From contig NZ_JACDOB010000006.1 in NCBI RefSeq assembly GCF_017656375.1, positions 1 to 64,000 of the forward strand: a stretch of 64,000 bases of DNA, in the 5' to 3' direction. Every line of letters begins with the position of its first letter. Within the stretch, counting starts at the first letter, position 1. Shown here one piece after another: positions 1-64,000 of this stretch. A model generated the notes under the pieces. It did no database searches. It had not been told where the DNA came from and saw only the letters and a program-made list of their open reading frames with translations. The position numbers were made by a program, and so were the translations under genes. The stretch comes from Thermovirga sp. GTDB lineage: Bacteria; Synergistota; Synergistia; Synergistales; Thermovirgaceae.

Positions 1-32
1 CCACCTTTCCGTAAAAATGATTTGACTAGAGC

Positions 33-812
33 CTAGGGTAGTTTGTAGCCAAGAAATTTGTTCACGGATTTGAAAAATTCGTCTATTTCTTCTTCTACAT
101 GGAGGATATCTCCGCTTCGAGGTAGGTAGAGTTTGTTTATTTCTCCTTTATTTACTATCACAATTTTCCCTTTGGCTAGTCCAGGCAGCAATGCAGCAGG
201 TGTAACTACTAGGGAGGAGCCTACGACAAATAATAGGTCAGATTCCTTTACTAACCTTTGGCTTTCTTCAAGATACTTGACCATTTCTCCAAAGAAGACT
301 ATATCTGGTTTTATTACTCCTCCACATTGATCACAGTGTGGGACGTCCTGGCTAAAAGTTAAAGCTATACTTTCTTCGTAGTTCCAGGTTTTTTTACATC
401 TTATGCAGTAGCTTTTCCATATGCCTCCGTGAATTTCCAATACATTTTTATTCCCTGCCATTTGATGTAGTGAATCAATGTTTTGGGTTATGACTCCTTT
501 CAGCTTCCCGTTTTTTTCCAAGGTGGCAAAGAATTTATGTGCATATGTGGGTTTTATGGTCTTGAGGGTTTTAAGAAACTCCCTATGAAAATCATAAAAA
601 AAGCGAGGATTTTCATGGAAATAATCTATATCGAAGATTTTTTCAGGGTTTATGCCTAACTGTCTTCGATATATGCCATTAGGCCCTCTAAAATCAGGGA
701 TTCCAGCGCTGGTAGACATTCCTGCGCCGCTGAGAAGAACAATGTTGGTGGCTTTTTCTATTTCATCGGCACATATTCGAGCTAAAGCCTTTTTGTTCAT
801 GCCACTTTTCAA
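33..812 (-). CDS. NAD-dependent protein deacylase, Sir2 family
   Basis: Sirtuin of about 259 residues, expected to remove acyl groups from protein lysines using NAD+. Visible are the NAD-binding motif GAGMSTSAGIPDFRG (about residues 29-43), the TQNIDSLH motif, the catalytic His in LEIHGG, and two zinc Cys pairs (CIRC and CDQC). The open frame reaches a TTG at 830, but the SD AAGGAGGTG (827-819) lies on top of that codon. The TTG at 812, six bases after the SD, is the likely start; ATG at 800 is the alternative. It is divergent from the permease gene. The family call is secure; the substrate is unknown. Confidence 0.92.
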   Translation of the reverse strand: MKSGMNKKALARICADEIEKATNIVLLSGAGMSTSAGIPDFRGPNGIYRRQLGINPEKIFDIDYFHENPRFFYDFHREFLKTLKTIKPTYAHKFFATLEKNGKLKGVITQNIDSLHQMAGNKNVLEIHGGIWKSYCIRCKKTWNYEESIALTFSQDVPHCDQCGGVIKPDIVFFGEMVKYLEESQRLVKESDLLFVVGSSLVVTPAALLPGLAKGKIVIVNKGEINKLYLPRSGDILHVEEEIDEFFKSVNKFLGYKLP

Positions 813-944
813 ATGGAGCACCTCCTTCAATAAAAAATATGCCTTCAGAAAAAATTATACAAAAAGACTCTATGCAACCGGTTACACAACATGATAAAAT
901 GTGATCGCTCACGTTTTGAGCAAAACTAAAGGAGGTGCTTCAGC

Positions 945-2321
945 ATGCCGGGAAGGAGAATTGTATATGGGGTGGATGATAAACCACCTTTCCCAATAAT
1001 GGTATTGGCAGGATTTCAGCACGTTTTGACGCTCTTTGGGGCTACCACTCTTGTGCCTTTGATTTTTGGCCCCGCTATGGGTATGACTCCCGCTCAGATA
1101 GGCTTTTTTATTTCTTGTGTCTATTTTGCCATGGGAGTGGCAACTTTGATACAAACATACCCCAAGCTTGGGTCAGGTTTGCCTATAGTGCAAGGCTCAA
1201 GTTTTAGCTTTATTCCACCTATCATGACTATAATAGGTGCTTACAAGGCCATGGGTCCCCATGTGGTGATGCAGTACGTTGGAGGAGCCTTGATCTCCGG
1301 AGGGTTGCTGCTTTCAGTTATAGGATACAGTCGCCTTGTGGGAATAATTAGGAAGATAATAACTCCTGTGGTTATAGGTCCTACTATAATGGCCATAGGT
1401 TTTTCTCTTGCTCCTGTTGCTATTCAATATAATGCAGCTAATTATTGGCCTGTGTCTCTTCTCGTGGTTTTCTGCGTCTTCTTTTTTAGCCTCATCAGTA
1501 AGAATAAGTTTATTAATATCTTTGCTGTGCTATCTTCCATAACTATAGCCTACCTCATCTGCTTGTTTGGGAGCTTTTTAGGGTTGTTCCAGCCTGGGCA
1601 TGCAGCTTACGTTGATCTGAAGGAAGTAATAGCGGCTCCGTGGTTTAGATTTAAATTGATCATGCCGTGGGGGGCACCAAAATTTAGTTTTCTTGCTTTT
1701 GGAGCCATAATAGCGGGCTTTTTTGCCGTTATGATCGAATCCATAGGAGATTATCACTCATGCTCCTACGCCGCTGGTTTGGACGATCCGGATTCAAATA
1801 CCATAAGTAAAGGTATAGGTGCGGAAGGCTTAAATTGTGCCCTTGCGGGAATTTTCGGTGCAGTGGGCACCACTTCCTATACGGAGAATATAGGCCTTAT
1901 TGGTTTGACCGGTGTTGCTTCAAGGTGGGTCGTACGGACGGGGGCTGTACTTTTGATAATCATGAGTATGATTGGTAAATTAGGGGCTTTAATAGCAACT
2001 ATTCCTAGCCCTGTTATAGGTGGAGCATATATTGCCCTTTTTGGGATAATAGGTGCTTTGGGAATACAGGTACTTATGAGAGCAGATATGGGAAGTCAAA
2101 GAAATGTTCTTATTGTGGGTTTTGCCTTTTTAATGGCCCTTGGCCTGCCAGGTTGGGTAGAAGGACAGCAAGAAGCCTTTTTCGCCTATGGCATTCCGGG
2201 ACAGGTTTTATGGGCTATCCTTAAGACGCCTATGGCCGTTGCAGGTATCAGTGCGGCTTTCTGGGACACCATAGTTCCTGGAACTCCAGAAGAAAGAGGC
2301 ATGGTGAATAGGAAGCGTTAG
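945..2321 (+). CDS. NCS2 family uracil/xanthine permease
   Basis: Inner-membrane nucleobase:cation symporter of 458 residues, the usual family length, with about 12-14 hydrophobic segments. The GFQHVL motif in the first helix, the ESIGDYHS signature near residue 265 and the SYTENIGLIGLTGVASR region match the NCS2 family. Uracil against xanthine or other purine specificity cannot be settled by eye. A strong SD (AAAGGAGGTG) precedes the ATG, and a clear intrinsic terminator follows the stop, so it is probably a single-gene unit. Confidence 0.93.
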   Translation: MPGRRIVYGVDDKPPFPIMVLAGFQHVLTLFGATTLVPLIFGPAMGMTPAQIGFFISCVYFAMGVATLIQTYPKLGSGLPIVQGSSFSFIPPIMTIIGAYKAMGPHVVMQYVGGALISGGLLLSVIGYSRLVGIIRKIITPVVIGPTIMAIGFSLAPVAIQYNAANYWPVSLLVVFCVFFFSLISKNKFINIFAVLSSITIAYLICLFGSFLGLFQPGHAAYVDLKEVIAAPWFRFKLIMPWGAPKFSFLAFGAIIAGFFAVMIESIGDYHSCSYAAGLDDPDSNTISKGIGAEGLNCALAGIFGAVGTTSYTENIGLIGLTGVASRWVVRTGAVLLIIMSMIGKLGALIATIPSPVIGGAYIALFGIIGALGIQVLMRADMGSQRNVLIVGFAFLMALGLPGWVEGQQEAFFAYGIPGQVLWAILKTPMAVAGISAAFWDTIVPGTPEERGMVNRKR

Positions 2322-2359
2322 AATAAACTCACGAAAAATCTTGTATAAATAAACTATCT

Positions 2360-2396
2360 AGTCCAGGGGCGCTTTGCCTCTGGACTTTCTTTTTTA
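2360..2396 (+). terminator. Intrinsic terminator after the NCS2 permease
   Basis: An 11-bp stem (AGTCCAGGGGC paired with GCCTCTGGACT, one G-U pair) with a GCTTT loop runs straight into TTTCTTTTTT. It closes the permease gene. Confidence 0.9.
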
Positions 2397-2483
2397 AAAG
2401 GTACTCTATAATATAGGTGATACAATGATCGTATTAACAAGCAAATAAAACCTGAAAGGGTTTAAGAAGTGGAGGTTGTAATA

Positions 2484-3020
2484 ATGCCTGAAAAGGAAAT
2501 AGACACAAGGGCTCTGTTTGGGATTTCGTATGGGCTATATGTGCTGTCTTCTCGCCTGGAAGATAAGTTGAATGGCCAGATAGCTAGTGTTGTTGTGCAG
2601 GTAACATCAGACCCAATAGTGTTGGCATGTTGTTTGCATAAAGACAATTTTACGACCAAATGCATAAGAGAAAGCAGAATGTTTAGTATATCCATCCTTG
2701 AGGAAGAAACCCCCATGACGTTCATAGGGAACTTTGGGTTTAAGTCAGGTAGGGATATAGATAAATTCAGTTCGTGCAAATGCGAACTCACTGAAAGAGG
2801 TGTTCCTTATACACCTGATTATTCATTGGCCGTAATAGAAGCAGAAGTAATCAGTGAGGTCGACGTCTTTACGCACGTGCTATTTTTTGGGAAAGTTGTA
2901 CATGCTAAAGTATTGAAGGATGGGACCCCAATGACCTACTCTTATTATCATGAGGTCAAGAAAGGGAAATCCCCAAAGCATGCACCTACTTTTGGCATTG
3001 ATGCAGGTAAAATCCATTAA
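2484..3020 (+). CDS. Flavin reductase-like FMN-binding protein
   Basis: Single-domain split-barrel flavoprotein of 178 residues. The N-terminus (RALFGISYGLYVLSS), the VQVTSDPIVLACCLHKDN segment and GRDIDKF resemble flavin reductases and the flavin domain of high-molecular-weight rubredoxins in anaerobes. No rubredoxin domain is attached. The frame opens at GTG 2469, but that codon belongs to the SD TGGAGG; ATG 2484, eight bases downstream, fits better. It probably moves electrons between NAD(P)H, flavin and oxygen- or NO-detoxifying partners; the partner is not in this window. Confidence 0.82.
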   Translation: MPEKEIDTRALFGISYGLYVLSSRLEDKLNGQIASVVVQVTSDPIVLACCLHKDNFTTKCIRESRMFSISILEEETPMTFIGNFGFKSGRDIDKFSSCKCELTERGVPYTPDYSLAVIEAEVISEVDVFTHVLFFGKVVHAKVLKDGTPMTYSYYHEVKKGKSPKHAPTFGIDAGKIH

Positions 3021-3037
3021 AAGGGAGGACGTTATGT

Positions 3038-3868
3038 TTGGCGTGTCCCTATAATGAGCTTCCCCGATTTGTGAAACTAAAAATATGGCTTGATGAGTTG
3101 TACGAATGCTACAATAGCAAAGAATTTGTGCATCCTGACCCGGTAGAGTTGCTTTATGATTATGAGGATATAAGAGAGAGAGAAATAGCAGCTTTAGTAG
3201 TTGCAGCGTTGGCTTATGGGAGGGCATCTCAAATAGTAAAGAATGCAGCTAAAATCTTAAAAGTTATGGGAGAGTCCCCAAGAGAATTTGTCCTTTCCCA
3301 GCCAGTTGACAGCCTGAGTAATGCCTTCAGAAGCTTTAAATATCGTTTTACAGATGGCAAAAGCATAGCTACCCTTCTAGTGGGTGTGAGAGGTATTATA
3401 AGAGAGTTTGGCTCTTTGGAGTGTTGTTTTGCTTACCCTCATGATTCTGAGTTTCCGGGGGTAAAAGAGGCGATGATAAATTTTTACGAAAAGCTACAAA
3501 AGCATGCAGCTTCAAACTTGAACTCAGTACTGCCAGATCCAAGAAAGAATTCAGCCTGCAAAAGGCTGTATTTGTTTTTAAAGTGGATGGTTCGTAAAGA
3601 TGCCATCGACCCAGGAGGGTGGAAAGTTATATCTTCAAATGAGCTTATATATCCTTTGGATACTCATATGTTTTCTATTGCAAGGAGCTTAAAGGCGACT
3701 ACGAGAAAGAGTGCAGATTTTAAGGCTGCTGTTGAGGTTACTGATTTTTTTAAAAGAGTAAATCCCCAAGACCCTCTCAAATATGATTTCGTGTTGACTC
3801 GCTTTGGGATAAGGCCAGATCTAGACAAAAAGAAGTTGCTTGATTTTTGTGTCGAAAATAGAGCGTAG
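3038..3868 (+). CDS. DUF2400 / TIGR02757 family protein
   Basis: Protein of 276 residues with the conserved features of the TIGR02757 family: DPVELLYDYEDIREREIAA near the N-terminus, the LAYGRASQIVKNAAKIL helix, WMVRKDAIDPGGW and LIYPLDTHMFSIARSL. No biochemical function is established for the family. The start is TTG 3038, nine bases after AAGGGAGG. An ATG at 3034 lies in another frame and stops after six codons. It follows the flavin reductase by 17 bases, so the two may be cotranscribed. Confidence 0.85.
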   Translation: MACPYNELPRFVKLKIWLDELYECYNSKEFVHPDPVELLYDYEDIREREIAALVVAALAYGRASQIVKNAAKILKVMGESPREFVLSQPVDSLSNAFRSFKYRFTDGKSIATLLVGVRGIIREFGSLECCFAYPHDSEFPGVKEAMINFYEKLQKHAASNLNSVLPDPRKNSACKRLYLFLKWMVRKDAIDPGGWKVISSNELIYPLDTHMFSIARSLKATTRKSADFKAAVEVTDFFKRVNPQDPLKYDFVLTRFGIRPDLDKKKLLDFCVENRA

Positions 3869-3940
3869 TACAGCTCTTAAGCTATAATAATCAAATAATT
3901 TATTTGCTCGAGGGAACAGCATTGGAGGGGTAAAAACACA

Positions 3941-4606
3941 ATGGGTATTTTGCCTTATTGGGATAAAAATGTGGATTTTGAAATTGATTCGTGGGTTCCT
4001 TATAGATTGGACTTTTCTCCTGTGTCGATTAACTCTATGTACAGTGATCAACTGGAACAGATTGCTATGTTAGCACTCAATTTGGATAGTGAATTGCTAT
4101 GTGTCGATGGCATAACCACTGGCCAAGCTGGCACCTTGTTCAGGCAGAACATATTTGATCCAGAAAGAAAGTTAAAGTGTGTTGGGTGGTTTTCAATGGT
4201 GTTCGGATATTCAAAAACCATGGAGCGTTTGATCGGACTTTTTGCTAATGCTTTTCCTGGCATAACAGCAGGTTTAGCTCTTTGTGGCGTATGGGACCGC
4301 AATATGCTTGTTGATGAGCTTAAAACTATCATATTAATCAGCAACAAAATAGTTTTTAACGAATCGGGATGTTTAGAAGCCCTTGAAAGCCTTATGAGAA
4401 AAGCTGCGAAAGAAGGAAATGACAGGAGTTTTTTCGCTGAAAAATTTGGGTATAGGCGCTTTTCCATCCCCTTTGAGACAGATGATGTGACCCAACTTGC
4501 TATCTCAGACATTTTATACAGTTTTGAGCTGGAGGAGACCAGGGAAATATTGGGTCCTCCTCCTGAGGTAGTGTTTCCTAGAAGGACTTTGGAGGATCTA
4601 TTATGA
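3941..4606 (+). CDS. Protein of unknown function upstream of mntP
   Basis: Soluble-looking protein of 221 residues that I do not recognise. It has no signal peptide or membrane segment. It is rich in acidic and hydrophobic residues and ends in a Pro-rich stretch ([17 protein letters not shown]). GGAGGGG stands ten bases before the ATG, and the stop overlaps the mntP start (ATGATG), so translation of the two is probably coupled. A TATAAT-like box lies near 3882 in the short upstream gap. Coupling suggests a link to MntP or to metal or redox physiology, but nothing in the sequence shows it. Confidence 0.75.
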   Translation: MGILPYWDKNVDFEIDSWVPYRLDFSPVSINSMYSDQLEQIAMLALNLDSELLCVDGITTGQAGTLFRQNIFDPERKLKCVGWFSMVFGYSKTMERLIGLFANAFPGITAGLALCGVWDRNMLVDELKTIILISNKIVFNESGCLEALESLMRKAAKEGNDRSFFAEKFGYRRFSIPFETDDVTQLAISDILYSFELEETREILGPPPEVVFPRRTLEDLL

Positions 4607-5169
4607 TGAAATTAGGATTGGCTTTTGCTTTGAGCTTTGGCCTTTCCATGGATGCTTTTGCTGTATCTTTGGGGTTGGCCTTGGCCTCAATAAGGCTTGA
4701 AATAAGGGATATTCTTAAGGTGGCTGGGAGTTTTGGCTTATTTCAGGCAGGGATGCCTTTGGCTGGTTGGTTTATGGCGGGGAAGTTTGTGAATATTATA
4801 GGAGCCTGGGATCATTGGATTGCCTTTTTTTTATTATGTGCTATTGGTCTCCACATGATTTATTCTGGTTTTCATAGTGACGATTCTTTTGATAAGAAGC
4901 GCGGAAGGTTAGGTTTAGTGAGTATAATGGCTCTTTCTATAGGCACTAGTGTGGATGCTTTTGCTGCGGGAGTAAGTTTTATTGGCATGAATATAGCTGT
5001 ATACCATACTGTTGCGGTTATAGGCATTACGACCTTTGCTTTTTCTATGAGTGCAATGTTTTTGGGTAAAAGGCTAAGCAAAGGGATAAGTTCCAAAGCT
5101 ACCATGTTAGGTGGTATTGTTCTCATAGGAATTGGAGCTAAGATACTGTTAGAGCATATTTGGAGATGA
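4603..5169 (+). CDS. mntP: Manganese efflux pump MntP
   Basis: Inner-membrane protein of 188 residues with six predicted helices in two similar halves. Each half carries the family hallmark ([10 protein letters not shown] near residue 15, [10 protein letters not shown] near residue 108), whose acidic residues lie in the Mn2+ path in characterised MntP. GGAGG precedes the ATGATG start, and the gene overlaps the unknown protein upstream and nearly abuts the dCMP deaminase. I found no yybP-ykoY manganese riboswitch ahead of the cluster; the gap before the upstream gene is only about 70 bases. Confidence 0.93.
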
Positions 5170-5192
5170 TGGTGTTTGGAGGTTCAAAGGAT

Positions 5193-5651
5193 ATGGACAG
5201 GCCTGGTTGGGATGCATATTTTATGTCCATTGCAGAAGTAGTTTCAACACGAAGCACTTGTTTGAGAAGACATGTTGGTGCGGTTATAGTTAAAAACAAA
5301 CAAATTGTAAGCACCGGCTATAATGGAGCCCCAAAGGGAGTCACGCACTGCTCTGAAACCGGCTGCCTGAGGGAGCAACTCAATATACCTGCTGGTGAAA
5401 AGCATGAAATCTGTAGGGGATCTCATGCTGAGATAAATGCCATAGTTCAGGCTGCTTCGGTGGGCTCGTCGACTGAAGGAGCAGTGATGTATTGTACCCA
5501 CCAGCCTTGTGCTTTTTGCGCAAAGGCGATAATAAACGCAGGCATAAAAAAGGTTATATATAAAGAGGGATATCCGGACATTTTATCTGGCGAGCTAATG
5601 GCAGAGGCTGGTGTAAGAGTGGAGCGTTTTAGCTCTGAGGAAAGAGATTAA
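5193..5651 (+). CDS. dCMP deaminase (ComEB-type)
   Basis: Zinc-dependent deoxycytidylate deaminase of 152 residues that makes dUMP for thymidylate synthesis. The active site is present: HAEINAI (Zn His and catalytic Glu) and PCAFC (two Zn Cys), plus the family opening [12 protein letters not shown]. The open frame begins at TTG 5160 inside the end of mntP, but GGAGGT (5178-5183) points to ATG 5193, nine bases on, and that start gives the standard N-terminus. Confidence 0.9.
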
Positions 5652-5671
5652 GGAAGGGGGGAGTTCCTGCC

Positions 5672-8323
5672 ATGCCTATAGAGATAAATAGAGGTGGAGA
5701 GAAAAGGGGTGGGATAGAGGATCTGGAACAGCTTGTGGGGTTGTACTCGATCAAAAGGGAACTCCGTAGAATTGAGTCCATGTTGTGGCTGAATAAACAC
5801 AGAAAGCAGAAGGACCTTGGTGAGCTCAGTTTGCAATCTTTAAATTTTGTTTTTAAGGGAAATCCTGGAACCGGGAAAACTACTGTAGCCCGTTTGATAG
5901 GGAGAATATTCCGCAAGTATGGCTTGCTGCGCGTGGGAGATGTGGTAGAGGTAGATAGGTCTAAGCTTGTAGGGCCTACGCCAGGCGAGACGGAGGTAAA
6001 GGTATTAAGAACAGTTCGCTCTGCATTGGATAGCGTTTTATTCGTGGATGAGGCATATAGCCTATCGGGAGGAGACACATCAGATCCTGGCTGGAGAGCC
6101 CTGGAGGTGCTTCTCAAGGCCATGGAGGATTATCGAGATTGTCTTGTCGTAATTTTTGCAGGATATCCAGAGGAAATGGAAAGGCTCTTTGATTCATTTA
6201 CAGGGTTGAGAAGCAGATTTACATTTCATCTAGAATTTGAAAATTACTCCCCCTTGGAATTGGTGGATATCGCCAACTTTATGACTTCCCGTGAGAATCT
6301 TGAACTTTCTGATCAGGCAGCTTTAGCAATCCTCAATATGATGAAAAAGCGAGTACACGAAAAGGATTTTGCTAATGCTAGGGAGATACGCAATATAGTG
6401 GACCACGCCAAGACTAGAATGTCATCTAGGTTGCGAAATAAACGGAAAGTGACTCCTTGGGATATGAAAACTATAACTGTTTTGGATTTGGACGATTATT
6501 ATGGGGAAGTTGCTTTCATCCGCAAAAATATAGAATCGGCAAAAAAGGAAATGTATGCAGACCCAACGAATATGGAGCTTCGATTCCAATTAGCCAAAAG
6601 GTATGAAGAAGCCGGCTTGTGGTCCGATGTGGTTTCTACGTTAGAGCCGATGGTAAAGGAGTTGGATGCACAGAATAGGGCTCTTTTGGGAGTTGCTCTA
6701 TGTAAAATAGGGGATTTCCAAGACGCATGGGGATGTTTTAGTGAAAAAGACTTAAATGCTCAGGAAGAGTTTTATAAAGGCATTTCAGCTTTATGGATAG
6801 GCAAAAGAGAAGAAGCTGTTAACGCGCTTAAAAGGGCTGTAGAGAAAAAAAATGACGTTCCTGAATTTTATTTAGCCCTTTCCGTTGCTTGTTTTATGGA
6901 ATCCAGGTGGAGTGAAGCGCTGTGTGCTTTCCTTAATGGCTTGGCTCTTATCAGGGAAAAAGAAGGAACTTTGTCGCCAGAATCGCTGAGGAACCTACCA
7001 TATGAAACATTGAAAGATGAAAAAGTTCGAGGCGCCTTAAAAAAAGCGATAGTAAAAATTTTTAATTGCCCAGACGAGGCGCTGATATCTTTTGCTGAGG
7101 CTTTGTTAGGCACATCAGATGCTGTTGCTGCAGATGTTTCTGAGAATGCATTTAGGAAAGCTCTTTTGGCTATGCCAGATGATCCCCGCCCTCATCGTGG
7201 GCTGGCTTATTATTACAAGCACAAGGGGGATTTTCAAAAAGCTATAGTATCTTTTGAGGTTGCCCTTGAGCTGGAGCCGGGAAACGTAGAAGACTGGCGG
7301 GTTCTTGCGGAACTTTACACAGCCACTGGCCAAAAGGAAAAGGCTGAAGAAATCCTTCATGATGTAGTGTATGAACAAGTAGAAGCAGGAAGCCTCGTTT
7401 TGGATTTGGCAAAGGCTGAAGAAGAAAAGGGCAATATAAAAGAAGCGGAAAGATTATACGAAAAGGCTTGGCGGCAGAAATTGTCAGCGAAGGAGAAGTT
7501 TTTTTGTGGGGAGCAGCTAGGGCGCTTGAGGGCCTCAAAAGGCAGCTTCCGAGAGGCATTAAGATATTTTGAGGGAATTGAACGCAAAAATTTGACTCAA
7601 GAAGGCCTTTTTTGGTATGCGAGAAGCCTTGTAGAAGCCAGAAGATGGTCAGAGGCAGAAGTATTATTGAGGGAAATAGATTCAATCCCAGATGAAATCA
7701 GATATCCGTATCTTTATTGGAAGATAAGGGTGCTTATTGCCATAAAAGATCTATATGGAGCCAGGGCAATAGAGGCGGATGAAAAAGCTTCGCCTTGGCT
7801 AAGGTTAGCTTCCATGGTAGCCAGGGTAATTTGTGGGGATAGATCTGTTGCGCCGTATCTTAAAGAATTTGAGCCTAAAGAATTTGGGATGGATGGTTTA
7901 GGGCTTTTATGTGTTGGGTTAGCAGGTGTAGGAGAATGGGAAGGCCTTTATGCTTATGCGCAAAAGGCTAAAATGACACAACCAGGCCCTATATTGTGGG
8001 AATTGCAGGATGGGAAGCTGAGGGAGGAGTTGGACTACCTTGCTGGAGTTGCTGCTGCCCACATGAAAAAGTGGGAGAATGCTCTAGAGCATTTTAAAAG
8101 GAGCCATACTGTGCTTCTTCATCCCGTCACCTTGTACGCCGTGGCTGTTTCATTGGTGGCACTTGGTCGAGTGGAAGAGGCAAGAAGAATTTCTTTCCAG
8201 TTAAATGCTGCCCCGACGTTGAAGAAAAAGGTAGATGAACTAATAAAACAAAATACAGGCTTGAGGAAATTGATAGCTGAACCTGTAAGGGCGGAGTTGT
8301 TGGATGTTTTTGCGTTTATATGA
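5672..8323 (+). CDS. CbbX/SpoVK-type AAA+ ATPase fused to a long TPR region
   Basis: An 883-residue cytoplasmic protein. Residues about 20-280 form an AAA+ module of the CbbX/SpoVK/EccA clade, with Walker A GNPGTGKTT near residue 64 and Walker B VLFVDEAYS near 125, followed by arginine-rich sensor segments. From about residue 300 the rest is helical tetratricopeptide repeats (for example PRPHRGLAYYYKHKGDFQKA). EccA of type VII secretion has TPRs before the ATPase; here the order is reversed. No secretion or Rubisco genes are nearby, so the client is unknown. Start ATG 5672 follows a GGAAGGGGGGAG SD. No frameshift was seen. Confidence 0.85.
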   Translation: MPIEINRGGEKRGGIEDLEQLVGLYSIKRELRRIESMLWLNKHRKQKDLGELSLQSLNFVFKGNPGTGKTTVARLIGRIFRKYGLLRVGDVVEVDRSKLVGPTPGETEVKVLRTVRSALDSVLFVDEAYSLSGGDTSDPGWRALEVLLKAMEDYRDCLVVIFAGYPEEMERLFDSFTGLRSRFTFHLEFENYSPLELVDIANFMTSRENLELSDQAALAILNMMKKRVHEKDFANAREIRNIVDHAKTRMSSRLRNKRKVTPWDMKTITVLDLDDYYGEVAFIRKNIESAKKEMYADPTNMELRFQLAKRYEEAGLWSDVVSTLEPMVKELDAQNRALLGVALCKIGDFQDAWGCFSEKDLNAQEEFYKGISALWIGKREEAVNALKRAVEKKNDVPEFYLALSVACFMESRWSEALCAFLNGLALIREKEGTLSPESLRNLPYETLKDEKVRGALKKAIVKIFNCPDEALISFAEALLGTSDAVAADVSENAFRKALLAMPDDPRPHRGLAYYYKHKGDFQKAIVSFEVALELEPGNVEDWRVLAELYTATGQKEKAEEILHDVVYEQVEAGSLVLDLAKAEEEKGNIKEAERLYEKAWRQKLSAKEKFFCGEQLGRLRASKGSFREALRYFEGIERKNLTQEGLFWYARSLVEARRWSEAEVLLREIDSIPDEIRYPYLYWKIRVLIAIKDLYGARAIEADEKASPWLRLASMVARVICGDRSVAPYLKEFEPKEFGMDGLGLLCVGLAGVGEWEGLYAYAQKAKMTQPGPILWELQDGKLREELDYLAGVAAAHMKKWENALEHFKRSHTVLLHPVTLYAVAVSLVALGRVEEARRISFQLNAAPTLKKKVDELIKQNTGLRKLIAEPVRAELLDVFAFI

Positions 8324-8366
8324 CGGCCATTGAGGCTGCAAAAATTGTAAGGAAGGTGAGATTGTT

Positions 8367-8939
8367 ATGTTGAGTCGTGATGAAGCAATGGCATTGTTGA
8401 AGGAATACAACAAAGAGCAGAACCATATAAGGCATGCTTTGGCTGTAGAGGCTGCTATGAGGTATTTTGCAGAAAAATTGAACGAAGATGTTGATTTGTG
8501 GGGAATCACTGGCCTTTTGCATGATATAGATTGGGAGATAACCCAGGAAACACCAGAGAAGCATACTCACGTTGGAGCTAAAATTTTGGAAGAGAAAGGC
8601 TTCCCGCAGGAGGTCGTAAGGGCGGTTTTGTCTCATGGTTGGGGAATATGTTCTGATGTAGAGCCACAAAGCCCGATGGAAAAGTATCTTTATGCAGTGG
8701 ATGAACTGACAGGCTTTATTACCGCTGTGGCCTTGGTGCGCCCAGGAAAATCCTTGCAGGATCTGAAGGTCAAGTCTGTGAAGAAAAAATGGAAGGACAA
8801 AGCTTTTGCAAAGGGAGTAGATAGGGAAGTTATTGCCAAGGGAGCAGAAATCTTGGGGCAACCACTTGAAAAGCTAATAGAGGAAGTTATAGAGGCTCTG
8901 AAGCCAGTGGAAAAAGAAATAGGGCTTGGAGAAGAATAG
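8367..8939 (+). CDS. HD-domain phosphohydrolase family protein
   Basis: Protein of 190 residues with a compact HD domain: the first His in NHIRHALAVEAAM, the metal pair in LLHDIDWE, further His residues in KHTHVGAK and SHGW, and the closing Asp in YAVDELTG. This matches the stand-alone HDIG group seen in many anaerobes; the substrate is unknown, possibly a nucleotide. The C-terminal third is Lys/Glu-rich helix. The start is ATG 8367 after AAGGTGAG. It ends at a strong terminator. Confidence 0.82.
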   Translation: MLSRDEAMALLKEYNKEQNHIRHALAVEAAMRYFAEKLNEDVDLWGITGLLHDIDWEITQETPEKHTHVGAKILEEKGFPQEVVRAVLSHGWGICSDVEPQSPMEKYLYAVDELTGFITAVALVRPGKSLQDLKVKSVKKKWKDKAFAKGVDREVIAKGAEILGQPLEKLIEEVIEALKPVEKEIGLGEE

Positions 8940-8954
8940 CTTTTTATAAGCGTG

Positions 8955-8998
8955 TAAAGAGGGCTCCCTTTCGTTAATGAGCCCTCTTTAATATGTTA
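8955..8998 (+). terminator. Intrinsic terminator after the HD protein
   Basis: A perfect 12-bp inverted repeat, TAAAGAGGGCTC (8955-8966) and GAGCCCTCTTTA (8979-8990), with a 12-base loop and a short AT-rich tail. The near-symmetric ends mean it could act in both directions. Confidence 0.8.
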
Positions 8999-9099
8999 AA
9001 AGTATACTCAGTGTTCACAATAATAGGCAATATGTCTTCCCCATGTTATACTGCAAGAAGACAGCGAAGTTGCTATTTTTCGCTAAAGAGAGGTTGCAT

Positions 9100-10137
9100 A
9101 TGGAGCCGCTGCATGAAGACACAAATAGCGATTTAGATGTTATGAGCTTGTTAGAGGAATACGAAGGGGAAAACTTTATGTTGAATTACTTATTTAAAAA
9201 TGCACCCTTGGGAATGGTACGGATGGGGTGCAATGGTGTAGTTGCAGAGGCAAACAAAGCTGCGTGTGAGATGTTTGGTTACAGAGATAGAGAAATGAGT
9301 GGCAAAAAAATAAAAGACCTAATTTTACCTGAAACTAAGAGGCCTTCTGGGGAAGAATATATTTACAACCTATATGATGAAAGACAGGTAGTTGAGTTTG
9401 AAGATATGAGGCGAAAAAAGGACGGAAGTTTTATATATGTTTCTTTTCTTGGGTTCCCAATTTTGAGAAAAGGTAAAATACTTGGAGCTTTTGTCATTTA
9501 TCAAGATATAACCAAACGAAAAGAAGAAGAAAAAAGCCTTAAAAAATCTATTTCAAATGAAAAGGTTAAAACAAACGTAATGACAGAATATTGGGAGCAA
9601 ACTATATCTGTTTTGTCTTCCACTATAGAGGCCAAAGATCCATATACGGCTGGACATCAGAAAAGTGTAGCTATAATAGCCAAGCAAATAGCAGAGCAAA
9701 TAGGTTTGTCTGAAGAAGAGGCCTACCCTATATTTGTAGCTGCCATGGTTCACGATATAGGAAAAATTGAAATTCCATCGGAAATCTTAGCAAAGCCCGG
9801 TAAACTAAGCTTGCTCGAGAGTAAGCTTGTGCAGAAACACGCTGAAGCAGGGAAAAGGATTCTTTCTCAACTCAAGACGGAATGGTCGATAGATGAAATT
9901 GTGTATCAACATCATGAAAGGCTAGATGGTAGTGGTTATCCTAGAGGGTTGATGGGCGGGGAGATTCTCCTTGCAGCAAAGATAATCGCCGTTGCTGACG
10001 TTGTGGACGCTATGAGTTCCCATAGGCCATATAGGCCTGCATTGAGTATGGATAATGTTTTGGGGGAAATCAACAGAGGTAAAGGTATACTTTATGACGA
10101 GGATGTAGTGGATGCCTGGATGGAAACGAAAAATTGA
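9100..10137 (+). CDS. PAS domain / HD-GYP domain signalling protein
   Basis: Protein of 345 residues. A PAS sensor covers about residues 30-145 (FKNAPLGMVRMGCNGVV through FVIYQDITKRKEEE), a short coiled linker follows, then an HD-GYP domain with MVHDIGKIEIP and the diagnostic HHERLDGSGYP. HD-GYP domains typically hydrolyse cyclic di-GMP. There is no membrane segment or receiver domain, so the PAS ligand probably sets the activity. The longer frame from 9043 is less likely: AAAGAGAGG at 9085-9093 directs ATG 9100. Its promoter must lie in the short gap after the upstream terminator. Confidence 0.9.
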   Translation: MEPLHEDTNSDLDVMSLLEEYEGENFMLNYLFKNAPLGMVRMGCNGVVAEANKAACEMFGYRDREMSGKKIKDLILPETKRPSGEEYIYNLYDERQVVEFEDMRRKKDGSFIYVSFLGFPILRKGKILGAFVIYQDITKRKEEEKSLKKSISNEKVKTNVMTEYWEQTISVLSSTIEAKDPYTAGHQKSVAIIAKQIAEQIGLSEEEAYPIFVAAMVHDIGKIEIPSEILAKPGKLSLLESKLVQKHAEAGKRILSQLKTEWSIDEIVYQHHERLDGSGYPRGLMGGEILLAAKIIAVADVVDAMSSHRPYRPALSMDNVLGEINRGKGILYDEDVVDAWMETKN

Positions 10138-10166
10138 ATGCACTTCTGTCTTGGGGGTGAATTACA

Positions 10167-10637
10167 TCAATCTGTAAGCTGGGCTTCCAGCAGTTTCCAT
10201 GAAATTCTTTCTTTTTGAATTCTAAACTCAAGTAACATGTAGCCTCCTATATGACCATCCTCAACATAAGCTAAGCACCAATTAGGTGCCATAAACCAGA
10301 TAAGATTTTCGTTATATATAGCCATTTGGCCACCCATAATTCCCTCCCAAGGTATCAGGTCTTTTCTTTTCATGAGGTCTTTCTTTAAAACTTGCTCAGG
10401 GTTTGTAATCCCATACTGTTTGTACGCTTCCCAGTTTGGTTGGTCTGGGATTTTTGATCTAATGATCTGCATACTTTGGGTTAGGCTTTTGCGTTCCTCT
10501 TTTAGAGCTAATATAATGTCGTTTTTTTGGCGTATTTTTTTGTGATAGTGTAAAGAAATAAAAAAAAGTGTACATGAAAGAAATAGCAATGCAGTTATAG
10601 CCATTAGCGTAACAACAAATTTTTTATTTTTCCCCAT
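10167..10637 (-). CDS. Membrane-anchored protein of unknown function
   Basis: Protein of 156 residues with one N-terminal membrane helix (about residues 7-30), then a charged coiled-coil-like stretch (KKIRQKNDIILALKEERKSL) and a small Trp-rich C-terminal domain (PWEGIMGGQMAIYN, IWFMAPNWCLAYVEDG). I do not recognise the family. GGAGGGAG precedes the ATG. It is convergent with the HD-GYP gene and divergent from the peptidase gene, so it is a single-gene unit. Confidence 0.7.
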   Translation of the reverse strand: MGKNKKFVVTLMAITALLFLSCTLFFISLHYHKKIRQKNDIILALKEERKSLTQSMQIIRSKIPDQPNWEAYKQYGITNPEQVLKKDLMKRKDLIPWEGIMGGQMAIYNENLIWFMAPNWCLAYVEDGHIGGYMLLEFRIQKERISWKLLEAQLTD

Positions 10638-10770
10638 TTCTCCCTCCAGTATTAGTATTTTAAAATCTAGGTCAAATTTTCAATTTATAAGCATCTTCTA
10701 ATAGTTTATCATGATGATTGGCCTGAAGAGGCATAATATATAGAACTTCGAGAAAGAAGAGGTGTTTTTT

Positions 10771-11703
10771 ATGGAATTCCTCGTTGGTCATGCGCAGAAC
10801 TACGAAAAGGCTACAGGCTGTACAGTAGTACTTTTCCCCAAAGGGGCAGTGGCCTCCTGTGATGTTAGAGGCGGTGCACCTGCCACAAGGGAGACAGACC
10901 TTTTGAATCCCCATTGTTTGGTAACGAAGGTAGACGGGATTCTGCTCGCAGGGGGCAGTGCTTTTGGCTTATGCGCAGCAGATGGTGTGATGTCGTGGTG
11001 CCTGGAAAATGATAAAGGGTTTGATACAGGATTTGGGTTAGTGCCTATAATTCCGGCAGCATGTATCTTTGATTTTCCTGTAGGTGAAAAACAGGTATGG
11101 CCAGATTACGAGATGGGAATTAAGGCTTGCGAAAATGCTCAAGAACCTTTCAAGCTTCCAATGGGAAACTGGGGAGCAGGCACTGGGGCAACAGTAGGCA
11201 AGTACGCAGGGATCAAAAGGGCCATGAAATCAGGTGTAGGCTGGCACGCTATCCAAAAGGGAAAGCTAAAGGTGTATGCTTTGGCTGTGGTAAATGCCTT
11301 TGGTGCCGTATTGGACAGGAATGGAGCTTTGATTGCAGGAGCAGTTGAAGAAAATGGCAAAGTCCTTGCATTTGATAATTTTGCAGATGGAGAAGATGTA
11401 TGTTATCAGTGGGGTGAGAACACTACGTTGGCAGTTGTGGTTACCAATGGAAAATTCACTAAGTCAGACTGTAAGCGTATTTCCATAATGGCTCATGATG
11501 GGATGGCAAGAACTATATCGCCTGCTCATACTCCTTTTGACGGAGACGTGGTATTTTGCGCTGCTACTGGCAAAGAGGATTCTTCTGTCATGGATACAGG
11601 CACAATGGCCGCAGAAGCGTTATCGGAGGCGATAAGAAAAGCAGTTCGATTTGCCAAAAGTGCATATGGCTTTAAAGGGAGAGGTGAAAGTCCAATTATT
11701 TAA
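10771..11703 (+). CDS. P1 family peptidase (DmpA / L-aminopeptidase D-esterase type)
   Basis: N-terminal-nucleophile hydrolase of 310 residues. The conserved LLAGGSAFGLCAADGV, GNWGAGTGATVGK and ENTTLAVVVTN segments are typical of family P1; the Thr in the last one is the expected autocleavage site and nucleophile. It lacks a signal peptide, so it probably acts in the cytoplasm on amino-acid amides or short peptides, which fits a peptide-fermenting lifestyle. The start is ATG 10771, seven bases after AAGAAGAGGTG; GTG 10762 lies within the SD. Confidence 0.87.
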   Translation: MEFLVGHAQNYEKATGCTVVLFPKGAVASCDVRGGAPATRETDLLNPHCLVTKVDGILLAGGSAFGLCAADGVMSWCLENDKGFDTGFGLVPIIPAACIFDFPVGEKQVWPDYEMGIKACENAQEPFKLPMGNWGAGTGATVGKYAGIKRAMKSGVGWHAIQKGKLKVYALAVVNAFGAVLDRNGALIAGAVEENGKVLAFDNFADGEDVCYQWGENTTLAVVVTNGKFTKSDCKRISIMAHDGMARTISPAHTPFDGDVVFCAATGKEDSSVMDTGTMAAEALSEAIRKAVRFAKSAYGFKGRGESPII

Positions 11704-11778
11704 GTAGTATGGCTGATGACTAAAGGGATTTTTTATTTTATAAGAAAATAGAAAGTAAATAGGGGGGAGTGATGCCTC

Positions 11779-12414
11779 GTGGTTATAAGGATATTGTTGG
11801 CGGACGATCATCCAATGACCAGGGCAGGCCTTAGAGATTATATAAAAAGAGAGAAGGATTTTGAGCTTGTAGGGGAAGCGAAAGACGGAGAAGAGGCTTT
11901 CAACAAGATAAAAGAACAATTGCCTGATGTTGCTTTGTTGGACATAAGAATGCCCAAAGAAAATGGGGTAGCACTAACGAGACGCCTAAAATCTGAGGGT
12001 ATAAGTACTAAGGTGATAATTTTGACATCCTATGATGCGAAACAGTACGTTCTTTCCTCTCTCAGGGCTGGTGCAAGAGGATTCGTTTTGAAGACAGCAG
12101 GTCCTGAAGAGCTAGCAATGGCCGTTAGGGCTGTGGTATCAGGGAGGCTTTATTTAGATTCTGAGGTTTCAGCTTCTTTACATGATGAGGATTTTTGTCC
12201 TGAACCTTTATCTAACCGTGAGAGGGAAGTTCTTTTAAAAGCCGCAAAGGGCCTTTCTAGCAAAGAGATAGCGTCTGATTTATATATAAGTGAAAGGACT
12301 GTCCACGCGCACCTGGCATCCATTTACGACAAACTTGGTGCTAGGAACAAGACGGAGGCTATGTTGTTAGCATTGAAGTATGGTGTTGTGGCACTGGAGG
12401 AATTGATTGAATGA
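11779..12414 (+). CDS. NarL/FixJ-family response regulator
   Basis: DNA-binding regulator of 211 residues. The receiver domain has the acidic pair D9/D10, phosphoacceptor D55, T83 and K105. The C-terminal LuxR-type helix-turn-helix has LSNREREVL and ERTVHAHLASIYDKLG. The start is GTG 11779 behind AGGGGGGAG. The last codons overlap the start of the histidine kinase gene (ATGA), so the two form a coupled pair. The signal and target genes are unknown. Confidence 0.93.
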   Translation: MVIRILLADDHPMTRAGLRDYIKREKDFELVGEAKDGEEAFNKIKEQLPDVALLDIRMPKENGVALTRRLKSEGISTKVIILTSYDAKQYVLSSLRAGARGFVLKTAGPEELAMAVRAVVSGRLYLDSEVSASLHDEDFCPEPLSNREREVLLKAAKGLSSKEIASDLYISERTVHAHLASIYDKLGARNKTEAMLLALKYGVVALEELIE

Positions 12415-13775
12415 AAAAACACCTCTTGATCCTTCTGATTGTGGCCATACTGTTGCCGTCTTTTGCAGCTCTTTTTGTGGCTGGGACTGGAATAGTTCAA
12501 CACAGAAGAGCTATGGAAAAGGTTGCAGAATCTTATGTTAAAGATGTAGCTCAAAGTATTGCCACGCAAATAGAATTTGAATGGAGCACTGGGATTGGTA
12601 TGGGCAAATTTCAAAGTATGGCTAAATTTCACTGGTTGGCTTTCAACGTTTCCATACCGGGGTGGTTGGCAATAGTTGATTCCGAAGGCCGGATCCTGGT
12701 GTCAACGGAAGGTGCAGAAATACTTCCTTCGCTGTGGAATAAGGAGATACCACTGGGAGAGGCTTTGGAATTGAAAAGCCCAAATGGGAAACTTTTTACC
12801 CTTGCTGCTTATCCAGCAGGTTCTACTGGGTGGTTTGTTGTAGCTGCTGTTTCATGGGATGAGTTAATGGGTCCCATGATAAAGTTCAACAAGTGGCCCT
12901 TGCTTGTCGCTATTATAGGATTGCTAGGATTAGTATCCGTATATGCTCTATGGAAATGGTTGGTCGCACCTTTGAGAAAACTTTCTCAAGAGGTTTCGGC
13001 CCTGAGATGGGGGGTAGATCTGCCTGAGAAAGATGACCCCGTGGCTGTATTCGAAGTAGTTCGTCTTCGCAACGTCATCTATCACTTGGCTCAATCGGCC
13101 ATAGATAGGGCTAACCTTATGAAAAGGTATGTCAGCGACATAGTTAAGGTTCAGGAAGAAGAAAAAAGGCGCCTCGCAAGGGAGATTCACGACGGACCTC
13201 TGCAGGAAGTTACGGCTCTAATGCAACAGATACGTTTAGCGAGAATGGAACTAGAAGATGGAAAGGAAAGTATAAGCAGGTTGCGAATGGCCGAGGAGGG
13301 GGGCCAGTTAGCAGTGAGAGATCTGCGTTCCTTGTGTGATGAGCTTTCACCACCATGGCTTGATCTTGGGTTGAAGGAAGTTTTGGAGGAGCTGGGGGAG
13401 AGAATTTCCAAGCACTTGGGCATGGAAGTTAGTGTAGAGGTAGAAAGCGGGATATTCCTTCCTCAAGATGTGTGCCTTGCTCTTTTCAGGGTTGCTCAAG
13501 AAGCCCTATATAATTCCTATCGTCACGGTGGGGCTACGGAGGTTAAGGTGAGGGTGTACAGAAGTGATGATAATATAGTCTTGGAGATTTCCGATAACGG
13601 CAAAGGATTTGATTCAAACGTTGATGTAGAAACCCTTAGGCTCAGTGGGCACAGGGGATTAGCTAATATGAGCGAAAGGATGAGCCTTATAGGAGGTAGC
13701 TTCAATGTCTACTCTCAGGAGGGGCATGGAACAACAATATTGTGTAAAGTTCCTGTTACTTGCGCTTCTGCCTAA
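12411..13775 (+). CDS. NarX/DegS-like sensor histidine kinase
   Basis: Membrane sensor kinase of 454 residues. Helices at about 4-26 and 160-182 flank an extracytoplasmic sensing segment. A linker leads to a HisKA_3 dimerisation domain with the phosphorylated His in LAREIHDGPLQEV (about residue 260). The ATPase domain follows with an N box (EALYNSYRHGG), DNGKGF and GHRGLANMSERM. It is translationally coupled to the response regulator upstream. Its 3' end overlaps the convergent DUF2179 gene by 20 bases. Confidence 0.93.
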   Translation: MKKHLLILLIVAILLPSFAALFVAGTGIVQHRRAMEKVAESYVKDVAQSIATQIEFEWSTGIGMGKFQSMAKFHWLAFNVSIPGWLAIVDSEGRILVSTEGAEILPSLWNKEIPLGEALELKSPNGKLFTLAAYPAGSTGWFVVAAVSWDELMGPMIKFNKWPLLVAIIGLLGLVSVYALWKWLVAPLRKLSQEVSALRWGVDLPEKDDPVAVFEVVRLRNVIYHLAQSAIDRANLMKRYVSDIVKVQEEEKRRLAREIHDGPLQEVTALMQQIRLARMELEDGKESISRLRMAEEGGQLAVRDLRSLCDELSPPWLDLGLKEVLEELGERISKHLGMEVSVEVESGIFLPQDVCLALFRVAQEALYNSYRHGGATEVKVRVYRSDDNIVLEISDNGKGFDSNVDVETLRLSGHRGLANMSERMSLIGGSFNVYSQEGHGTTILCKVPVTCASA

Positions 13776-14271
13776 AATGGCCGCCCCACACACCTTTCAC
13801 ATCTGAGACAAAAACTACCCCTGAGTTGCCTGTGATGCTATAAAGGTGCTGTATTTCGTCTCTGCGGCACAGCACCTTCAGAATGATTCTTCTGCCTTCT
13901 TTGCCGGAGCCATAAAGGACTGTCGTTCCAAACCCTTCGCTTCTTAATTTGGTTATTAGTTGTGAAGCTTCTTCGGTATCTGCAATGATAATTTCTATCA
14001 GGACAAAGGAGTTAAGAAATTTTTCTTCAAGGGTAACGCCAAGGAAATTTCCTGCCGCGTAGCCGGCAGCATAAGCTATTATTTGGGCAGGTTCATTGAT
14101 GCCACTTTTTAGAATGTATCCTAAGGCAATTAAATAGATGGCAGATTCGAAAAAAGCCATTATGGAAGCCTGAAATTTGTTACCTCTCACTAGAAGCAAT
14201 ATCCTGAATGTTCCTAGGGGAACATCTAGCAGCCTTGAACAAAAAATTAAAAGTGGTCCTACAATATCCAT
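13756..14271 (-). CDS. UPF0316 / DUF2179 membrane protein
   Basis: Protein of 171 residues with an N-terminal membrane half (about three helices, starting DIVGPLLIFCSRLLDVPLGT) and a soluble C-terminal DUF2179 domain (GTTVLYGSGKEGRRIILKVLCRR). The family is widespread and its function is not established. AAGGAGCC precedes the ATG. The final residues are encoded antisense to the histidine kinase 3' end, a 20-base convergent overlap. Confidence 0.85.
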   Translation of the reverse strand: MDIVGPLLIFCSRLLDVPLGTFRILLLVRGNKFQASIMAFFESAIYLIALGYILKSGINEPAQIIAYAAGYAAGNFLGVTLEEKFLNSFVLIEIIIADTEEASQLITKLRSEGFGTTVLYGSGKEGRRIILKVLCRRDEIQHLYSITGNSGVVFVSDVKGVWGGHFRQKRK

Positions 14272-14303
14272 ATTTAGGCTCCTTCTTGTGAGCTATCATT
14301 TTT

Positions 14304-14340
14304 ATTTTAGGATGTTAGCTTATTTTAGTACTCATTTTAG
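14304..14340. repeat. Three ATTTTAG repeats upstream of the beta-CASP gene
   Basis: ATTTTAG occurs at 14304-14310, 14322-14328 and 14334-14340 in the gap between the two divergent genes. The last two copies extend to ATTTTAGTA. This could be a regulator site or simply AT-rich promoter DNA. Confidence 0.35.
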
Positions 14341-14351
14341 TATAGAATATA

Positions 14352-14372
14352 TTTTACGAACAGAACGTAAAA
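14352..14372. promoter_or_regulatory. Inverted repeat upstream of the beta-CASP nuclease gene
   Basis: A perfect 7-bp inverted repeat, TTTTACG and CGTAAAA, separated by AACAGAA, lies 44 bases before the ATG. It could be an operator or a leader hairpin. No further support is visible. Confidence 0.45.
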
Positions 14373-14415
14373 CAGGATTTAGGAAAAAGGGGGGAAGCCC
14401 ATAAAGGGCAATAAA

Positions 14416-16029
14416 ATGAGACTTAGAGTACTTGGCGCAGCTCAAGAAGTTACAGGTTCTAACTACCTGTTAGAAGTAGATGGTAAAAGGGTCCTTGTTG
14501 ATTGTGGTCTTTATCAGGGAGGAGCTTCGGCTGGGAACCATACTCCATTAGATTACGATCCTTCTAGTATAGATGCAGTTCTTTTGACTCATGCCCATTT
14601 GGATCATACTGGCAAGGTCCCACTTCTGGTTAAACAGGGATATAAGGGACCTGTTTATGGTACCAGGCCCACGTTGGAGCTTTGCGATATTCTGTGGAGA
14701 GATGCCGCTCATATTCAGAAAGAAGACGCAGAATGGCAAAGCAGGAAAAATATGCGTAAGGGACTTCCCCCGGTAGAGCCTTTATATACTTTGGAAGATG
14801 TAGAGCGAACTTTAGAATATCTCAGAGCTGTGAGTTACGATGATGTAGTGGAAATAGTTGATGGTCTCAGGGTGAGGTTTAGAGATGCAGGGCACATTTT
14901 GGGCAGTGCAATTTTAGAAATTTGGCTCAAGGAAAGCGAAGAAGAGGTTAAGATAGTCTTCTCTGGAGACCTTGGGCCCCAGGAGACCGTTATGGAAGCT
15001 AATCCTGCTGTTGTGGAGGATGCCGACTTTGTGGTAATTGAGTCCACATATGGTAACAGAAACCATAAAACCAACTTAGAAAGCAGGGAAGAGTTCAGAC
15101 AAACCATGAAAGAAATGCTCAAAGATCATGGTAAGGTGCTTATTCCTACTTTCGTTGTTGATCGAGCTCAACGTGTTTTATACGAATTAAAATTGATGCA
15201 GCAGGATGGCATGCTACCGGACAACGTTCCCATTTATTTTGATTCACCCATGGGGGCCAAAACAACGGCAATTTATAATGAACATATCTCGCTTCTTTCT
15301 TCTGAAATACAGGAAGAAGCTAGGAAAGGGCTCGATCCCTTCACACCTAAGCAGCTACATGTGGTAGAAAGCGTAGATGAGTCAAAGGCCATAAACAGCA
15401 TAAAGCACGCTATAGTACTTGCTGGAAGCGGCATGTGCAGCGGTGGAAGAATAGTGCATCACCTCAAAAACAACCTTTTCAGGAAAGATGCTCATGTGGT
15501 ATTCGTAGGGTACCAGGCAAAGGGCACTTTAGGGAGGCGGCTAATAGATGGCAGTAAGGTCGTTAGAGTAGCCGGCGAGGAGGTTTCTGTGAAGGCAAAG
15601 CTTCATACCATAAATGGTTTCTCAGCTCATGCTGATAGAAGCGATCTTTTGACCTGGGCTAGGAATTTTAAAACCAATCCTGTATTTATTGTTACTCACG
15701 GAGAGCCTGAAGCTTCGAGTGCTTTGGCGGCTTCCTTACAGGAAGAAGGGTATTCTGCTGTAGTTCCTCAGTTGGGGCAAGAATTTGTATTGACGCCTGC
15801 AAAGGAAATTGCCACAAGGCCAAAAGTAGCTCCTGTTTTTGAGCAAGAGACGTTGAAGAAAAAGGCTGCTTCAATTTTGGAAGAAATAGAGAAAACTTCA
15901 GAAACTCTAAAACTGGAAAGAGGCATTGACAATCCCGTAATTATGTCTCTTATAGTTTCGGCTGAGACGTTACTTGAAACAGCGAAGGAAAAACTGGAAA
16001 GCCAAAGGGAAGAAATGTCCAAGAGGTGA
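14416..16029 (+). CDS. Metallo-beta-lactamase/beta-CASP RNA-processing nuclease family protein
   Basis: Protein of 537 residues. The MBL core has THAHLDHTGK (metal-binding HxHxDH), GHILGSA and FSGDLG. The beta-CASP region and the C-terminal RMMBL motif follow (VDRAQRVLYEL, GSGMCSGGRIVHHL, HTINGFSAHADRSDL). This is the bacterial CPSF/Int11-like group, predicted ribonuclease. About 70 C-terminal residues form an extra charged helix. Its stop overlaps the SD of the TolC gene, so it may belong to the efflux operon. The start is ATG 14416. Confidence 0.9.
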   Translation: MRLRVLGAAQEVTGSNYLLEVDGKRVLVDCGLYQGGASAGNHTPLDYDPSSIDAVLLTHAHLDHTGKVPLLVKQGYKGPVYGTRPTLELCDILWRDAAHIQKEDAEWQSRKNMRKGLPPVEPLYTLEDVERTLEYLRAVSYDDVVEIVDGLRVRFRDAGHILGSAILEIWLKESEEEVKIVFSGDLGPQETVMEANPAVVEDADFVVIESTYGNRNHKTNLESREEFRQTMKEMLKDHGKVLIPTFVVDRAQRVLYELKLMQQDGMLPDNVPIYFDSPMGAKTTAIYNEHISLLSSEIQEEARKGLDPFTPKQLHVVESVDESKAINSIKHAIVLAGSGMCSGGRIVHHLKNNLFRKDAHVVFVGYQAKGTLGRRLIDGSKVVRVAGEEVSVKAKLHTINGFSAHADRSDLLTWARNFKTNPVFIVTHGEPEASSALAASLQEEGYSAVVPQLGQEFVLTPAKEIATRPKVAPVFEQETLKKKAASILEEIEKTSETLKLERGIDNPVIMSLIVSAETLLETAKEKLESQREEMSKR

Positions 16030-16034
16030 GCTTG

Positions 16035-17306
16035 TTGGAAGAAAACTATAGATATACAAAGAAAGGCCTGCTGCTTCTTGTGATATCCTTGTTTGCTCTC
16101 TTTTTTGCAACAACGATGTGCGTTGCTGATGAAATGAATTGGGGAGGTGCTTGGCAGGTGCTTTTGGAAAACAGCCCGTCCCTGAAGGCTGCAAGGCATG
16201 CTATAACGGCTGCCGAAGCATCTCTCAAATTAACAGGCTCGAACAAGCGAATAACTTCAAGTATCACTGTTACCGAAACTTTGCAGGAAGGAGCATCAGA
16301 TTCTACGGTTGGGGGCCTGACTTTAAGCTATTCCGCAAACCTTGCAGGCAGGGAAGATTTAGCTATTGCCTCGGCAAGGTTAGCGTATGACGAGGCTGTT
16401 TTGTCCTATAAGATTGCCAAGATTCGACTTTTTCAAAATGCGTCCTTCGCTTACTGGAGTGCAGCAGCAGCTGATGCTGCACTAAAGGCAGCAGAGGAAG
16501 AGATACGAAAAAGAGAAGCCTTTCTTGAGGATGCAAAATTGCGTTACAAGCAGGGACTTGTTCCTCAACTTGATGTTTTTAGGGCTGAAAGTGCTCTTGC
16601 AGAGGCCAGGGCAAGTTATGCTTACAAAAAGTCAGTTCGTGAAGGATTTTATGCCATGCTCAAGGGGCTTGCAGGTTGGACCAATATTGAGCCTCAAAAG
16701 GACATTTTTGAGAAGGTAGAAATCCCTGTTAGAAAAGATGCTCCTGATTATTTTAGTGTTATAGAAAATCATCCCGCCATTGTATTGCAGAACCTTGAGG
16801 TTTCAAGGAATAAGGCTCTTGTAAAATTAGCCAGGACGGGAATGGCTCCACAAATATCCATATCAGGCACTAGAAACTTATTTAAAGGGGGAGCTGGTAC
16901 ATCGACTTACGCAGAGGACAGATGGAGCGCCCAAGCAACTTTGCTAATACCAATTGGCGATGGAGGAAAAACTAAATGGGGTGTCAAACAGGCGCAGGCA
17001 TATCTGGATATGGCAAAGTCTGAGCTGGGAAAGGAAAAGGCTACAGTGATGGAGGAGTTGTTTTCCTCCTGGGAAGAATATAAGTCTGCTTTTGAAAATT
17101 ACATATCGTCCAAAAAACGTTTGGAGCTAGTTTCAAAGGAAAGGGATATATCCATATTGCGATATAACGAAGGATTATCATCCCAGCTGGATGTCCTTGA
17201 TGCTCAGTCTCGTTATGCAGATTCTTTGGCCAGTTATATAGAAGCCAAGAAAACTGTTTTGGTTTCATACGCTAGACTTATTGCGGCAGAAGGCCATCTG
17301 CCATAG
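16035..17306 (+). CDS. TolC-family outer membrane efflux protein
   Basis: Outer-membrane channel subunit of about 423 residues. The signal peptide is clear (KKGLLLLVISLFALFFATTMCVADE). Two long helical repeats follow with the TolC pattern (YKQGLVPQLDVFRAESALAEA and its later partner YNEGLSSQLDVLDAQ). The SD AAGAGGTGA covers the frame's first GTG (16026) and the upstream stop, so TTG 16035 or TTG 16032 is the probable start. It forms a tripartite pump with the next two genes. The exported substrate is unknown. Confidence 0.9.
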   Translation: MEENYRYTKKGLLLLVISLFALFFATTMCVADEMNWGGAWQVLLENSPSLKAARHAITAAEASLKLTGSNKRITSSITVTETLQEGASDSTVGGLTLSYSANLAGREDLAIASARLAYDEAVLSYKIAKIRLFQNASFAYWSAAAADAALKAAEEEIRKREAFLEDAKLRYKQGLVPQLDVFRAESALAEARASYAYKKSVREGFYAMLKGLAGWTNIEPQKDIFEKVEIPVRKDAPDYFSVIENHPAIVLQNLEVSRNKALVKLARTGMAPQISISGTRNLFKGGAGTSTYAEDRWSAQATLLIPIGDGGKTKWGVKQAQAYLDMAKSELGKEKATVMEELFSSWEEYKSAFENYISSKKRLELVSKERDISILRYNEGLSSQLDVLDAQSRYADSLASYIEAKKTVLVSYARLIAAEGHLP

Positions 17307-17321
17307 GAGGTTTCAAAATAC

Positions 17322-18386
17322 ATGGAGAAGAAAAAAAAAGCAGTGTTCCTATGGGCTTTTGTGATAATGTTGTTAATGTTTTACGGGGTGTGGAAAGTTG
17401 TTACTAAACCAAAACCTGCTCCACCTTCTAGCGTTGCTGCAATACATGCAAATAAAGGAATACCTGTAATTGCTGAAAAAGTGAAAAGAGGGCCATGGGA
17501 ACATTGGCTTAGCCTTTATGGAACAGTAGAATCTTCTCAAATTGTCCAGATTGCAGCTGATAGGCAGGAATATGTACTCTCTGTTTTGTGCGATGTGGGA
17601 GATACGTTGAATCCTGGTGATGTTATGGCTGTTTTGGATAAGACAGAAATTAGAAAGAAGTATGAGGCCCAGAAAGCCAAAACCACGGAGCTTAAAGATA
17701 ACTACAAAAGGTTGCAGTCCTTGAAAAGCGCAGGGGGTGCGAGTTCTCAAGAGGTAGAAAGCGCTTTGTCCTCTTATCTCGACGCAGAGGCCAAACTCAA
17801 AGGATTGGCAATAGATTTAGAACGCTCCGAAGTTAAATCTCCTATAAAGGGTATCGTCGTGGAAAGATATGTGGAGCCTGGAGATTTGGCTTCTCCTGGC
17901 AAGGTACTGTTCAAAATAGCATCTTTGGAATTTCTCGAAGCCCATTTGGTAGCTTCTCCAAAAGATGCGTCAAGGTTGATGAATGCCAGTGAGGCCAGGG
18001 TTAAGGCCCCTTCAGGTTGGATTGACGCTGAGATAGAAAGAATCAACCCCACTGCTGACCCCCAAACTGGCCTGTTGAATGTGGTGCTTAAAATACCTCC
18101 AAACTCGGGCCTTAGGCCTAAAGAGACGGTAGAAGGGCAGTTAAAGGATGAAGATGTAGCCAGCACCTTGTATGTTCCCTATGAGGCGATCCAGCGACCA
18201 GATGAAGGAAAGTCCGCGGTTTATGTTGTTTCCGGCGATGTAGCGGTTCAGAAAGAAATAGTGGTAGGCCAGTCGTTCAATGGATATGTTAGGATTCTCT
18301 TTGGACTTAATGGTGAAGAGAAAGTGATAACAAAAGGTGCAGACAGGCTGTACCCAAACGCAAAGATATGGATTCAAAAGGACTAG
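17322..18386 (+). CDS. Efflux RND transporter periplasmic adaptor subunit
   Basis: Membrane fusion protein of 354 residues with an N-terminal membrane anchor (about 8-25). The usual barrel-sandwich/alpha-hairpin/beta-barrel order follows: VCDVGDTLNPGDVMAVLD, then the hairpin KTTELKDNYKRLQSLKSAGG, then SPIKGIVVERYVEPGDLASPG. It links the inner-membrane pump to the TolC channel. GGAGG lies shortly before the ATG. The gap to the TolC gene is 15 bases and to the RND gene 4 bases. Confidence 0.93.
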   Translation: MEKKKKAVFLWAFVIMLLMFYGVWKVVTKPKPAPPSSVAAIHANKGIPVIAEKVKRGPWEHWLSLYGTVESSQIVQIAADRQEYVLSVLCDVGDTLNPGDVMAVLDKTEIRKKYEAQKAKTTELKDNYKRLQSLKSAGGASSQEVESALSSYLDAEAKLKGLAIDLERSEVKSPIKGIVVERYVEPGDLASPGKVLFKIASLEFLEAHLVASPKDASRLMNASEARVKAPSGWIDAEIERINPTADPQTGLLNVVLKIPPNSGLRPKETVEGQLKDEDVASTLYVPYEAIQRPDEGKSAVYVVSGDVAVQKEIVVGQSFNGYVRILFGLNGEEKVITKGADRLYPNAKIWIQKD

Positions 18387-18390
18387 TCTC

Positions 18391-21300
18391 ATGGGATTGG
18401 TAGATGTTTGTGTAAGAAGACCTGTATTGACGTCGGTGATAATTATTATCCTGGTATTCTTGGGAGCTTATGCGTTTATTAATGAAGGAGTTGCTCTTCT
18501 TCCCAAGGTTGATGTGCCGGTAGTACTTATAAGAACTACCTATAAGGGGGCTAGCCCTCTTGAGGTGGAAAATTTGGTACTAAAGCCCATAGAAGATGCT
18601 GTGGCTACAGTGGAAGGTGTGGACGAGATAGATGGTTATGCCATTGAGGGAACGGCTTTTGTAGTTGCCATCTTGACCTATGATACAGATGTCACTCAGG
18701 CCACGTTAGATATATCAACGAGGATTAGGTCCATTATAGGCACTTTACCGGAAGATGCAGATGAGCCAGTAGTAGAGAAGTTTGATATTAATGCTCGTCC
18801 ATTCATGATTTTGGTTGCTGAAAGCAACCTTCCATCCTATATGATAAAGACCGTTGTGGAAGAACAGGTAGCGAAACGCCTTACTCAAATTCAGGGTATG
18901 GCAAATGTAGATGTCGTGGGTGGAAGAACGAGGGAAATACATGTAAACGTGTCTCCTAAGGATTTAGTAGCTAGGAACGTAAGCTTGAGGCAAATTTCTT
19001 CATTCATTAAGGGAAGTAATTTAAATTCTCCATCTGGACGCATAGCACAAGGGCTGAAAGAAACTTCGGTTCGTGTTGTAGGTGAACCTGAATCTGTGGA
19101 AGCTATCGGAAACATAGGTGTTTCATTAGGCCAAGGACAAGTTGTCCTTTTAAAAGACATCGCAGAGGTAGAAGATGGGCTTGCTGAGGAGCGGAGCATG
19201 GCACGGTACAATGGGAAGCCTGCTGTACTTTTAGAGCTCGTGGCAAGGCCTAACGCCAATGTAGTAGAGGTAGCAAAGCAAGTAAAGAAAGCCCTGAAGG
19301 AAATAGAGCCCACCTTTAGAGGTAGCATAGCTTTGAATGCAGTTTATGACAGTAGTGAGTTTGTGGAGAAGGCTGTCAAAAATGTGATAAGGGACATGTC
19401 TATAGGCACTATCTTGACGGCCTTGGTGATTTTCCTTTTCTTACAGCAGTTTGGGGCAACCCTGGCAGTTGCTGTGTCCATGCCTGCTGCAATTATTGCC
19501 ACCTTCATTCCCATGTACCTAATGGGATTTACTTTGAATGTAATGAGTACCCTGGGGCTTGCTATTTCTGTAGGAGTTTTGGTCAACAATGCCATTTTGG
19601 TTTTGGAAAATATCTATCGCCACAGAGATATGGGAGAAACCCCTATTAATGCTTCCATCAAGGGAACAAAAGAGATAGAGGTAGCGGTTCTTTCAACTAC
19701 GGCAACAAACTTGGGCGTTTTTATTCCTGTTGCTTTTATGGGAGGAATAGTAGGTCAATTCTTTTATCAGTTTGCTTTGACAGTGGTTTTTGCTACATTG
19801 TTTTCTTTGTGGGCTGCTTTTACAGTGACACCCATGGCTGCTGCAAGATTAGGGGGAGTGCATCGGGTTTCAAAGCCTGCTAAAATTCTCACTGGGTGGT
19901 GGCACAAAATTTATGCCACTATTGATGATGCCCATCATTATTTGGTGCCTCGCTGTGTACGGCATCCCTTACGCACTTTGACGGTTTTTGCATTGCTGCT
20001 GGGAGTAGCTATTTATTTTTCCAGATTTATTGGTTTTCAGTTTTTCCCGAGGGTAGACGAAGGAGTAATTACGGTGAACATTGAGCTATCCAGCACTGCC
20101 TCTCTGGATGCTACAGATGAGGTGATTAAATGTGTGGAAAATTCTTTAAAGAAAAAACCTTATGTTAAATCTATTAGCTCCAATGTTGGAGGGGGGTCTC
20201 GGCTTGGAGGAGTAAATACCGGGACCGTTAGGATTTATCTGGTGGATGAAGGTAATAGGCCTTCTGCTTTTGCTATAGCCTCCAAGTTGCGCGAGGAGTT
20301 TGCATCTATACCAGATGCGAAAGTTTCTGTTAACGTATCTAACGGCAGGGGCGGAAGTAATTCTAAACCTATACAGATAACTCTAGTTGGACCTGAGCTG
20401 GAGGTTTTGAGTGAAAAATCCCAAGAACTCATTGAAAGGCTAAGAAATGTTAATGGCTTGGTAGATCTTGATTCTGATTGGGAAGTGGGACGACAGGAAT
20501 TAAGGTTGTTACCAAATCATTTTAAGTTAGCAAGTGTTGGTGTTACTTTGGATGATGTGGCCTCAGAGCTTAGAGGCTACATAAGTGGCATAAAGGCAGG
20601 AGTATACAGGGAAAGGGGATATGAATACGATATCCTTGTGCAATTAGATAAAAAATGGAGGGATGCTCCATATAAAGTTGAAGATCTTCCTCTGTGGACT
20701 CCTAAGGGGTTTGTTCCCTTGAAGGAATTGGCTCATGTGAGATATGAGAAAGGGCCTACTGCTATATATCGTTTAGATAGGCAGAGAAAGGTAACTGTTG
20801 AGGGAGATGTAGCAGGAAGATCTGTTGGTGAAGTGTTTAGGGATATCCAACCTATAGTTAAAAAGATAGAGCTTCCCCAAGGATATAGGTTTATTTACAA
20901 AGGGGAAATAGAGGACATTCAAGAAAACTTCAGAAGGCTGATATCTGCTTTTGGCATGGCCACGCTTCTAACTTTTTTAATGATCGCGGGTATAATCGAG
21001 TCATATCTTTTCGCTTTCGTGATAATGCTTGCTGTACCTGTTTCTGTCATTGGTGTAGTTCCTGCGTTGCTTTTTACGGGAACTACTATCTCCATTTATG
21101 GGCTTTTGGGGCTTATAATGCTGGTGGGGCTTGTGGTCAACAATGCGATAATAATAGTGGATTATGCTGAATTGCTGAGAAAACAAGGCTACAAGCCTGA
21201 CGAAGCTGTTATAGAGGCTTGTAAAGTTAGACTGAGGCCTATAATAATGGCAGATGTGACGACGTTGATTGCATTATTGCCTTTGGCTATGGGATTAGGT

Positions 21301-21447
21301 GCAGGAGGGCAATATAGGGCACCGTTGGCTATTGTGCTAATAGGGGGACTTGTAGCAGGTGGAACTATGGCCTTGTTCTTGATACCTCCCGTTTACGTGA
21401 TGGTATGGAAATTGAAAACCTATGTCTCAAAGGGGGGCTCAATGTGA
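18391..21447 (+). CDS. RND-superfamily efflux permease (HAE1/AcrB-like)
   Basis: Inner-membrane proton-driven pump of 1018 residues, the normal family length, with two repeats each of six helices and a large periplasmic loop. Family segments include the N-terminus VCVRRPVLTSVIIIILVFLG, SVGVLVNNAILVLENIYRH and LVVNNAIIIVDYAELLRKQG. The frame extends upstream into the adaptor gene, but AAAGGA and the family N-terminus point to ATG 18391. The last codon overlaps the GTG of the next gene, so that protein is probably made together with the pump. Confidence 0.95.
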   Translation: MGLVDVCVRRPVLTSVIIIILVFLGAYAFINEGVALLPKVDVPVVLIRTTYKGASPLEVENLVLKPIEDAVATVEGVDEIDGYAIEGTAFVVAILTYDTDVTQATLDISTRIRSIIGTLPEDADEPVVEKFDINARPFMILVAESNLPSYMIKTVVEEQVAKRLTQIQGMANVDVVGGRTREIHVNVSPKDLVARNVSLRQISSFIKGSNLNSPSGRIAQGLKETSVRVVGEPESVEAIGNIGVSLGQGQVVLLKDIAEVEDGLAEERSMARYNGKPAVLLELVARPNANVVEVAKQVKKALKEIEPTFRGSIALNAVYDSSEFVEKAVKNVIRDMSIGTILTALVIFLFLQQFGATLAVAVSMPAAIIATFIPMYLMGFTLNVMSTLGLAISVGVLVNNAILVLENIYRHRDMGETPINASIKGTKEIEVAVLSTTATNLGVFIPVAFMGGIVGQFFYQFALTVVFATLFSLWAAFTVTPMAAARLGGVHRVSKPAKILTGWWHKIYATIDDAHHYLVPRCVRHPLRTLTVFALLLGVAIYFSRFIGFQFFPRVDEGVITVNIELSSTASLDATDEVIKCVENSLKKKPYVKSISSNVGGGSRLGGVNTGTVRIYLVDEGNRPSAFAIASKLREEFASIPDAKVSVNVSNGRGGSNSKPIQITLVGPELEVLSEKSQELIERLRNVNGLVDLDSDWEVGRQELRLLPNHFKLASVGVTLDDVASELRGYISGIKAGVYRERGYEYDILVQLDKKWRDAPYKVEDLPLWTPKGFVPLKELAHVRYEKGPTAIYRLDRQRKVTVEGDVAGRSVGEVFRDIQPIVKKIELPQGYRFIYKGEIEDIQENFRRLISAFGMATLLTFLMIAGIIESYLFAFVIMLAVPVSVIGVVPALLFTGTTISIYGLLGLIMLVGLVVNNAIIIVDYAELLRKQGYKPDEAVIEACKVRLRPIIMADVTTLIALLPLAMGLGAGGQYRAPLAIVLIGGLVAGGTMALFLIPPVYVMVWKLKTYVSKGGSM

Positions 21448-22901
21448 GAAAGGGATTATTTTTCTGGGGCGTTTTAGCCGTAGTAGGAATTATCCTTATA
21501 GGAGGATTTTACTATTTGGGGAAAAAGCCCGCTGTTTCAGACCCAGTAGACGCTATACCAAAGGTGGAGACGGAGCATCCTTGGCTTTTATTGGCTGCTT
21601 CTGGGGATCAAATAAACTTATTGCAATGGCCGGAAGATGAAGATAGTAGTTCCGTTGAAGCTTTAGCAAGGGATATATGGGCTTTATCGTCATTGTCAGA
21701 TAAAGTGGCTATCTGGGCAGAGCTTCCCTACGTTGAGCACTGGTATGGAGCCTTTAAGTTGTCGAAGGAAGAGATTGACACCCTTGCCATGTTCAAGGTG
21801 CCCGATAGATGGAAAGCCCATCTGCCTCATGCAGCTGTGAGTGAGCTGCCAGGGGATGCGTTGCAAATTAAGCTTTCCAGAGATGGGGGATCATTTGTTG
21901 GAAAGATTAAGAAAGGAATCTTGTTAGTATCTCGAGATGCTGATGGCCTTTCTAAAATGTTGGAAGCAGTTGATACACCCTCGAAAAGGGTAAAACTTAA
22001 ATGGTCAGTAAACCCTCAGTTACCTGCTCACCTGATTTTCTTTGATGGAGGGCTGTTAGCCAGAAAAATAAAAGAGGGCCTTAAACTCGAAGGGCAAAGC
22101 GGGAAAGCTGAGTCGCTAACAGTTACTTTTGGATGGGAAGCATCGCCATCATCGGGAGATATTTTTTGGAATGTTGAAGGATTGGAAAAATTACTTGCCA
22201 CAAGCGAAGGATCTGGCGTTATGTTAAAACCTGTCGAGTGGGATAAAGAGTTGTTTTTGCCTAATCCTCTTGTTGTTGCATTTGGATTTAATCTAAAAGG
22301 TATTACAGGTAACCTTTTGGAAGAAGAGTTTGAAGAAGCTGTTCCCGTTCTTTCAGATAGAAATGAAGATTTTGGGAAACTATTAGATGGTGAAGTTTTA
22401 GTCATGGTAGGAGGCAAAGCCAGGCTTGCTTTGTTATCGCTTCCTGGAATTCTACTTCAGTTGCCAGAAAGAGGTAAAGATGGCCTTCGCATGGTGGAGG
22501 AATTGTGGGAAACTTATTGGCTAGAACCTAAGCCGATGGAAGGTTTCACCACAGGAGGAAATGTGGCATTTCCTCTAACCCTCATAGGAGCGGCTAACGA
22601 AAAATTAGTGTTGATAGGAGCGATAGACCAAAGTACTTTGTTAAAGAGAAAAGGCCTATCTGAAGTTTTGGGTTATGATAAACCTGCTTTGGGTTGGCTT
22701 TACATAGATTTCCCAAAAGCTGCTGAGGCTTTGGAGGATTTGGAAAAGATAAGCGATTTTTCAAATAAAATGGGTGTTGTTGATGCCCCTGATTTGAAAG
22801 ACATAAGGAAGTTGATATCCAGATTCAAGCAGCTTGGCAAATTTAGAATGATTTTTTATGATGCCAAAAGCGGGGAGGCACACTTGGAGATGGGGGATTA
22901 G
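21444..22901 (+). CDS. Membrane-anchored protein of unknown function, efflux operon
   Basis: Protein of 485 residues with one N-terminal membrane helix (about residues 4-24) and a large probably periplasmic domain. That domain has repeated beta-rich segments (HPWLLLAASGDQ, LPAHLIFFDGGLLARKI, LVVAFGFNLKG), loosely like DUF3352-type proteins; I cannot name the family with confidence. The start is GTG 21444 behind AAAGGGGGG, overlapping the RND stop (GTGA). The position suggests an accessory role for the pump or envelope. Confidence 0.7.
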   Translation: MRKGLFFWGVLAVVGIILIGGFYYLGKKPAVSDPVDAIPKVETEHPWLLLAASGDQINLLQWPEDEDSSSVEALARDIWALSSLSDKVAIWAELPYVEHWYGAFKLSKEEIDTLAMFKVPDRWKAHLPHAAVSELPGDALQIKLSRDGGSFVGKIKKGILLVSRDADGLSKMLEAVDTPSKRVKLKWSVNPQLPAHLIFFDGGLLARKIKEGLKLEGQSGKAESLTVTFGWEASPSSGDIFWNVEGLEKLLATSEGSGVMLKPVEWDKELFLPNPLVVAFGFNLKGITGNLLEEEFEEAVPVLSDRNEDFGKLLDGEVLVMVGGKARLALLSLPGILLQLPERGKDGLRMVEELWETYWLEPKPMEGFTTGGNVAFPLTLIGAANEKLVLIGAIDQSTLLKRKGLSEVLGYDKPALGWLYIDFPKAAEALEDLEKISDFSNKMGVVDAPDLKDIRKLISRFKQLGKFRMIFYDAKSGEAHLEMGD

Positions 22902-22970
22902 CTTCCGGAGTGCTGAATTGTTATTGTCAATATGATGTGGGAAAGCTGAAATAGAAGGAGGATATTGTAG

Positions 22971-24251
22971 ATGGTAAAAAATGCCTTAGCGGTATTGATG
23001 GAGCGAAATTGCATTGAATGGTGCAGTAATCCAGAAGAGCTTGCTTCTTTATTTTCTAGTGAAATGGTTACAGGATACATAGGATTCGACCCGACGGCGG
23101 ATAGCCTTCATGTGGGGCATTTGATACCAATAATGGGTCTTGCCTGGATGCAGCGCTTGGGTCACAGGCCTATTGCAATAGCTGGAGGAGGCACAGGCCT
23201 TATAGGAGACCCTTCAGGTAAAAGTAAAGAGAGAAACTTGCTTACATTGGAACAGGTAGAGCAAAATATGGTTACAGTCAAAAAACAGCTTGAACATTTT
23301 TTGGATTTTGACTGTGGAGCCAATTCTGCACTCATAATCAACAATTATGATTGGCTAGGCAAGCTAGGATTAATTGAGTTTCTCAGGGATACGGGTAAGC
23401 ACTTTACGGTTAATTACATGATAGGTAGGGAATATGTAAGGAGCCGTTTAGAGGACCCAGAAAAATCTATTTCCTTTACTGAGTTCTCTTACATGCTTTT
23501 GCAGGCCTACGATTTTTATCATCTTTACAAAGAATATGGATGTAGACTGCAGATGGGCGGCAACGATCAACAGGGGAATATTATAGCTGGTATCGATTTG
23601 ATACGAAAGAGGACGGGCGGCCAAGCTTATGGGATTACCTATCCGCTGTTGCTTACAGCTACGGGTCAAAAGTTCGGCAAAACTGAAGGCGGAGCTGTGT
23701 GGTTGTCTCCGGAAAAGACATCTCCATATAAATTCTACCAATTCTGGATAAATACAGATGACAGGGACGTGGAGAAACTTTTAAGGTTGTTTACATTTAT
23801 GCCTCTTGACGAGATAAAAGGGATAATGGAGGAGCATGAGAGAAGCCCCGAGAAGAGAACAGCACAAAAAAGGTTGGCCTGGGAAGTAACAAAGGTAGTT
23901 CATGGAGAAACTGCTGCAGCTTCAGTCAAAAGGGCGAGCGAGATACTTTTTGGAGGTAGGTTTGACCTTTCTGAGTTGGACAAGAACATGCTTTCTGTCT
24001 TGAGGCGCGAGGTTCCTTCAGGATGTTTTTCAATGGATAAATCCTCTAATATTGTTGATCTGCTGGTCGAAAGTGGTGCTTGTAAGAGCAAAGGGGAGGC
24101 GAAGAGGTTAATAAAAGGTGGAGGATTGGTCATCAATGGACGGAAGGTAATCTCAGAAGACGAGACCATTTCCGAAAACGATCTTTTACAAGGCAAATAT
24201 GTTTTCCTACGTTTGGGTAAAAAGAGATACCACATAGCGGAAAGCCAATGA
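22971..24251 (+). CDS. tyrS: Tyrosyl-tRNA synthetase
   Basis: Class I aminoacyl-tRNA synthetase of 426 residues that charges tRNA-Tyr. The HIGH motif appears as HVGHL (about residues 45-49) after YIGFDPTADSL, and the KMSKS equivalent is KFGKT. A C-terminal S4 RNA-binding domain (KSKGEAKRLIKGGGLVINGRK) completes the TyrRS layout. AGAAGGAGG precedes the ATG. The 69-base upstream gap is too short for a T-box and shows none. Confidence 0.96.
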   Translation: MVKNALAVLMERNCIEWCSNPEELASLFSSEMVTGYIGFDPTADSLHVGHLIPIMGLAWMQRLGHRPIAIAGGGTGLIGDPSGKSKERNLLTLEQVEQNMVTVKKQLEHFLDFDCGANSALIINNYDWLGKLGLIEFLRDTGKHFTVNYMIGREYVRSRLEDPEKSISFTEFSYMLLQAYDFYHLYKEYGCRLQMGGNDQQGNIIAGIDLIRKRTGGQAYGITYPLLLTATGQKFGKTEGGAVWLSPEKTSPYKFYQFWINTDDRDVEKLLRLFTFMPLDEIKGIMEEHERSPEKRTAQKRLAWEVTKVVHGETAAASVKRASEILFGGRFDLSELDKNMLSVLRREVPSGCFSMDKSSNIVDLLVESGACKSKGEAKRLIKGGGLVINGRKVISEDETISENDLLQGKYVFLRLGKKRYHIAESQ

Positions 24252-24273
24252 ATTTGAGAGGTGCAAGATATTA

Positions 24274-25131
24274 GTGGGCTCTATGTTGCCAGTTTTAAAA
24301 ATTTTAAAGACTATCAGTTCGTATATAGGAAAGGGCGGAGTAAGAGCTGCCCTTTTTGATTGCTTTTTATCTAGCTTGTTGAAAATGGCGAAACCCAGAA
24401 GGAAAGTAGCTATGGACAACTTGTCCATAGCTTTCCCTCAAAGTGACGCCGAATGGCGCAAAAAGATATTGATAAAAGCTTATAATCATTTGTCATCTGC
24501 TTTGGTAGAGTACATCGTAGCCTTAAATGATCCAGAGGTGGTCGTAAGCTGGTTTGAGAAAACAGAAGGGAAGGAATACCTAGATGAAGCCTTGGCCAAT
24601 GGGAAGGGGGCTATATTGCTCTTTGGCCACTTCGGTAACTGGGAACTTTTGGGAGGATGGCTTGCCTTATCAAATTACCCGGTTTACGCAATGGTCAGGA
24701 AACACGATGATAAAGATTTAGAAGAGCTTATAGATTCATATCGGAGGCGCATGGGGCTTAAGGTTATAGACAAGGACAATATAAGAGAGCCTGTCAGACA
24801 ACTTAAAAAAGGACATTTTGTGGCAATCGCAGGAGATCAGCATTGGGGTGAAGGAGGGATAAAAGCCCCATTCTTTGGGAAACTGTGTAGCACACCTCCA
24901 GGGCCGGCCATGTATGCATTTTTGACGGGAGCTCCTATCATTCCCATAGCAGCGTACAGAGATGGTAAATATACATACACATTTGAGGCCCAACCGCCAA
25001 TAAGACCTCAAAGGCAAGCAGATAAACAAAAGGAGATTTCAAGGTTAACTATAAAAGCAAACCAAGCGATTGAGGAGATGGTAAAAAAGGCGCCAGAGCA
25101 GTGGCTGTGGATGCATCGTCGCTGGCGCTAA
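24274..25131 (+). CDS. LpxL/HtrB-type lipid A late acyltransferase family protein
   Basis: Membrane-associated acyltransferase of 285 residues. The HX4E active-site motif is HFGNWE near residue 116, inside the context GKGAILLFGHFGNWELLGG; GDQHWG and the C-terminal EQWLWMHRRW also match the family. It should add a fatty acid to a lipid A precursor in the inner membrane, which supports an outer-membrane-bearing host. The start is GTG 24274, eleven bases after GAGAGGTG; ATG 24283 is possible but further from the SD. Confidence 0.9.
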   Translation: MGSMLPVLKILKTISSYIGKGGVRAALFDCFLSSLLKMAKPRRKVAMDNLSIAFPQSDAEWRKKILIKAYNHLSSALVEYIVALNDPEVVVSWFEKTEGKEYLDEALANGKGAILLFGHFGNWELLGGWLALSNYPVYAMVRKHDDKDLEELIDSYRRRMGLKVIDKDNIREPVRQLKKGHFVAIAGDQHWGEGGIKAPFFGKLCSTPPGPAMYAFLTGAPIIPIAAYRDGKYTYTFEAQPPIRPQRQADKQKEISRLTIKANQAIEEMVKKAPEQWLWMHRRWR

Positions 25132-25133
25132 CG

Positions 25134-25337
25134 TTAAGGCTTTGGTCTTGGGTCATTTTCGGATATAAGGAACCCCCCGATTGAGTAATGGGTTTTGGGT
25201 ATTTCATCTAGAATAATTCGCACTTGTTGTGGCTGCACGTCTAAAGATTCGCAAATGGCTTCTGTTACCTTGGAAATAAGCTTTCTTTTCTGTTCGTAAC
25301 TTCTACCTTCCAAAAAATGAATTTGAACTATAGGCAT
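25134..25337 (-). CDS. 4-oxalocrotonate tautomerase family protein
   Basis: Small enzyme of 67 residues with the family start MPIVQIHFLEGRSYEQKRKL. Pro2, exposed after Met removal, is the catalytic base. The length is typical of one tautomerase subunit, which normally forms hexamers. The natural substrate is unknown. It is convergent with the acyltransferase gene, with two bases between the stops. Confidence 0.9.
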   Translation of the reverse strand: MPIVQIHFLEGRSYEQKRKLISKVTEAICESLDVQPQQVRIILDEIPKTHYSIGGFLISENDPRPKP

Positions 25338-25389
25338 TGCGCATCACCTTTCTTTGTTTAAATTGGCGTTTTATATGTTGTGTATTGGC

Positions 25390-26757
25390 TTATTTCCCTA
25401 TACAAAAACTGCTGAAGATAGCGTCAAGCAAGGCCTCGTCTGCTTCTAGGCCTAAGATTCTTTCCAGGCACTTTCGGGCCTCTGCTAGGCAGGCAGCGGA
25501 TACGTCCTCTCCCATGTTATTTTTCAATGCCTTTAAAGCCATATCTATGTTTAAGATGGAGATTCTAAGTTCCTCTAGCTGCCTTGCCGTGGTATTTAGT
25601 CCTTCGTTTACATCTCCGTTTTCTACGAAAAGTTCTACTATGCTGTCTTTAAGTTCTTCGATCCCTCTATTTGTGCTTGCTGATATTATATGTATCTTGC
25701 TTTCGGGCAGGATTTTGGAAATATCCTTTTCTGTGACAACCAATGGTAAATCTGCTTTGTTTATGACCACGATGTGACGTTTATTTTTTAGCGCCTCAGC
25801 AACATCTAGGTCTTCTTGGTGCAACGCTTCATTGCCGTCGATAACCCATAAAAGGACATCAGATTCATGCAGGGTTTTTTTAGCCTTCTCTACACCTATA
25901 GCTTCTACTTCGTCGGATGGCTTTCTTATGCCGGCCGTGTCGACTAATCGCAAAGGCACACCTTTGTGAGTTAGTACTTCCTCTATAATGTCCCTTGTAG
26001 TTCCTGGAATTGCAGTCACTATGGCCCTTGATTCGTTGAGGAAAGCGTTGAGTAGGGAAGATTTGCCAACATTGGGTCGCCCTACCAAAGCAACCCGTAT
26101 ACCTTCCCGCAGGAGATTCCCTTTTCTGGCGCGGTCCAGGAGGGGCACTGCCTTATCCTTTAAGGATAAAAGGCCTGATATTGCGTCTTCTTCAGTAAGG
26201 GGAGGAATGTCTTCTTCAGGGAAGTCCAGGTTAGCTTCAAGAAGGACGCTAAAATTCAGCATCTCATCATAAAGGTGTCTTATTTCCTTTGAAAAACTGC
26301 CTGCAAGATTTCGTGTAGCAGCCCTTAGGGCCTCTTCACTGCGTGCCCTTATTATGCCAATAATGGATTCTGCTTGAGTTAAATCTATGCGTCCGTTGAG
26401 GAACGCTCTTTTAGTGAATTCTCCAGGTTCTGCTAGCCTTGCTCCTCTTTTGAGCAATTCTTCTAAGCAGAGGTGGGCCACCAAGGTTCCGCCATGGCAA
26501 TGGATCTCTGAGACCTCTTCTCCAGTATAGCTTCTAGGGGCCTCGAACCACACTGCTAAGACTTCGTCTATTTGTTCCCCGTTTTGATTCACGACGTATC
26601 CATGACACATGAAGCGGGGTGGCGAATCCTTCAGAGGTCTTTTACCTCTGAAAATGGAATCTACAAGGTCTCTTGAACCCTTGCCTGAGACTTTTACTAT
26701 GGATATTGCTGCTTCTCCCCAAGCAGTAGCGATGGCTGCTATTATGTCCTGTTCCAT
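25390..26757 (-). CDS. mnmE: tRNA uridine-5-carboxymethylaminomethyl modification GTPase MnmE
   Basis: GTPase of 455 residues that, with MnmG, modifies U34 of certain tRNAs. The order is an N-terminal TrmE domain (DIIAAIATAWGEAAISIVK), a helical domain, an inserted G domain (GRPNVGKSSLLN near residue 225, DTAGIR, NKAD) and the strictly conserved C-terminal CIGK. The frame runs further upstream, but GAGAGG and the family N-terminus set ATG 26757. The mnmG gene is not in this window. Confidence 0.96.
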   Translation of the reverse strand: MEQDIIAAIATAWGEAAISIVKVSGKGSRDLVDSIFRGKRPLKDSPPRFMCHGYVVNQNGEQIDEVLAVWFEAPRSYTGEEVSEIHCHGGTLVAHLCLEELLKRGARLAEPGEFTKRAFLNGRIDLTQAESIIGIIRARSEEALRAATRNLAGSFSKEIRHLYDEMLNFSVLLEANLDFPEEDIPPLTEEDAISGLLSLKDKAVPLLDRARKGNLLREGIRVALVGRPNVGKSSLLNAFLNESRAIVTAIPGTTRDIIEEVLTHKGVPLRLVDTAGIRKPSDEVEAIGVEKAKKTLHESDVLLWVIDGNEALHQEDLDVAEALKNKRHIVVINKADLPLVVTEKDISKILPESKIHIISASTNRGIEELKDSIVELFVENGDVNEGLNTTARQLEELRISILNIDMALKALKNNMGEDVSAACLAEARKCLERILGLEADEALLDAIFSSFCIGK

Positions 26758-26835
26758 TGTTACCTCTCTCACAAGAAATTTTGTTTGGGGGCGGGTCACT
26801 TCAAGGCTAACATCCCACCCCCATATCAATGCTAA

Positions 26836-28041
26836 TTATAATAGCTCTTTCAATGCCTGGCCTAATCTGGATATGCCCTCTTCAGTTTGTTCTTTTGATG
26901 CGAAAGTGAAGCACATCCTGAAGTTGTGCTCGCCTCCGCCGTTGGGGAAGAATGGTTCACCTAGCACGAAGGCGACTTTTTTCTCTATAGCCTTTTCGAA
27001 CAGGTCTTTAGCTTTTATGTTTGGAGTCTCAAGCCAGTAGAAAAAACCACCCCTTGGGGTTAGCCACTTTACCTCCCCTTTGGGCAAGTATTTTTGGAAG
27101 GCTTCCTCCATGGCGTCTCGTTTCTTCCTGTAGTGGTCAACAATTTTGGGCAGGAAGCTATCAAGGTGCCCCAGGCGGCAGTATTCATAGACCATCGCTT
27201 GGGCTACTACGCTGGTACATACATCTACGCCCTGTTTGAAAATTGTCATTTTCCTTATAAGTTCCTTATTGCCTGCGCACCAGGCCACACGGGTTCCAGG
27301 GGCAAGTATTTTCGAGAAACTGCAGGCGAATATAACTCTCCCCGAAGTGTCCATGGAGAAAATGGAAGGAATTTCTTCCCCGTCGAAACGAACGTAGCCG
27401 TAGGGGTCGTCTTCTAAGATCACGAGGTTGTATTTTTCTGCTATTTCCAAAAGCTTCTTTCTTCTTTCGAGAGAAAGGTCACAACCGAGGGGGTTGTGGA
27501 AATTTACTATGGTGTATATGAACTTTACTTTTTTGCCTTCGTTTCTGGCCTTTTCGATAATTGAAGGTAGCATGTCTACTTTCATTCCATTTTCATCGCA
27601 TGGTACAGTGAGGAACGACGCACCATGATTTCTCATGGTCAACGTTGCGCCTAGGAAAGTGGGCTCTTCACATATGACCCAATCTCCTTTGTCAATCAAG
27701 ACCCAGGATAGAAGATCTACAATCTGGGTGGAGCCAGTGGTTATCAGAATTTCGTCGGTTGATAATTTCCGGCCCATTTTAGGTGTCGTCCATTCAGCAA
27801 GAAATTCTTTGAGCGGCATATAACCTTCGGTGGTGCCGTATTGTAATACATCCTTGCCTTCTCTGTCTAAGATGTCCGCTGCTTCTTTGAACTGTTCAAC
27901 TGGAAAGATATCAGGATCAGGCATTCCTCCCGCAAAGGATATCATTCCTGGCCTCCTGATCATGTGGAGCATCTCTCGGATAGGAGAAGGTTTCAAGTTA
28001 AAAGTTGCTTGGCTGTACAAGTTTTCCAAAAAATTACTCAC
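26836..28041 (-). CDS. PLP-dependent class I/II aminotransferase (2-aminoadipate/LysN-like)
   Basis: Fold-type I aminotransferase of 401 residues. It opens with the MIRRPGMISFAGGMPDPDIFP pattern of the LysN/Kat-II-like group. ILEDDPYGYVRFDG and the PLP-lysine segment FSKILAPGTRVAW are intact. It probably exchanges amino groups between 2-oxoglutarate and branched, aromatic or aminoadipate substrates. The start is GTG 28041, six bases after GGGGGGA; the upstream ATG overlaps that SD. It lies 78 bases upstream of mnmE on the same strand. Confidence 0.9.
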   Translation of the reverse strand: MSNFLENLYSQATFNLKPSPIREMLHMIRRPGMISFAGGMPDPDIFPVEQFKEAADILDREGKDVLQYGTTEGYMPLKEFLAEWTTPKMGRKLSTDEILITTGSTQIVDLLSWVLIDKGDWVICEEPTFLGATLTMRNHGASFLTVPCDENGMKVDMLPSIIEKARNEGKKVKFIYTIVNFHNPLGCDLSLERRKKLLEIAEKYNLVILEDDPYGYVRFDGEEIPSIFSMDTSGRVIFACSFSKILAPGTRVAWCAGNKELIRKMTIFKQGVDVCTSVVAQAMVYEYCRLGHLDSFLPKIVDHYRKKRDAMEEAFQKYLPKGEVKWLTPRGGFFYWLETPNIKAKDLFEKAIEKKVAFVLGEPFFPNGGGEHNFRMCFTFASKEQTEEGISRLGQALKELL

Positions 28042-28092
28042 GGTGCATCCCCCCATAGATAAAAAATTCTGCTTTTCTCCCCTATATAAATC

Positions 28093-28740
28093 TCAACTGG
28101 TATTCTTTGCCCCAGTTAAGCTCTTTATGGTTTTTTTAATATGTTCCAATCGCCTGTTCGTAGGCGGATGGGAGTTGAACCCATTGGGGGATGTTGAAAA
28201 TCCTGCTTTTTTCATCCGGAGCAGAGCATTATAAAGCCCCCATGGGTTGTAACCAGCCTTATAGGCAAGCTGTACGCCAAAGTCATCGGCTTCCACTTCC
28301 ATCTCCCTGCTAAATCCTGATTCTGCCAGCGCCAATCCCAAGCTAAGGATTGTGGAGGTTGTTTTATTATCTTTTCCAAAGGCGCGGTAGAGCAAATACC
28401 AGATTAAATTACGAGAAACTGTTTTTTGATAGTGTCCTAATTTAATGTGGCCTATTTCATGGCCAAAGATCCCTGCTATTTCATTTTTTTGGACCATTAA
28501 TTTAAGGAGTCCTTTGGTCACGTGGATGGAGTAATTTGATCCCTCAAAAGAGACCCATGCGTTTGGTTCCTTCGCCTTCTCTAAAATGAGGGTTTTGTTT
28601 CCTTTAAGCCCAGCAGTTTTACTAAGTTGGTTCCACACTTCTTGGGCCTGCTCGGGGAGTATTGCGCCTTGAGCAGGGAGTGTAGTAAAGACAAGGCTAG
28701 TTAATATATACCACAATAAGCAAAGTTTTTTTATTTTCAA
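28093..28740 (-). CDS. M48-family secreted metalloprotease
   Basis: Protein of 215 residues with a cleavable signal peptide (KKLCLLWYILTSLVFTTLPAQGA). The zinc site is HEIGH near residue 93, with the third ligand in EMEVEADDFG about 60 residues later. It resembles the small periplasmic BepA/Oma1-like peptidases that help outer-membrane quality control, but it lacks a TPR tail. It is divergent from the serine operon leader. Confidence 0.9.
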   Translation of the reverse strand: MKIKKLCLLWYILTSLVFTTLPAQGAILPEQAQEVWNQLSKTAGLKGNKTLILEKAKEPNAWVSFEGSNYSIHVTKGLLKLMVQKNEIAGIFGHEIGHIKLGHYQKTVSRNLIWYLLYRAFGKDNKTTSTILSLGLALAESGFSREMEVEADDFGVQLAYKAGYNPWGLYNALLRMKKAGFSTSPNGFNSHPPTNRRLEHIKKTIKSLTGAKNTS

Positions 28741-28799
28741 GAGCCTGCCTCCAAGCAGTTATTATACGCAAGTAATTATACATCATCTTGCTGTCTGTC

Positions 28800-28828
28800 T
28801 TTACATGTAGATTTTTTTATGTTATAAA
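28800..28828 (+). promoter_or_regulatory. Sigma-70-type promoter for the serine operon leader
   Basis: TTTACA (28800-28805) and TATAAA (28823-28828) are separated by exactly 17 bases. Transcription would begin near 28835, about 38 bases before the leader peptide ATG. Confidence 0.7.
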
Positions 28829-28872
28829 GCTCGCATCGTTAGTATATTTTACAAGGACAGAGTGATGACGTC

Positions 28873-28989
28873 ATGAAAAAAAAGAAAACCTTTGGGTTAT
28901 GTTCAGTTTGTTCGGGAGCAATGGGCGGTTCTTCTTCCTCTTGGGGAGGAGGTAGTGCCTTTTTATTTTGTTTTCGGGCTCCCGGTTAA
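28873..28989 (+). CDS. Ser/Gly/Cys-rich leader peptide of a putative attenuator
   Basis: A 38-codon reading frame starting MKKKKTFGLCSVCSG and including SSSSWGGGS. Seven codons are Ser (four consecutive, 28930-28941), eight Gly and three Cys: 18 of 38 residues are serine or made from serine. It sits between a good promoter and the serine-biosynthesis genes, and a 13-bp hairpin follows. AGTGAT six bases before the ATG is a weak SD. A three-codon frame Met-Thr-Ser (28865-28876), set by AAGGA, ends in a TGA overlapping this ATG and may couple initiation. It resembles the trp/his leader design. The peptide itself is unlikely to have a function. Confidence 0.72.
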   Translation: MKKKKTFGLCSVCSGAMGGSSSSWGGGSAFLFCFRAPG

Positions 28990-28991
28990 GC

Positions 28992-29007
28992 CAATTAGAG
29001 ATAATTG
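28992..29007 (+). promoter_or_regulatory. Short leader hairpin after the leader peptide stop
   Basis: CAATTA and TAATTG form a perfect 6-bp stem closing a GAGA tetraloop, three bases after the leader stop codon. It may be a pause or spacer element in the attenuator. Confidence 0.5.
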
Positions 29008-29028
29008 ATCTAGCAGTCAAGGATAAAT

Positions 29029-29063
29029 TAGATGGGGAGCCTAGATAAAAGGCTCCCCATCTA
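29029..29063 (+). promoter_or_regulatory. Attenuator hairpin upstream of the serine operon
   Basis: A perfect 13-bp inverted repeat, TAGATGGGGAGCC (29029-29041) and GGCTCCCCATCTA (29051-29063), with a 9-base loop. The 5' arm can also pair with GGCTCCC at 28977-28983 inside the leader gene. TCCCC of the 3' arm can also pair with the operon's SD (GGGGGA, 29094-29099). No T-run follows, unlike the other terminators in this window. It could act as a terminator, a pause site or a translational switch. Confidence 0.65.
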
Positions 29064-29105
29064 GCATATAAGGATAGCCTTAGGGCAGGAAAAGGGGGAA
29101 GAAAA

Positions 29106-30254
29106 ATGAGAAGATATCTGTTTACACCGGGGCCAGTTGAGCTGAGTGAGAAGGTAAAAAGGGCGTTGACAATTGACATGGTAAGTCATAGAAGTAGGGA
29201 ATTTTCTTCCTTGATGGAAAGACTGCAGTCTAAGCTTAAAGCTCTAATGGATACCGATGGTCCTGTTTTGCTTTTCCCAGGATCTGGGACTTTTGCGTTA
29301 GAGGCGTTGATAGTTAATTTGATCTCTGAAGGAGATAAAGTGCTTTCTTTTTCTTGCGGGCATTTTGGTGAGCGTTTTAGGGAGATTGTGTCCCGCCTTG
29401 GAGCAAATATAGTGTCAATTGATAAGCCCTATGGTGAAGTCTTTACGAAAGATGATGTAACCGTTGCTTTAGAAGATCACAAGGACGTTACAGCCATCCT
29501 GATAACTCATAATGAGACATCCACAGGAGCTGTTAACCCTATAGAAGATATAACAAAATGCATTCCCGAAAATGGCCCTTTAGTTTTAGTGGATGCAGTA
29601 AGTTCTCTTGGAGTTATGCCGTGCTTCCCGAGGAAATGGAGGGTAGATGGAATTGCATCTTGTTCCCAGAAAGGGCTTATGGTGCCTCCTGGAATAGGAA
29701 TTGCATGGCTTTCTGATAGAGCCTGGAAGAGAGTATACGAACGCAGGACCTGCCCTTCTTACAGCATGGATTTTACCATGATGCGGACATATTTGGAGAA
29801 AGAATTGCCTCAAACACCCGCAACCCCTCCGGTATCTTTGTTTTTTGCCTTGGATGCATCTCTTGCTGAAGTGGAGGCGGAGGGAGGATTTGAGAAGCGC
29901 TTCCAGGAGAGGCAGCTTTATGCCAGGGCCTTATGCAGTGCTGTAAAGGAGTGTGGATTAGAGCTTTTAGTAAAGGAAGAATATGCTCGTTCCCCCGGGG
30001 TTACAGCGATATGCATTCCAGACAAAGCTGATGCTGTCAGGAGTAACCTTCGTAAAAGAGGAATTGAAATAGCGGGAGGACAGGGAAGTTTGAAGAATAA
30101 AATCATAAGAGTGGGGCATTATACCAGAGAATCTATCTCGGAATTGCGCTATTTTATTCAAGCTCTTCGAGAAGCTTCTCAAGAAGCAGGGATTGTTTTA
30201 AAGGAGACTAACTTGGATAAAATCGACAACATTTTTGCAGGGGGGTGCATCTAG
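29106..30254 (+). CDS. Class V aminotransferase (serine-glyoxylate/phosphoserine type)
   Basis: PLP enzyme of 382 residues, fold type I class V: RYLFTPGPVELSEKVK opening, ETSTGAVNPIE, the VDAVSSLG Asp and the PLP lysine in ASCSQKGLMVPPG. By sequence it looks like alanine/serine-glyoxylate or small-subunit hydrogenase-associated aminotransferases. Its place directly before serA suggests that it does the SerC step (3-phosphohydroxypyruvate to phosphoserine), as reported for some class V homologs. The SD AGGGGGA (29093-29099) precedes the ATG and may be masked by the leader structure. The stop directly abuts the serA GTG. Confidence 0.85.
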   Translation: MRRYLFTPGPVELSEKVKRALTIDMVSHRSREFSSLMERLQSKLKALMDTDGPVLLFPGSGTFALEALIVNLISEGDKVLSFSCGHFGERFREIVSRLGANIVSIDKPYGEVFTKDDVTVALEDHKDVTAILITHNETSTGAVNPIEDITKCIPENGPLVLVDAVSSLGVMPCFPRKWRVDGIASCSQKGLMVPPGIGIAWLSDRAWKRVYERRTCPSYSMDFTMMRTYLEKELPQTPATPPVSLFFALDASLAEVEAEGGFEKRFQERQLYARALCSAVKECGLELLVKEEYARSPGVTAICIPDKADAVRSNLRKRGIEIAGGQGSLKNKIIRVGHYTRESISELRYFIQALREASQEAGIVLKETNLDKIDNIFAGGCI

Positions 30255-31895
30255 GTGTGGAAAGTGCTTGTTACGGAGAAAGTCCATCCTTCGGGTCTGG
30301 AGGAACTAAGAAAAGCCCCTGATGTGGAGTTAATAGAAAAAGTGGGCATGAACGAGGAGGAATTGCTATTCTGTGTGAGAGATGTGGATGCATTGATAAC
30401 AAGGAGCGGGACGCCGATTGGTAGAAAGGTTCTTGAAGCGGCTAAAAAATTAAAAGTTATTGCCAGGGCTGGAGTTGGAGTAGATAATATAGATTTGGAT
30501 TGGGCGAGCCGTAAGGGTGTAGTTGTGATAAATGCCCCTACCGGAAATACTTTAGCTGCTACTGAGCAAACTTTTGCGCTCCTTTTGGCCATTTGCCGCA
30601 AATTACCTCATGCATTTAACGATGTGTCGATGGGTAATTGGAACAGAAAAGCTTTTATGGGTATGCAGCTTCATGGTAAGACCATGCTCATTATAGGATT
30701 CGGCAGAATAGGCAGTCAGGTGGCTAAAAGAGCAAAAGCATTTGGGATGGATGTTTTGGCCTACGATCCATACATCAGGACTACAAAAGCTGAAGAATTA
30801 GGCGTGAAGCATGTTCCTGAATTGGAGGGTGCTTTGGCGTTGGCCGATATTATAACTCTACATACTCCTTTAACCTCCGAGACGAAAGGTATGATAAATG
30901 AGAGAACCTTACGAGCCTTCAAAAAGGGGGCTATCCTTATAAATTGTGCGAGAGGCGGATTAGTAGATGAGATTGCTTGCGCGAATGCCATTAGGGAAGG
31001 CCGTCTTAGGGGGGCTGCCTTTGATGTCTTTTCTAAAGAGCCCCCTAGCAAGGATAATCCTCTTCTTGCAGAAGATATAAGGGATAGGATCGTGCTAACT
31101 CCTCATATAGGAGCTAACACCCATGAGGCTCAATCTGCTGTTTCAAGCATAATAGCCAAAAATCTTTTAGCAGCGTTGAAGGGAGAACCCTACGAGCATG
31201 CAGTTAATTTGCCTTTTATGGAACACAAACTTTCGCCTCAAGGAAGGCGGTTCTTAGCCTTGGCGAGAAAGATGGGAATCTTGGCAGCTTCTATTGTAAA
31301 TGGAGCTCCCGGTTCCATACTGTTTTCCACGAGAGGAATACCTATAGAAGAGGTAGTCGAGGTCAAAAAATACGAATATTGCAGCCATTCCCCATATGCT
31401 ATAGCTGCACTTAAAGGAGTTTTGGAAAGGCATCTAGGGCGAGGAATAAGTTACATGGAAGCGCCTATTTTAGCCCAAGAACGGGGAGTATATGTGGAGG
31501 AAGCGAGTATTTCCGACTCGAGATATCGTTATTTGATGCAATTAAAAGTAAAAAGCGAAAAAGACGAAGCATTGATACAGGCAACGGTTACAGAAGACGA
31601 TTGTAAGCAGCGCATAATAGGTATAAATGGATATCGTATGGATTTTGAACCTAAGGGAAACTATATTATTTTCCAAAATCATGACAGGCCTGGCGTCATA
31701 GGAAAGATAGGTTCATACCTTGGTGAAAAGGACATAAATATAGCCAATTTTTATTTGGGAAGAAAGGATGGAAGTGGTTTGGCTTTTGGAGTTTTACAGA
31801 TAGATGGAAAAGTGAATAAGTCCGTTTTGGAGGACCTCAACGCTGTTGACGATTTTATCTGGGTAAATAGCGTCAAATTTGAGGGGGATCAGTGA
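30255..31895 (+). CDS. serA: D-3-phosphoglycerate dehydrogenase
   Basis: First enzyme of serine synthesis, 546 residues: 3-phosphoglycerate plus NAD+ to 3-phosphohydroxypyruvate. The layout is the long SerA type: catalytic/NAD domain with GFGRIGSQVAKRAKAFGMD (about residues 146-165), ARGGLVDE and the His of LTPHIGANT; an intervening ASB domain; and a C-terminal ACT domain (IIFQNHDRPGVIGKIGSYLG) that usually mediates serine feedback. The start is GTG 30255, immediately after the aminotransferase stop. Confidence 0.95.
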   Translation: MWKVLVTEKVHPSGLEELRKAPDVELIEKVGMNEEELLFCVRDVDALITRSGTPIGRKVLEAAKKLKVIARAGVGVDNIDLDWASRKGVVVINAPTGNTLAATEQTFALLLAICRKLPHAFNDVSMGNWNRKAFMGMQLHGKTMLIIGFGRIGSQVAKRAKAFGMDVLAYDPYIRTTKAEELGVKHVPELEGALALADIITLHTPLTSETKGMINERTLRAFKKGAILINCARGGLVDEIACANAIREGRLRGAAFDVFSKEPPSKDNPLLAEDIRDRIVLTPHIGANTHEAQSAVSSIIAKNLLAALKGEPYEHAVNLPFMEHKLSPQGRRFLALARKMGILAASIVNGAPGSILFSTRGIPIEEVVEVKKYEYCSHSPYAIAALKGVLERHLGRGISYMEAPILAQERGVYVEEASISDSRYRYLMQLKVKSEKDEALIQATVTEDDCKQRIIGINGYRMDFEPKGNYIIFQNHDRPGVIGKIGSYLGEKDINIANFYLGRKDGSGLAFGVLQIDGKVNKSVLEDLNAVDDFIWVNSVKFEGDQ

Positions 31896-31896
31896 T

Positions 31897-32529
31897 ATGC
31901 GTTTTTTTCTTATACGCCATGGAAGGACAGAGTGGAATTCTCAAGGGAGATACCAAGGTTCCATAGATGTTCCTCTTGATGAAACAGGCAAAAAGCAGGC
32001 TGAAATGCTGGCCAAATCTTTAGCCTGTGTATCTATAGATAAGGTTTGGAGTAGCCCATTGGAAAGGGCAAAAGATACTGCCCTATGCATATCGGGAGAA
32101 CAAGGCTGTCCATTGGAAATCCACGAAGGGCTTGGGGAGATTTCTCATGGTGAGTGGGAAGGCCGGTATGCAGAAGAAGTGAAAAAGACCTGGCCTGAGT
32201 TATACGATCTTTGGCATAGTGAGCCTGAAAAAGTTAAGATGCCTTTAGGAGAAAGCTTGATGGATGTTGAAAAAAGGGCAAGAAATGCAATGGAAGATAT
32301 ATTAAGTGAAGATAAAGATCTTGTTGCTATTGTAACGCATGATGCTGTTATTAAGGTCTTGTTATGCCACTTTCTAGGCTTGCCCTTATCCAAATTTTGG
32401 AGCTTTCACGTGGGCAACTGTTCGGTTACCATGTTGGAAAAGAATAAAAAAGGGGTGCGTCTTTATCTTTTAGGAGAGCAGCCTTGGGCTACAAATAGAT
32501 ACAGTTGGGAAAAGCAAGCAGGGTTGTAA
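31897..32529 (+). CDS. Histidine phosphatase family protein, candidate phosphoserine phosphatase
   Basis: Phosphoglycerate-mutase-like enzyme of 210 residues. The catalytic RHG motif is in FFLIRHGRTEWNSQGRYQG, the second His in VTHDAV, and the acid/base Glu in HGEWEG. It directly follows serA, and no HAD-type SerB is present here, so it is a good candidate for the metal-independent phosphoserine phosphatase (PspA type of Hydrogenobacter) that would finish serine synthesis. Alpha-ribazole phosphatase (CobC) is the main alternative. GAGGGGGATC directs ATG 31897, one base after the serA stop. Confidence 0.85.
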   Translation: MRFFLIRHGRTEWNSQGRYQGSIDVPLDETGKKQAEMLAKSLACVSIDKVWSSPLERAKDTALCISGEQGCPLEIHEGLGEISHGEWEGRYAEEVKKTWPELYDLWHSEPEKVKMPLGESLMDVEKRARNAMEDILSEDKDLVAIVTHDAVIKVLLCHFLGLPLSKFWSFHVGNCSVTMLEKNKKGVRLYLLGEQPWATNRYSWEKQAGL

Positions 32530-32608
32530 CCTTTACGTGGACACATGATATTTTTAGGTGTATGTTCAATTCGGGTTAGTTTACATTTGCTTTTTGGGGG
32601 TGGCCGCG

Positions 32609-33826
32609 TTGAGTATTAAAAGAATGGAGGTTCTGAAATCTCTTGCCGTAGAAGCACCGACGAAAATTGTTATGTTGGTGATAGACGGCCTTGGAGGATT
32701 ACCCGATAAAGATGGAATGACCGAGCTGGAGAGGGCTGTTACGCCTAATTTGGATAAAATGGCGTTAGAGGGGGAAACTGGACTTTTAGAAATGGTAGAT
32801 GTGGGACTAACTCCAGGAAGTGGCCCAGGGCATTTAGCGCTGTTCGGTTATGACCCCTTGGAGTTTCCAGTAGGAAGGGGAATTCTCGAGGCTTTAGGGA
32901 CGGGTGCTACTGTCTCCAAGGGTGATGTTTGCGCCAGGGGTAACTTTGCCACCTGGGGGCAAAGAGATGTCATTGTTGACAGAAGAGCTGGGCGGATAGA
33001 AACGGAAAAATCAAGGGAGCTCGTAAGGCGTCTAAGTGAAGCTATAACAGAGATAGAGGGAGTAAAGATTAACTACTACCCTGGCATGGAACACAGGTTT
33101 TCTTTGGTTTTTTCAGGTGAGGGATTGTGTGATTGTGTGAGTGATGCAGATCCACAGAGGGAGGGTTCTCCCATGAAGTGGGCGGAAGCCATATCGCCAG
33201 AGGGGGCCAAAATGGCATATATAGCTAACAAGTTTATACAAGAGGCCCGAAAAGTATTAAGAGACGAACCCAAGGCAAATGGGTGTTTGCTGAGAGGTTT
33301 TTCCGGAGTGCCTGACATTCCTCATCTTAGTGAATTATATAAAATTAAACCTCTTGCCTTGGCTGCATACCCTATGTATAAGGGCCTTGCAAGCTTGGTT
33401 GGAATGGATGTCTTAGATGATATAGAAGGTAGCCCTGCGAAGTTAATTGAAGAATTACAGGCCAGGTGGGATGCTTATGACTTCTTCTATGTTCATGTTA
33501 AACATACGGATAGCAGAGGAGAAGATGGGGATGTGGCAGGGAAAGTAAAGGTAATAGAGGAAGTGGATAAGGTGATACCTTCATTAATGGAATTGAGCCC
33601 GGATGTCTTAGTCGTGACAGGAGACCACAGCACCCCAGCGAAGATGAAGGGACACTCTTGGCATCCGTCACCGATCGCTCTACTTAGTTCATACGTGAGG
33701 CCAGATGGAAGTTCTAATTTTGGAGAAAGAGCTTGCGCTAGAGGAAGTTTGGGTATAATTCCTGCTTGGAAGCTAATGGGTTTGCTTTTGGCCCATGGCA
33801 GGCGATTGAAGAAATTTGGTGCATAA
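32609..33826 (+). CDS. apgM: 2,3-bisphosphoglycerate-independent phosphoglycerate mutase, archaeal type
   Basis: Alkaline-phosphatase-superfamily mutase of 405 residues that interconverts 3- and 2-phosphoglycerate. Metal and nucleophile motifs are visible: VIDGLGGLPDKDG, the Ser region PGSGPGHLALFGYDP, VKHTDSRGEDGD and VTGDHSTP. No ATG fits. GGGGGTGG (32595-32602) points to TTG 32609, which gives the usual family length; ATG 32624 is the alternative. It sits behind the serine genes, which draw on the same 3-phosphoglycerate pool. Confidence 0.92.
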   Translation: MSIKRMEVLKSLAVEAPTKIVMLVIDGLGGLPDKDGMTELERAVTPNLDKMALEGETGLLEMVDVGLTPGSGPGHLALFGYDPLEFPVGRGILEALGTGATVSKGDVCARGNFATWGQRDVIVDRRAGRIETEKSRELVRRLSEAITEIEGVKINYYPGMEHRFSLVFSGEGLCDCVSDADPQREGSPMKWAEAISPEGAKMAYIANKFIQEARKVLRDEPKANGCLLRGFSGVPDIPHLSELYKIKPLALAAYPMYKGLASLVGMDVLDDIEGSPAKLIEELQARWDAYDFFYVHVKHTDSRGEDGDVAGKVKVIEEVDKVIPSLMELSPDVLVVTGDHSTPAKMKGHSWHPSPIALLSSYVRPDGSSNFGERACARGSLGIIPAWKLMGLLLAHGRRLKKFGA

Positions 33827-33848
33827 TAAAACAGGAAAGGTGATAGGT

Positions 33849-34895
33849 TTGGCATCTCAAACAAATAAAATATTGGAAAACCAGAACCTTGGCGATATTA
33901 AGGCTCTTGAGGCTGGGAAGCGCTTCAAGGCCGTAGTTGCTCTGATTACTGCAAGACAAAGAAAAGACAAGAATGACAGGATTTTTTGGGAAGTTACGGT
34001 AATGGATTCTTTTGGCAATCTAGATGCTAAAATATGGTCCGATGCTAAATGGTGGAACATTAGAAACGGGAACAAAGAACCAATAGCACCGGAAAGCATC
34101 GATCCACAGGAGGATCTTGTGAACAAACCAGTAGGTGTTATTGGGACAGTTACAGAGTTTAAGGGAAGATTGCAGTACAACTTCAACGAGATTTATCTTT
34201 TGGACCCTGAGAAGCACCCCATTTCTAGCTTCCTTCAGAAATCGCCAATTCCTCTAGAAGAGATGGAAAAAGAATTTTGGGCCATAATAGAAAAGTGCAG
34301 AGAACCTTTGAGAGGATTTTTATCCTTTACCTTTAGTGGGTCCTTATGGAAGGAATTCAAAAATGCCCCTGCTGCTGTATCTCATCATCATGCGTACGTG
34401 CACGGCCTTTTGGAACATACTCTTGCTGTTACAAGGTCAGCTATGTCTATTGGGGAGGCTTATCAAAGCAAGGGATTCCCTGTAGAAATGGATATCCTAA
34501 CGGCAGGAGCCCTTCTTCACGATCTCGGCAAGTTAGAGGCTTATTCTCTTGACCCCTTCCCAGGAATGACCCTTCAAGGGACAGTAATTGATCACATACC
34601 TTTAGGATATGCGAAGTTTAGAAGTCTTGCTTCTGAGTATGGGCTTGACGAAAACACAGCTATATCTTTGGGACATATTATAGTAAGCCACCATGGAAGA
34701 AAGGAATATGGTTCGCCAGTTTTGCCTGCTACTCCGGAGGCCATAATTGTATCCATGGCAGATGAGCTTGATTTTATATTGCATTGCTGGGATTCTGTTG
34801 AGATCCAGGGAGATAGCGAAATTTCTGATTTTAGTTACTCTGCACAGAGGCGATTTTGGAAAAGACAGGTGACAAACGATAAAAAGGGAGAATGA
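33849..34895 (+). CDS. YhaM-like 3'-5' exoribonuclease (OB-fold plus HD domain)
   Basis: Protein of about 348 residues. An N-terminal OB-fold (KRFKAVVALITARQRKDKN through FNEIYLLDP) is followed by an HD domain: HHHAYVHGLLEHTLAVTR, ALLHDLGKLEAY, ISLGHIIVSHHGRKEYG and SMADELD. This is the YhaM layout, a Mn-dependent 3'-5' exonuclease acting on RNA and single-stranded DNA. The SD AAAGGTGAT supports TTG 33849; GTG 33840 is possible. The longer frame overlaps apgM. Confidence 0.87.
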   Translation: MASQTNKILENQNLGDIKALEAGKRFKAVVALITARQRKDKNDRIFWEVTVMDSFGNLDAKIWSDAKWWNIRNGNKEPIAPESIDPQEDLVNKPVGVIGTVTEFKGRLQYNFNEIYLLDPEKHPISSFLQKSPIPLEEMEKEFWAIIEKCREPLRGFLSFTFSGSLWKEFKNAPAAVSHHHAYVHGLLEHTLAVTRSAMSIGEAYQSKGFPVEMDILTAGALLHDLGKLEAYSLDPFPGMTLQGTVIDHIPLGYAKFRSLASEYGLDENTAISLGHIIVSHHGRKEYGSPVLPATPEAIIVSMADELDFILHCWDSVEIQGDSEISDFSYSAQRRFWKRQVTNDKKGE

Positions 34896-34899
34896 GATT

Positions 34900-35856
34900 A
34901 TGCCTCTAACTTTTAAGATTGATAAGCATCAGCAAGGACGGAGACTCGACAAAGTAATAAGGGGTAAGTGGCCTGATTTGCCTCTAGGGGCTTTAATGAA
35001 GTATTTCAGGAAAAAACAGATTTTGTTGGATGGCAAGCCAGCAACTTTCAATGACAGGGTAAGCTTGGGGCAGGAGGTGTCAGTTCCTTGGGATGATCCA
35101 GCCCTTAAAAAGGCTTTTTTGCCCAAAAGAAGCGTATCTTCAGAACCCTTGGATATAATTTATGCTGACAGCAATATCTGCATAGTAAATAAACCTTGGA
35201 ATCTGCTTACTCAGCCAGTTAGAAAAGGTGATGATTCTGTAGTAGCAAGGGTCATCAAAGAACTTAATTGGCAGGATAGTAATTTCACGCCTACTCCTGT
35301 CCATAGATTGGACCGTAACACATCGGGAATTTTGGTAGTTGCCCTAAATGGAGAAGCCTTGAGGGCCGTTAATGAAGCGTGGAGGAATAGGAAAGTACAC
35401 AAGAAATATTTGGCTCTAGTTGCAGGGAATCCAAAGGATAAGGGAATTATAAATGTGGGCCTGGTGAAAGATACTTCTAAAAATGTAGTGATAGCTGTCA
35501 AAAACGGCGGGCTAAGCGCGGAGACTAGGTTTCGCAAGATTAAAGGTGATGACGAGGTCTCTTTGTTGAGTCTAGATCTCCTTACGGGGAGGCCTCATCA
35601 GGCTAGAGTTCATATGGCTTACATGGGGTGTCCCATTGTGGGTGATAGGAAGTATGGTGACTTAAAAGTAAACCGAGAGTGGGCCAAGCAAGGCGTGAAG
35701 AGGCCTTTATTGCATGGGCGAACTATAGCCTTTGGCGAAGATTTGCCTCCTTTCATAAAGTATTTGTCTAGGAAAACCTTTAATGCTCCCCTTCCGGAAG
35801 ATTTTTTATTGGTGCTGAGAAAAAGAGGTTGGCACATATACAGTTGGGGGGTATAA
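34900..35856 (+). CDS. RluC/RluD-family pseudouridine synthase
   Basis: RNA-modifying enzyme of 318 residues with an N-terminal S4 domain (LDKVIRGKWPDLPLGALMKY) and a catalytic domain with the Asp motif PVHRLDRNTSGILVVA near residue 138, then LLTGRPHQARVHMAYMGCPI. It probably converts uridines of 23S rRNA. The site (RluC against RluD) cannot be assigned by eye. The gap to the YhaM-like gene is four bases, so they are likely cotranscribed. Confidence 0.92.
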   Translation: MPLTFKIDKHQQGRRLDKVIRGKWPDLPLGALMKYFRKKQILLDGKPATFNDRVSLGQEVSVPWDDPALKKAFLPKRSVSSEPLDIIYADSNICIVNKPWNLLTQPVRKGDDSVVARVIKELNWQDSNFTPTPVHRLDRNTSGILVVALNGEALRAVNEAWRNRKVHKKYLALVAGNPKDKGIINVGLVKDTSKNVVIAVKNGGLSAETRFRKIKGDDEVSLLSLDLLTGRPHQARVHMAYMGCPIVGDRKYGDLKVNREWAKQGVKRPLLHGRTIAFGEDLPPFIKYLSRKTFNAPLPEDFLLVLRKRGWHIYSWGV

Positions 35857-35892
35857 TTGAGTTAGCAAAATTATTTTGTGGGGGTGTATTGA

Positions 35893-36201
35893 GTGGTAGC
35901 TAATAAGCTGGAGCTAACAGCTTCTGCTAGAGAAAAACTTAGAAAGATGGGCGATGAGGCATATGTGATAGTAAGAAGGATAGGAGCTGGGTGAGGAGCT
36001 CGCTATGCGGCTCTCGTGGAGAGTGGCAAACCTCCTGTTGAGGAGGGGTATATAGCTTTAGAAAGCGATGGATTGAAGGTGTGGGTTCCTGAGGTTATGA
36101 AGTTCGACGATAATACTGTTCGCATTGAAGTGAGAGGGTTTCTTTGGAGCAAAACTTTGGAGGTAGTCAATGCTAAGCTTCCTCGGGGTGGTTGTTCTTA
36201 A
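35893..36201 (+). CDS. HesB-like selenoprotein (in-frame TGA read as selenocysteine)
   Basis: Frame of 103 codons from GTG 35893 to TAA 36199-36201, with one internal TGA at 35992-35994 (residue 34). Translation is continuous in HesB/IscA character across it: AYVIVRRIGAG, then Sec, then GARYAALVESGKPP. IscA proteins have the first cluster-binding Cys at that spot (GGGCSG pattern). HesB-like selenoproteins are a known family (TIGR01911). GGGGGTG lies before the GTG, and an in-frame stop at 35890 fixes this start. A hairpin follows the TGA at bSECIS distance. It probably has an Fe-S or redox role. Automated calling would keep only the fragment from 36016. Confidence 0.88.
35994..36036 (+). promoter_or_regulatory. 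Candidate bacterial SECIS element
   Basis: CTCTC (36011-36015) and GAGAG (36019-36023) form a perfect stem with a GTG loop whose first base lies 22 bases after the TGA, inside the usual bSECIS range. The pair 36010/36024 adds a G-U. AGGAG (35994-35998) and CTCCT (36032-36036) could form an outer stem. G and U in the apical loop suit SelB recognition. The fold is by eye only. Confidence 0.65.
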
Positions 36202-36228
36202 GGAAGCTGAGGTTATAGGAGAGTAGGT

Positions 36229-36260
36229 AATGGGAGAGAGAAAAACTCTCCCATTATTTT
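36229..36260 (+). terminator. Intrinsic terminator after the HesB selenoprotein
   Basis: A 10-bp stem, AATGGGAGAG (36229-36238) with CTCTCCCATT (36246-36255), a seven-base loop and a short ATTTT tail. Confidence 0.82.
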
Positions 36261-36304
36261 CATGTTGTATATTTTAGAGAATTATAAAAAATTTTATATT
36301 TACC

Positions 36305-36332
36305 TTGACAAGCTATATCTTTCACATAAACT
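36305..36332 (+). promoter_or_regulatory. Probable promoter of the glutamate dehydrogenase gene
   Basis: A consensus TTGACA (36305-36310) is followed after 16 bases by TAAACT (36327-36332), giving a leader of roughly 95 bases. The -10 box is weak. Confidence 0.5.
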
Positions 36333-36383
36333 TGTATTTGTGAGGCTAATTTAGACGGAGTTAAGCTGAGGTTAGAGCTGTTG

Positions 36384-36402
36384 CCTTGCCAAGGTGGCAA
36401 GG
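36384..36402 (+). promoter_or_regulatory. Leader hairpin ahead of the glutamate dehydrogenase gene
   Basis: CCTTGCC and GGCAAGG form a perfect 7-bp stem with an AAGGT loop, 34 bases before the GTG start. It may stabilise the mRNA of a highly expressed gene or bind a regulator. Confidence 0.5.
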
Positions 36403-36417
36403 TAGATAATATCCTAG

Positions 36418-37782
<1,365 letters not shown>

Positions 37783-37825
37783 GAAAAAGGAGTTTTGTAA
37801 AAATATATAGTGTGTTAGAATCCGT

Positions 37826-37849
37826 GGGGGGCTTTTGCCCCCCTTTTTT
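37826..37849 (+). terminator. Intrinsic terminator after glutamate dehydrogenase
   Basis: GGGGGGC (37826-37832), TTTT loop, GCCCCCC (37837-37843), then TTTTTT. This is the strongest canonical terminator in the window. Confidence 0.93.
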
Positions 37850-37978
37850 AGTTGAGTATACTAAGGACCTTAAATTATGTATAATATACCAAATTAGATG
37901 TGCTTGTTTATTTGTTGCTGTTGTTTATATGCAGATTGGTGGCTCTAGCTTCAAATTTTTGGGGAAAGGGGCAATTTA

Positions 37979-39169
37979 ATGGCGGATGTTTCTAATATTC
38001 CTAACTTGGCAGAGGTTCTCCTGTCTCAATCCGAAGAGCTTGTAGATGAAATAGTTTCATGGAGAAGAGAATTTCATCAATTTCCCGAACTAGGTTTTGA
38101 GGAGAACATAACTTCTTCAAAAATTGTCTCGGCGCTAGAGTCCATGGATTCAATAGAAGTGGTTAAAGGCTTAGGCGCTCCTACGTCTGTTATAGGGGTC
38201 CTAGGAAAGGGTTTGCATGGCCCATCGATAGCGCTGAGAGTGAATATGGATGCAGTACCTATACAGGAAAAGACAGGGTTTACTTTCTCTTCGTGTTTTC
38301 CAGGCATGATGCATGCCTGTGGACATGATTCCCACATGGCTGCCCTATTGGGAGCGGCTAAGTTGCTTAGCTTGCACAGAGACAAGCTGAAAAGACCTGT
38401 GGTTTTCTTATTTCAACCAGCCGAAGAGGGCAAAGGTGGAGCAAAGAAACTCATAGAGGAAGGTTTTTTGGACAAGTTTAGGGTTGGTGAAATGTTTGGG
38501 TTTCATTTTTGGCCCAAAATACCCTATGGAGAGATTCACACAAAAAAGGGGCTGTTCACTGCTCTTTCTGACCGCATACATATAGCAATTCGAGGGACAG
38601 CTACCCATGCATCTAGTCCCCACCTGGGTGTAGATCCCCTAATCGTGGCTGCAAATATAATGTTGGCGGTGCAGGGGATAATAACTAGAGAGTTAGATCC
38701 CTTGGAGACTGCTGTGATAACTTTTGGGCAAATGGAGGCAGGAGAGATATATAACATAGTTCCGGAATCTGCTCATCTGTGGGGCACTTTAAGGGCATTT
38801 AGTGAAAAAGTGCGGGATTTTATTAAGGAACGTATGGAGAACATGGTTCCTTTGGTTGCCCAAGCCCATAGAGCCATTGCGAATGTGGAATATATAAAGA
38901 ATTATCCCAGTCTAATAAATGATCCTTTATTGACAGAAAAAGTAATAAGTTTGGCTAAGTCATTTTTTGGAGAGAGCCAGGTTTTTAATATGGCCAGTCC
39001 TATCCTTAATGGTGAGGATTTCTCTTTTTATTCCCTGAAGGTGCCATGTAATTTTATGCTTTTAGGAACTGGTTTGGATGTAGGGCTTCATAGTGCAGCA
39101 TATGATGTTCCTGAGGATTTGATCCCTATAGGAGCGGCTTGGCTGGCTTATTTAGGGTTGAAGGTTTAA
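37979..39169 (+). CDS. M20-family amidohydrolase (hippurate/N-acyl amino acid type)
   Basis: Cytoplasmic metallohydrolase of 396 residues. Metal-site and family motifs are visible: WRREFHQFPELGFEE, MHACGHDSHMAALLG, FQPAEEGKGGAK with the catalytic Glu pair, GTATHASSPHLGVDPL in the dimerisation domain, and LNGEDFSFY. It should cleave N-acyl amino acids, releasing an amino acid for fermentation. AAAGGGG precedes the ATG. A TATAAT box at 37880-37885 lies in the upstream gap, though I found no good -35 at standard spacing. Confidence 0.92.
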   Translation: MADVSNIPNLAEVLLSQSEELVDEIVSWRREFHQFPELGFEENITSSKIVSALESMDSIEVVKGLGAPTSVIGVLGKGLHGPSIALRVNMDAVPIQEKTGFTFSSCFPGMMHACGHDSHMAALLGAAKLLSLHRDKLKRPVVFLFQPAEEGKGGAKKLIEEGFLDKFRVGEMFGFHFWPKIPYGEIHTKKGLFTALSDRIHIAIRGTATHASSPHLGVDPLIVAANIMLAVQGIITRELDPLETAVITFGQMEAGEIYNIVPESAHLWGTLRAFSEKVRDFIKERMENMVPLVAQAHRAIANVEYIKNYPSLINDPLLTEKVISLAKSFFGESQVFNMASPILNGEDFSFYSLKVPCNFMLLGTGLDVGLHSAAYDVPEDLIPIGAAWLAYLGLKV

Positions 39170-39230
39170 TATTTTTTGATCAAGCTTTTAAATCTTTCTT
39201 TTTGTATTTTCAAATATGAGGAGGTTAGGG

Positions 39231-40709
39231 TTGTTGAATCGACTAGAAGATCGCATCCTTGAAATATGCAAAAAAGCCGGCGGGGAAAAGGCCTTCTGGT
39301 GGAGAGGGACGTGGTGGTCTCGCAACGTTCTTAGTGAGATGGTAACAAGGTGCAGAGATACTTTGAAGTCCGCTGGTTTCGGTGAAGGGCAAGTTTTGGC
39401 CGTTATAATGCCCAATTGCCCTTTGTTTTTATCCTTGGCTGTAGCAGTCTGGAGTCTTAAAGGGACGTTATTGCCATTAAATTTGCAGGCAGGCAGGCTT
39501 AACATGGCGAAGCACCTACAGCATGCAGGTGTGTCTTTGGCTGTCATGCCTGAGGGGATGGAAAGTGCGGCCGAAGATCTTACCAAGATGGGAATCTTGA
39601 CGATAACTGCTCCTTTAGAAGGCCCTTTGCCTTCTGTAAAAGTGGGGCCTAATAGATCCTCTAATGCGGAAACAGCGGTCCTCTTTTATACTTCAGGGAC
39701 TACGGGTTCCCCCAAGGCAGTTCCCCTTACACATGCTAACTTGCTGGATAATGTTACTAAATCTATAGATCATTTTATGGAATTACAGCCGGGGGATCGC
39801 TTTTTAAATGTGCTACCTAATTTCCATGCCCTAGGTTTTACAACTAGTAGCCTTTTGCCCTTGTTAGGAGGCTTTCCTCAGCTGATTCTGCCGAATTTTA
39901 TGCCTGCAGAAAACACCTTGGCAGCCATTCTTGAGGCTGAGGTAACGGCTGTAATTGCGGTTCCAACCATGATAGCTTTGATGTTAGGCGCTATAGCTAG
40001 GGGGGCAGAGATACCTACTTCTTTGAGAATATTGGTATCTGGAGGAGATAAATTCCCGCCCTTATTGGACCAGCGGATTCAAAAGATATTAGGAATTGGT
40101 GTTCTTGAAGGTTATGGACTTACCGAAACCTCACCTGTGGTTTCGATAAACCCTGGACAAAAAGCAAGGAAATTGGGCACTGTTGGCACTATATTGAAAG
40201 GGTACGAGGTGCAAATTAGGGATAAAGAAGGAAATATAATTAAAGATCCAGAAACTGAAGGGGTTTTGTGGCTAAAGGGGCCTTCTGTTTTTGAAGGGTA
40301 TTTCAAAGATGCTCAGCGTACTGCTGAAAGGATAAAAGATGGATGGTTTAATACAGGCGACATAGTCAAAATCGACAAAGACGGATATCTTAGCATACTC
40401 GATAGGGAGAGCGACATAATAATTGTAGGGGGATTCAATGTGTATCCGGCAGAAGTGGAAGAAGTAATTCAGTCAATTCCTGGAGTTTCAGAGACGGCCG
40501 TTGTAGGGATAGCTCATCCCGTCAGTGGAGAAATAGTAAAAGCGTATGTCGTAAAGAGACCAGGCACTAGCGTTCAATCCAGGGATATAATTTCTTATTG
40601 CAAGGAACGACTTGCTCACTATAAAGTCCCAAGAGTTGTGGAGTTTGTGGACGATTTACCGCGTTCAAGTATCGGAAAGGTATTAAGACGGGAACTTCGA
40701 AATAGGTGA
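39231..40709 (+). CDS. AMP-dependent acyl-CoA synthetase/ligase
   Basis: ANL-superfamily enzyme of about 492 residues that adenylates a carboxylic acid and transfers it to CoA. Motifs: FYTSGTTGSPKAVPLTHANL (P-loop, near residue 150), GYGLTETSPVV, the hinge GWFNTGDIVKIDKDGYL and the C-terminal catalytic Lys in SSIGKVLRREL. Fatty or aromatic acid specificity is unknown. An ATG at 39216 lies within its own SD (AGGAGG), so TTG 39231 or 39234 is the likelier start. The heptose-kinase gene follows after nine bases. Confidence 0.88.
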   Translation: MLNRLEDRILEICKKAGGEKAFWWRGTWWSRNVLSEMVTRCRDTLKSAGFGEGQVLAVIMPNCPLFLSLAVAVWSLKGTLLPLNLQAGRLNMAKHLQHAGVSLAVMPEGMESAAEDLTKMGILTITAPLEGPLPSVKVGPNRSSNAETAVLFYTSGTTGSPKAVPLTHANLLDNVTKSIDHFMELQPGDRFLNVLPNFHALGFTTSSLLPLLGGFPQLILPNFMPAENTLAAILEAEVTAVIAVPTMIALMLGAIARGAEIPTSLRILVSGGDKFPPLLDQRIQKILGIGVLEGYGLTETSPVVSINPGQKARKLGTVGTILKGYEVQIRDKEGNIIKDPETEGVLWLKGPSVFEGYFKDAQRTAERIKDGWFNTGDIVKIDKDGYLSILDRESDIIIVGGFNVYPAEVEEVIQSIPGVSETAVVGIAHPVSGEIVKAYVVKRPGTSVQSRDIISYCKERLAHYKVPRVVEFVDDLPRSSIGKVLRRELRNR

Positions 40710-40718
40710 GGTCCAAAT

Positions 40719-41735
40719 ATGGAAAGTTTATTTTCTAAGTGTTCAGTTATAGTAGTGGGAGATGCAATGGTCGACCATTATATATGGGGCGATGCCTCTA
40801 GGATCTCTCCAGAAGCCCCAGTTCCAGTTGTAAACGTCCATCGAGAGGAATATAGGCCTGGTGGTGCGGCCAACGTAGCAGCCAATGTTGTAGGTTTAGG
40901 TGGGAATGCTGAGCTTGTCACGTTTTACGGGAGGGACTTTGCAGGTAATATCTTGGAGGCCTTGGCGAAGAAATATAGCTACGGGTTTAGCCGCTCTGTG
41001 GCATTAGAGAATGTAAAGACCATTAGAAAAACAAGAGTTGTGGCACGAGCCCAGCAGATAGTCAGGGTAGATTGGGAGGAAAAACTTATATTAGAAAAAG
41101 CATCAGAGAGTCTTTTATGGAAAAGCTTGGAAGAGAAGGCCTCAGGCAGCAAGGTTTTAGTGCTTTCTGACTACGGTAAAGGAATGATAGGGGATGAAAG
41201 GGCTTCTAGGTTAATCCAATGGGCTAAGGAGCAAAACATAAATGTTGTCATAGATCCTAAACCACCAGCGAAGAATGGCTATCGTGGTGCCACGGTGGTT
41301 ACTCCTAACAGGAAAGAAGCCGAGATAATGTCCGGTGAACGTATAGATACTTTGCGGGACGCCGAAAGAGTTGCATTAAAGTTGAGAAAGGAGCTAGAGC
41401 TTGATGCTTTGGTTTTAACCCTTGGCGGTGACGGAATGATGCTAGCTAGTGAAGAAGGATGTTTTCATTACCCTGCCCTTGAGCAGGAAGTATACGATGT
41501 TTCAGGTGCGGGTGATACGGTGGTGGCTTGTGTGGCATTGTCTATTGCAGCTGGCCTGGATTATGATGTCACTTCTAGACTGGCTATGATAACTGCTGGG
41601 ATTGCTGTTTCAAAGGTGGGTACGGCTGTGGTTCATTGGGATGATGTAATAAAGACCAGAGAGTGGGCCTCAACTAGCGAACATATTGCCCTGGCGAAAG
41701 AGGCAAAAGGAGGGGGACCTCATGTTAGGAGTTAA
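40719..41735 (+). CDS. HldE N-domain-like heptose-7-phosphate kinase (PfkB family)
   Basis: Sugar kinase of 338 residues resembling the RfaE1/HldE kinase domain: VVGDAMVDHYIWGDASRISP opening, RPGGAANVAANVVGLGGNA and the PfkB signature DVSGAGDTVVACVALSIA. It probably makes heptose-1,7-bisphosphate for LPS core or S-layer glycans. The cytidylyltransferase half found in enteric HldE is absent, as in species with separate RfaE1 and RfaE2. The 3' end overlaps the citC start by 14 bases. Confidence 0.88.
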   Translation: MESLFSKCSVIVVGDAMVDHYIWGDASRISPEAPVPVVNVHREEYRPGGAANVAANVVGLGGNAELVTFYGRDFAGNILEALAKKYSYGFSRSVALENVKTIRKTRVVARAQQIVRVDWEEKLILEKASESLLWKSLEEKASGSKVLVLSDYGKGMIGDERASRLIQWAKEQNINVVIDPKPPAKNGYRGATVVTPNRKEAEIMSGERIDTLRDAERVALKLRKELELDALVLTLGGDGMMLASEEGCFHYPALEQEVYDVSGAGDTVVACVALSIAAGLDYDVTSRLAMITAGIAVSKVGTAVVHWDDVIKTREWASTSEHIALAKEAKGGGPHVRS

Positions 41736-42783
41736 CGTTAATCTGCTTGTTCCTCCGTTGTCGGAAGAACAAGAGGCTATTAAGGCTTTTTTAGAAAAGC
41801 AGGGGCTGGTTTATGAGGGAAGGCCTGATGCGTCTGTAATAGTAGAGGATCCGTCGGGCAATATAATAGCGACAGGCAGCCTTTCAGGTAAAGTTTTAAA
41901 AATGCTGGCTATTGACCCCCAGTGGCGGGAAGCAAACCTTTCAGGAACCATAATAACTCGACTTATAGAATATGGAAGAAGTAAAGGAATTACTCATTTT
42001 TTTGTGTTTACGAAACCGGACGTAGCAGATAAATTCCGTTCTTTTGGTTTCAGGGAGCTTGCAAGATACAAAGATTATGCAGCGGTTTTAGAAATGGGTC
42101 ATCCCGGAGTAGACCACTTTAAAAGATATCTTTTGGAAAACAAGAAAGAACTTAAAGAGGGACAAACTGCTGGGGCAGTTGTAGTGAATTGTAATCCATT
42201 TACTAAAGGGCATCAGTATTTGATAGAACAGGCATCGAAAGCTGTGGACCACCTGTATGTAGTTGTGGTGGAAGCCGACCTTTCGTCGTTTCCTTTCAAG
42301 CACAGAATTGAATTGGTGAAAAAAGGAACCTCTCATCTACCTAACGTCACTGTCATAAAAAGTGGAGACTATGCAGTTTCTCCGGCCACATTTCCTTCTT
42401 ACTTCATGAAAGATGCGTCTGCGGAGAAGATTGCCTCCATTCAAGCCAGGCTCGACGTAACTTTATTTGCCAATTTATTCGTGCCAGTCCTTCAAATTTC
42501 CAAGAGGTTTGTCGGTACAGAACCTTATTGTGCTGTAACTGGTTCATATAATGAGGCCATGAAGGAGGTTTTGCCTCCTAGAGGCGTTGACCTTGTGGAA
42601 ATACCCAGGTTGACACTGGGAGATGGTACAATTGTGTCAGCTTCTACGGTTAGGGAACTGATAAGGAGAGATGATTGGGAGAATATAAGAAGGTTGGTAC
42701 CAGAGACCACTTGGGAATATCTGGTATCTGAGAAAGCTGGGTCTGTTTTGGCAAAGATAAAGGAAAGTACAGGCCGCCATTAA
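41722..42783 (+). CDS. citC: [Citrate (pro-3S)-lyase] ligase CitC
   Basis: Protein of 353 residues. An N-terminal GNAT-like domain (NIIATGSLSGKVLKMLAIDP) precedes a nucleotidyltransferase-like domain (VVVNCNPFTKGHQYLIEQA), the CitC layout. CitC acetylates the thiol of the citrate lyase prosthetic group using ATP and acetate. AAAGGAGGGGG sets ATG 41722 inside the kinase gene. None of the citrate lyase subunit genes (citD, citE, citF) is in the window. citX lies about 11 kb away. Confidence 0.9.
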   Translation: MLGVNVNLLVPPLSEEQEAIKAFLEKQGLVYEGRPDASVIVEDPSGNIIATGSLSGKVLKMLAIDPQWREANLSGTIITRLIEYGRSKGITHFFVFTKPDVADKFRSFGFRELARYKDYAAVLEMGHPGVDHFKRYLLENKKELKEGQTAGAVVVNCNPFTKGHQYLIEQASKAVDHLYVVVVEADLSSFPFKHRIELVKKGTSHLPNVTVIKSGDYAVSPATFPSYFMKDASAEKIASIQARLDVTLFANLFVPVLQISKRFVGTEPYCAVTGSYNEAMKEVLPPRGVDLVEIPRLTLGDGTIVSASTVRELIRRDDWENIRRLVPETTWEYLVSEKAGSVLAKIKESTGRH

Positions 42784-42802
42784 CCGCTGGGAGGGGACTT
42801 TT

Positions 42803-43450
42803 ATGAGTCCCACGGCAGAGAAGTGGATAAAGGTTTCTTTCAAGGTTTGCGTTATTGCGGTTGTGATATTGTGGATCTCAGCATTTGCCCCCGTTGAGGC
42901 TGAGGCCAAAGTAAAAATAATGCCTCTCAAACAAGGAGATTTAATTTTAGCTTTTGGCGATAGCCTCACCTTCGGAACTGGCGCTCCCAAAGGGCAATCC
43001 TATCCTGAGTTCCTTCAGGATGAGCTCGGGCTAGAGGTAATAAATGCAGGGGTTCCAGGAGAGTTAGCTTCAAAGGGAGCTAAGAGGCTCTCAGACCTTC
43101 TGGAAGAGTATAATCCCTCCTTAGTGCTGATATGCCATGGAGGCAACGACATCTTACATGGAAGGCCTGACGAACTTATAGAGCAGGATCTGGCAGCCAT
43201 GGCAGAAACGGTGAAATTTACACCTGCAGACCTTGTAATAATAGGTGTTCCTAAGCCGGGGTTGGGATTAGTGGTCCCATCCTTTTACGAAACAGTTGCA
43301 GAAAAATATAACGCTCTTTATGAAGGAGAAGTTCTACGGGAGGTCCTTTCCAACCCAAGTCTCAAAAGTGATCTTATTCATCCTAATGCAGAAGGGTACA
43401 GAATCATAGCCGAAGCTTTAGCCAAATTGATAAAAAAATCCCAGTGGTAG
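42803..43450 (+). CDS. Membrane-anchored or secreted GDSL/SGNH hydrolase
   Basis: Protein of 215 residues with an N-terminal hydrophobic helix (about 10-30), then an SGNH domain. Visible are block I LAFGDSLTFGTG with the nucleophile Ser, block III HGGNDILHG and the catalytic Asp-His in DLIHPNAEGY. It is similar to TesA/lysophospholipase L1, acting on lipids, thioesters or glycan acetyl groups at the envelope. The gap to citC is 19 bases. Confidence 0.87.
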   Translation: MSPTAEKWIKVSFKVCVIAVVILWISAFAPVEAEAKVKIMPLKQGDLILAFGDSLTFGTGAPKGQSYPEFLQDELGLEVINAGVPGELASKGAKRLSDLLEEYNPSLVLICHGGNDILHGRPDELIEQDLAAMAETVKFTPADLVIIGVPKPGLGLVVPSFYETVAEKYNALYEGEVLREVLSNPSLKSDLIHPNAEGYRIIAEALAKLIKKSQW

Positions 43451-43469
43451 AGGCTGTTTTAATGAGCGG

Positions 43470-44309
43470 TTATAATTTTAATTGCCTTGCAAGTAAGAAA
43501 TCCAAAGCTTCTTTTAAATTGTTAAAATGATTGGGATGGTTTGCCAGATAATTCCCTATGGCAAAAAATTTGCCTCTACCGTAAGCTTTAAAGGCTTCTA
43601 GATCACTTTGAGTGTCTCCAAAATAGTATACGTTTTCGAATTTCAATGTTTGTGAAAGGACGTAAAATCCTTCTGGGGAAGGCTTGGAAATTCCCATATC
43701 CGATGTAATGTAATGATCTTTGGGTAAATCGGACCAGCCCAGAATCTCGAGGGCTAGCTGAAGTTCAGAACGACTTCTTCCAGTGTATATACCTACTGGA
43801 ATAGAAAAGCTGCTCCAATGGGTGGTTATGTTGGGAGTTTCCAAATGCCATAGCCCCTTAATGCGTACATTTTGGGGGAGTCTGCCGTTGATGTGCTGCA
43901 ATGTATTGGAACCAAAGTAGATTTCCTCACACAACTTTCGTACTTCTTCTCTTTTGGGAATATCGGAACCAAACATAGAGAGAACCCATGGGATGGGATC
44001 GCCTTGCTTGCAGCTCGACAAAATGTTTCCCCACTCCAATGGGCTTATGCGACTTTCAGATAACCTTTTAATCCTTTTGCTGGCAAGGAAAGCGAGAAAT
44101 GCCCAAGCTATATCGTAATCGTCGTTAAAAGAAGGATGATTTTTGGTTACCTTGTAGTGCTCTTTCCCAAAAGGCCTGCAGTCTACTTGTAAGTTTAGTT
44201 TGTATTTGCTCCACCATTGTATTGCTGTAAAAACCACGTTAGGAAAAGATCTTGAAGTGTCCACCAGGACACCATCAACGTCGAAGATCAGAGCTCTTTT
44301 AGCTGCCAT
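43470..44309 (-). CDS. HAD-superfamily phosphatase closing the his operon, candidate histidinol-phosphatase
   Basis: HAD subfamily IA hydrolase of 279 residues, similar to the TIGR01548-type group. Motif I is FDVDGVLVDTSRSF, the conserved Lys is in KPSPEGF, and motif IV is YFGDTQSDLEAF. The gene overlaps hisIE and is last in the his operon. The operon has every histidine step except histidinol-phosphate phosphatase, since hisB here is dehydratase only; this protein is the obvious candidate. That assignment is inference. GGAGGTA within the first ATG of the frame supports ATG 44309. Confidence 0.85.
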   Translation of the reverse strand: MAAKRALIFDVDGVLVDTSRSFPNVVFTAIQWWSKYKLNLQVDCRPFGKEHYKVTKNHPSFNDDYDIAWAFLAFLASKRIKRLSESRISPLEWGNILSSCKQGDPIPWVLSMFGSDIPKREEVRKLCEEIYFGSNTLQHINGRLPQNVRIKGLWHLETPNITTHWSSFSIPVGIYTGRSRSELQLALEILGWSDLPKDHYITSDMGISKPSPEGFYVLSQTLKFENVYYFGDTQSDLEAFKAYGRGKFFAIGNYLANHPNHFNNLKEALDFLLARQLKL

Positions 44310-44940
44310 TGCTACCTCCATGTCTAGAAGAAAGTTCTTTCCAAATCGCTGTCAAAGGCAAATCTAAGTATACAAGGGCTACCAGGCAATGGTAAAGTAG
44401 ATCAGACATTTCTGAAATGACTTGACCCTTTTTGCCCGTCGCCGCTGCGATGGCTGTCTCTACCCCTTCTTCGCCAATTTTCTGGGCTATACGTTCTATC
44501 CCCGAAGAAAATAAGTTGGCAGTGTAACTTCCTTTTGGCATCACCCTCTTCCTGAGTTTTAAAGTAGACAATAAACGATGTAAGAACGTAATGTTATCTT
44601 CTATTAGAGGAATCTCTCCTTCAATAGATCTGAAAAAGCAAGAAACTTCTCCTGTGTGACATGCCGGCCCCTGAGGTTCCACCAGAGCCAGTAGAGTGTC
44701 GCCGTCGCAATCCACCAGAAGTTTTTTGAGTTTCATGACATTGCCGCTAGTTTCTCCTTTGCGCCATAATTCTCCTCTTGACCTGCTCCAAAACACCAAC
44801 TCTTTTCGCTTAAGTGTTTCAAGAACCCCTTCCTTATTGGTCCACGCCATCATTAGAACTAGACCGGTCTCTTGATCCTGGACTACGACTGGTACTAGTC
44901 CTTTTTCGTCAAATTTAATTTTTTCTATTTGTGCACCCAT
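44299..44940 (-). CDS. hisIE: Bifunctional phosphoribosyl-AMP cyclohydrolase / phosphoribosyl-ATP pyrophosphatase
   Basis: Fused enzyme of 213 residues for steps 2 and 3 of histidine synthesis. The HisI half (about 1-110) has FWSRSRGELWRKGETSGN, the metal Asp pair in VDCDGDTLL and CHTGEVSCFF. The HisE half (about 120-205) has IAQKIGEEGVETAIAAATG and EMSDLLYHCLVAL. It overlaps hisF upstream and the HAD gene downstream. GAGGAAG precedes the ATG. Confidence 0.96.
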   Translation of the reverse strand: MGAQIEKIKFDEKGLVPVVVQDQETGLVLMMAWTNKEGVLETLKRKELVFWSRSRGELWRKGETSGNVMKLKKLLVDCDGDTLLALVEPQGPACHTGEVSCFFRSIEGEIPLIEDNITFLHRLLSTLKLRKRVMPKGSYTANLFSSGIERIAQKIGEEGVETAIAAATGKKGQVISEMSDLLYHCLVALVYLDLPLTAIWKELSSRHGGSNGS

Positions 44941-45706
44941 AGCACTCTTCCTCTCTGATAGGTGTTCCCTCTGATTTGAGGTATTTTTTTAAATCTTTTA
45001 TTTTTATCTGGTCATAATGGAAAACTGATGCCGCTAAGACTCCATCAGCTCCAGCCTTTATGGCTTCAAGAAAATCTTCTTTCTTTCCTGCCCCCCCCGA
45101 GGCGATTATGGGCACATTTACTGAATTACTTGCCTCAGCGATGAGCCTTAAGTCATATCCATCCTTAGTTCCGTCCTTGTCTATAGATGTTAGTAAAATT
45201 TCTCCACAACCCAGCGACACGCCTCTTTTGATCCAGCTTATAGCTTCAAGGCCTGTGGGGGTAGTGCCGCCGTTGACGAAGACCTCGTAACGTCCCTTTT
45301 TTCCATTGAAGGCGACATCCACTGCCAGGACTACGGCTTGGCTGCCCAGAAGCTGGGAGCATTCTTTTATCAAGTTAGGTTCCCTTACAGCTGATGTGTT
45401 GAGAGAAATTTTGTCTGCTCCGAGGCTTATGATGAATTTTGCTTCTTCCACGGAGCTTATGCCTCCGCCAACTGTGAAGGGAATAAAAATACGTTGTGCT
45501 ACTTTTTCTACCCACTGAGCCATTGTTTTCCGGCGTTCATTGGAGGCTGAAATATCCAGAAACACAATTTCATCAGCGCCTTCATTCATGTAAGTAAGCG
45601 CCAGCTCCGCGGGCTCCCCCGCATCCTTTAAACCCTTAAAGTTTATGCCTTTAACAGTCCGTCCATTTTTGACGTCGAGGCAGGGAATTATGCGCTTAGT
45701 TAACAT
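44915..45706 (-). CDS. hisF: Imidazole glycerol phosphate synthase cyclase subunit
   Basis: TIM-barrel cyclase of 263 residues, partner of HisH. It has the N-terminal catalytic Asp in IIPCLDVKNGRTVKG, the second Asp in LTSIDKDGTKDGYD and phosphate loops GGGIS and ASGGAGK. Seven bases overlap hisA. Confidence 0.97.
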   Translation of the reverse strand: MLTKRIIPCLDVKNGRTVKGINFKGLKDAGEPAELALTYMNEGADEIVFLDISASNERRKTMAQWVEKVAQRIFIPFTVGGGISSVEEAKFIISLGADKISLNTSAVREPNLIKECSQLLGSQAVVLAVDVAFNGKKGRYEVFVNGGTTPTGLEAISWIKRGVSLGCGEILLTSIDKDGTKDGYDLRLIAEASNSVNVPIIASGGAGKKEDFLEAIKAGADGVLAASVFHYDQIKIKDLKKYLKSEGTPIREEECYGCTNRKN

Positions 45707-46422
45707 CGCTTAGCAACCTCCAAGGCTTCTTTTATGTTTATTTTCCCTTCGTATATAGATTTTCCTAATACCACGCCATTAAGCCCCTCAAGTTTGAGTT
45801 TCGTTATATCAGAAATATTGGCTATTCCCCCTGCAGCTATTACTTCTGCTTTGCTTTTTGTCCCGGAAATAATGGTTCTGTAAAGACGAACCTCCGGCCC
45901 TCTTAAAGTACCGTCTCTATCTATTGATGTAACAAGAAACGTTCTGTAGCCAATAGACACTAAGTAATTTATTATCTCATGGGGGTGTAAATTCTTGGTT
46001 TTTTCCCAACCATGAGTAGAGACCATGCCATTTTTGACGTCTACAGCAGGTACCACCCTGTCGTTGAATTTCTCAAATAGTACGTTGGGAGTCGATTTGT
46101 CCCTGAAGAGCAGACTACCTACCATTACGCGAGTAGCTCCAGCTGATAGGGCGTTTTCTATGTCCTTAAAGGTTCTTAAGCCTCCTCCGAACTGTATCTT
46201 AAGTTCCATCTTTGCAAATTCTTCCAATAGATCCAGGTGGGTGGGAGTGCCTTTTTTAGCCCCTTCTAAATCCACTACATGGATCCACCGAGCTCCCTGC
46301 AATGCAAAGTTTTCAGCGGTTTTTATGGGATTATGGCTGTATATAGTTCCTTTGTTGAAATCTCCCTTGTATAACCTTATGACTTTATGTTCAAAAAGGT
46401 CTAAAGCTGGGAATATTTCCAT
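45700..46422 (-). CDS. hisA: ProFAR isomerase (1-(5-phosphoribosyl)-5-[(5-phosphoribosylamino)methylideneamino]imidazole-4-carboxamide isomerase)
   Basis: TIM-barrel isomerase of 240 residues, paralogous to HisF. The N-terminus is FPALDLFEHKVIRLYKGD with the catalytic Asp (Asp replaced within a usual PAID-type motif as PALD), the second Asp in VTSIDRDGTLRGPE, and phosphate loops GGGLR and AGGIAN. Only two bases separate it from hisH upstream. Confidence 0.95.
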   Translation of the reverse strand: MEIFPALDLFEHKVIRLYKGDFNKGTIYSHNPIKTAENFALQGARWIHVVDLEGAKKGTPTHLDLLEEFAKMELKIQFGGGLRTFKDIENALSAGATRVMVGSLLFRDKSTPNVLFEKFNDRVVPAVDVKNGMVSTHGWEKTKNLHPHEIINYLVSIGYRTFLVTSIDRDGTLRGPEVRLYRTIISGTKSKAEVIAAGGIANISDITKLKLEGLNGVVLGKSIYEGKINIKEALEVAKRC

Positions 46423-46424
46423 GA

Positions 46425-47036
46425 CTATTCCTCCAATTCCTCAATTGCCCAACGCAAAAGAGATAGGCCTTTTCCCCCACTTCGTTCGGGATGAAATTGA
46501 AAGCCTATGGCGTTAGGTTTTTGTATTATGGCAGAGAATAAACTTTCTCCATATGTAGTTATTCCTGTTGTATTGTTCGTAACCTCAAGGGCATAAGAGT
46601 GAACAAAGTAGAAATATGCCTCCTTGGAGCTTTCTCCCCACGGAGAAGTGAAGTTACTGATCCACTTAACTTCGTTCCAGCCAATATGGGGTAATTTGGG
46701 AACATTTACTAGTTTTTTTATTGTCCCTTCAAATATTCCTAGCCCTTCGGAGTAGTTGCCTTCGGTGCTGCTTTCACATAGAAGCTGCATGCCAAGGCAT
46801 ATGCCTAAGATAGGTTTCCCCTTTTCTTCCCAATCTTTTAGGAAATCAAACCAGCCGGTTTTTTTCAGTTTTTCTGAGGCTGGAGCGAAGGAGCCAACAC
46901 CTGGAAGCAGTATAATCTCTACCTTATGTGATAAATCAAAAGTTTTTTCTACTACAAGGGCTTCTTTACCAATGAATTTTAAAGCCCTCAGTATGTTGCC
47001 AATGTTTCCTGCACCGTAATTTATTATGGCTATCAT
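46425..47036 (-). CDS. hisH: Imidazole glycerol phosphate synthase glutaminase subunit
   Basis: Class I glutamine amidotransferase of 203 residues that feeds ammonia to HisF. It begins IAIINYGAGNIGNI, has the nucleophile Cys in LGICLGMQLL near residue 82 and the His/Glu in FQFHPERSG. Two starts compete: ATG 47042, and ATG 47036, which overlaps the hisB stop as ATGA and lies seven bases after AAGGGAG; I prefer the latter. Confidence 0.96.
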   Translation of the reverse strand: MIAIINYGAGNIGNILRALKFIGKEALVVEKTFDLSHKVEIILLPGVGSFAPASEKLKKTGWFDFLKDWEEKGKPILGICLGMQLLCESSTEGNYSEGLGIFEGTIKKLVNVPKLPHIGWNEVKWISNFTSPWGESSKEAYFYFVHSYALEVTNNTTGITTYGESLFSAIIQKPNAIGFQFHPERSGGKGLSLLRWAIEELEE

Positions 47037-47602
47037 GACCATACTCCCTTCGTGCTTGGATCCAAAGGGCTAGGGGTTAGGGCTTGGCCAAGGGAGAGGC
47101 CCATTCCCTTAAAGATGGCTTCAGCCAAGTGATGGGAGTTATCACAAGAAAGGGCTTTAATATGTATTGTCATGCGGCCCTCTCTGGATAGTGCCCTAAA
47201 AAACTCTTCTACGAGTTCTGTGTCAAAATCTCCACACTTGGGGGTGGGAAATATGGCATCAAAAGAGCAAAAAGCCCTTCCTCCCATGTCAATGGAAACC
47301 ATGACTAAAGTCCCGTCCATTGGCAGCAGACACCAACCATAGCGTTTATACTTGTTTTTTGAGAAGATTTTATTAAGATGAATTCCCAAAGTTGAACCTA
47401 TGTCCTCGACCAGATGATGATAATCTATGTCTACATCGCCTTTACCTTCTATTTTTCCGCTCCAACCAGCATGGTGTAACAATTGCTCCAACATGTGAGC
47501 CAAAAAGGAGCAGGGTATATCTATTTTGACTTGACCGGGCTCAAGGCTTAAACCTATAGATATGTCTGTTTCCTTTGTCTGTCTTTTGGTTATTTCCATC
47601 AT
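47033..47602 (-). CDS. hisB: Imidazoleglycerol-phosphate dehydratase, monofunctional
   Basis: Dehydratase of 189 residues. Metal-binding repeats are present: FLAHMLEQLLHHAGW, DYHHLVEDIGSTLG and DNSHHLAEAIFKG. There is no N-terminal HAD phosphatase domain, unlike enteric HisB, so histidinol-phosphate must be hydrolysed by another protein. The ATGATG start overlaps the hisG stop. Confidence 0.96.
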   Translation of the reverse strand: MMEITKRQTKETDISIGLSLEPGQVKIDIPCSFLAHMLEQLLHHAGWSGKIEGKGDVDIDYHHLVEDIGSTLGIHLNKIFSKNKYKRYGWCLLPMDGTLVMVSIDMGGRAFCSFDAIFPTPKCGDFDTELVEEFFRALSREGRMTIHIKALSCDNSHHLAEAIFKGMGLSLGQALTPSPLDPSTKGVWS

Positions 47603-48243
47603 AAGCGCTTCCTCTCCTTCAAAATCCTGATTTTTTCCAGGAATCTGCCAAGCTTATCCCAGTGTTCGTGCACGCTTTTGTTGTTTGCAATTATTCGCAG
47701 CGATACCTGTGTTACCTCTTCCACTACCTGCAGGCCGTTTGCCCTAAGAGTTTCTCCAGTTTGTACGATGTCCAATATTCCATCACTTAACCCAAGGAGG
47801 GGGGCTAATTCTATGGAACCTTTAAGAGGGATTACCTCTGGTTGGATACCCATGGAAGAGAAGTACTGTTTGGTTATATTAGGATATTTTGTTGCTATCC
47901 TTATTCCCATTAGACTGCTTTTGTGTTTTAGGAAGAGATTAACAAGGCTTTGAGGGCCAGCAATTACCAGCCTGCACAACCCTTCTTGAGTATCTGTTAT
48001 TTCTACCAGTGATGCGCCGCTCTCCCATATTACATCGCTACCTGCAAAGGCAACATCGGCAGCCCCGTGATGGACATAAGTTGGTACGTCCATAGGTTTT
48101 ACCAAGATGTATCTAATTCCCTCTTCTTCTATAACAAGGGCTCTACCTCTGTTTTCGATGTTTACGCATGGTATGTTCATTTCCTTAAGTAACTTTATGC
48201 ATGTTTTTAGCATCCTACCTTTTGGGAGAGCAAAAGTCAGCAT
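47599..48243 (-). CDS. hisG: ATP phosphoribosyltransferase, short form catalytic subunit
   Basis: First enzyme of the pathway, 214 residues: ALPKGRMLKTCIKLL start, then VHHGAADVAFAGSDVIWE and the PRPP loop region DGILDIVQTGETLRANGL. The C-terminal regulatory domain of long HisG is absent, so it needs HisZ, whose gene is adjacent. The frame opens at 48267, but AGGAGGAG directs ATG 48243, which overlaps the end of hisZ. Confidence 0.95.
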   Translation of the reverse strand: MLTFALPKGRMLKTCIKLLKEMNIPCVNIENRGRALVIEEEGIRYILVKPMDVPTYVHHGAADVAFAGSDVIWESGASLVEITDTQEGLCRLVIAGPQSLVNLFLKHKSSLMGIRIATKYPNITKQYFSSMGIQPEVIPLKGSIELAPLLGLSDGILDIVQTGETLRANGLQVVEEVTQVSLRIIANNKSVHEHWDKLGRFLEKIRILKERKRL

Positions 48244-49445
48244 TTTCTCTCCTCCTTTTCCAACCACTCAGCAAGGTCGTACTCGCAAGCATTTCCCAAA
48301 TCGTATATCTTGTTTAGAGAAATGCTGAGCCACCATCTAAACTTACGCCTTTTTGCCAGATCAATGGATTGTTGCCTATTGTTTGTCCAGCTTAACTCTA
48401 CGTGAAAACCTCTATCTGCCAATATGTTGGCTTTTTCCATGGCATTTTTAGGGCTGGCTTTACCAGCCCATATCATTACCCAGTTTGAGGTTGTGTTTGA
48501 TTCTTTTGCTTGAGTTATACCCTCCAGGTCTAGAGCGAATCCTATAGCTTGTCCAATAATGCCGTAAGACGTTAGAAGGGCGTCATATCTCCCGCCTCCG
48601 CCTAAAAGCTTCTTGGATCTTGGGCTGTAGACCTCGAAGACAGGGCCACTGTAATAGTTAAGCCTTCTGGATAGAGCAAAATCCACCACGATGCGCTTTG
48701 CATATCCCAGTTTTTCCAATGAAGAAATCACGTATTTTATGTCTTCTAGAGGTGTTTCCTTTGGCAATAGCCTTTCAGCTTTTTCCAATATGGTGGTTTC
48801 TCCCTTTAAAGTGGGGAGAGCTAAAAGGGGTGAAAGCTTCAATTGGGGGACAGGATGCCTTTCCAATATGCTGTAATACTCTGCAAGGGATTGTCTAAGG
48901 AGCGCGTTTCTCAATGATTGAGCTATATCTGGGGCAGTTTTCTTGAGTATGAAATCTATTATGTTTGTGTCTCCAATGACAACCTGGGCATCATTGTGCC
49001 CCAGCAGGTCAAGCACCTTAAGCATAATTGATATGATCTCTATATCGGCACCATTGCCATCCCATCCTATTAATTCTGCCCCAAGCTGGAGATGCTCTAG
49101 ATTTGTTTCTGGCTCTTCTGGCCCCAAAAAAATTTTATCAGCATAACAGATTCGCAGAGGCCTTTCCTGTGGTGCATAGTGGGAGGAAATGTAAGATACG
49201 GCTGTTAGCGTTAAATCAGGTCTAAGACATGCTACTTCTCCGTACGGAGTGTTGAGAACTATAAGTTTTTCCCTTATTGATGGTGGCAGCTTACTCCAGC
49301 AGGACGATAGCAGCTGTATGGTTGAAGGGCAGAAAACTTTGTAGCCGAAGGCTGAAAAAACTTTCAAAAAGGTATTTCTGGCCGCTTCTATTGATGCGGC
49401 CTTAGGGCCGCTGTATATGCGACATCCAGAGGGGATTTTAGTCAT
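48237..49445 (-). CDS. hisZ: ATP phosphoribosyltransferase regulatory subunit HisZ
   Basis: HisRS paralog of 402 residues that complements short HisG and carries histidine feedback. It has a class II synthetase core (ACLRPDLTLTAVSYISSHY, motif 2-like RICYADKIFLG, RRLNYYSGPVFEVYSP, GGGGRYDALL) but no evident anticodon-binding match. AGGAGG precedes ATG 49445, which overlaps the hisD end. It is more divergent than the other his genes. Confidence 0.9.
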   Translation of the reverse strand: MTKIPSGCRIYSGPKAASIEAARNTFLKVFSAFGYKVFCPSTIQLLSSCWSKLPPSIREKLIVLNTPYGEVACLRPDLTLTAVSYISSHYAPQERPLRICYADKIFLGPEEPETNLEHLQLGAELIGWDGNGADIEIISIMLKVLDLLGHNDAQVVIGDTNIIDFILKKTAPDIAQSLRNALLRQSLAEYYSILERHPVPQLKLSPLLALPTLKGETTILEKAERLLPKETPLEDIKYVISSLEKLGYAKRIVVDFALSRRLNYYSGPVFEVYSPRSKKLLGGGGRYDALLTSYGIIGQAIGFALDLEGITQAKESNTTSNWVMIWAGKASPKNAMEKANILADRGFHVELSWTNNRQQSIDLAKRRKFRWWLSISLNKIYDLGNACEYDLAEWLEKEERKC

Positions 49446-50697
49446 TGGATTTCCTCCTAAGTTGCATTGATAATTTGTGGGCCATAAGCCCTTCTTCCTG
49501 GGCGAGGATTTCGCCACTTTCAGCTAGGGACGCAGCACCTCTAGCGTCGATAGAAAGAAAGTACTGAGGGCGCATAAAAGTTCCAGTCCACAAAGCTCCG
49601 TTCCATCTGGCTGTTCCTGCTGTAGGGAGTATGTGGTTTGTTCCTGCTATGTAGTCTCCGAAAGCTTCAGCGCTATTGTGCCCTATGAATGCTGCCCCAA
49701 ATGAGTTTAGTTTTTCAAGGTAGTTCTCAGCATCAGCAATTGCTAGTTCAAGGTGTTCTGGTGCCATTTGATTGGCGAATTCAATTGCCTCATAAATGTC
49801 TCCAACGTATATTTCGCCGTTTCCTTCCCAAAAGGCTCTTAGAGTGCCTGAAGGGTCTATTGCTCTCAGGTGAAATTCAATATGCTCTAAGACCTCTTTA
49901 GCTAGTGCCTCGTCTGTCGAGAATAAAACACTTCTGGCCATCGGGTCATGCTCTGATTGAGCTAATAGGTCTGCTGCAACAAGGCTTGGATCAGCTGAGT
50001 TGTCAGCTATTATCAGCACCTCGCTTGGGCCTGCCAGGCCATCGATTCCGATAGTTCCATAGAGTTGTTTTTTGGCTTCTGTCACATACGCGTTGCCTGG
50101 GCCGGCGATGAAATCTACCGGTTCTATGCCCTCAACTCCATAGGCTAATGCTGCTACACCGTGTGCTCCGCCCATGGCATATACTTCTTCTACCCCTACG
50201 AGTTTCAAAGCCGCGAGAATTGAAGGATGTATCCCCTTTTTGCCTCTGGCCGGAGAGATAGCGACTATCCGTGAAACTTCGGCTTCTTGAGCAGGAATAA
50301 CGGACATTAGCACTGTGCTGGGGAGGGGATATCTCCCTGATGGTATATACACGCCGGTGCTGTTCACAGGAGTAAAACGTATGCCGGCAGTTATTCCTTT
50401 TTCTGTGTCTAGGGCCATTTTATTTAGTAAGGTTTTTTGCGCCTTATGAAAAGCCCGTATATTACTTATTGCCCTCTCTATACTCCTTCTAAGTTCAACA
50501 GAGATGGCTTCAAGGGCCTTGTCCATTTGTTCTTTTTCTATTTTTAGGGGACCGTCATATCCATCAAGTTCTTTTATAAACTTTAATAAGGCTTTTTTGC
50601 CAACATTCCTGATGGCGTCCAATATCTCTTTTACTCGGTTTTCTACGGTTAGATTATTGGCTTCAGCTGCGATTTTGCGTGATTTTATGCTTTTCAT
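49438..50697 (-). CDS. hisD: Histidinol dehydrogenase
   Basis: Last enzyme of the pathway, 419 residues, oxidising histidinol to histidine with two NAD+. Motifs: GVYIPSGRYPLPSTVLMSVIPA, AGPGNAYVTEAKKQLYG, DLLAQSEHDPMA and PEHLELA (catalytic Glu-His). It is first in the minus-strand operon, behind GAGGGTGG and a TTTACA/TAATAT promoter. Confidence 0.97.
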   Translation of the reverse strand: MKSIKSRKIAAEANNLTVENRVKEILDAIRNVGKKALLKFIKELDGYDGPLKIEKEQMDKALEAISVELRRSIERAISNIRAFHKAQKTLLNKMALDTEKGITAGIRFTPVNSTGVYIPSGRYPLPSTVLMSVIPAQEAEVSRIVAISPARGKKGIHPSILAALKLVGVEEVYAMGGAHGVAALAYGVEGIEPVDFIAGPGNAYVTEAKKQLYGTIGIDGLAGPSEVLIIADNSADPSLVAADLLAQSEHDPMARSVLFSTDEALAKEVLEHIEFHLRAIDPSGTLRAFWEGNGEIYVGDIYEAIEFANQMAPEHLELAIADAENYLEKLNSFGAAFIGHNSAEAFGDYIAGTNHILPTAGTARWNGALWTGTFMRPQYFLSIDARGAASLAESGEILAQEEGLMAHKLSMQLRRKSND

Positions 50698-50760
50698 CGT
50701 TCACCACCCTCATAGTAGTAATTTATCTTGATAAAAAGATAGAAAATTAACTGAGCAAGA

Positions 50761-50789
50761 ATATTACCATGCTGGCGTATGCTTGTAAA
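50761..50789 (-). promoter_or_regulatory. Promoter of the minus-strand his operon
   Basis: Reading the minus strand, TTTACA (50789-50784) and TAATAT (50766-50761) are 17 bases apart, about 65 bases before hisD. Transcription should start near 50754. Confidence 0.68.
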
Positions 50790-50808
50790 GACTCCAAAAT
50801 TTAATTCA

Positions 50809-50838
50809 TTGACAGAGCGGATAACAAGATGATAGACT
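50809..50838 (+). promoter_or_regulatory. Probable hisC promoter
   Basis: Consensus TTGACA (50809-50814), 18 bases, then TAGACT (50833-50838). The spacer contains one arm of the palindrome described next. Confidence 0.5.
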
Positions 50839-50864
50839 CTCGTCCGTATCGGATGACTTGTTAT
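50821..50864. promoter_or_regulatory. Interrupted palindrome in the hisD-hisC divergent region
   Basis: ATAACAAG (50821-50828) and CTTGTTAT (50857-50864) are perfect inverted 8-mers. Between them TCGTCCG and CGGATGA (50840-50856) form a second stem with a TAT loop. The arms flank the hisC -10 region, so it may be an operator for a histidine regulator or a leader hairpin. Confidence 0.5.
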
Positions 50865-50894
50865 TCTGATAAAGAGATAGGGGGATAAATAAAA

Positions 50895-51977
50895 ATGTTG
50901 CCAAATGCTATGTTGAAGGATGGTTTTTTGAATGATAATTCACAACTTCGAGTTTTCCTTGACAAGAACGAAAACCCTTACGATGTGGCACCTGCCTTGA
51001 AAGAAGAGCTTAGGATGAGGATGCAGGACTTGAGTTTCAATAGGTATCCGGATATGGAAAATCGCAGACTTAGAGAAGCTTTGGCGCTTGATGCGGGATT
51101 GGATGCAGATAATGTAACAGTAGCAAATGGAGGAGACGAGATAATACAGATGCTGTTTTTGGCTTTTACTAAGCCTGGCTCTAACGTTTTGATGCTAAGG
51201 CCTTGTTTTTCTCAATATTGCTATCTTTGTAAGATTTTCCCGGTGAAGCAGAAAATTGTTCCTTTTAAGCTGTCTGCAGGAGAAGTTTCTTTTGACGAAG
51301 AAAAATTTCTAGATTGCCTCTCTTCTTATTCCCCTGATTTGGTTTTATTGGATAGGCCTAATAACCCCACAGGGAAAAGTCTCCCATTGGATTTCTTAAA
51401 AGAGGTGATAAGGCTTTCGCCGGGGGTAGTGTTGGTGGACGAGGCCTATGTCCAATTTGGTTATGACTCTATTTTGGATTTTTACGGGTCTTGCGACTTT
51501 CCTGACAATTTGGTTGTATTGAGGACCTTTTCAAAAGCTTGGGGAATGGCAGGGTTGCGGATAGGTTATGCCTTTACCTCTTTGAACCTACGCAAGGCTT
51601 TGGAGAGGGTACGTTCCCCCTTCAATCTTAACATCATATCTCAGGAGGCTGCCTTGATAGCTTTGAAGTACAAAGAATGGATGGAAAATAGAGTGGAGGG
51701 CATAAGGTGCACTAGAGACAGGTTTATAGCCGACGTCAGCAAGCTTCCGGGTTGGAGGGCTTATCCCAGTGCAGCTAATTTTGCCCTCGTTGAATCCTGC
51801 TGTGACATAGGAACGATAAGGGAATCTCTTAGGATAAATGGACTTGAAGTCAAATTCTTAAACCCAGCCGCCTTTGAAACAGAAGGGGATAAGAGAAATA
51901 AAACTTGGCTTAGGGTCACCATAGGTCGGGAGGAAGACATGGGCAGATTGATAAATATATTTAAGAATCTTTCCTAG
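50895..51977 (+). CDS. hisC: Histidinol-phosphate aminotransferase
   Basis: PLP aminotransferase of 360 residues, divergent from the rest of the his genes. It shows LDKNENPYDVAPALKEEL, NRYPD, the LDRPNNPTGKSL segment, VVLVDEAYVQFG and the PLP-lysine motif TFSKAWGMAGLRIGYAF, all standard for HisC. With the minus-strand operon it makes the pathway genes complete apart from a proven phosphatase. Confidence 0.94.
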   Translation: MLPNAMLKDGFLNDNSQLRVFLDKNENPYDVAPALKEELRMRMQDLSFNRYPDMENRRLREALALDAGLDADNVTVANGGDEIIQMLFLAFTKPGSNVLMLRPCFSQYCYLCKIFPVKQKIVPFKLSAGEVSFDEEKFLDCLSSYSPDLVLLDRPNNPTGKSLPLDFLKEVIRLSPGVVLVDEAYVQFGYDSILDFYGSCDFPDNLVVLRTFSKAWGMAGLRIGYAFTSLNLRKALERVRSPFNLNIISQEAALIALKYKEWMENRVEGIRCTRDRFIADVSKLPGWRAYPSAANFALVESCCDIGTIRESLRINGLEVKFLNPAAFETEGDKRNKTWLRVTIGREEDMGRLINIFKNLS

Positions 51978-52048
51978 GTAGATCTTTTCTGCTTTATAAT
52001 CGTATTGAAAGTTTTAAAACAAAAGTGCTATGGAGGAGCTGTTTCTTT

Positions 52049-53398
52049 GTGCTTGAAATTCCGTTGGATCGGTCCTCTGAGGTGTCTCTTTATAAGCAAA
52101 TATCTTATCATTTGCGAAGGATGATAGAGTCAGGAAGTCTACAAATAGGCATGCGCCTTCCTGGTTCAAGGGCTTTGGCTAGAACCCTTGGGGTCAGCCG
52201 TAATACTGTAGTGTTGGCTTATGATCTACTGGAAGATGATGGATATATAGAGCAGAGAGGGCGAAAAGGGGCCTTTGTAGCTTTTAAGAAGAAACGTTCT
52301 TTAGAGTTGCCCAAACCAGAGGGGCCGACCTGGGATCTGGCAAGTGGGGTCCCATCAGTGGATTTGATCCCATGGAAACAACTAGGCTCCATAAGCAGGG
52401 ACATAATATATGAAAAAGGGGCTCTATCCTTAACTCCACCTCCATTGGCAGGCTTGCCGGAATTGAGGAAAGCTTTAGTCAGACATGCAGCTTCTAGAGG
52501 AATTCCTGCAAGATGGGAGGATGTGGTTGTGACTACCGGAGGGCAACAAGGCCTATTTTTATCTCTAATGTCCCTTGCGGAAGTTTCGACTCAATGCGTC
52601 TGGGTTGAAGAGCTAACCTATCCTGATATATTCCCCATGTTGACGAAACTGAAGTTAAAAGCCCAAACTGTCCCAATGGATGCCCAGGCCATGCTGGATG
52701 TTTGCAGCAGGCTGACGGAAAAAGATGCTCTTTACTTGATACCTAGTTTCCATAATCCAACTGGTCGAACCATGGGTTACGAAACGAGGAGAAATATTTT
52801 ATGCCTTGCCAAGGAAAGAGGTTTTTGGATAATAGAGGATGATGCTTACGGAGAATTAAGATATGGTGCGTGGTCTGTTCCTGCAATGAAAGCCATGGAA
52901 AATGCAGAAAAAGTTATCTATCTTGGTTCTTTCAGCCAATTGCTTTTTCCTGGCTTAAGGCATGGTTATGTGTTGATCCCCAATCAGCTGAAAGAAGTAT
53001 TTCACTCTGCCTTGGGCTGTACAGCAGGAACTGTTTCCTCGTTGGTGCAATATGTAGTTGCTGCCTTTTTGTCCGAGGGGTTACTTGAACACAGTCTCGA
53101 TTTGGCAAGAAATGAGATATCTAAAAGAATGAAGAAGTTGGTGCGTGCCCTTAAAGAGCAGTTGCCTAAAGTGATAATGGAAGAGCCGCGGGGAGGTATA
53201 TACCTTTGGATTACTCTTCCAGGCTTTTCTGACGAGCGCATGTATGACTTGGCTCTTTCAGAAGATATATTAGTGGTACCTGGACGACTTTTTACCAAAG
53301 ATAAGAAGGAAACTTTTTCTGTGCGCCTATCTGTTAGCAGTTTAGGTGTGAACGATATTGAAAGAGTAGCGAAAGTTCTTGCTAGGATATGGAGGTAA
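52049..53398 (+). CDS. MocR-family transcriptional regulator (GntR HTH plus aminotransferase domain)
   Basis: Protein of 449 residues. A GntR winged helix (about 1-75: LYKQISYHLRRMIESGSL, RALARTLGVSRNTVVLAYDL) is joined to a fold-type I aminotransferase-like domain with EDDAYGELRYG and the PLP-lysine region YLGSFSQLLFPGLRHGYV. In the last segment the expected SFSK reads SFSQ, so the PLP lysine may be lost here. GGAGGAGC points to GTG 52049. Its targets are unknown; the PdxR role (pyridoxal synthesis) cannot be inferred because pdxST is absent. Confidence 0.9.
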   Translation: MLEIPLDRSSEVSLYKQISYHLRRMIESGSLQIGMRLPGSRALARTLGVSRNTVVLAYDLLEDDGYIEQRGRKGAFVAFKKKRSLELPKPEGPTWDLASGVPSVDLIPWKQLGSISRDIIYEKGALSLTPPPLAGLPELRKALVRHAASRGIPARWEDVVVTTGGQQGLFLSLMSLAEVSTQCVWVEELTYPDIFPMLTKLKLKAQTVPMDAQAMLDVCSRLTEKDALYLIPSFHNPTGRTMGYETRRNILCLAKERGFWIIEDDAYGELRYGAWSVPAMKAMENAEKVIYLGSFSQLLFPGLRHGYVLIPNQLKEVFHSALGCTAGTVSSLVQYVVAAFLSEGLLEHSLDLARNEISKRMKKLVRALKEQLPKVIMEEPRGGIYLWITLPGFSDERMYDLALSEDILVVPGRLFTKDKKETFSVRLSVSSLGVNDIERVAKVLARIWR

Positions 53399-53401
53399 GA
53401 G

Positions 53402-53917
53402 GTGAACGCACTTGATCGTGTTCTAGAAGGTCGGGAAGGCAGGTATAGGTTGCAAAGATGGTTGCTTACTAAAGTAGATGTGGTGGCCCAGGTTTCTTTA
53501 AACGTTCCTGGTTATCCAAAGAGCGTAAAGGGAGATAGGTTTTTGGTTGAGAAAATTTCTGAGGTTTATGCGAGCCAGATAGAAAAGATTGGGGGAAAAG
53601 TTACTACGAGAGTGTTGCTGGAAAATGGGATGGGGCCTGCCGCATTGGTAGGAACCACTTGTATTGATGCTTTTCAGGCCAAAACCATAGCTATAGATTT
53701 AGAGGAAGCTCATGAATGGGGAAGAATACTGGATATAGATGTGCTGACTGCAAGTGGTGCAATTAGCAGGAAAGACATAAAATGCCCTCCAAGAAAATGC
53801 CTGATATGCGATGACGATGGGAAGTTGTGTGCTAGCACGCGCAGACACGATCTTTGGGAAATTAGAGATAAAGTTTTTGAGCTTATGGAGGAGGCTGTAA
53901 CCGTGTTGGGTAAATAG
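53402..53917 (+). CDS. citX: CitX-like citrate lyase holo-[acyl-carrier protein] synthase
   Basis: Protein of 171 residues with the CitX pattern: EGREGRYRLQRWLL near the start, EEAHEWGRILDIDVLT, PPRKCLICDDDGKLCASTRRH and a helical C-terminus. CitX attaches phosphoribosyl-dephospho-CoA to the citrate lyase carrier protein. The GTG start follows GGAGGTAAG, three bases after the MocR gene. As with citC, no lyase subunits are nearby. Confidence 0.85.
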   Translation: MNALDRVLEGREGRYRLQRWLLTKVDVVAQVSLNVPGYPKSVKGDRFLVEKISEVYASQIEKIGGKVTTRVLLENGMGPAALVGTTCIDAFQAKTIAIDLEEAHEWGRILDIDVLTASGAISRKDIKCPPRKCLICDDDGKLCASTRRHDLWEIRDKVFELMEEAVTVLGK

Positions 53918-53948
53918 CATGAAGTGGATATTGGCGCATCCAAGCCGA

Positions 53949-54176
53949 TTAAGGTTCATTTCCTTTAGATTTTTTGTTTTCGTCATGCAATAGTGCGACT
54001 ATATAGCGATGCCACAGGTAGACTGCAGCCACTGCACATATAAAGCCTCCAGATAGTCCCCATGCTATCCTGAAAGGATCGGGCCTTCCTACCAAATATC
54101 CCCAAAGGCCTGCGATTCCATGGCCGAAAAAAACTAAAGTTGCGATGGAAAGAATTAAAACTATAAGCCTCATCAT
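53949..54176 (-). CDS. Small two-helix membrane protein of unknown function
   Basis: Protein of 75 residues with helices at about 4-28 and 40-62 and a charged tail (LLHDENKKSKGNEP). GAGGAGG stands directly before the ATGATG start. It resembles no family I know. It is convergent with citX and divergent from the GntR regulator gene. Confidence 0.65.
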   Translation of the reverse strand: MMRLIVLILSIATLVFFGHGIAGLWGYLVGRPDPFRIAWGLSGGFICAVAAVYLWHRYIVALLHDENKKSKGNEP

Positions 54177-54205
54177 TTACCTCCTCGAATGTGCGTTTTA
54201 AACTG

Positions 54206-54234
54206 TTGTGTGCACGTATGTAAAATGGTATCAT
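54206..54234 (+). promoter_or_regulatory. Possible promoter of the GntR regulator gene
   Basis: TTGTGT (54206-54211), 17 bases, TATCAT (54229-54234). It would give a leader of about 70 bases. Confidence 0.4.
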
Positions 54235-54308
54235 AAATCTTAAATAATATATGTCTGATAAGCGTGCAAGTTGAATATCTTAAGTTAAATTGAAGGGGGG
54301 AGAGTGTC

Positions 54309-54962
54309 ATTAGAGAGCCAAGATTATATACTACCTCGGCAGATTACGTATATCATGAAATTAGACACAGAATTATAACAAAGCAGTTGAAGCCTGGCCA
54401 AAGATTGCCGGAGGTAAATATAGCAGCGGAGATGGGAGTCAGTCGTACTCCTGTGAGAGAGGCGTTAAGGAGACTGGCGAGTGAAGGTCTCGTTATGATA
54501 ATACCTAATAGCGGAGCCCGTTTGGCATCTCCAAGCAGGAAGGAAATGGAGAACACATACGTAGTGAGAGAGGCCTTGGAGTGCTTGGCAGTTGGTTTGG
54601 CTGCGGAGAATATTACCGAGAGGTCTATCCGCAGGCTTGAGGATACCATAGCAGAGGAAGTAAGGGCGTTTGAGGAGAAGAACCTTGAGCTGTATTTGGA
54701 GGTAAATGAGGAATTTCACAGAATAATTGCTGATTCCAGCGGTAATAGGGTTTTGTCCGAATATATAGAGAACATTTTGGCGAGAACAAATGCTTATGTC
54801 ATGTTCTATGACCCGTTCTACGATATAGAGGACAACCCCAGTATTGACCAGCATAAAGAGATAGTAAAGGCTCTAAAAATGCGAGATAAAGCTAAAGCTG
54901 TAGAGCTCATGAGAGAGCATTTGAAGCTATCCTTGTTGGATCTCAAAAAACCTGAAGAATAA
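54309..54962 (+). CDS. GntR-family (FadR/FCD) transcriptional regulator with apparent ATT start
   Basis: The regulator needs an N-terminal winged helix (ADYVYHEIRHRIITKQLKPG, AAEMGVSRTPVREALRRL), followed by an FCD ligand domain (EFHRIIADSSGN, DQHKEIVKAL). The frame is open from 54294, but between there and TTG 54387 it holds no ATG, GTG or TTG. Starting at 54387 would delete the first helix of the DNA-binding domain. ATT 54309, six to eight bases after AGGGGGGAG, gives a normal 217-residue protein. The alternative is a base error near the GTG at 54304, which is out of frame. Confidence 0.8.
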   Translation: MREPRLYTTSADYVYHEIRHRIITKQLKPGQRLPEVNIAAEMGVSRTPVREALRRLASEGLVMIIPNSGARLASPSRKEMENTYVVREALECLAVGLAAENITERSIRRLEDTIAEEVRAFEEKNLELYLEVNEEFHRIIADSSGNRVLSEYIENILARTNAYVMFYDPFYDIEDNPSIDQHKEIVKALKMRDKAKAVELMREHLKLSLLDLKKPEE

Positions 54963-54996
54963 TTCTTGCAAACTGATATAGATTGGTTGGTCAGGA

Positions 54997-55028
54997 TGGT
55001 GGGAATAAATATTCCCACCGTTTTTTTT
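54997..55028 (+). terminator. Intrinsic terminator after the GntR regulator
   Basis: GGTGGGAAT (54998-55006) and ATTCCCACC (55011-55019) form a 9-bp stem with an AAAT loop, followed by eight T residues. Confidence 0.93.
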
Positions 55029-55118
55029 GCCAAATGTAGAAAAGGGAAGGGAAAATTACTTTTGAAGAGGCTATAATTAACATCATTAGATTTCAAGATC
55101 TGCAAAGGAGGACTTTAT

Positions 55119-56249
55119 ATGCCAGAAAGAGCGTTACCTTCTTTTGATTTGAAAAGGAATTTTAAGCGAGTAAAAGGGGAAATAGCAGAGGCAATAGAGA
55201 GAGTACTTGAAAGCCAGCACTTTATCCTTGGTCCGGAGGTAGAAAAATTCGAGGCGGAGATAGCTTCTTATTTAGGGGTTGAACATGCCATAGGCTGTGC
55301 CTCTGGATCTGATGCGCTGCTTTTAGCTCTCATGGCGCTGGACGTCTCGGAAAAAGATGAAGTTATAACTACACCATACACTTTCTTTGCAACTGCAAGC
55401 TGCATAGCCAGATTGGGTGCTAGGCCAGTTTTTGTGGATGTGGATCCCAAGACATACAATATTTCCATTGAAGGCATAAAGGAAGCCATATCGGAAAGAA
55501 CTAAAGTAATTCTTCCTGTTCATCTGTTTGGTCAGATGGCTAAAGTGGAGGAGATAAGGAAGGTTGCACCTGGAAAAACTATGGTAGAAGATGCAGCACA
55601 AGCCATTGGTGCCGTTCGGTTTATAGAAGAAAGAGGAGTTAAAGCTGGTACGGTAGGTGACTTGGCGTGTTTTTCTTTCTTTCCTACCAAGAATCTTGGT
55701 GCTTATGGAGATGGAGGCATGGTAGTAACAAGGTGTGAAAAACTTGCTGATAGGATTTCTAGACTTCGAGTTCATGGGGCAGGCTCTCAGTACATGCATG
55801 AAGAGATAGGCATAAACAGCAGATTAGATGCCATACAGGCTGCCATATTAAGAGTCAGGTTAAAACATCTTGAGGTTTGGAACGAGGAGAGAAGGAAAGC
55901 AGCGGCTCGCTATAATCTGTTGATTGCTGAGAAAGGATTAGAAGAGTGGGTGGCTGTGCCTGAGACTGAAGAAAATAACCATCACACGTATCACCAATAT
56001 GTGGTTCGTTGCAAGAGACGAGATGATTTGCAGGAGTTTTTGAAAGGCAAAGGCATAACTACTAGAGTTTACTATCCAGTACCACTACATATGCAAAAGT
56101 GTTTTGAATACCTTGGGTACAAACAAGGCCAGTTTCCTGTAGCGGAGATGCTTTCCAAGGAAAGCCTGGCCCTTCCAATGTTTCCTGAGATCAAGCCAGA
56201 AGAACAGGAATGGGTAGTAGAAAATATTAGGCAATTCTACTTAAAATAA
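55119..56249 (+). CDS. DegT/DnrJ/EryC1/StrS-family sugar aminotransferase
   Basis: PLP enzyme of 376 residues that puts an amino group on a nucleotide-linked keto sugar. Motifs: LGPEVEKFEAEIASYLGVEH, ASGSDALLLAL, TPYTFFATASCIARLG, EDAAQAIGA and the PLP lysine in FSFFPTKNLGAYGDGGM. It probably contributes to LPS or surface glycan synthesis. No partner sugar genes are adjacent. It has its own SD (AAAGGAGG) and follows a terminator. Confidence 0.92.
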   Translation: MPERALPSFDLKRNFKRVKGEIAEAIERVLESQHFILGPEVEKFEAEIASYLGVEHAIGCASGSDALLLALMALDVSEKDEVITTPYTFFATASCIARLGARPVFVDVDPKTYNISIEGIKEAISERTKVILPVHLFGQMAKVEEIRKVAPGKTMVEDAAQAIGAVRFIEERGVKAGTVGDLACFSFFPTKNLGAYGDGGMVVTRCEKLADRISRLRVHGAGSQYMHEEIGINSRLDAIQAAILRVRLKHLEVWNEERRKAAARYNLLIAEKGLEEWVAVPETEENNHHTYHQYVVRCKRRDDLQEFLKGKGITTRVYYPVPLHMQKCFEYLGYKQGQFPVAEMLSKESLALPMFPEIKPEEQEWVVENIRQFYLK

Positions 56250-56260
56250 TTTGACTTTTA

Positions 56261-56289
56261 TTGACTAAACTTGCTGTGTGATGTAAAAT
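56261..56289 (+). promoter_or_regulatory. Promoter of the Zn-peptidase gene
   Basis: TTGACT (56261-56266) and TAAAAT (56284-56289) are separated by 17 bases, just after the DegT gene. Confidence 0.62.
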
Positions 56290-56335
56290 TACGCAGAGCG
56301 AAGAGTTTGGATTTTTTATGAATGGAGGTGTCTAT

Positions 56336-57028
56336 ATGCTTTTCCCATTCTTTTTCGACCCTACAATTATATTGCTTTTGCCAGCTCTCTTTTTGGCGTT
56401 TTGGGCACAGATGAAGGTGAAGGGGGCTTATGCTGAATACAGTAGGGTTGCCACCACGCGAGGAATTAGGGCGCAGGAAGCAGCCCGCATGATCCTTGAT
56501 AGTTTTGGTTTGAGGAACGTGGCAATTGAACCTGTGCCAGGCAACCTGACGGATCACTATGATCCCAGGTCTAAGACGTTGCGGCTGTCTGAAGGAGTAT
56601 ACAATAGCCCAAGCATAGCGGCTATAGGCATAGCAGCCCATGAGGCAGGACATGCTTTGCAAGACATGGATGGATATGCGCCTCTTAGGTTAAGGAACAT
56701 GGTCGTGCCAGTGGCGAATCTTGGCTCGGGTTTGGCTTTTCCCTTGTTTTTTATAGGGTTTTTGTTTGGTTCACCCACGATGATGGATATAGGGATTTTG
56801 TTTTTTATTGGGGTTCTTGTATTTCATTTGGTTACGTTGCCTGTAGAGTTTAACGCCAGTGGCAGGGCAATCAAAGTTCTTGCGGGGACTGGTATGTTTA
56901 CGCAGGACGAACTTCATGGAGCGAAGAAGGTATTAGATGCTGCTGCTCTTACTTATGTGGCAGCTACAGTTATGGCTGCTATGCAGCTTCTAAGGTTGAT
57001 CATGTTGAGGGGGATGCGCAGCGACTAG
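56336..57028 (+). CDS. YugP-family membrane zinc metallopeptidase
   Basis: Protein of 230 residues. An N-terminal helix (about 7-25), the zinc motif AAHEAGHALQDMDGY near residue 105, two to three further membrane helices and the LPVEFNASGRAIKVL segment define the Zn_peptidase_2 (YugP) family, whose role is not established. TGGAGGTG directs ATG 56336; the earlier ATG at 56318 lies before the SD. Confidence 0.9.
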   Translation: MLFPFFFDPTIILLLPALFLAFWAQMKVKGAYAEYSRVATTRGIRAQEAARMILDSFGLRNVAIEPVPGNLTDHYDPRSKTLRLSEGVYNSPSIAAIGIAAHEAGHALQDMDGYAPLRLRNMVVPVANLGSGLAFPLFFIGFLFGSPTMMDIGILFFIGVLVFHLVTLPVEFNASGRAIKVLAGTGMFTQDELHGAKKVLDAAALTYVAATVMAAMQLLRLIMLRGMRSD

Positions 57029-57084
57029 TGAGAAGGTTTATAGCGCTTTTGCTCTTGCGTTATGCTCCTATGAATGGTGATAGT

Positions 57085-57114
57085 ATAATAGGGTGGCGGA
57101 TGTCACCCTATTAT
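57085..57114. promoter_or_regulatory. Perfect 11-bp inverted repeat between the protease and DUF6391 genes
   Basis: ATAATAGGGTG (57085-57095) and CACCCTATTAT (57104-57114) enclose an 8-base loop. The left arm overlaps a TATAAT (57084-57089). There is no T-run, so it may be an operator or a weak terminator. Confidence 0.5.
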
Positions 57115-57168
57115 GTTCCTTTGGGGTTGGTAAAGTATTTGGTTTGTTCAGATTAGGAGGAAATAGTT

Positions 57169-57861
57169 ATGCCTCTTTTGATTCTTGGGATTTTATTTCT
57201 TTTTGTTATGCCCTGGTTAGGTGTTTTATTTTTGGGTTTTGCTCTGCTCCTTTTTATCCTTATTCCCCTAGGTTTTGCGGCAAAATCTTTAGTTTGGCTC
57301 TTTATAGGTCCTAAAGAGCTTTTTAAGGTTATGTCTAACAAGAAAGTCAGGAAAAACCATGCCCTTGAACATGCCACCATTAATGTTATAGAAGAAAGAT
57401 ATGGAATAGATATGCTTTCTGGTATATCTACGGAAGAGGGTTTTTCTGTAAATGGGCCAGTTTCACCTGCAATTGCCCTATCTGCGGCATCAGAGGCCTT
57501 GGCTAGGTTAAAAAGAGGCGAGAAGGGTTTAGCTATACATGCAAGGTGTGGCACCACTATAGTGGTTGTCAACACTTTGTCTTCCTTGATCTTTATTTTA
57601 GCTCTCATAGCTACTGATAGCCTTGGGTTATGGACTGTTTTGTTAGCCATCTCAGTTTCATGGTTGTTAGGGCCTTATATGAGCCGATTGGCTCAAGCCC
57701 ATATTACCACTTTAGCGGAAGTTGATGACATAGTTATAGCCGGAGCGGAAGTTAAGCCTAGGGAGATTGGCGTGTGGAGTATGAGGTTTTTGGTGCCGGG
57801 AGAGATATTTATAAGGACTCGGACATTAGGTGAACCTTTAAAGGTGGAGGTTTTGGATTAA
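57169..57861 (+). CDS. DUF6391-like membrane protein
   Basis: Protein of 230 residues with two N-terminal helices (about 1-45), a conserved NHALEHATINVIEERYG segment near residue 65, a soluble part and another hydrophobic pair at about 140-175. The HALEHAT motif fits DUF6391, a family without known function. TAGGAGGAAATAGTT precedes the ATG. Its TAA overlaps the rsmB ATG by one base. Confidence 0.75.
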   Translation: MPLLILGILFLFVMPWLGVLFLGFALLLFILIPLGFAAKSLVWLFIGPKELFKVMSNKKVRKNHALEHATINVIEERYGIDMLSGISTEEGFSVNGPVSPAIALSAASEALARLKRGEKGLAIHARCGTTIVVVNTLSSLIFILALIATDSLGLWTVLLAISVSWLLGPYMSRLAQAHITTLAEVDDIVIAGAEVKPREIGVWSMRFLVPGEIFIRTRTLGEPLKVEVLD

Positions 57862-59183
57862 TGAGAGGTATAGAAGCGGCCCTTGCTGTTTGGAGGAAAA
57901 TAAACGAAGGTTCTTTTGCCAGCGAAGTTTTGAGGAAAAAATCTCATGATCTTCCTGAAGGAGACAGGATTTTAGCTGCTTCATTGGTGTATGGGGCTAT
58001 GCGTAGGGCTATTTTCTGGAAGCACTTGGCGAAGAAATATTCGGGGCGGCCGCTTAGGGAGTTTTCTCCGGCAGCAGGAGATGCTGTGGTTTTAGGTATT
58101 GCGGGCATAGCAGAGTTGCGTAAGTTCCCTGTGGCTTCGTTGGTGAATGCTTTGGTTGAGTTTGTGAAAAAGAACGGATTCAGAAAAGAGGTTCCTGTGG
58201 TCAATGCCGTTCTTAGGAGAGCAGCAAGAGAAGCGCGAAAGGATCTTAAGAAATATTTAAGCAGTCCTCAGCTGAAGGATTTGTGCCTTGCGTGCGGAGT
58301 CCCCTATTGGGTGGGGACCAGTTTGAGCGATAATTGGGGAAGGAAGGAAGCTAGGCAACTTTTGAAACTCATGACGATGAGAGCTTATGTTTCCTTGAGA
58401 GTCTCTCCAGGTGCAGATGAGAATGAAATTGTATCTAAACTAAGGGAGACGGGATACAAGGTTTGGAAATCTCCTATGATTGATTACTCCTTGAGGATGG
58501 CTTCGTCTGTTTTTCCCCCTAACCTATATGGTTACAGCGAAGGATTGGTGACACCCCAAACTGAGTCTTCTATGATGGTGGCGGAAGTTGTTGCGTCGAA
58601 TTACGAAGGGGGGCTAATCCTTGATATGTGTTGTGGAAGGGGAATAAAGACAACGCAAATTGCCCAAATTTTAGGAGATGCTCCCATAGAGGCCTGGGAG
58701 TTGTCTCAAGGGAGAATAAGTGCAGCGGAAAGAGAATTAGAAAGACTTAAATTAAAGAAGAGATCCATTGTTCTTAAGAGAGGAAATGCTCTTGAGCTTG
58801 AACCAGACGAAAGGCCTTCTTTGGTCTTTGTAGATGTTCCTTGCAGTGGCAGCGGAACCTGGGCGAGACATCCAGATGGGAAAATGCGTCAGAATAAAGA
58901 TAAGCTTGAGCATCTTTCTGCGTTGCAGGGCTCCATGCTTTGTAGGGCTCTTGAGATGGTGAAGCCTGGAGGTAAAGTAGTCTATTCAACATGTAGTTTG
59001 CTTAGAGCTGAAAATGAATTGGTGGTGGGTGAGGCTGCAGGGAAGGTGTCTGGTGTAGTTGAAATTCCGTTGAGTAGACCATATGATTATGCGAGACGCG
59101 GCAGGCCTTGGGGGTATTATATTTGGCCAGCTTTGCCATGGGTTGATGGGTTTTATATGGCAGTTCTTAAAAAACGCCCTTAG
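57861..59183 (+). CDS. rsmB: 16S rRNA (cytosine-967-C5)-methyltransferase RsmB
   Basis: Enzyme of 440 residues. A NusB-like RNA-binding domain (about 1-140, ASLVYGAMRRAIFWKHL) precedes a SAM methyltransferase with LDMCCGRGIKTTQIAQIL, the PCSGSGTWARHPD motif and the catalytic Cys in YSTCSLLRAENE. It begins the block rsmB-PASTA-rpe, the order known from Firmicutes chromosomes where prpC, prkC and rsgA lie between rsmB and rpe. Confidence 0.93.
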   Translation: MRGIEAALAVWRKINEGSFASEVLRKKSHDLPEGDRILAASLVYGAMRRAIFWKHLAKKYSGRPLREFSPAAGDAVVLGIAGIAELRKFPVASLVNALVEFVKKNGFRKEVPVVNAVLRRAAREARKDLKKYLSSPQLKDLCLACGVPYWVGTSLSDNWGRKEARQLLKLMTMRAYVSLRVSPGADENEIVSKLRETGYKVWKSPMIDYSLRMASSVFPPNLYGYSEGLVTPQTESSMMVAEVVASNYEGGLILDMCCGRGIKTTQIAQILGDAPIEAWELSQGRISAAERELERLKLKKRSIVLKRGNALELEPDERPSLVFVDVPCSGSGTWARHPDGKMRQNKDKLEHLSALQGSMLCRALEMVKPGGKVVYSTCSLLRAENELVVGEAAGKVSGVVEIPLSRPYDYARRGRPWGYYIWPALPWVDGFYMAVLKKRP

Positions 59184-59194
59184 GAGGTTAAGTA

Positions 59195-60298
59195 ATGCGC
59201 AGTATTGTAAAAATAGCCTTGCTTGTAACTATTTTGGTAATAATAGGTTCAGGGGCTTTCGCCATTTACTCAGTTTTTTGGGGATTCAGGGATGCAGCGG
59301 TTCCAAACTTAGAGGGAATGAAAGTTGCTGATGCGGCTTCGCTCATAGAGGGAAAGGGAATAAAGCTGAGAATAGACGAAGTTGATTCTGTGCAGCCAGA
59401 GGGCACTATTGTCGAACAGTGGCCCAAAGCCGGAAGCATGGTAAAAAAGGGGCAAATTGTAATACTGAAAGTGAGTCGTGGAGGGGCAAGGCTACCTCTG
59501 CCAGACGTGAGAGGTATGGAGTATGGCCAGTGTGTGACCTTGCTTAAAGAAAAGGGGTTTGTTGTAGGAGAAATAGTGAGAATTCATAGTAACGCAAGAC
59601 CAGCTGGTGTTGTCATTGCCCAAAGCCCTGCGGCTCCGGCGTTGGTGCCACAGAATAAGCCTATTGACTTGTTGGTTAGCCTTGGGCCAAGCCGGGTCGA
59701 TGGCAAGGTTAAGGTCCCTAATGTTTTAGATAGAAGCGAAAAAATTGCAAGACAAATTTTGGGACAAAGCGGACTTAGGGTTGGTGCGGTCAAGTTTCGT
59801 TACACCCTTTTAACTCCTCCGGGCATGGTTATGGATATGGCTCCAAGGCCAGGAGTGGAGGTTGCTGAAGGTAGCTCTGTTGTCCTTTATGTGGCGACTT
59901 CAAAAAAGCCAAGTACTCCTGAGAAGAAGACCGTACTAAAGGAGCCTAAGAAAGAGCCAGAAAAAATTGAAAGTGTTGTATCTAACAGCAAACCTTCAAA
60001 AGTTGAAAAAGAAGAAGAAAGTGCTGGTGCGCCTACAAGCGCAACATCTACAGGGAGCCCTTCTGGCCAAGAATCTAAAGAATCTACAAAGATTGCAAAG
60101 ATTAGGTATCAGGTTCCTCCGTTGGCGAAACCTATGGAATTGAAAATTGAGCTCATTGACAAAAAGGGAGTCAAGACGATTTTGAAAAGGCAAGTTAATT
60201 CTGGAGAATATATATCTATTGATGCACCCTTTGTGGGAGATGCAGCAGTGACTATTTATCTAGGAGGACAGTTCGTATGGCAAGATCGTTATCGATAA
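59195..60298 (+). CDS. Stand-alone PASTA-domain membrane protein
   Basis: Protein of 367 residues: one N-terminal helix (about 7-28), three PASTA repeats (beginning VPNLEGMKVADAASLIEGKG, LPDVRGMEYGQCVTLLKEKG, VPNVLDRSEKIARQILGQSG), a long Lys/Pro/Glu/Ser-rich linker (about 235-300) and a small C-terminal domain. PASTA repeats bind peptidoglycan fragments. In Firmicutes they form the outer part of the kinase PrkC encoded at this same place; here there is no kinase domain. The 3' end overlaps rpe by 22 bases. Confidence 0.9.
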   Translation: MRSIVKIALLVTILVIIGSGAFAIYSVFWGFRDAAVPNLEGMKVADAASLIEGKGIKLRIDEVDSVQPEGTIVEQWPKAGSMVKKGQIVILKVSRGGARLPLPDVRGMEYGQCVTLLKEKGFVVGEIVRIHSNARPAGVVIAQSPAAPALVPQNKPIDLLVSLGPSRVDGKVKVPNVLDRSEKIARQILGQSGLRVGAVKFRYTLLTPPGMVMDMAPRPGVEVAEGSSVVLYVATSKKPSTPEKKTVLKEPKKEPEKIESVVSNSKPSKVEKEEESAGAPTSATSTGSPSGQESKESTKIAKIRYQVPPLAKPMELKIELIDKKGVKTILKRQVNSGEYISIDAPFVGDAAVTIYLGGQFVWQDRYR

Positions 60299-60981
60299 AT
60301 GATGGAGAAGTGCTAATAGCTCCTTCTGTGCTTTCGGCAAATCCATTGAGGATGGCCGAGGCGGTGGAGGGCCTTTCGGGAGAATACGATTTGCTCCATG
60401 TAGATATAATGGATGGCCATTTTGTTCCGAACCTTTCTTATGGCCCCGATCTAGTTAGGAGGATGAGGCAAGAGTGGCCAGAAGTGACTTTAGATACCCA
60501 TCTAATGGTTGAAAACCCGGAGCAGTTTATAGATGTCTTCGCTGAGGCAGGGACCGATATATTAACTGTACATGTGGAAGTGGCTCCTCACTTGCATAGG
60601 TTAATTGAGATGATAAGAGCAAGAGGCTGTATCCCCGGGGTGAGTATTAATCCAGCTACACCTGTGGAGTGGTTGAAGCCTGTGCTCCCGATGGTAGGAC
60701 TTGTGCTTGTGATGTCGGTGAATCCAGGTTTTGGGGGGCAGTCCTTCATCCCTCAAGTTTTGTCAAAAGTCAAAGCCTTGTCGTGCTGGAAGAAAGCCGG
60801 ATCCTTTGACTATCTCATAGAGGTGGATGGGGGAGTGACGCCTCAAAATGTTGGAGAGGTGGTGAAGGCAGGCTGCGACGTGGTGGTGGCGGGCAGCACG
60901 ATTTTCAAAGCTTCGTCGCCATCTGATACGGCTAGGCTGTTAAAAAAAATAGCTGTGGAGGCGAAAAGAAGTGGAAGATGA
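60277..60981 (+). CDS. rpe: Ribulose-phosphate 3-epimerase
   Basis: TIM-barrel epimerase of 234 residues in the pentose phosphate pathway. Motifs: APSVLSANPLRMAEAVEGL, DIMDGHFVPNLSYGP (metal His/Asp), DTHLMVENPEQF, MSVNPGFGGQSF and EVDGGVTPQN. The ATG lies inside the PASTA gene, nine bases after AGGAGG. The rodZ-like gene overlaps its end by 11 bases. Confidence 0.96.
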   Translation: MARSLSINDGEVLIAPSVLSANPLRMAEAVEGLSGEYDLLHVDIMDGHFVPNLSYGPDLVRRMRQEWPEVTLDTHLMVENPEQFIDVFAEAGTDILTVHVEVAPHLHRLIEMIRARGCIPGVSINPATPVEWLKPVLPMVGLVLVMSVNPGFGGQSFIPQVLSKVKALSCWKKAGSFDYLIEVDGGVTPQNVGEVVKAGCDVVVAGSTIFKASSPSDTARLLKKIAVEAKRSGR

Positions 60982-61852
60982 GAGAAAGGTTGCTGCAGAG
61001 CTTGGTGAAAGAGTAAGAGAGAAACGGGAATCTTTGGGGCTGACTCTTGATGATATAAACAAGAAAACCAAGATACGAAAGGCCTTTCTAGAAGCTATAG
61101 AGGAAGGGAATCTTAAGATCCTTTCAGGAATAATCTATGTCAAAGGATTTATAAAAACATATCTCAAAGCCATAAATGCTGAAGGGCTTTATTCTGAATA
61201 TGAGAAGTTGCTAAATTCCCTTGCGGCAGAGCGTGAAAACAAAAATTTAGAAAAAATGGTCGATTACATGCCTCCACAGAAGCGCTTCAGAAAACCATCA
61301 AGGTGGTGGATCTATAGCGCTTTGCTTATTTTACTAGTGGCCTCGGGCTTTATGGTTTGGCAGGAAAGGGAACAGATCAGGATGAAATCCAAATTGGTGT
61401 TAGAACAGAAAAATAGTTCAACGGCCAAATCCGTTACTCCCGTAGCAGATATCGCCTCTTCAGATGATATGGTTGTGTCTAAAAGTGTAAACGCTGAAGA
61501 GGCTTCGTTACCGCAGGAAATAGAAACAGAGCAAGTTGAGCCTAACGTCGAAGTGGTAGAGAAAAAACAGGACCGACAAAAGGATCCGGTAAAGCAGGAA
61601 AAGCTTTTAACCATGAAGTTTGATGGACCTTGCTGGATTAGGATAACTAAAGGGGAAAAAGTGATTTTTCAGGGAACCCTTAAGAAGGGACAAAAGAAGG
61701 ACGTCCTAGTCGATATCCCTGTTAACATAAGGTATGGTAATGCTGGTGCGGTCCAGAATCTTTGGAATGGAGAGCTGAAGGAAAAGATAGGACAAAAAGG
61801 CGAGGTAGTAACTTACGAATACCTCCCTGATGGAACTATGAGAAGGATGTAG
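60971..61852 (+). CDS. rodZ: RodZ-like HTH/DUF4115 membrane protein
   Basis: Protein of 293 residues: a Xre-type helix-turn-helix (about 8-80, GERVREKRESLGLTLDDINK), a basic stretch, one membrane helix (WWIYSALLILLVASGFMVW, about 115-133), a flexible acidic linker and a C-terminal DUF4115 domain (MKFDGPCWIRITKGEKVIF). RodZ ties the MreB cytoskeleton to the membrane and sets cell shape. GTG start nine bases after GGAGG. Neighbours rimO, pgpA and cinA match the common rodZ-cinA neighbourhood. Confidence 0.88.
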   Translation: MEDERKVAAELGERVREKRESLGLTLDDINKKTKIRKAFLEAIEEGNLKILSGIIYVKGFIKTYLKAINAEGLYSEYEKLLNSLAAERENKNLEKMVDYMPPQKRFRKPSRWWIYSALLILLVASGFMVWQEREQIRMKSKLVLEQKNSSTAKSVTPVADIASSDDMVVSKSVNAEEASLPQEIETEQVEPNVEVVEKKQDRQKDPVKQEKLLTMKFDGPCWIRITKGEKVIFQGTLKKGQKKDVLVDIPVNIRYGNAGAVQNLWNGELKEKIGQKGEVVTYEYLPDGTMRRM

Positions 61853-61859
61853 ATGTGAG

Positions 61860-63173
61860 ATGACTGAGAAGAAAGTATTCATTTTGAGCCTTGGATGCGC
61901 AAAAAATCAGGTTGATAGTGAGACTTTGGCAGGAGTGCTCAAAGGAGCAGGATTTTCTCTTGTAGAGAAGATGGAAGATGCTCAAATAGCCATAGTAAAT
62001 ACCTGTGGTTTTATTCAACCTGCAGTAGAAGAGAGTATAGATGCTATCCTGGATTTAGAGGAACTGAAAAGAGCTTACTCTTTGGAGAAAATAGGGGTAG
62101 TGGGTTGCCTTCTGAATAGATATGGAGAAGAATTAAAAAAAGAGTTGCCCATGGTAGATTTTTGGGCTGAGGCTGGACAATGGGAGGCCTTGCTAGCCGA
62201 TATGGGAAGTTCCGCAGGAGAAGCTTTCCAGGAAGTGCTTCCAGGTCACTCTGTATGGAGCAGATATCTTAAAATAAGCGAAGGTTGCAGTAACAATTGT
62301 TCTTACTGCATGATACCTTCCATAAGAGGTCCTTTACGAAGTTTTGCAGTGAACGAGATACTTAGCAGAGCAGAGTTTTTGGTAGAGCAAGGCGCCCGTG
62401 AGATATGCCTTGTTGGACAAGACTTGACTGCCTATGGGATGGACTGGGACGGGAAATCCCATTTGTTGAGGTTGATAGAAGTTCTGAACGATAAGTTTAG
62501 TGGTTCGAAAATTTGGTTTCGCTTGCTTTATCTTCACCCTGCCAGAGTCAATAGAGATATTATTTCAGCGGTAGTTTCAAGCGATGTTTTCCTAAATTAC
62601 CTTGATATGCCACTTCAACATGTAGACCCTGAAATATTAGCCAAGATGAACAGGGGCGCTTTTTCAGAAAAAGATCTGAGAATGCCCTTTGAAGTGGCGA
62701 GGGAGCTAGATCCGGATTTCACCTTAAGGACTACTTTTATGGCAGGGTTTCCCGGTGAAACGGAAGAGCATCATAGTAAGGTTTTGGATTTTATAGAGGA
62801 AATCCAATTGGATCGTGTTGGAGTTTTTACTTTTTACGAAGAAGAAGGTGCAAAGGCGGCGTTAATGCCCGAGCAAGTGCCTGTTTCTGTGAGGGAACGG
62901 AGAGCTTCTGAGATCTTGGAACTTCAGTCTGAGATATCCTATAGGAGGCAACAGAGATTCGTAGGAAAAACGTTGGAGGCATTGGTGGAGGATAAAGTTG
63001 AAGAAGATGGCAAGAAAGCGTGGGGAAGGACTTATAGGGATGCTCCGGAAGTGGATGGCTTGGTTGAGATTGCATCTGATAAAAACCTCCAACCTGGGAG
63101 CTTTGTGAAGGTGAAAATAAAAGAGGTTTACGAACATGATATGGCGGGGGAGGCAGTAGAGCGTGAAGATTGA
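61860..63173 (+). CDS. rimO: Ribosomal protein S12 methylthiotransferase RimO
   Basis: Radical-SAM enzyme of 437 residues that methylthiolates an Asp of ribosomal protein S12. The N-terminal cluster Cys are in SLGCAKNQVDSE, NTCGFI and VVGCLLNRYG. The radical-SAM triad is CSNNCSYC near residue 145, and a C-terminal TRAM domain follows (VGKTLEALVEDKVEEDGKKA). The LGCAKNQVDSE form points to RimO rather than MiaB. The start ATG lies seven bases after the rodZ stop. Confidence 0.95.
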   Translation: MTEKKVFILSLGCAKNQVDSETLAGVLKGAGFSLVEKMEDAQIAIVNTCGFIQPAVEESIDAILDLEELKRAYSLEKIGVVGCLLNRYGEELKKELPMVDFWAEAGQWEALLADMGSSAGEAFQEVLPGHSVWSRYLKISEGCSNNCSYCMIPSIRGPLRSFAVNEILSRAEFLVEQGAREICLVGQDLTAYGMDWDGKSHLLRLIEVLNDKFSGSKIWFRLLYLHPARVNRDIISAVVSSDVFLNYLDMPLQHVDPEILAKMNRGAFSEKDLRMPFEVARELDPDFTLRTTFMAGFPGETEEHHSKVLDFIEEIQLDRVGVFTFYEEEGAKAALMPEQVPVSVRERRASEILELQSEISYRRQQRFVGKTLEALVEDKVEEDGKKAWGRTYRDAPEVDGLVEIASDKNLQPGSFVKVKIKEVYEHDMAGEAVERED

Positions 63174-63612
63174 GTCCTGGTATTCTGTTGTTTCTACGTG
63201 CTTTGGTTTAGGTTGCCTCACGTCCATGCCTGGCACTCTCGCTTCCTTTGTGGCCTTTTTGATTTACATAATATATCCTGTTAATCTTTGGATAATTGCT
63301 GGAGTGTTTTTGTTGGGCGTCTTTGCTGCTGATAGGTATATAAAGGAACGGGGAAATCTTGACCCTGGGGAGGTAGTTATAGATGAAGTAGTAGGAAGCT
63401 GGATAGCCTTCTTTGGCTTTTCCCCAGGGGCTGCCTTTGCTGCGTTATTTCTTTTCAGGGTGTTTGACATATTAAAGCCCTTTCCTGTGAATGCTGCAGA
63501 AAAGCTTCCTGGAGGGGTAGGTGTTATGGCGGACGATGTTGTCGCAGGTCTATATGCCAACTTGTTGGTTAGGGGAATCTTTTGGATATTTTTGCCTGCA
63601 TTGTCAGGATAA
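63163..63612 (+). CDS. pgpA: Phosphatidylglycerophosphatase A
   Basis: Membrane enzyme of 149 residues that dephosphorylates phosphatidylglycerophosphate. Family segments: TCFGLGCLTSMPGTLAS, DPGEVVIDEVVGSWIAFF with the conserved acidic residues, RVFDILKPFPVNAAEKLPGG and MADDVVAGLYANLL. The GTG start (63163) overlaps rimO by 11 bases and follows GGGGGAGG. Confidence 0.93.
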   Translation: MKIESWYSVVSTCFGLGCLTSMPGTLASFVAFLIYIIYPVNLWIIAGVFLLGVFAADRYIKERGNLDPGEVVIDEVVGSWIAFFGFSPGAAFAALFLFRVFDILKPFPVNAAEKLPGGVGVMADDVVAGLYANLLVRGIFWIFLPALSG

Positions 63613-63643
63613 GAATAGAGCGAAAAGGAGGAAGGCTTAACCC

Positions 63644-64000
63644 GTGAAGAAGGCAGCCCTTTTTGCTGTAGGGGATGAACTTTTGGCTGGAATTGGTAGA
63701 GAAGGCAATTGTGCTTGGCTTGCTGGAAAACTCTCAGAAATAGGCTGGGAAGTTGTGGTTATTCAAGTTTTGCCAGATGAAGTTGAAGCTATAGTATCAG
63801 ACTTAGAACAATGGGTTGGAAAGGTGAGCCTTATCGTTCTTTCTGGAGGGCTTGGGCCTACTCATGACGATTTAACGAGAGAGGCTATTGCTAAGCTTTT
63901 GGGGAGTCCTTTGATGTTGAGGGAAGACCTGTATACGCCCATACTTGCGAGGTATTCTGGCCCTATAAGGGGAGCTGTGGAAATGTCCAAGGGTAAACAG
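63644..64000 (+). CDS. cinA: CinA-like competence/damage-inducible protein, 5' part only
   Basis: The frame from GTG 63644 stays open to the window edge (119 codons). It begins KKAALFAVGDELLAG and includes SGGLGPTHDDLTREAIAKLL, the MoCF-type nucleotide-binding domain of CinA. The AAAAGGAGGAAGG SD lies before the start. The C-terminal deamidase domain, if present, is beyond the window. Its position after pgpA and rodZ matches many bacteria, where recA often follows. Confidence 0.9.
   Translation, partial: MKKAALFAVGDELLAGIGREGNCAWLAGKLSEIGWEVVVIQVLPDEVEAIVSDLEQWVGKVSLIVLSGGLGPTHDDLTREAIAKLLGSPLMLREDLYTPILARYSGPIRGAVEMSKGKQ

Follow-up and report, generated by a model that had tools for sequence, protein, structure and literature searches.

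We asked what the short serine-rich reading frame ahead of a serine-biosynthesis operon of Thermovirga sp. is for, and whether it could be the leader peptide of a transcription attenuator. To our knowledge, serine is not among the amino acids usually named as being served by leader-peptide attenuators. The locus was analysed within a stretch of 64,000 nucleotides (the window), to whose positions all coordinates refer. The features concerned are the following:

28800..28828, + strand: promoter, TTTACA (28800-28805), 17-nt spacer, TATAAA (28823-28828), from sequence
28873..28989, + strand: Ser-rich leader peptide gene of 38 codons, from the open reading frame and its conservation in relatives
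28913..28919, + strand: segment 1, protector, CGGGAGC, which can pair with segment 2
28930..28941, + strand: four Ser codons, TCT TCT TCC TCT, the expected stall site
28976..28984, + strand: segment 2, GGGCTCCCG, towards the 3' end of the leader frame, pairing with segment 1 or segment 3
29030..29064, + strand: terminator-like hairpin of 14-15 pairs, with segment 3, GGGGAGCC (29034-29041), against segment 4, GGCTCCCC (29051-29058)
29106..30254, + strand: class V aminotransferase, which passed no equivalog cut-off
30255..31895, + strand: serA, D-3-phosphoglycerate dehydrogenase, TIGR01327 at 584 bits against a cut-off of 454
31879..32529, + strand: histidine-phosphatase family protein, PF00300, CobC-like (above that cut-off) and PspA-like (below it)
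32558..33826, + strand: apgM, cofactor-independent phosphoglycerate mutase, which supplies 3-phosphoglycerate

The sequence was rechecked against an earlier note on this DNA, which had described a frame of 38 codons with 7 Ser, 8 Gly and 3 Cys and a run of four Ser, a TTTACA-N17-TATAAA promoter, and GGCTCCC at 28977-28983. The frame (28873-28989, stop included; translation MKKKKTFGLCSVCSGAMGGSSSSWGGGSAFLFCFRAPG) has exactly this composition and encodes SSSS at 28930-28941; the promoter elements begin at 28800 and 28823 with 17 nt between them, and GGCTCCC is present (GCTCCCG located at 28978). Transcription is expected to start near 28835, downstream of these elements, and promoter-like elements resembling them occur at the equivalent place in relatives. 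The leader DNA has a single occurrence in the genome. For the window taken alone, the richness in Ser is unusual to a modest degree: the maximum count per 16-residue stretch is 6, and pooled dinucleotide shuffles give at least 6 in ~2.7%. A tiny frame, ATG ACG TCA TGA (28865-28876), overlaps the leader start through ATGA, and a congeneric locus (L002) likewise has ATG ACG CAA TGA; the overlap may couple leader initiation to this frame.

The genes that the note had placed behind the leader, a class V aminotransferase, serA and a PGM-like phosphatase, were also recovered, serA by TIGR01327 and the phosphatase by PF00300. Because the aminotransferase passed no equivalog cut-off, its role in serine synthesis is read from its place, and in this operon context it is probably the phosphoserine aminotransferase. 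The histidine-phosphatase family protein is possibly the phosphoserine phosphatase. Close behind these genes lies apgM, probably a member of the same operon, an arrangement that would put the supply of 3-phosphoglycerate under shared control.

Ahead of the operon, the leader RNA offers three alternative pairings. GCTCCCG (28978) can pair with GGGGAGCC, which can alternatively pair with GGCTCCCC. In the window, the full, free RNA folds as 1:2 plus 3:4. With a ribosome placed at any of the four Ser codons, the nascent RNA beyond it folds as 2:3; with one at the stop codon, the RNA past it folds as 3:4. The geometry proposed earlier, in which a stalled ribosome frees GGCTCCC and one at the stop codon covers it, agrees with these folds, and segment 1 (28913-28919), the protector, had been missed. 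Pairing 3:4 wins in every fold after its 3' arm is completed, so the decision of the attenuator would be kinetic, as is usual in such devices. The mechanism that we infer comprises leader translation, ribosome stalling, termination at the hairpin, and serine as the signal. When serine is scarce, the ribosome would stall at the TCN run (28930-28941) and, with a footprint of ~15 bases on either side, would sit on segment 1; the 2:3 antiterminator would then form and polymerase would read through. When serine is plentiful, the ribosome would proceed to the stop codon (28987-28989) and cover segment 2, the 3:4 terminator would form and transcription would stop. Were the leader left untranslated, 1:2 would pair and the 3:4 terminator would form again. 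Among the hallmarks of an attenuator, a promoter and short frame before the operon, a Ser codon run, an antiterminator and a protector pairing (1:2) are all seen in the window. In L002 the 1:2 pairing is longer (TTCGGGAGC:GCTCCCGAA). In the genera of four other loci (L058, L059, L061 and L070) the leader start codon seems to coincide with segment 1 (CTTTGAG) or to follow it, and there the 1:2 pairing could touch leader initiation as well.

Conservation of the leader was examined across Synergistota. The aminotransferase was searched in 60 relatives and later in 188 genomes of the phylum, 70 of which have it at E ≤ 1e-70, and ~420 bases upstream were inspected at each aminotransferase locus. 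A single-sequence search of genome contigs matched no relative; an alignment query was needed. The score of a locus was the largest number of Ser in any 16-residue stretch of a short frame whose end lies at a suitable distance. At least 5 Ser were found in 57 of 64 scored loci and at least 7 in 38 of 64, against ~11% and ~0.5% of shuffles, respectively. The loci with an untruncated upstream region number 63, namely the 64 scored loci minus three at contig ends (L020, L050, L076) plus two from outside the score (L063, L067), and a Ser-rich short frame stands ahead of the orthologous operon in 57 of them. Such a frame had been named in the earlier note as the thing to look for in other Synergistota, and it proved to be conserved, together with an alternative covarying pairing (see below). 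The leader peptide of L002, from the genus of the window, is MTKSKKRLLGIGCSGAMGSSSSSWEGDSSSIVLFLRAPETDY, and that of L035 is MRRPAYLVFNGISSSSLSSGVSSSCGGSGCHCRSRNVYPMNRENN. Four scored, untruncated loci (L025, L043, L052, L062) are without a Ser-rich frame, and in L063 and L067 no Ser leader was seen by eye. L065 and four loci of family f11 (L072-L075) were not scored; a genome of this family seen as L127 has no leader. The absence of the leader from the six untruncated loci just named, from f11 and from some genomes that are small or of host-associated lifestyle counts against the attenuator. L043 and L062 both belong to genus g48, and L043 keeps a hairpin with a U-run and, upstream, sequence complementary to this hairpin, as though its leader frame had been lost or replaced.

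We asked what is kept in these frames. Over 26 genera, Ser makes up 27% of in-frame residues, against 7.5-7.8% when the same DNA is read in either of the other two frames, and all six codons are used (TCC 172, TCT 130, TCA 77, TCG 71, AGC 37, AGT 29). Because Ser is enriched in one frame only and through six codons, the amino acid itself is what is kept. The share of TCN over AGY is 0.86 in leaders versus 0.77 in the downstream gene (p = 0.003).

The same composition bears on a possible, though rather unlikely, alternative: just as ilv leaders respond to Ile, Val and Leu together, this leader would sense the serine family collectively, Ser along with Gly and Cys and perhaps Trp. Non-Ser residues within the Ser-rich stretch are 32% Gly and 14% Cys, well above Ala (7.5), Thr (3.4), Tyr (1.1) and Pro (0.5), though these are mutationally as near to Ser codons; in-frame Gly (14%) and Cys (5.5%) likewise exceed their levels in the other frames (~6% and ~2%). 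However, the Gly codon GGA is TCC in reverse complement and may contribute to a hairpin over the Ser run, Cys falls within the stretch in only 16 of the 26 genera, and Ser dominates everywhere. The enrichment of Gly and Cys around the Ser codons would fit the serine-family idea of the earlier note, but hairpin pairing by GGA may be an alternative source of the Gly enrichment. Stated for the phylum, group sensing would put Ser first, with the Gly and Cys codons of the stall region also under selection, a reading that we hold to be possible but rather unlikely; if it is true, the serine operon would respond when serine or its main products run short.

Next, the RNA pairings were followed across relatives. 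All 56 loci folded have a hairpin between leader and gene (median -20.6 kcal/mol), and at least 4 T occur in the 8 bases after it in 54 of 56, the exceptions being the window (2) and L016 (3). Pairing of the segment 2 region with the terminator 5' arm had a mean z of -2.5 against shuffles of the 3' part of the leader, with P ≤ 0.05 in 37 of 56 loci. When partners were permuted between genera, antiterminator pairing weakened from -21.7 kcal/mol (matched) to -18.2 kcal/mol (sd 0.65). The same permutation gave p of at most 0.0015 for the protector pairing 1:2, for which long duplexes make the test loose. Because permutation between genera retains shared base composition, the shuffle test, which removes composition but is weaker, is the safer of the two. 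In one family the antiterminator helix GUCCCGAAACG:CGUUUC(A)GGGAC is replaced by GUCUCAAAGCG:CGUUUUGAGAC, with both partners changed at two positions; 151 of 154 cells of this helix pair, cells being sequences and not independent events. The registers for counting these pairs were fixed manually, because the MAFFT alignment A2 shifts the antiterminator bulge by one column. Shuffles, permutations and compensatory changes in both strands of the helix all speak for the antiterminator. Counting against the model, the computed core of segment 2 lies clear of a ribosome placed at the stop codon in 31 of 56 loci, and therefore the release step may differ between clades.

Computation establishes the frame, its conservation, the three alternative pairings and the operon content. 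We consider it very probable that the region is a ribosome-mediated transcription attenuator through which tRNA-Ser charging controls the serine-biosynthesis operon. For the phylum, sequence alone could hardly make the case for a serine attenuator firmer. For the species of the window we hold it likely, a missing U-run being the weak point. The hairpin of the window (29030-29064) is followed by GCATATAAG (29065-29075), which has no U-run, whereas the hairpin of L002 is followed by TTTTTATT, a U-run; the terminator appears intact in this sister species and imperfect in the window. Since the window has no U-run, either termination proceeds without one or this species has a weaker device. That it has partly decayed, or no longer terminates after losing the U-run while being functional in relatives, seems unlikely to us: the difference between GCATATAAG and TTTTTATT is what such decay would leave, but the Ser run and segments 1-4 are intact, as is the stem, whose 14-15 pairs run without interruption, and decay would be expected there too.

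Readings that dispense with attenuation by a translating ribosome fare worse. That the frame encodes a conserved small protein acting independently would agree with its conservation at the equivalent place. This reading was rejected as very improbable: the leader peptide belongs to no Pfam family, the peptides share little between genera beyond Ser, Gly and Cys, their lengths and ends vary, and the 3' part of the frame follows the RNA pairing. A riboswitch or T-box that senses serine or tRNA-Ser with the frame untranslated has some appeal, as a T-box is used by the Firmicutes orthologues, but it was judged hardly credible and rejected, since Ser enrichment is frame-specific and Rfam scans of the window and 20 Synergistota loci matched no family, the T-box (RF00230) and the serC RNA element (RF00517) included. 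Chance Ser richness from TC-rich DNA, with which the modest count in the window alone would agree, is practically dismissed by in-frame conservation in some 26 genera and by codon variation.

Returning to the proposed tRNA-Ser attenuator, we asked which gene it accompanies. Among the 188 phylum genomes, 87 have serA. Ten genomes in which serA is not preceded by this aminotransferase (L179-L187, L192) carry a Ser-rich frame and a U-run hairpin directly before serA; for instance, the leader of L181 is MMMNRNAVCGSCGGSCSRSWSSSQDREGCCFWPRDQV. This arrangement of serA belongs to families f8 and f10, genera g21, g27 and g32. The leader thus appears to travel with serA and not with one particular neighbour gene. 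No Ser-rich leader was found before serA in L188-L191. In L188-L190 (genera g9 and g28) serA stands alone, with neither leader nor terminator, and the device appears to have been lost in these two genera. A Ser leader was also sought and not found for serS of the same genomes, which lies behind another gene. Similarly, orthologous genes of Armatimonadetes, Chloroflexi and Firmicutes showed no Ser-rich frame with a terminator; the few Ser counts of 7-8 in these groups fall in seemingly coding or antisense regions.

If the tRNA-Ser attenuator is as we propose, it gives a role to short Ser-rich Synergistota frames that annotation passes over, makes dozens of sequences available for testing serine attenuation, and renders the serine response of these anaerobic bacteria directly testable. 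Its logic is that of the classical attenuators (trp, his, leu, ilv, thr, phe), with the same run of product codons, protector, antiterminator, terminator and three states. The differences here are serine and Synergistota, neither of which was found described in the open-access papers searched. The earlier note knew of no described serine version, and our search agrees, having found no serine leader peptide or attenuator in open-access papers. The main texts of two attenuator surveys do not mention serine (PMC2965389, PMC1262725), and the main text of an intergenic-region survey that includes Thermovirga lienii mentions neither serine nor serA (PMC6429828). As far as seen, the mechanism is classical and the amino acid and phylum are new, in the sense of not found described, not of proved new.

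Several known systems come close. The cysteine leader peptides of Actinobacteria are alike in using an amino acid outside the classical list; they differ in that their Cys runs lie close to the stop codon and a conserved terminator hairpin is lacking (PMC1262725). The serC RNA element of alpha-proteobacteria likewise precedes a serC-serA operon, where two short hairpins are proposed to hide the ribosome-binding site (RF00517; PMC1273637), but its covariance model is unmatched here. In B. subtilis sinR, Ser codons, chiefly TCN, sense serine starvation (PMC3862929), and the leaders here favour TCN too; the sinR effect, however, is on protein yield inside the gene itself, with neither leader peptide nor attenuator. 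A parallel in task is the serine T-box of Firmicutes, shown experimentally before serA in Paenibacillus polymyxa (PMC8002221). A T-box precedes the Firmicutes orthologous gene, with the RF00230 gathering score reached in L121, L129, L142 and L149, and its specifier triplet, read by eye from alignments, is UCC (clearest in L142, L144, L149 and L152). These specifiers point independently to tRNA-Ser charging as the signal. The two devices share the operon or gene, the tRNA-Ser charging signal and transcription termination, but in the T-box the tRNA binds the RNA directly and no leader peptide is involved, and neither the window nor the 20 Synergistota loci scanned have a T-box. The same genes seem, from these sequences, to answer to tRNA-Ser in both groups through different RNA devices, one regulatory task apparently solved twice for the same signal and gene set, by the ribosome in Synergistota and by the T-box in Firmicutes.
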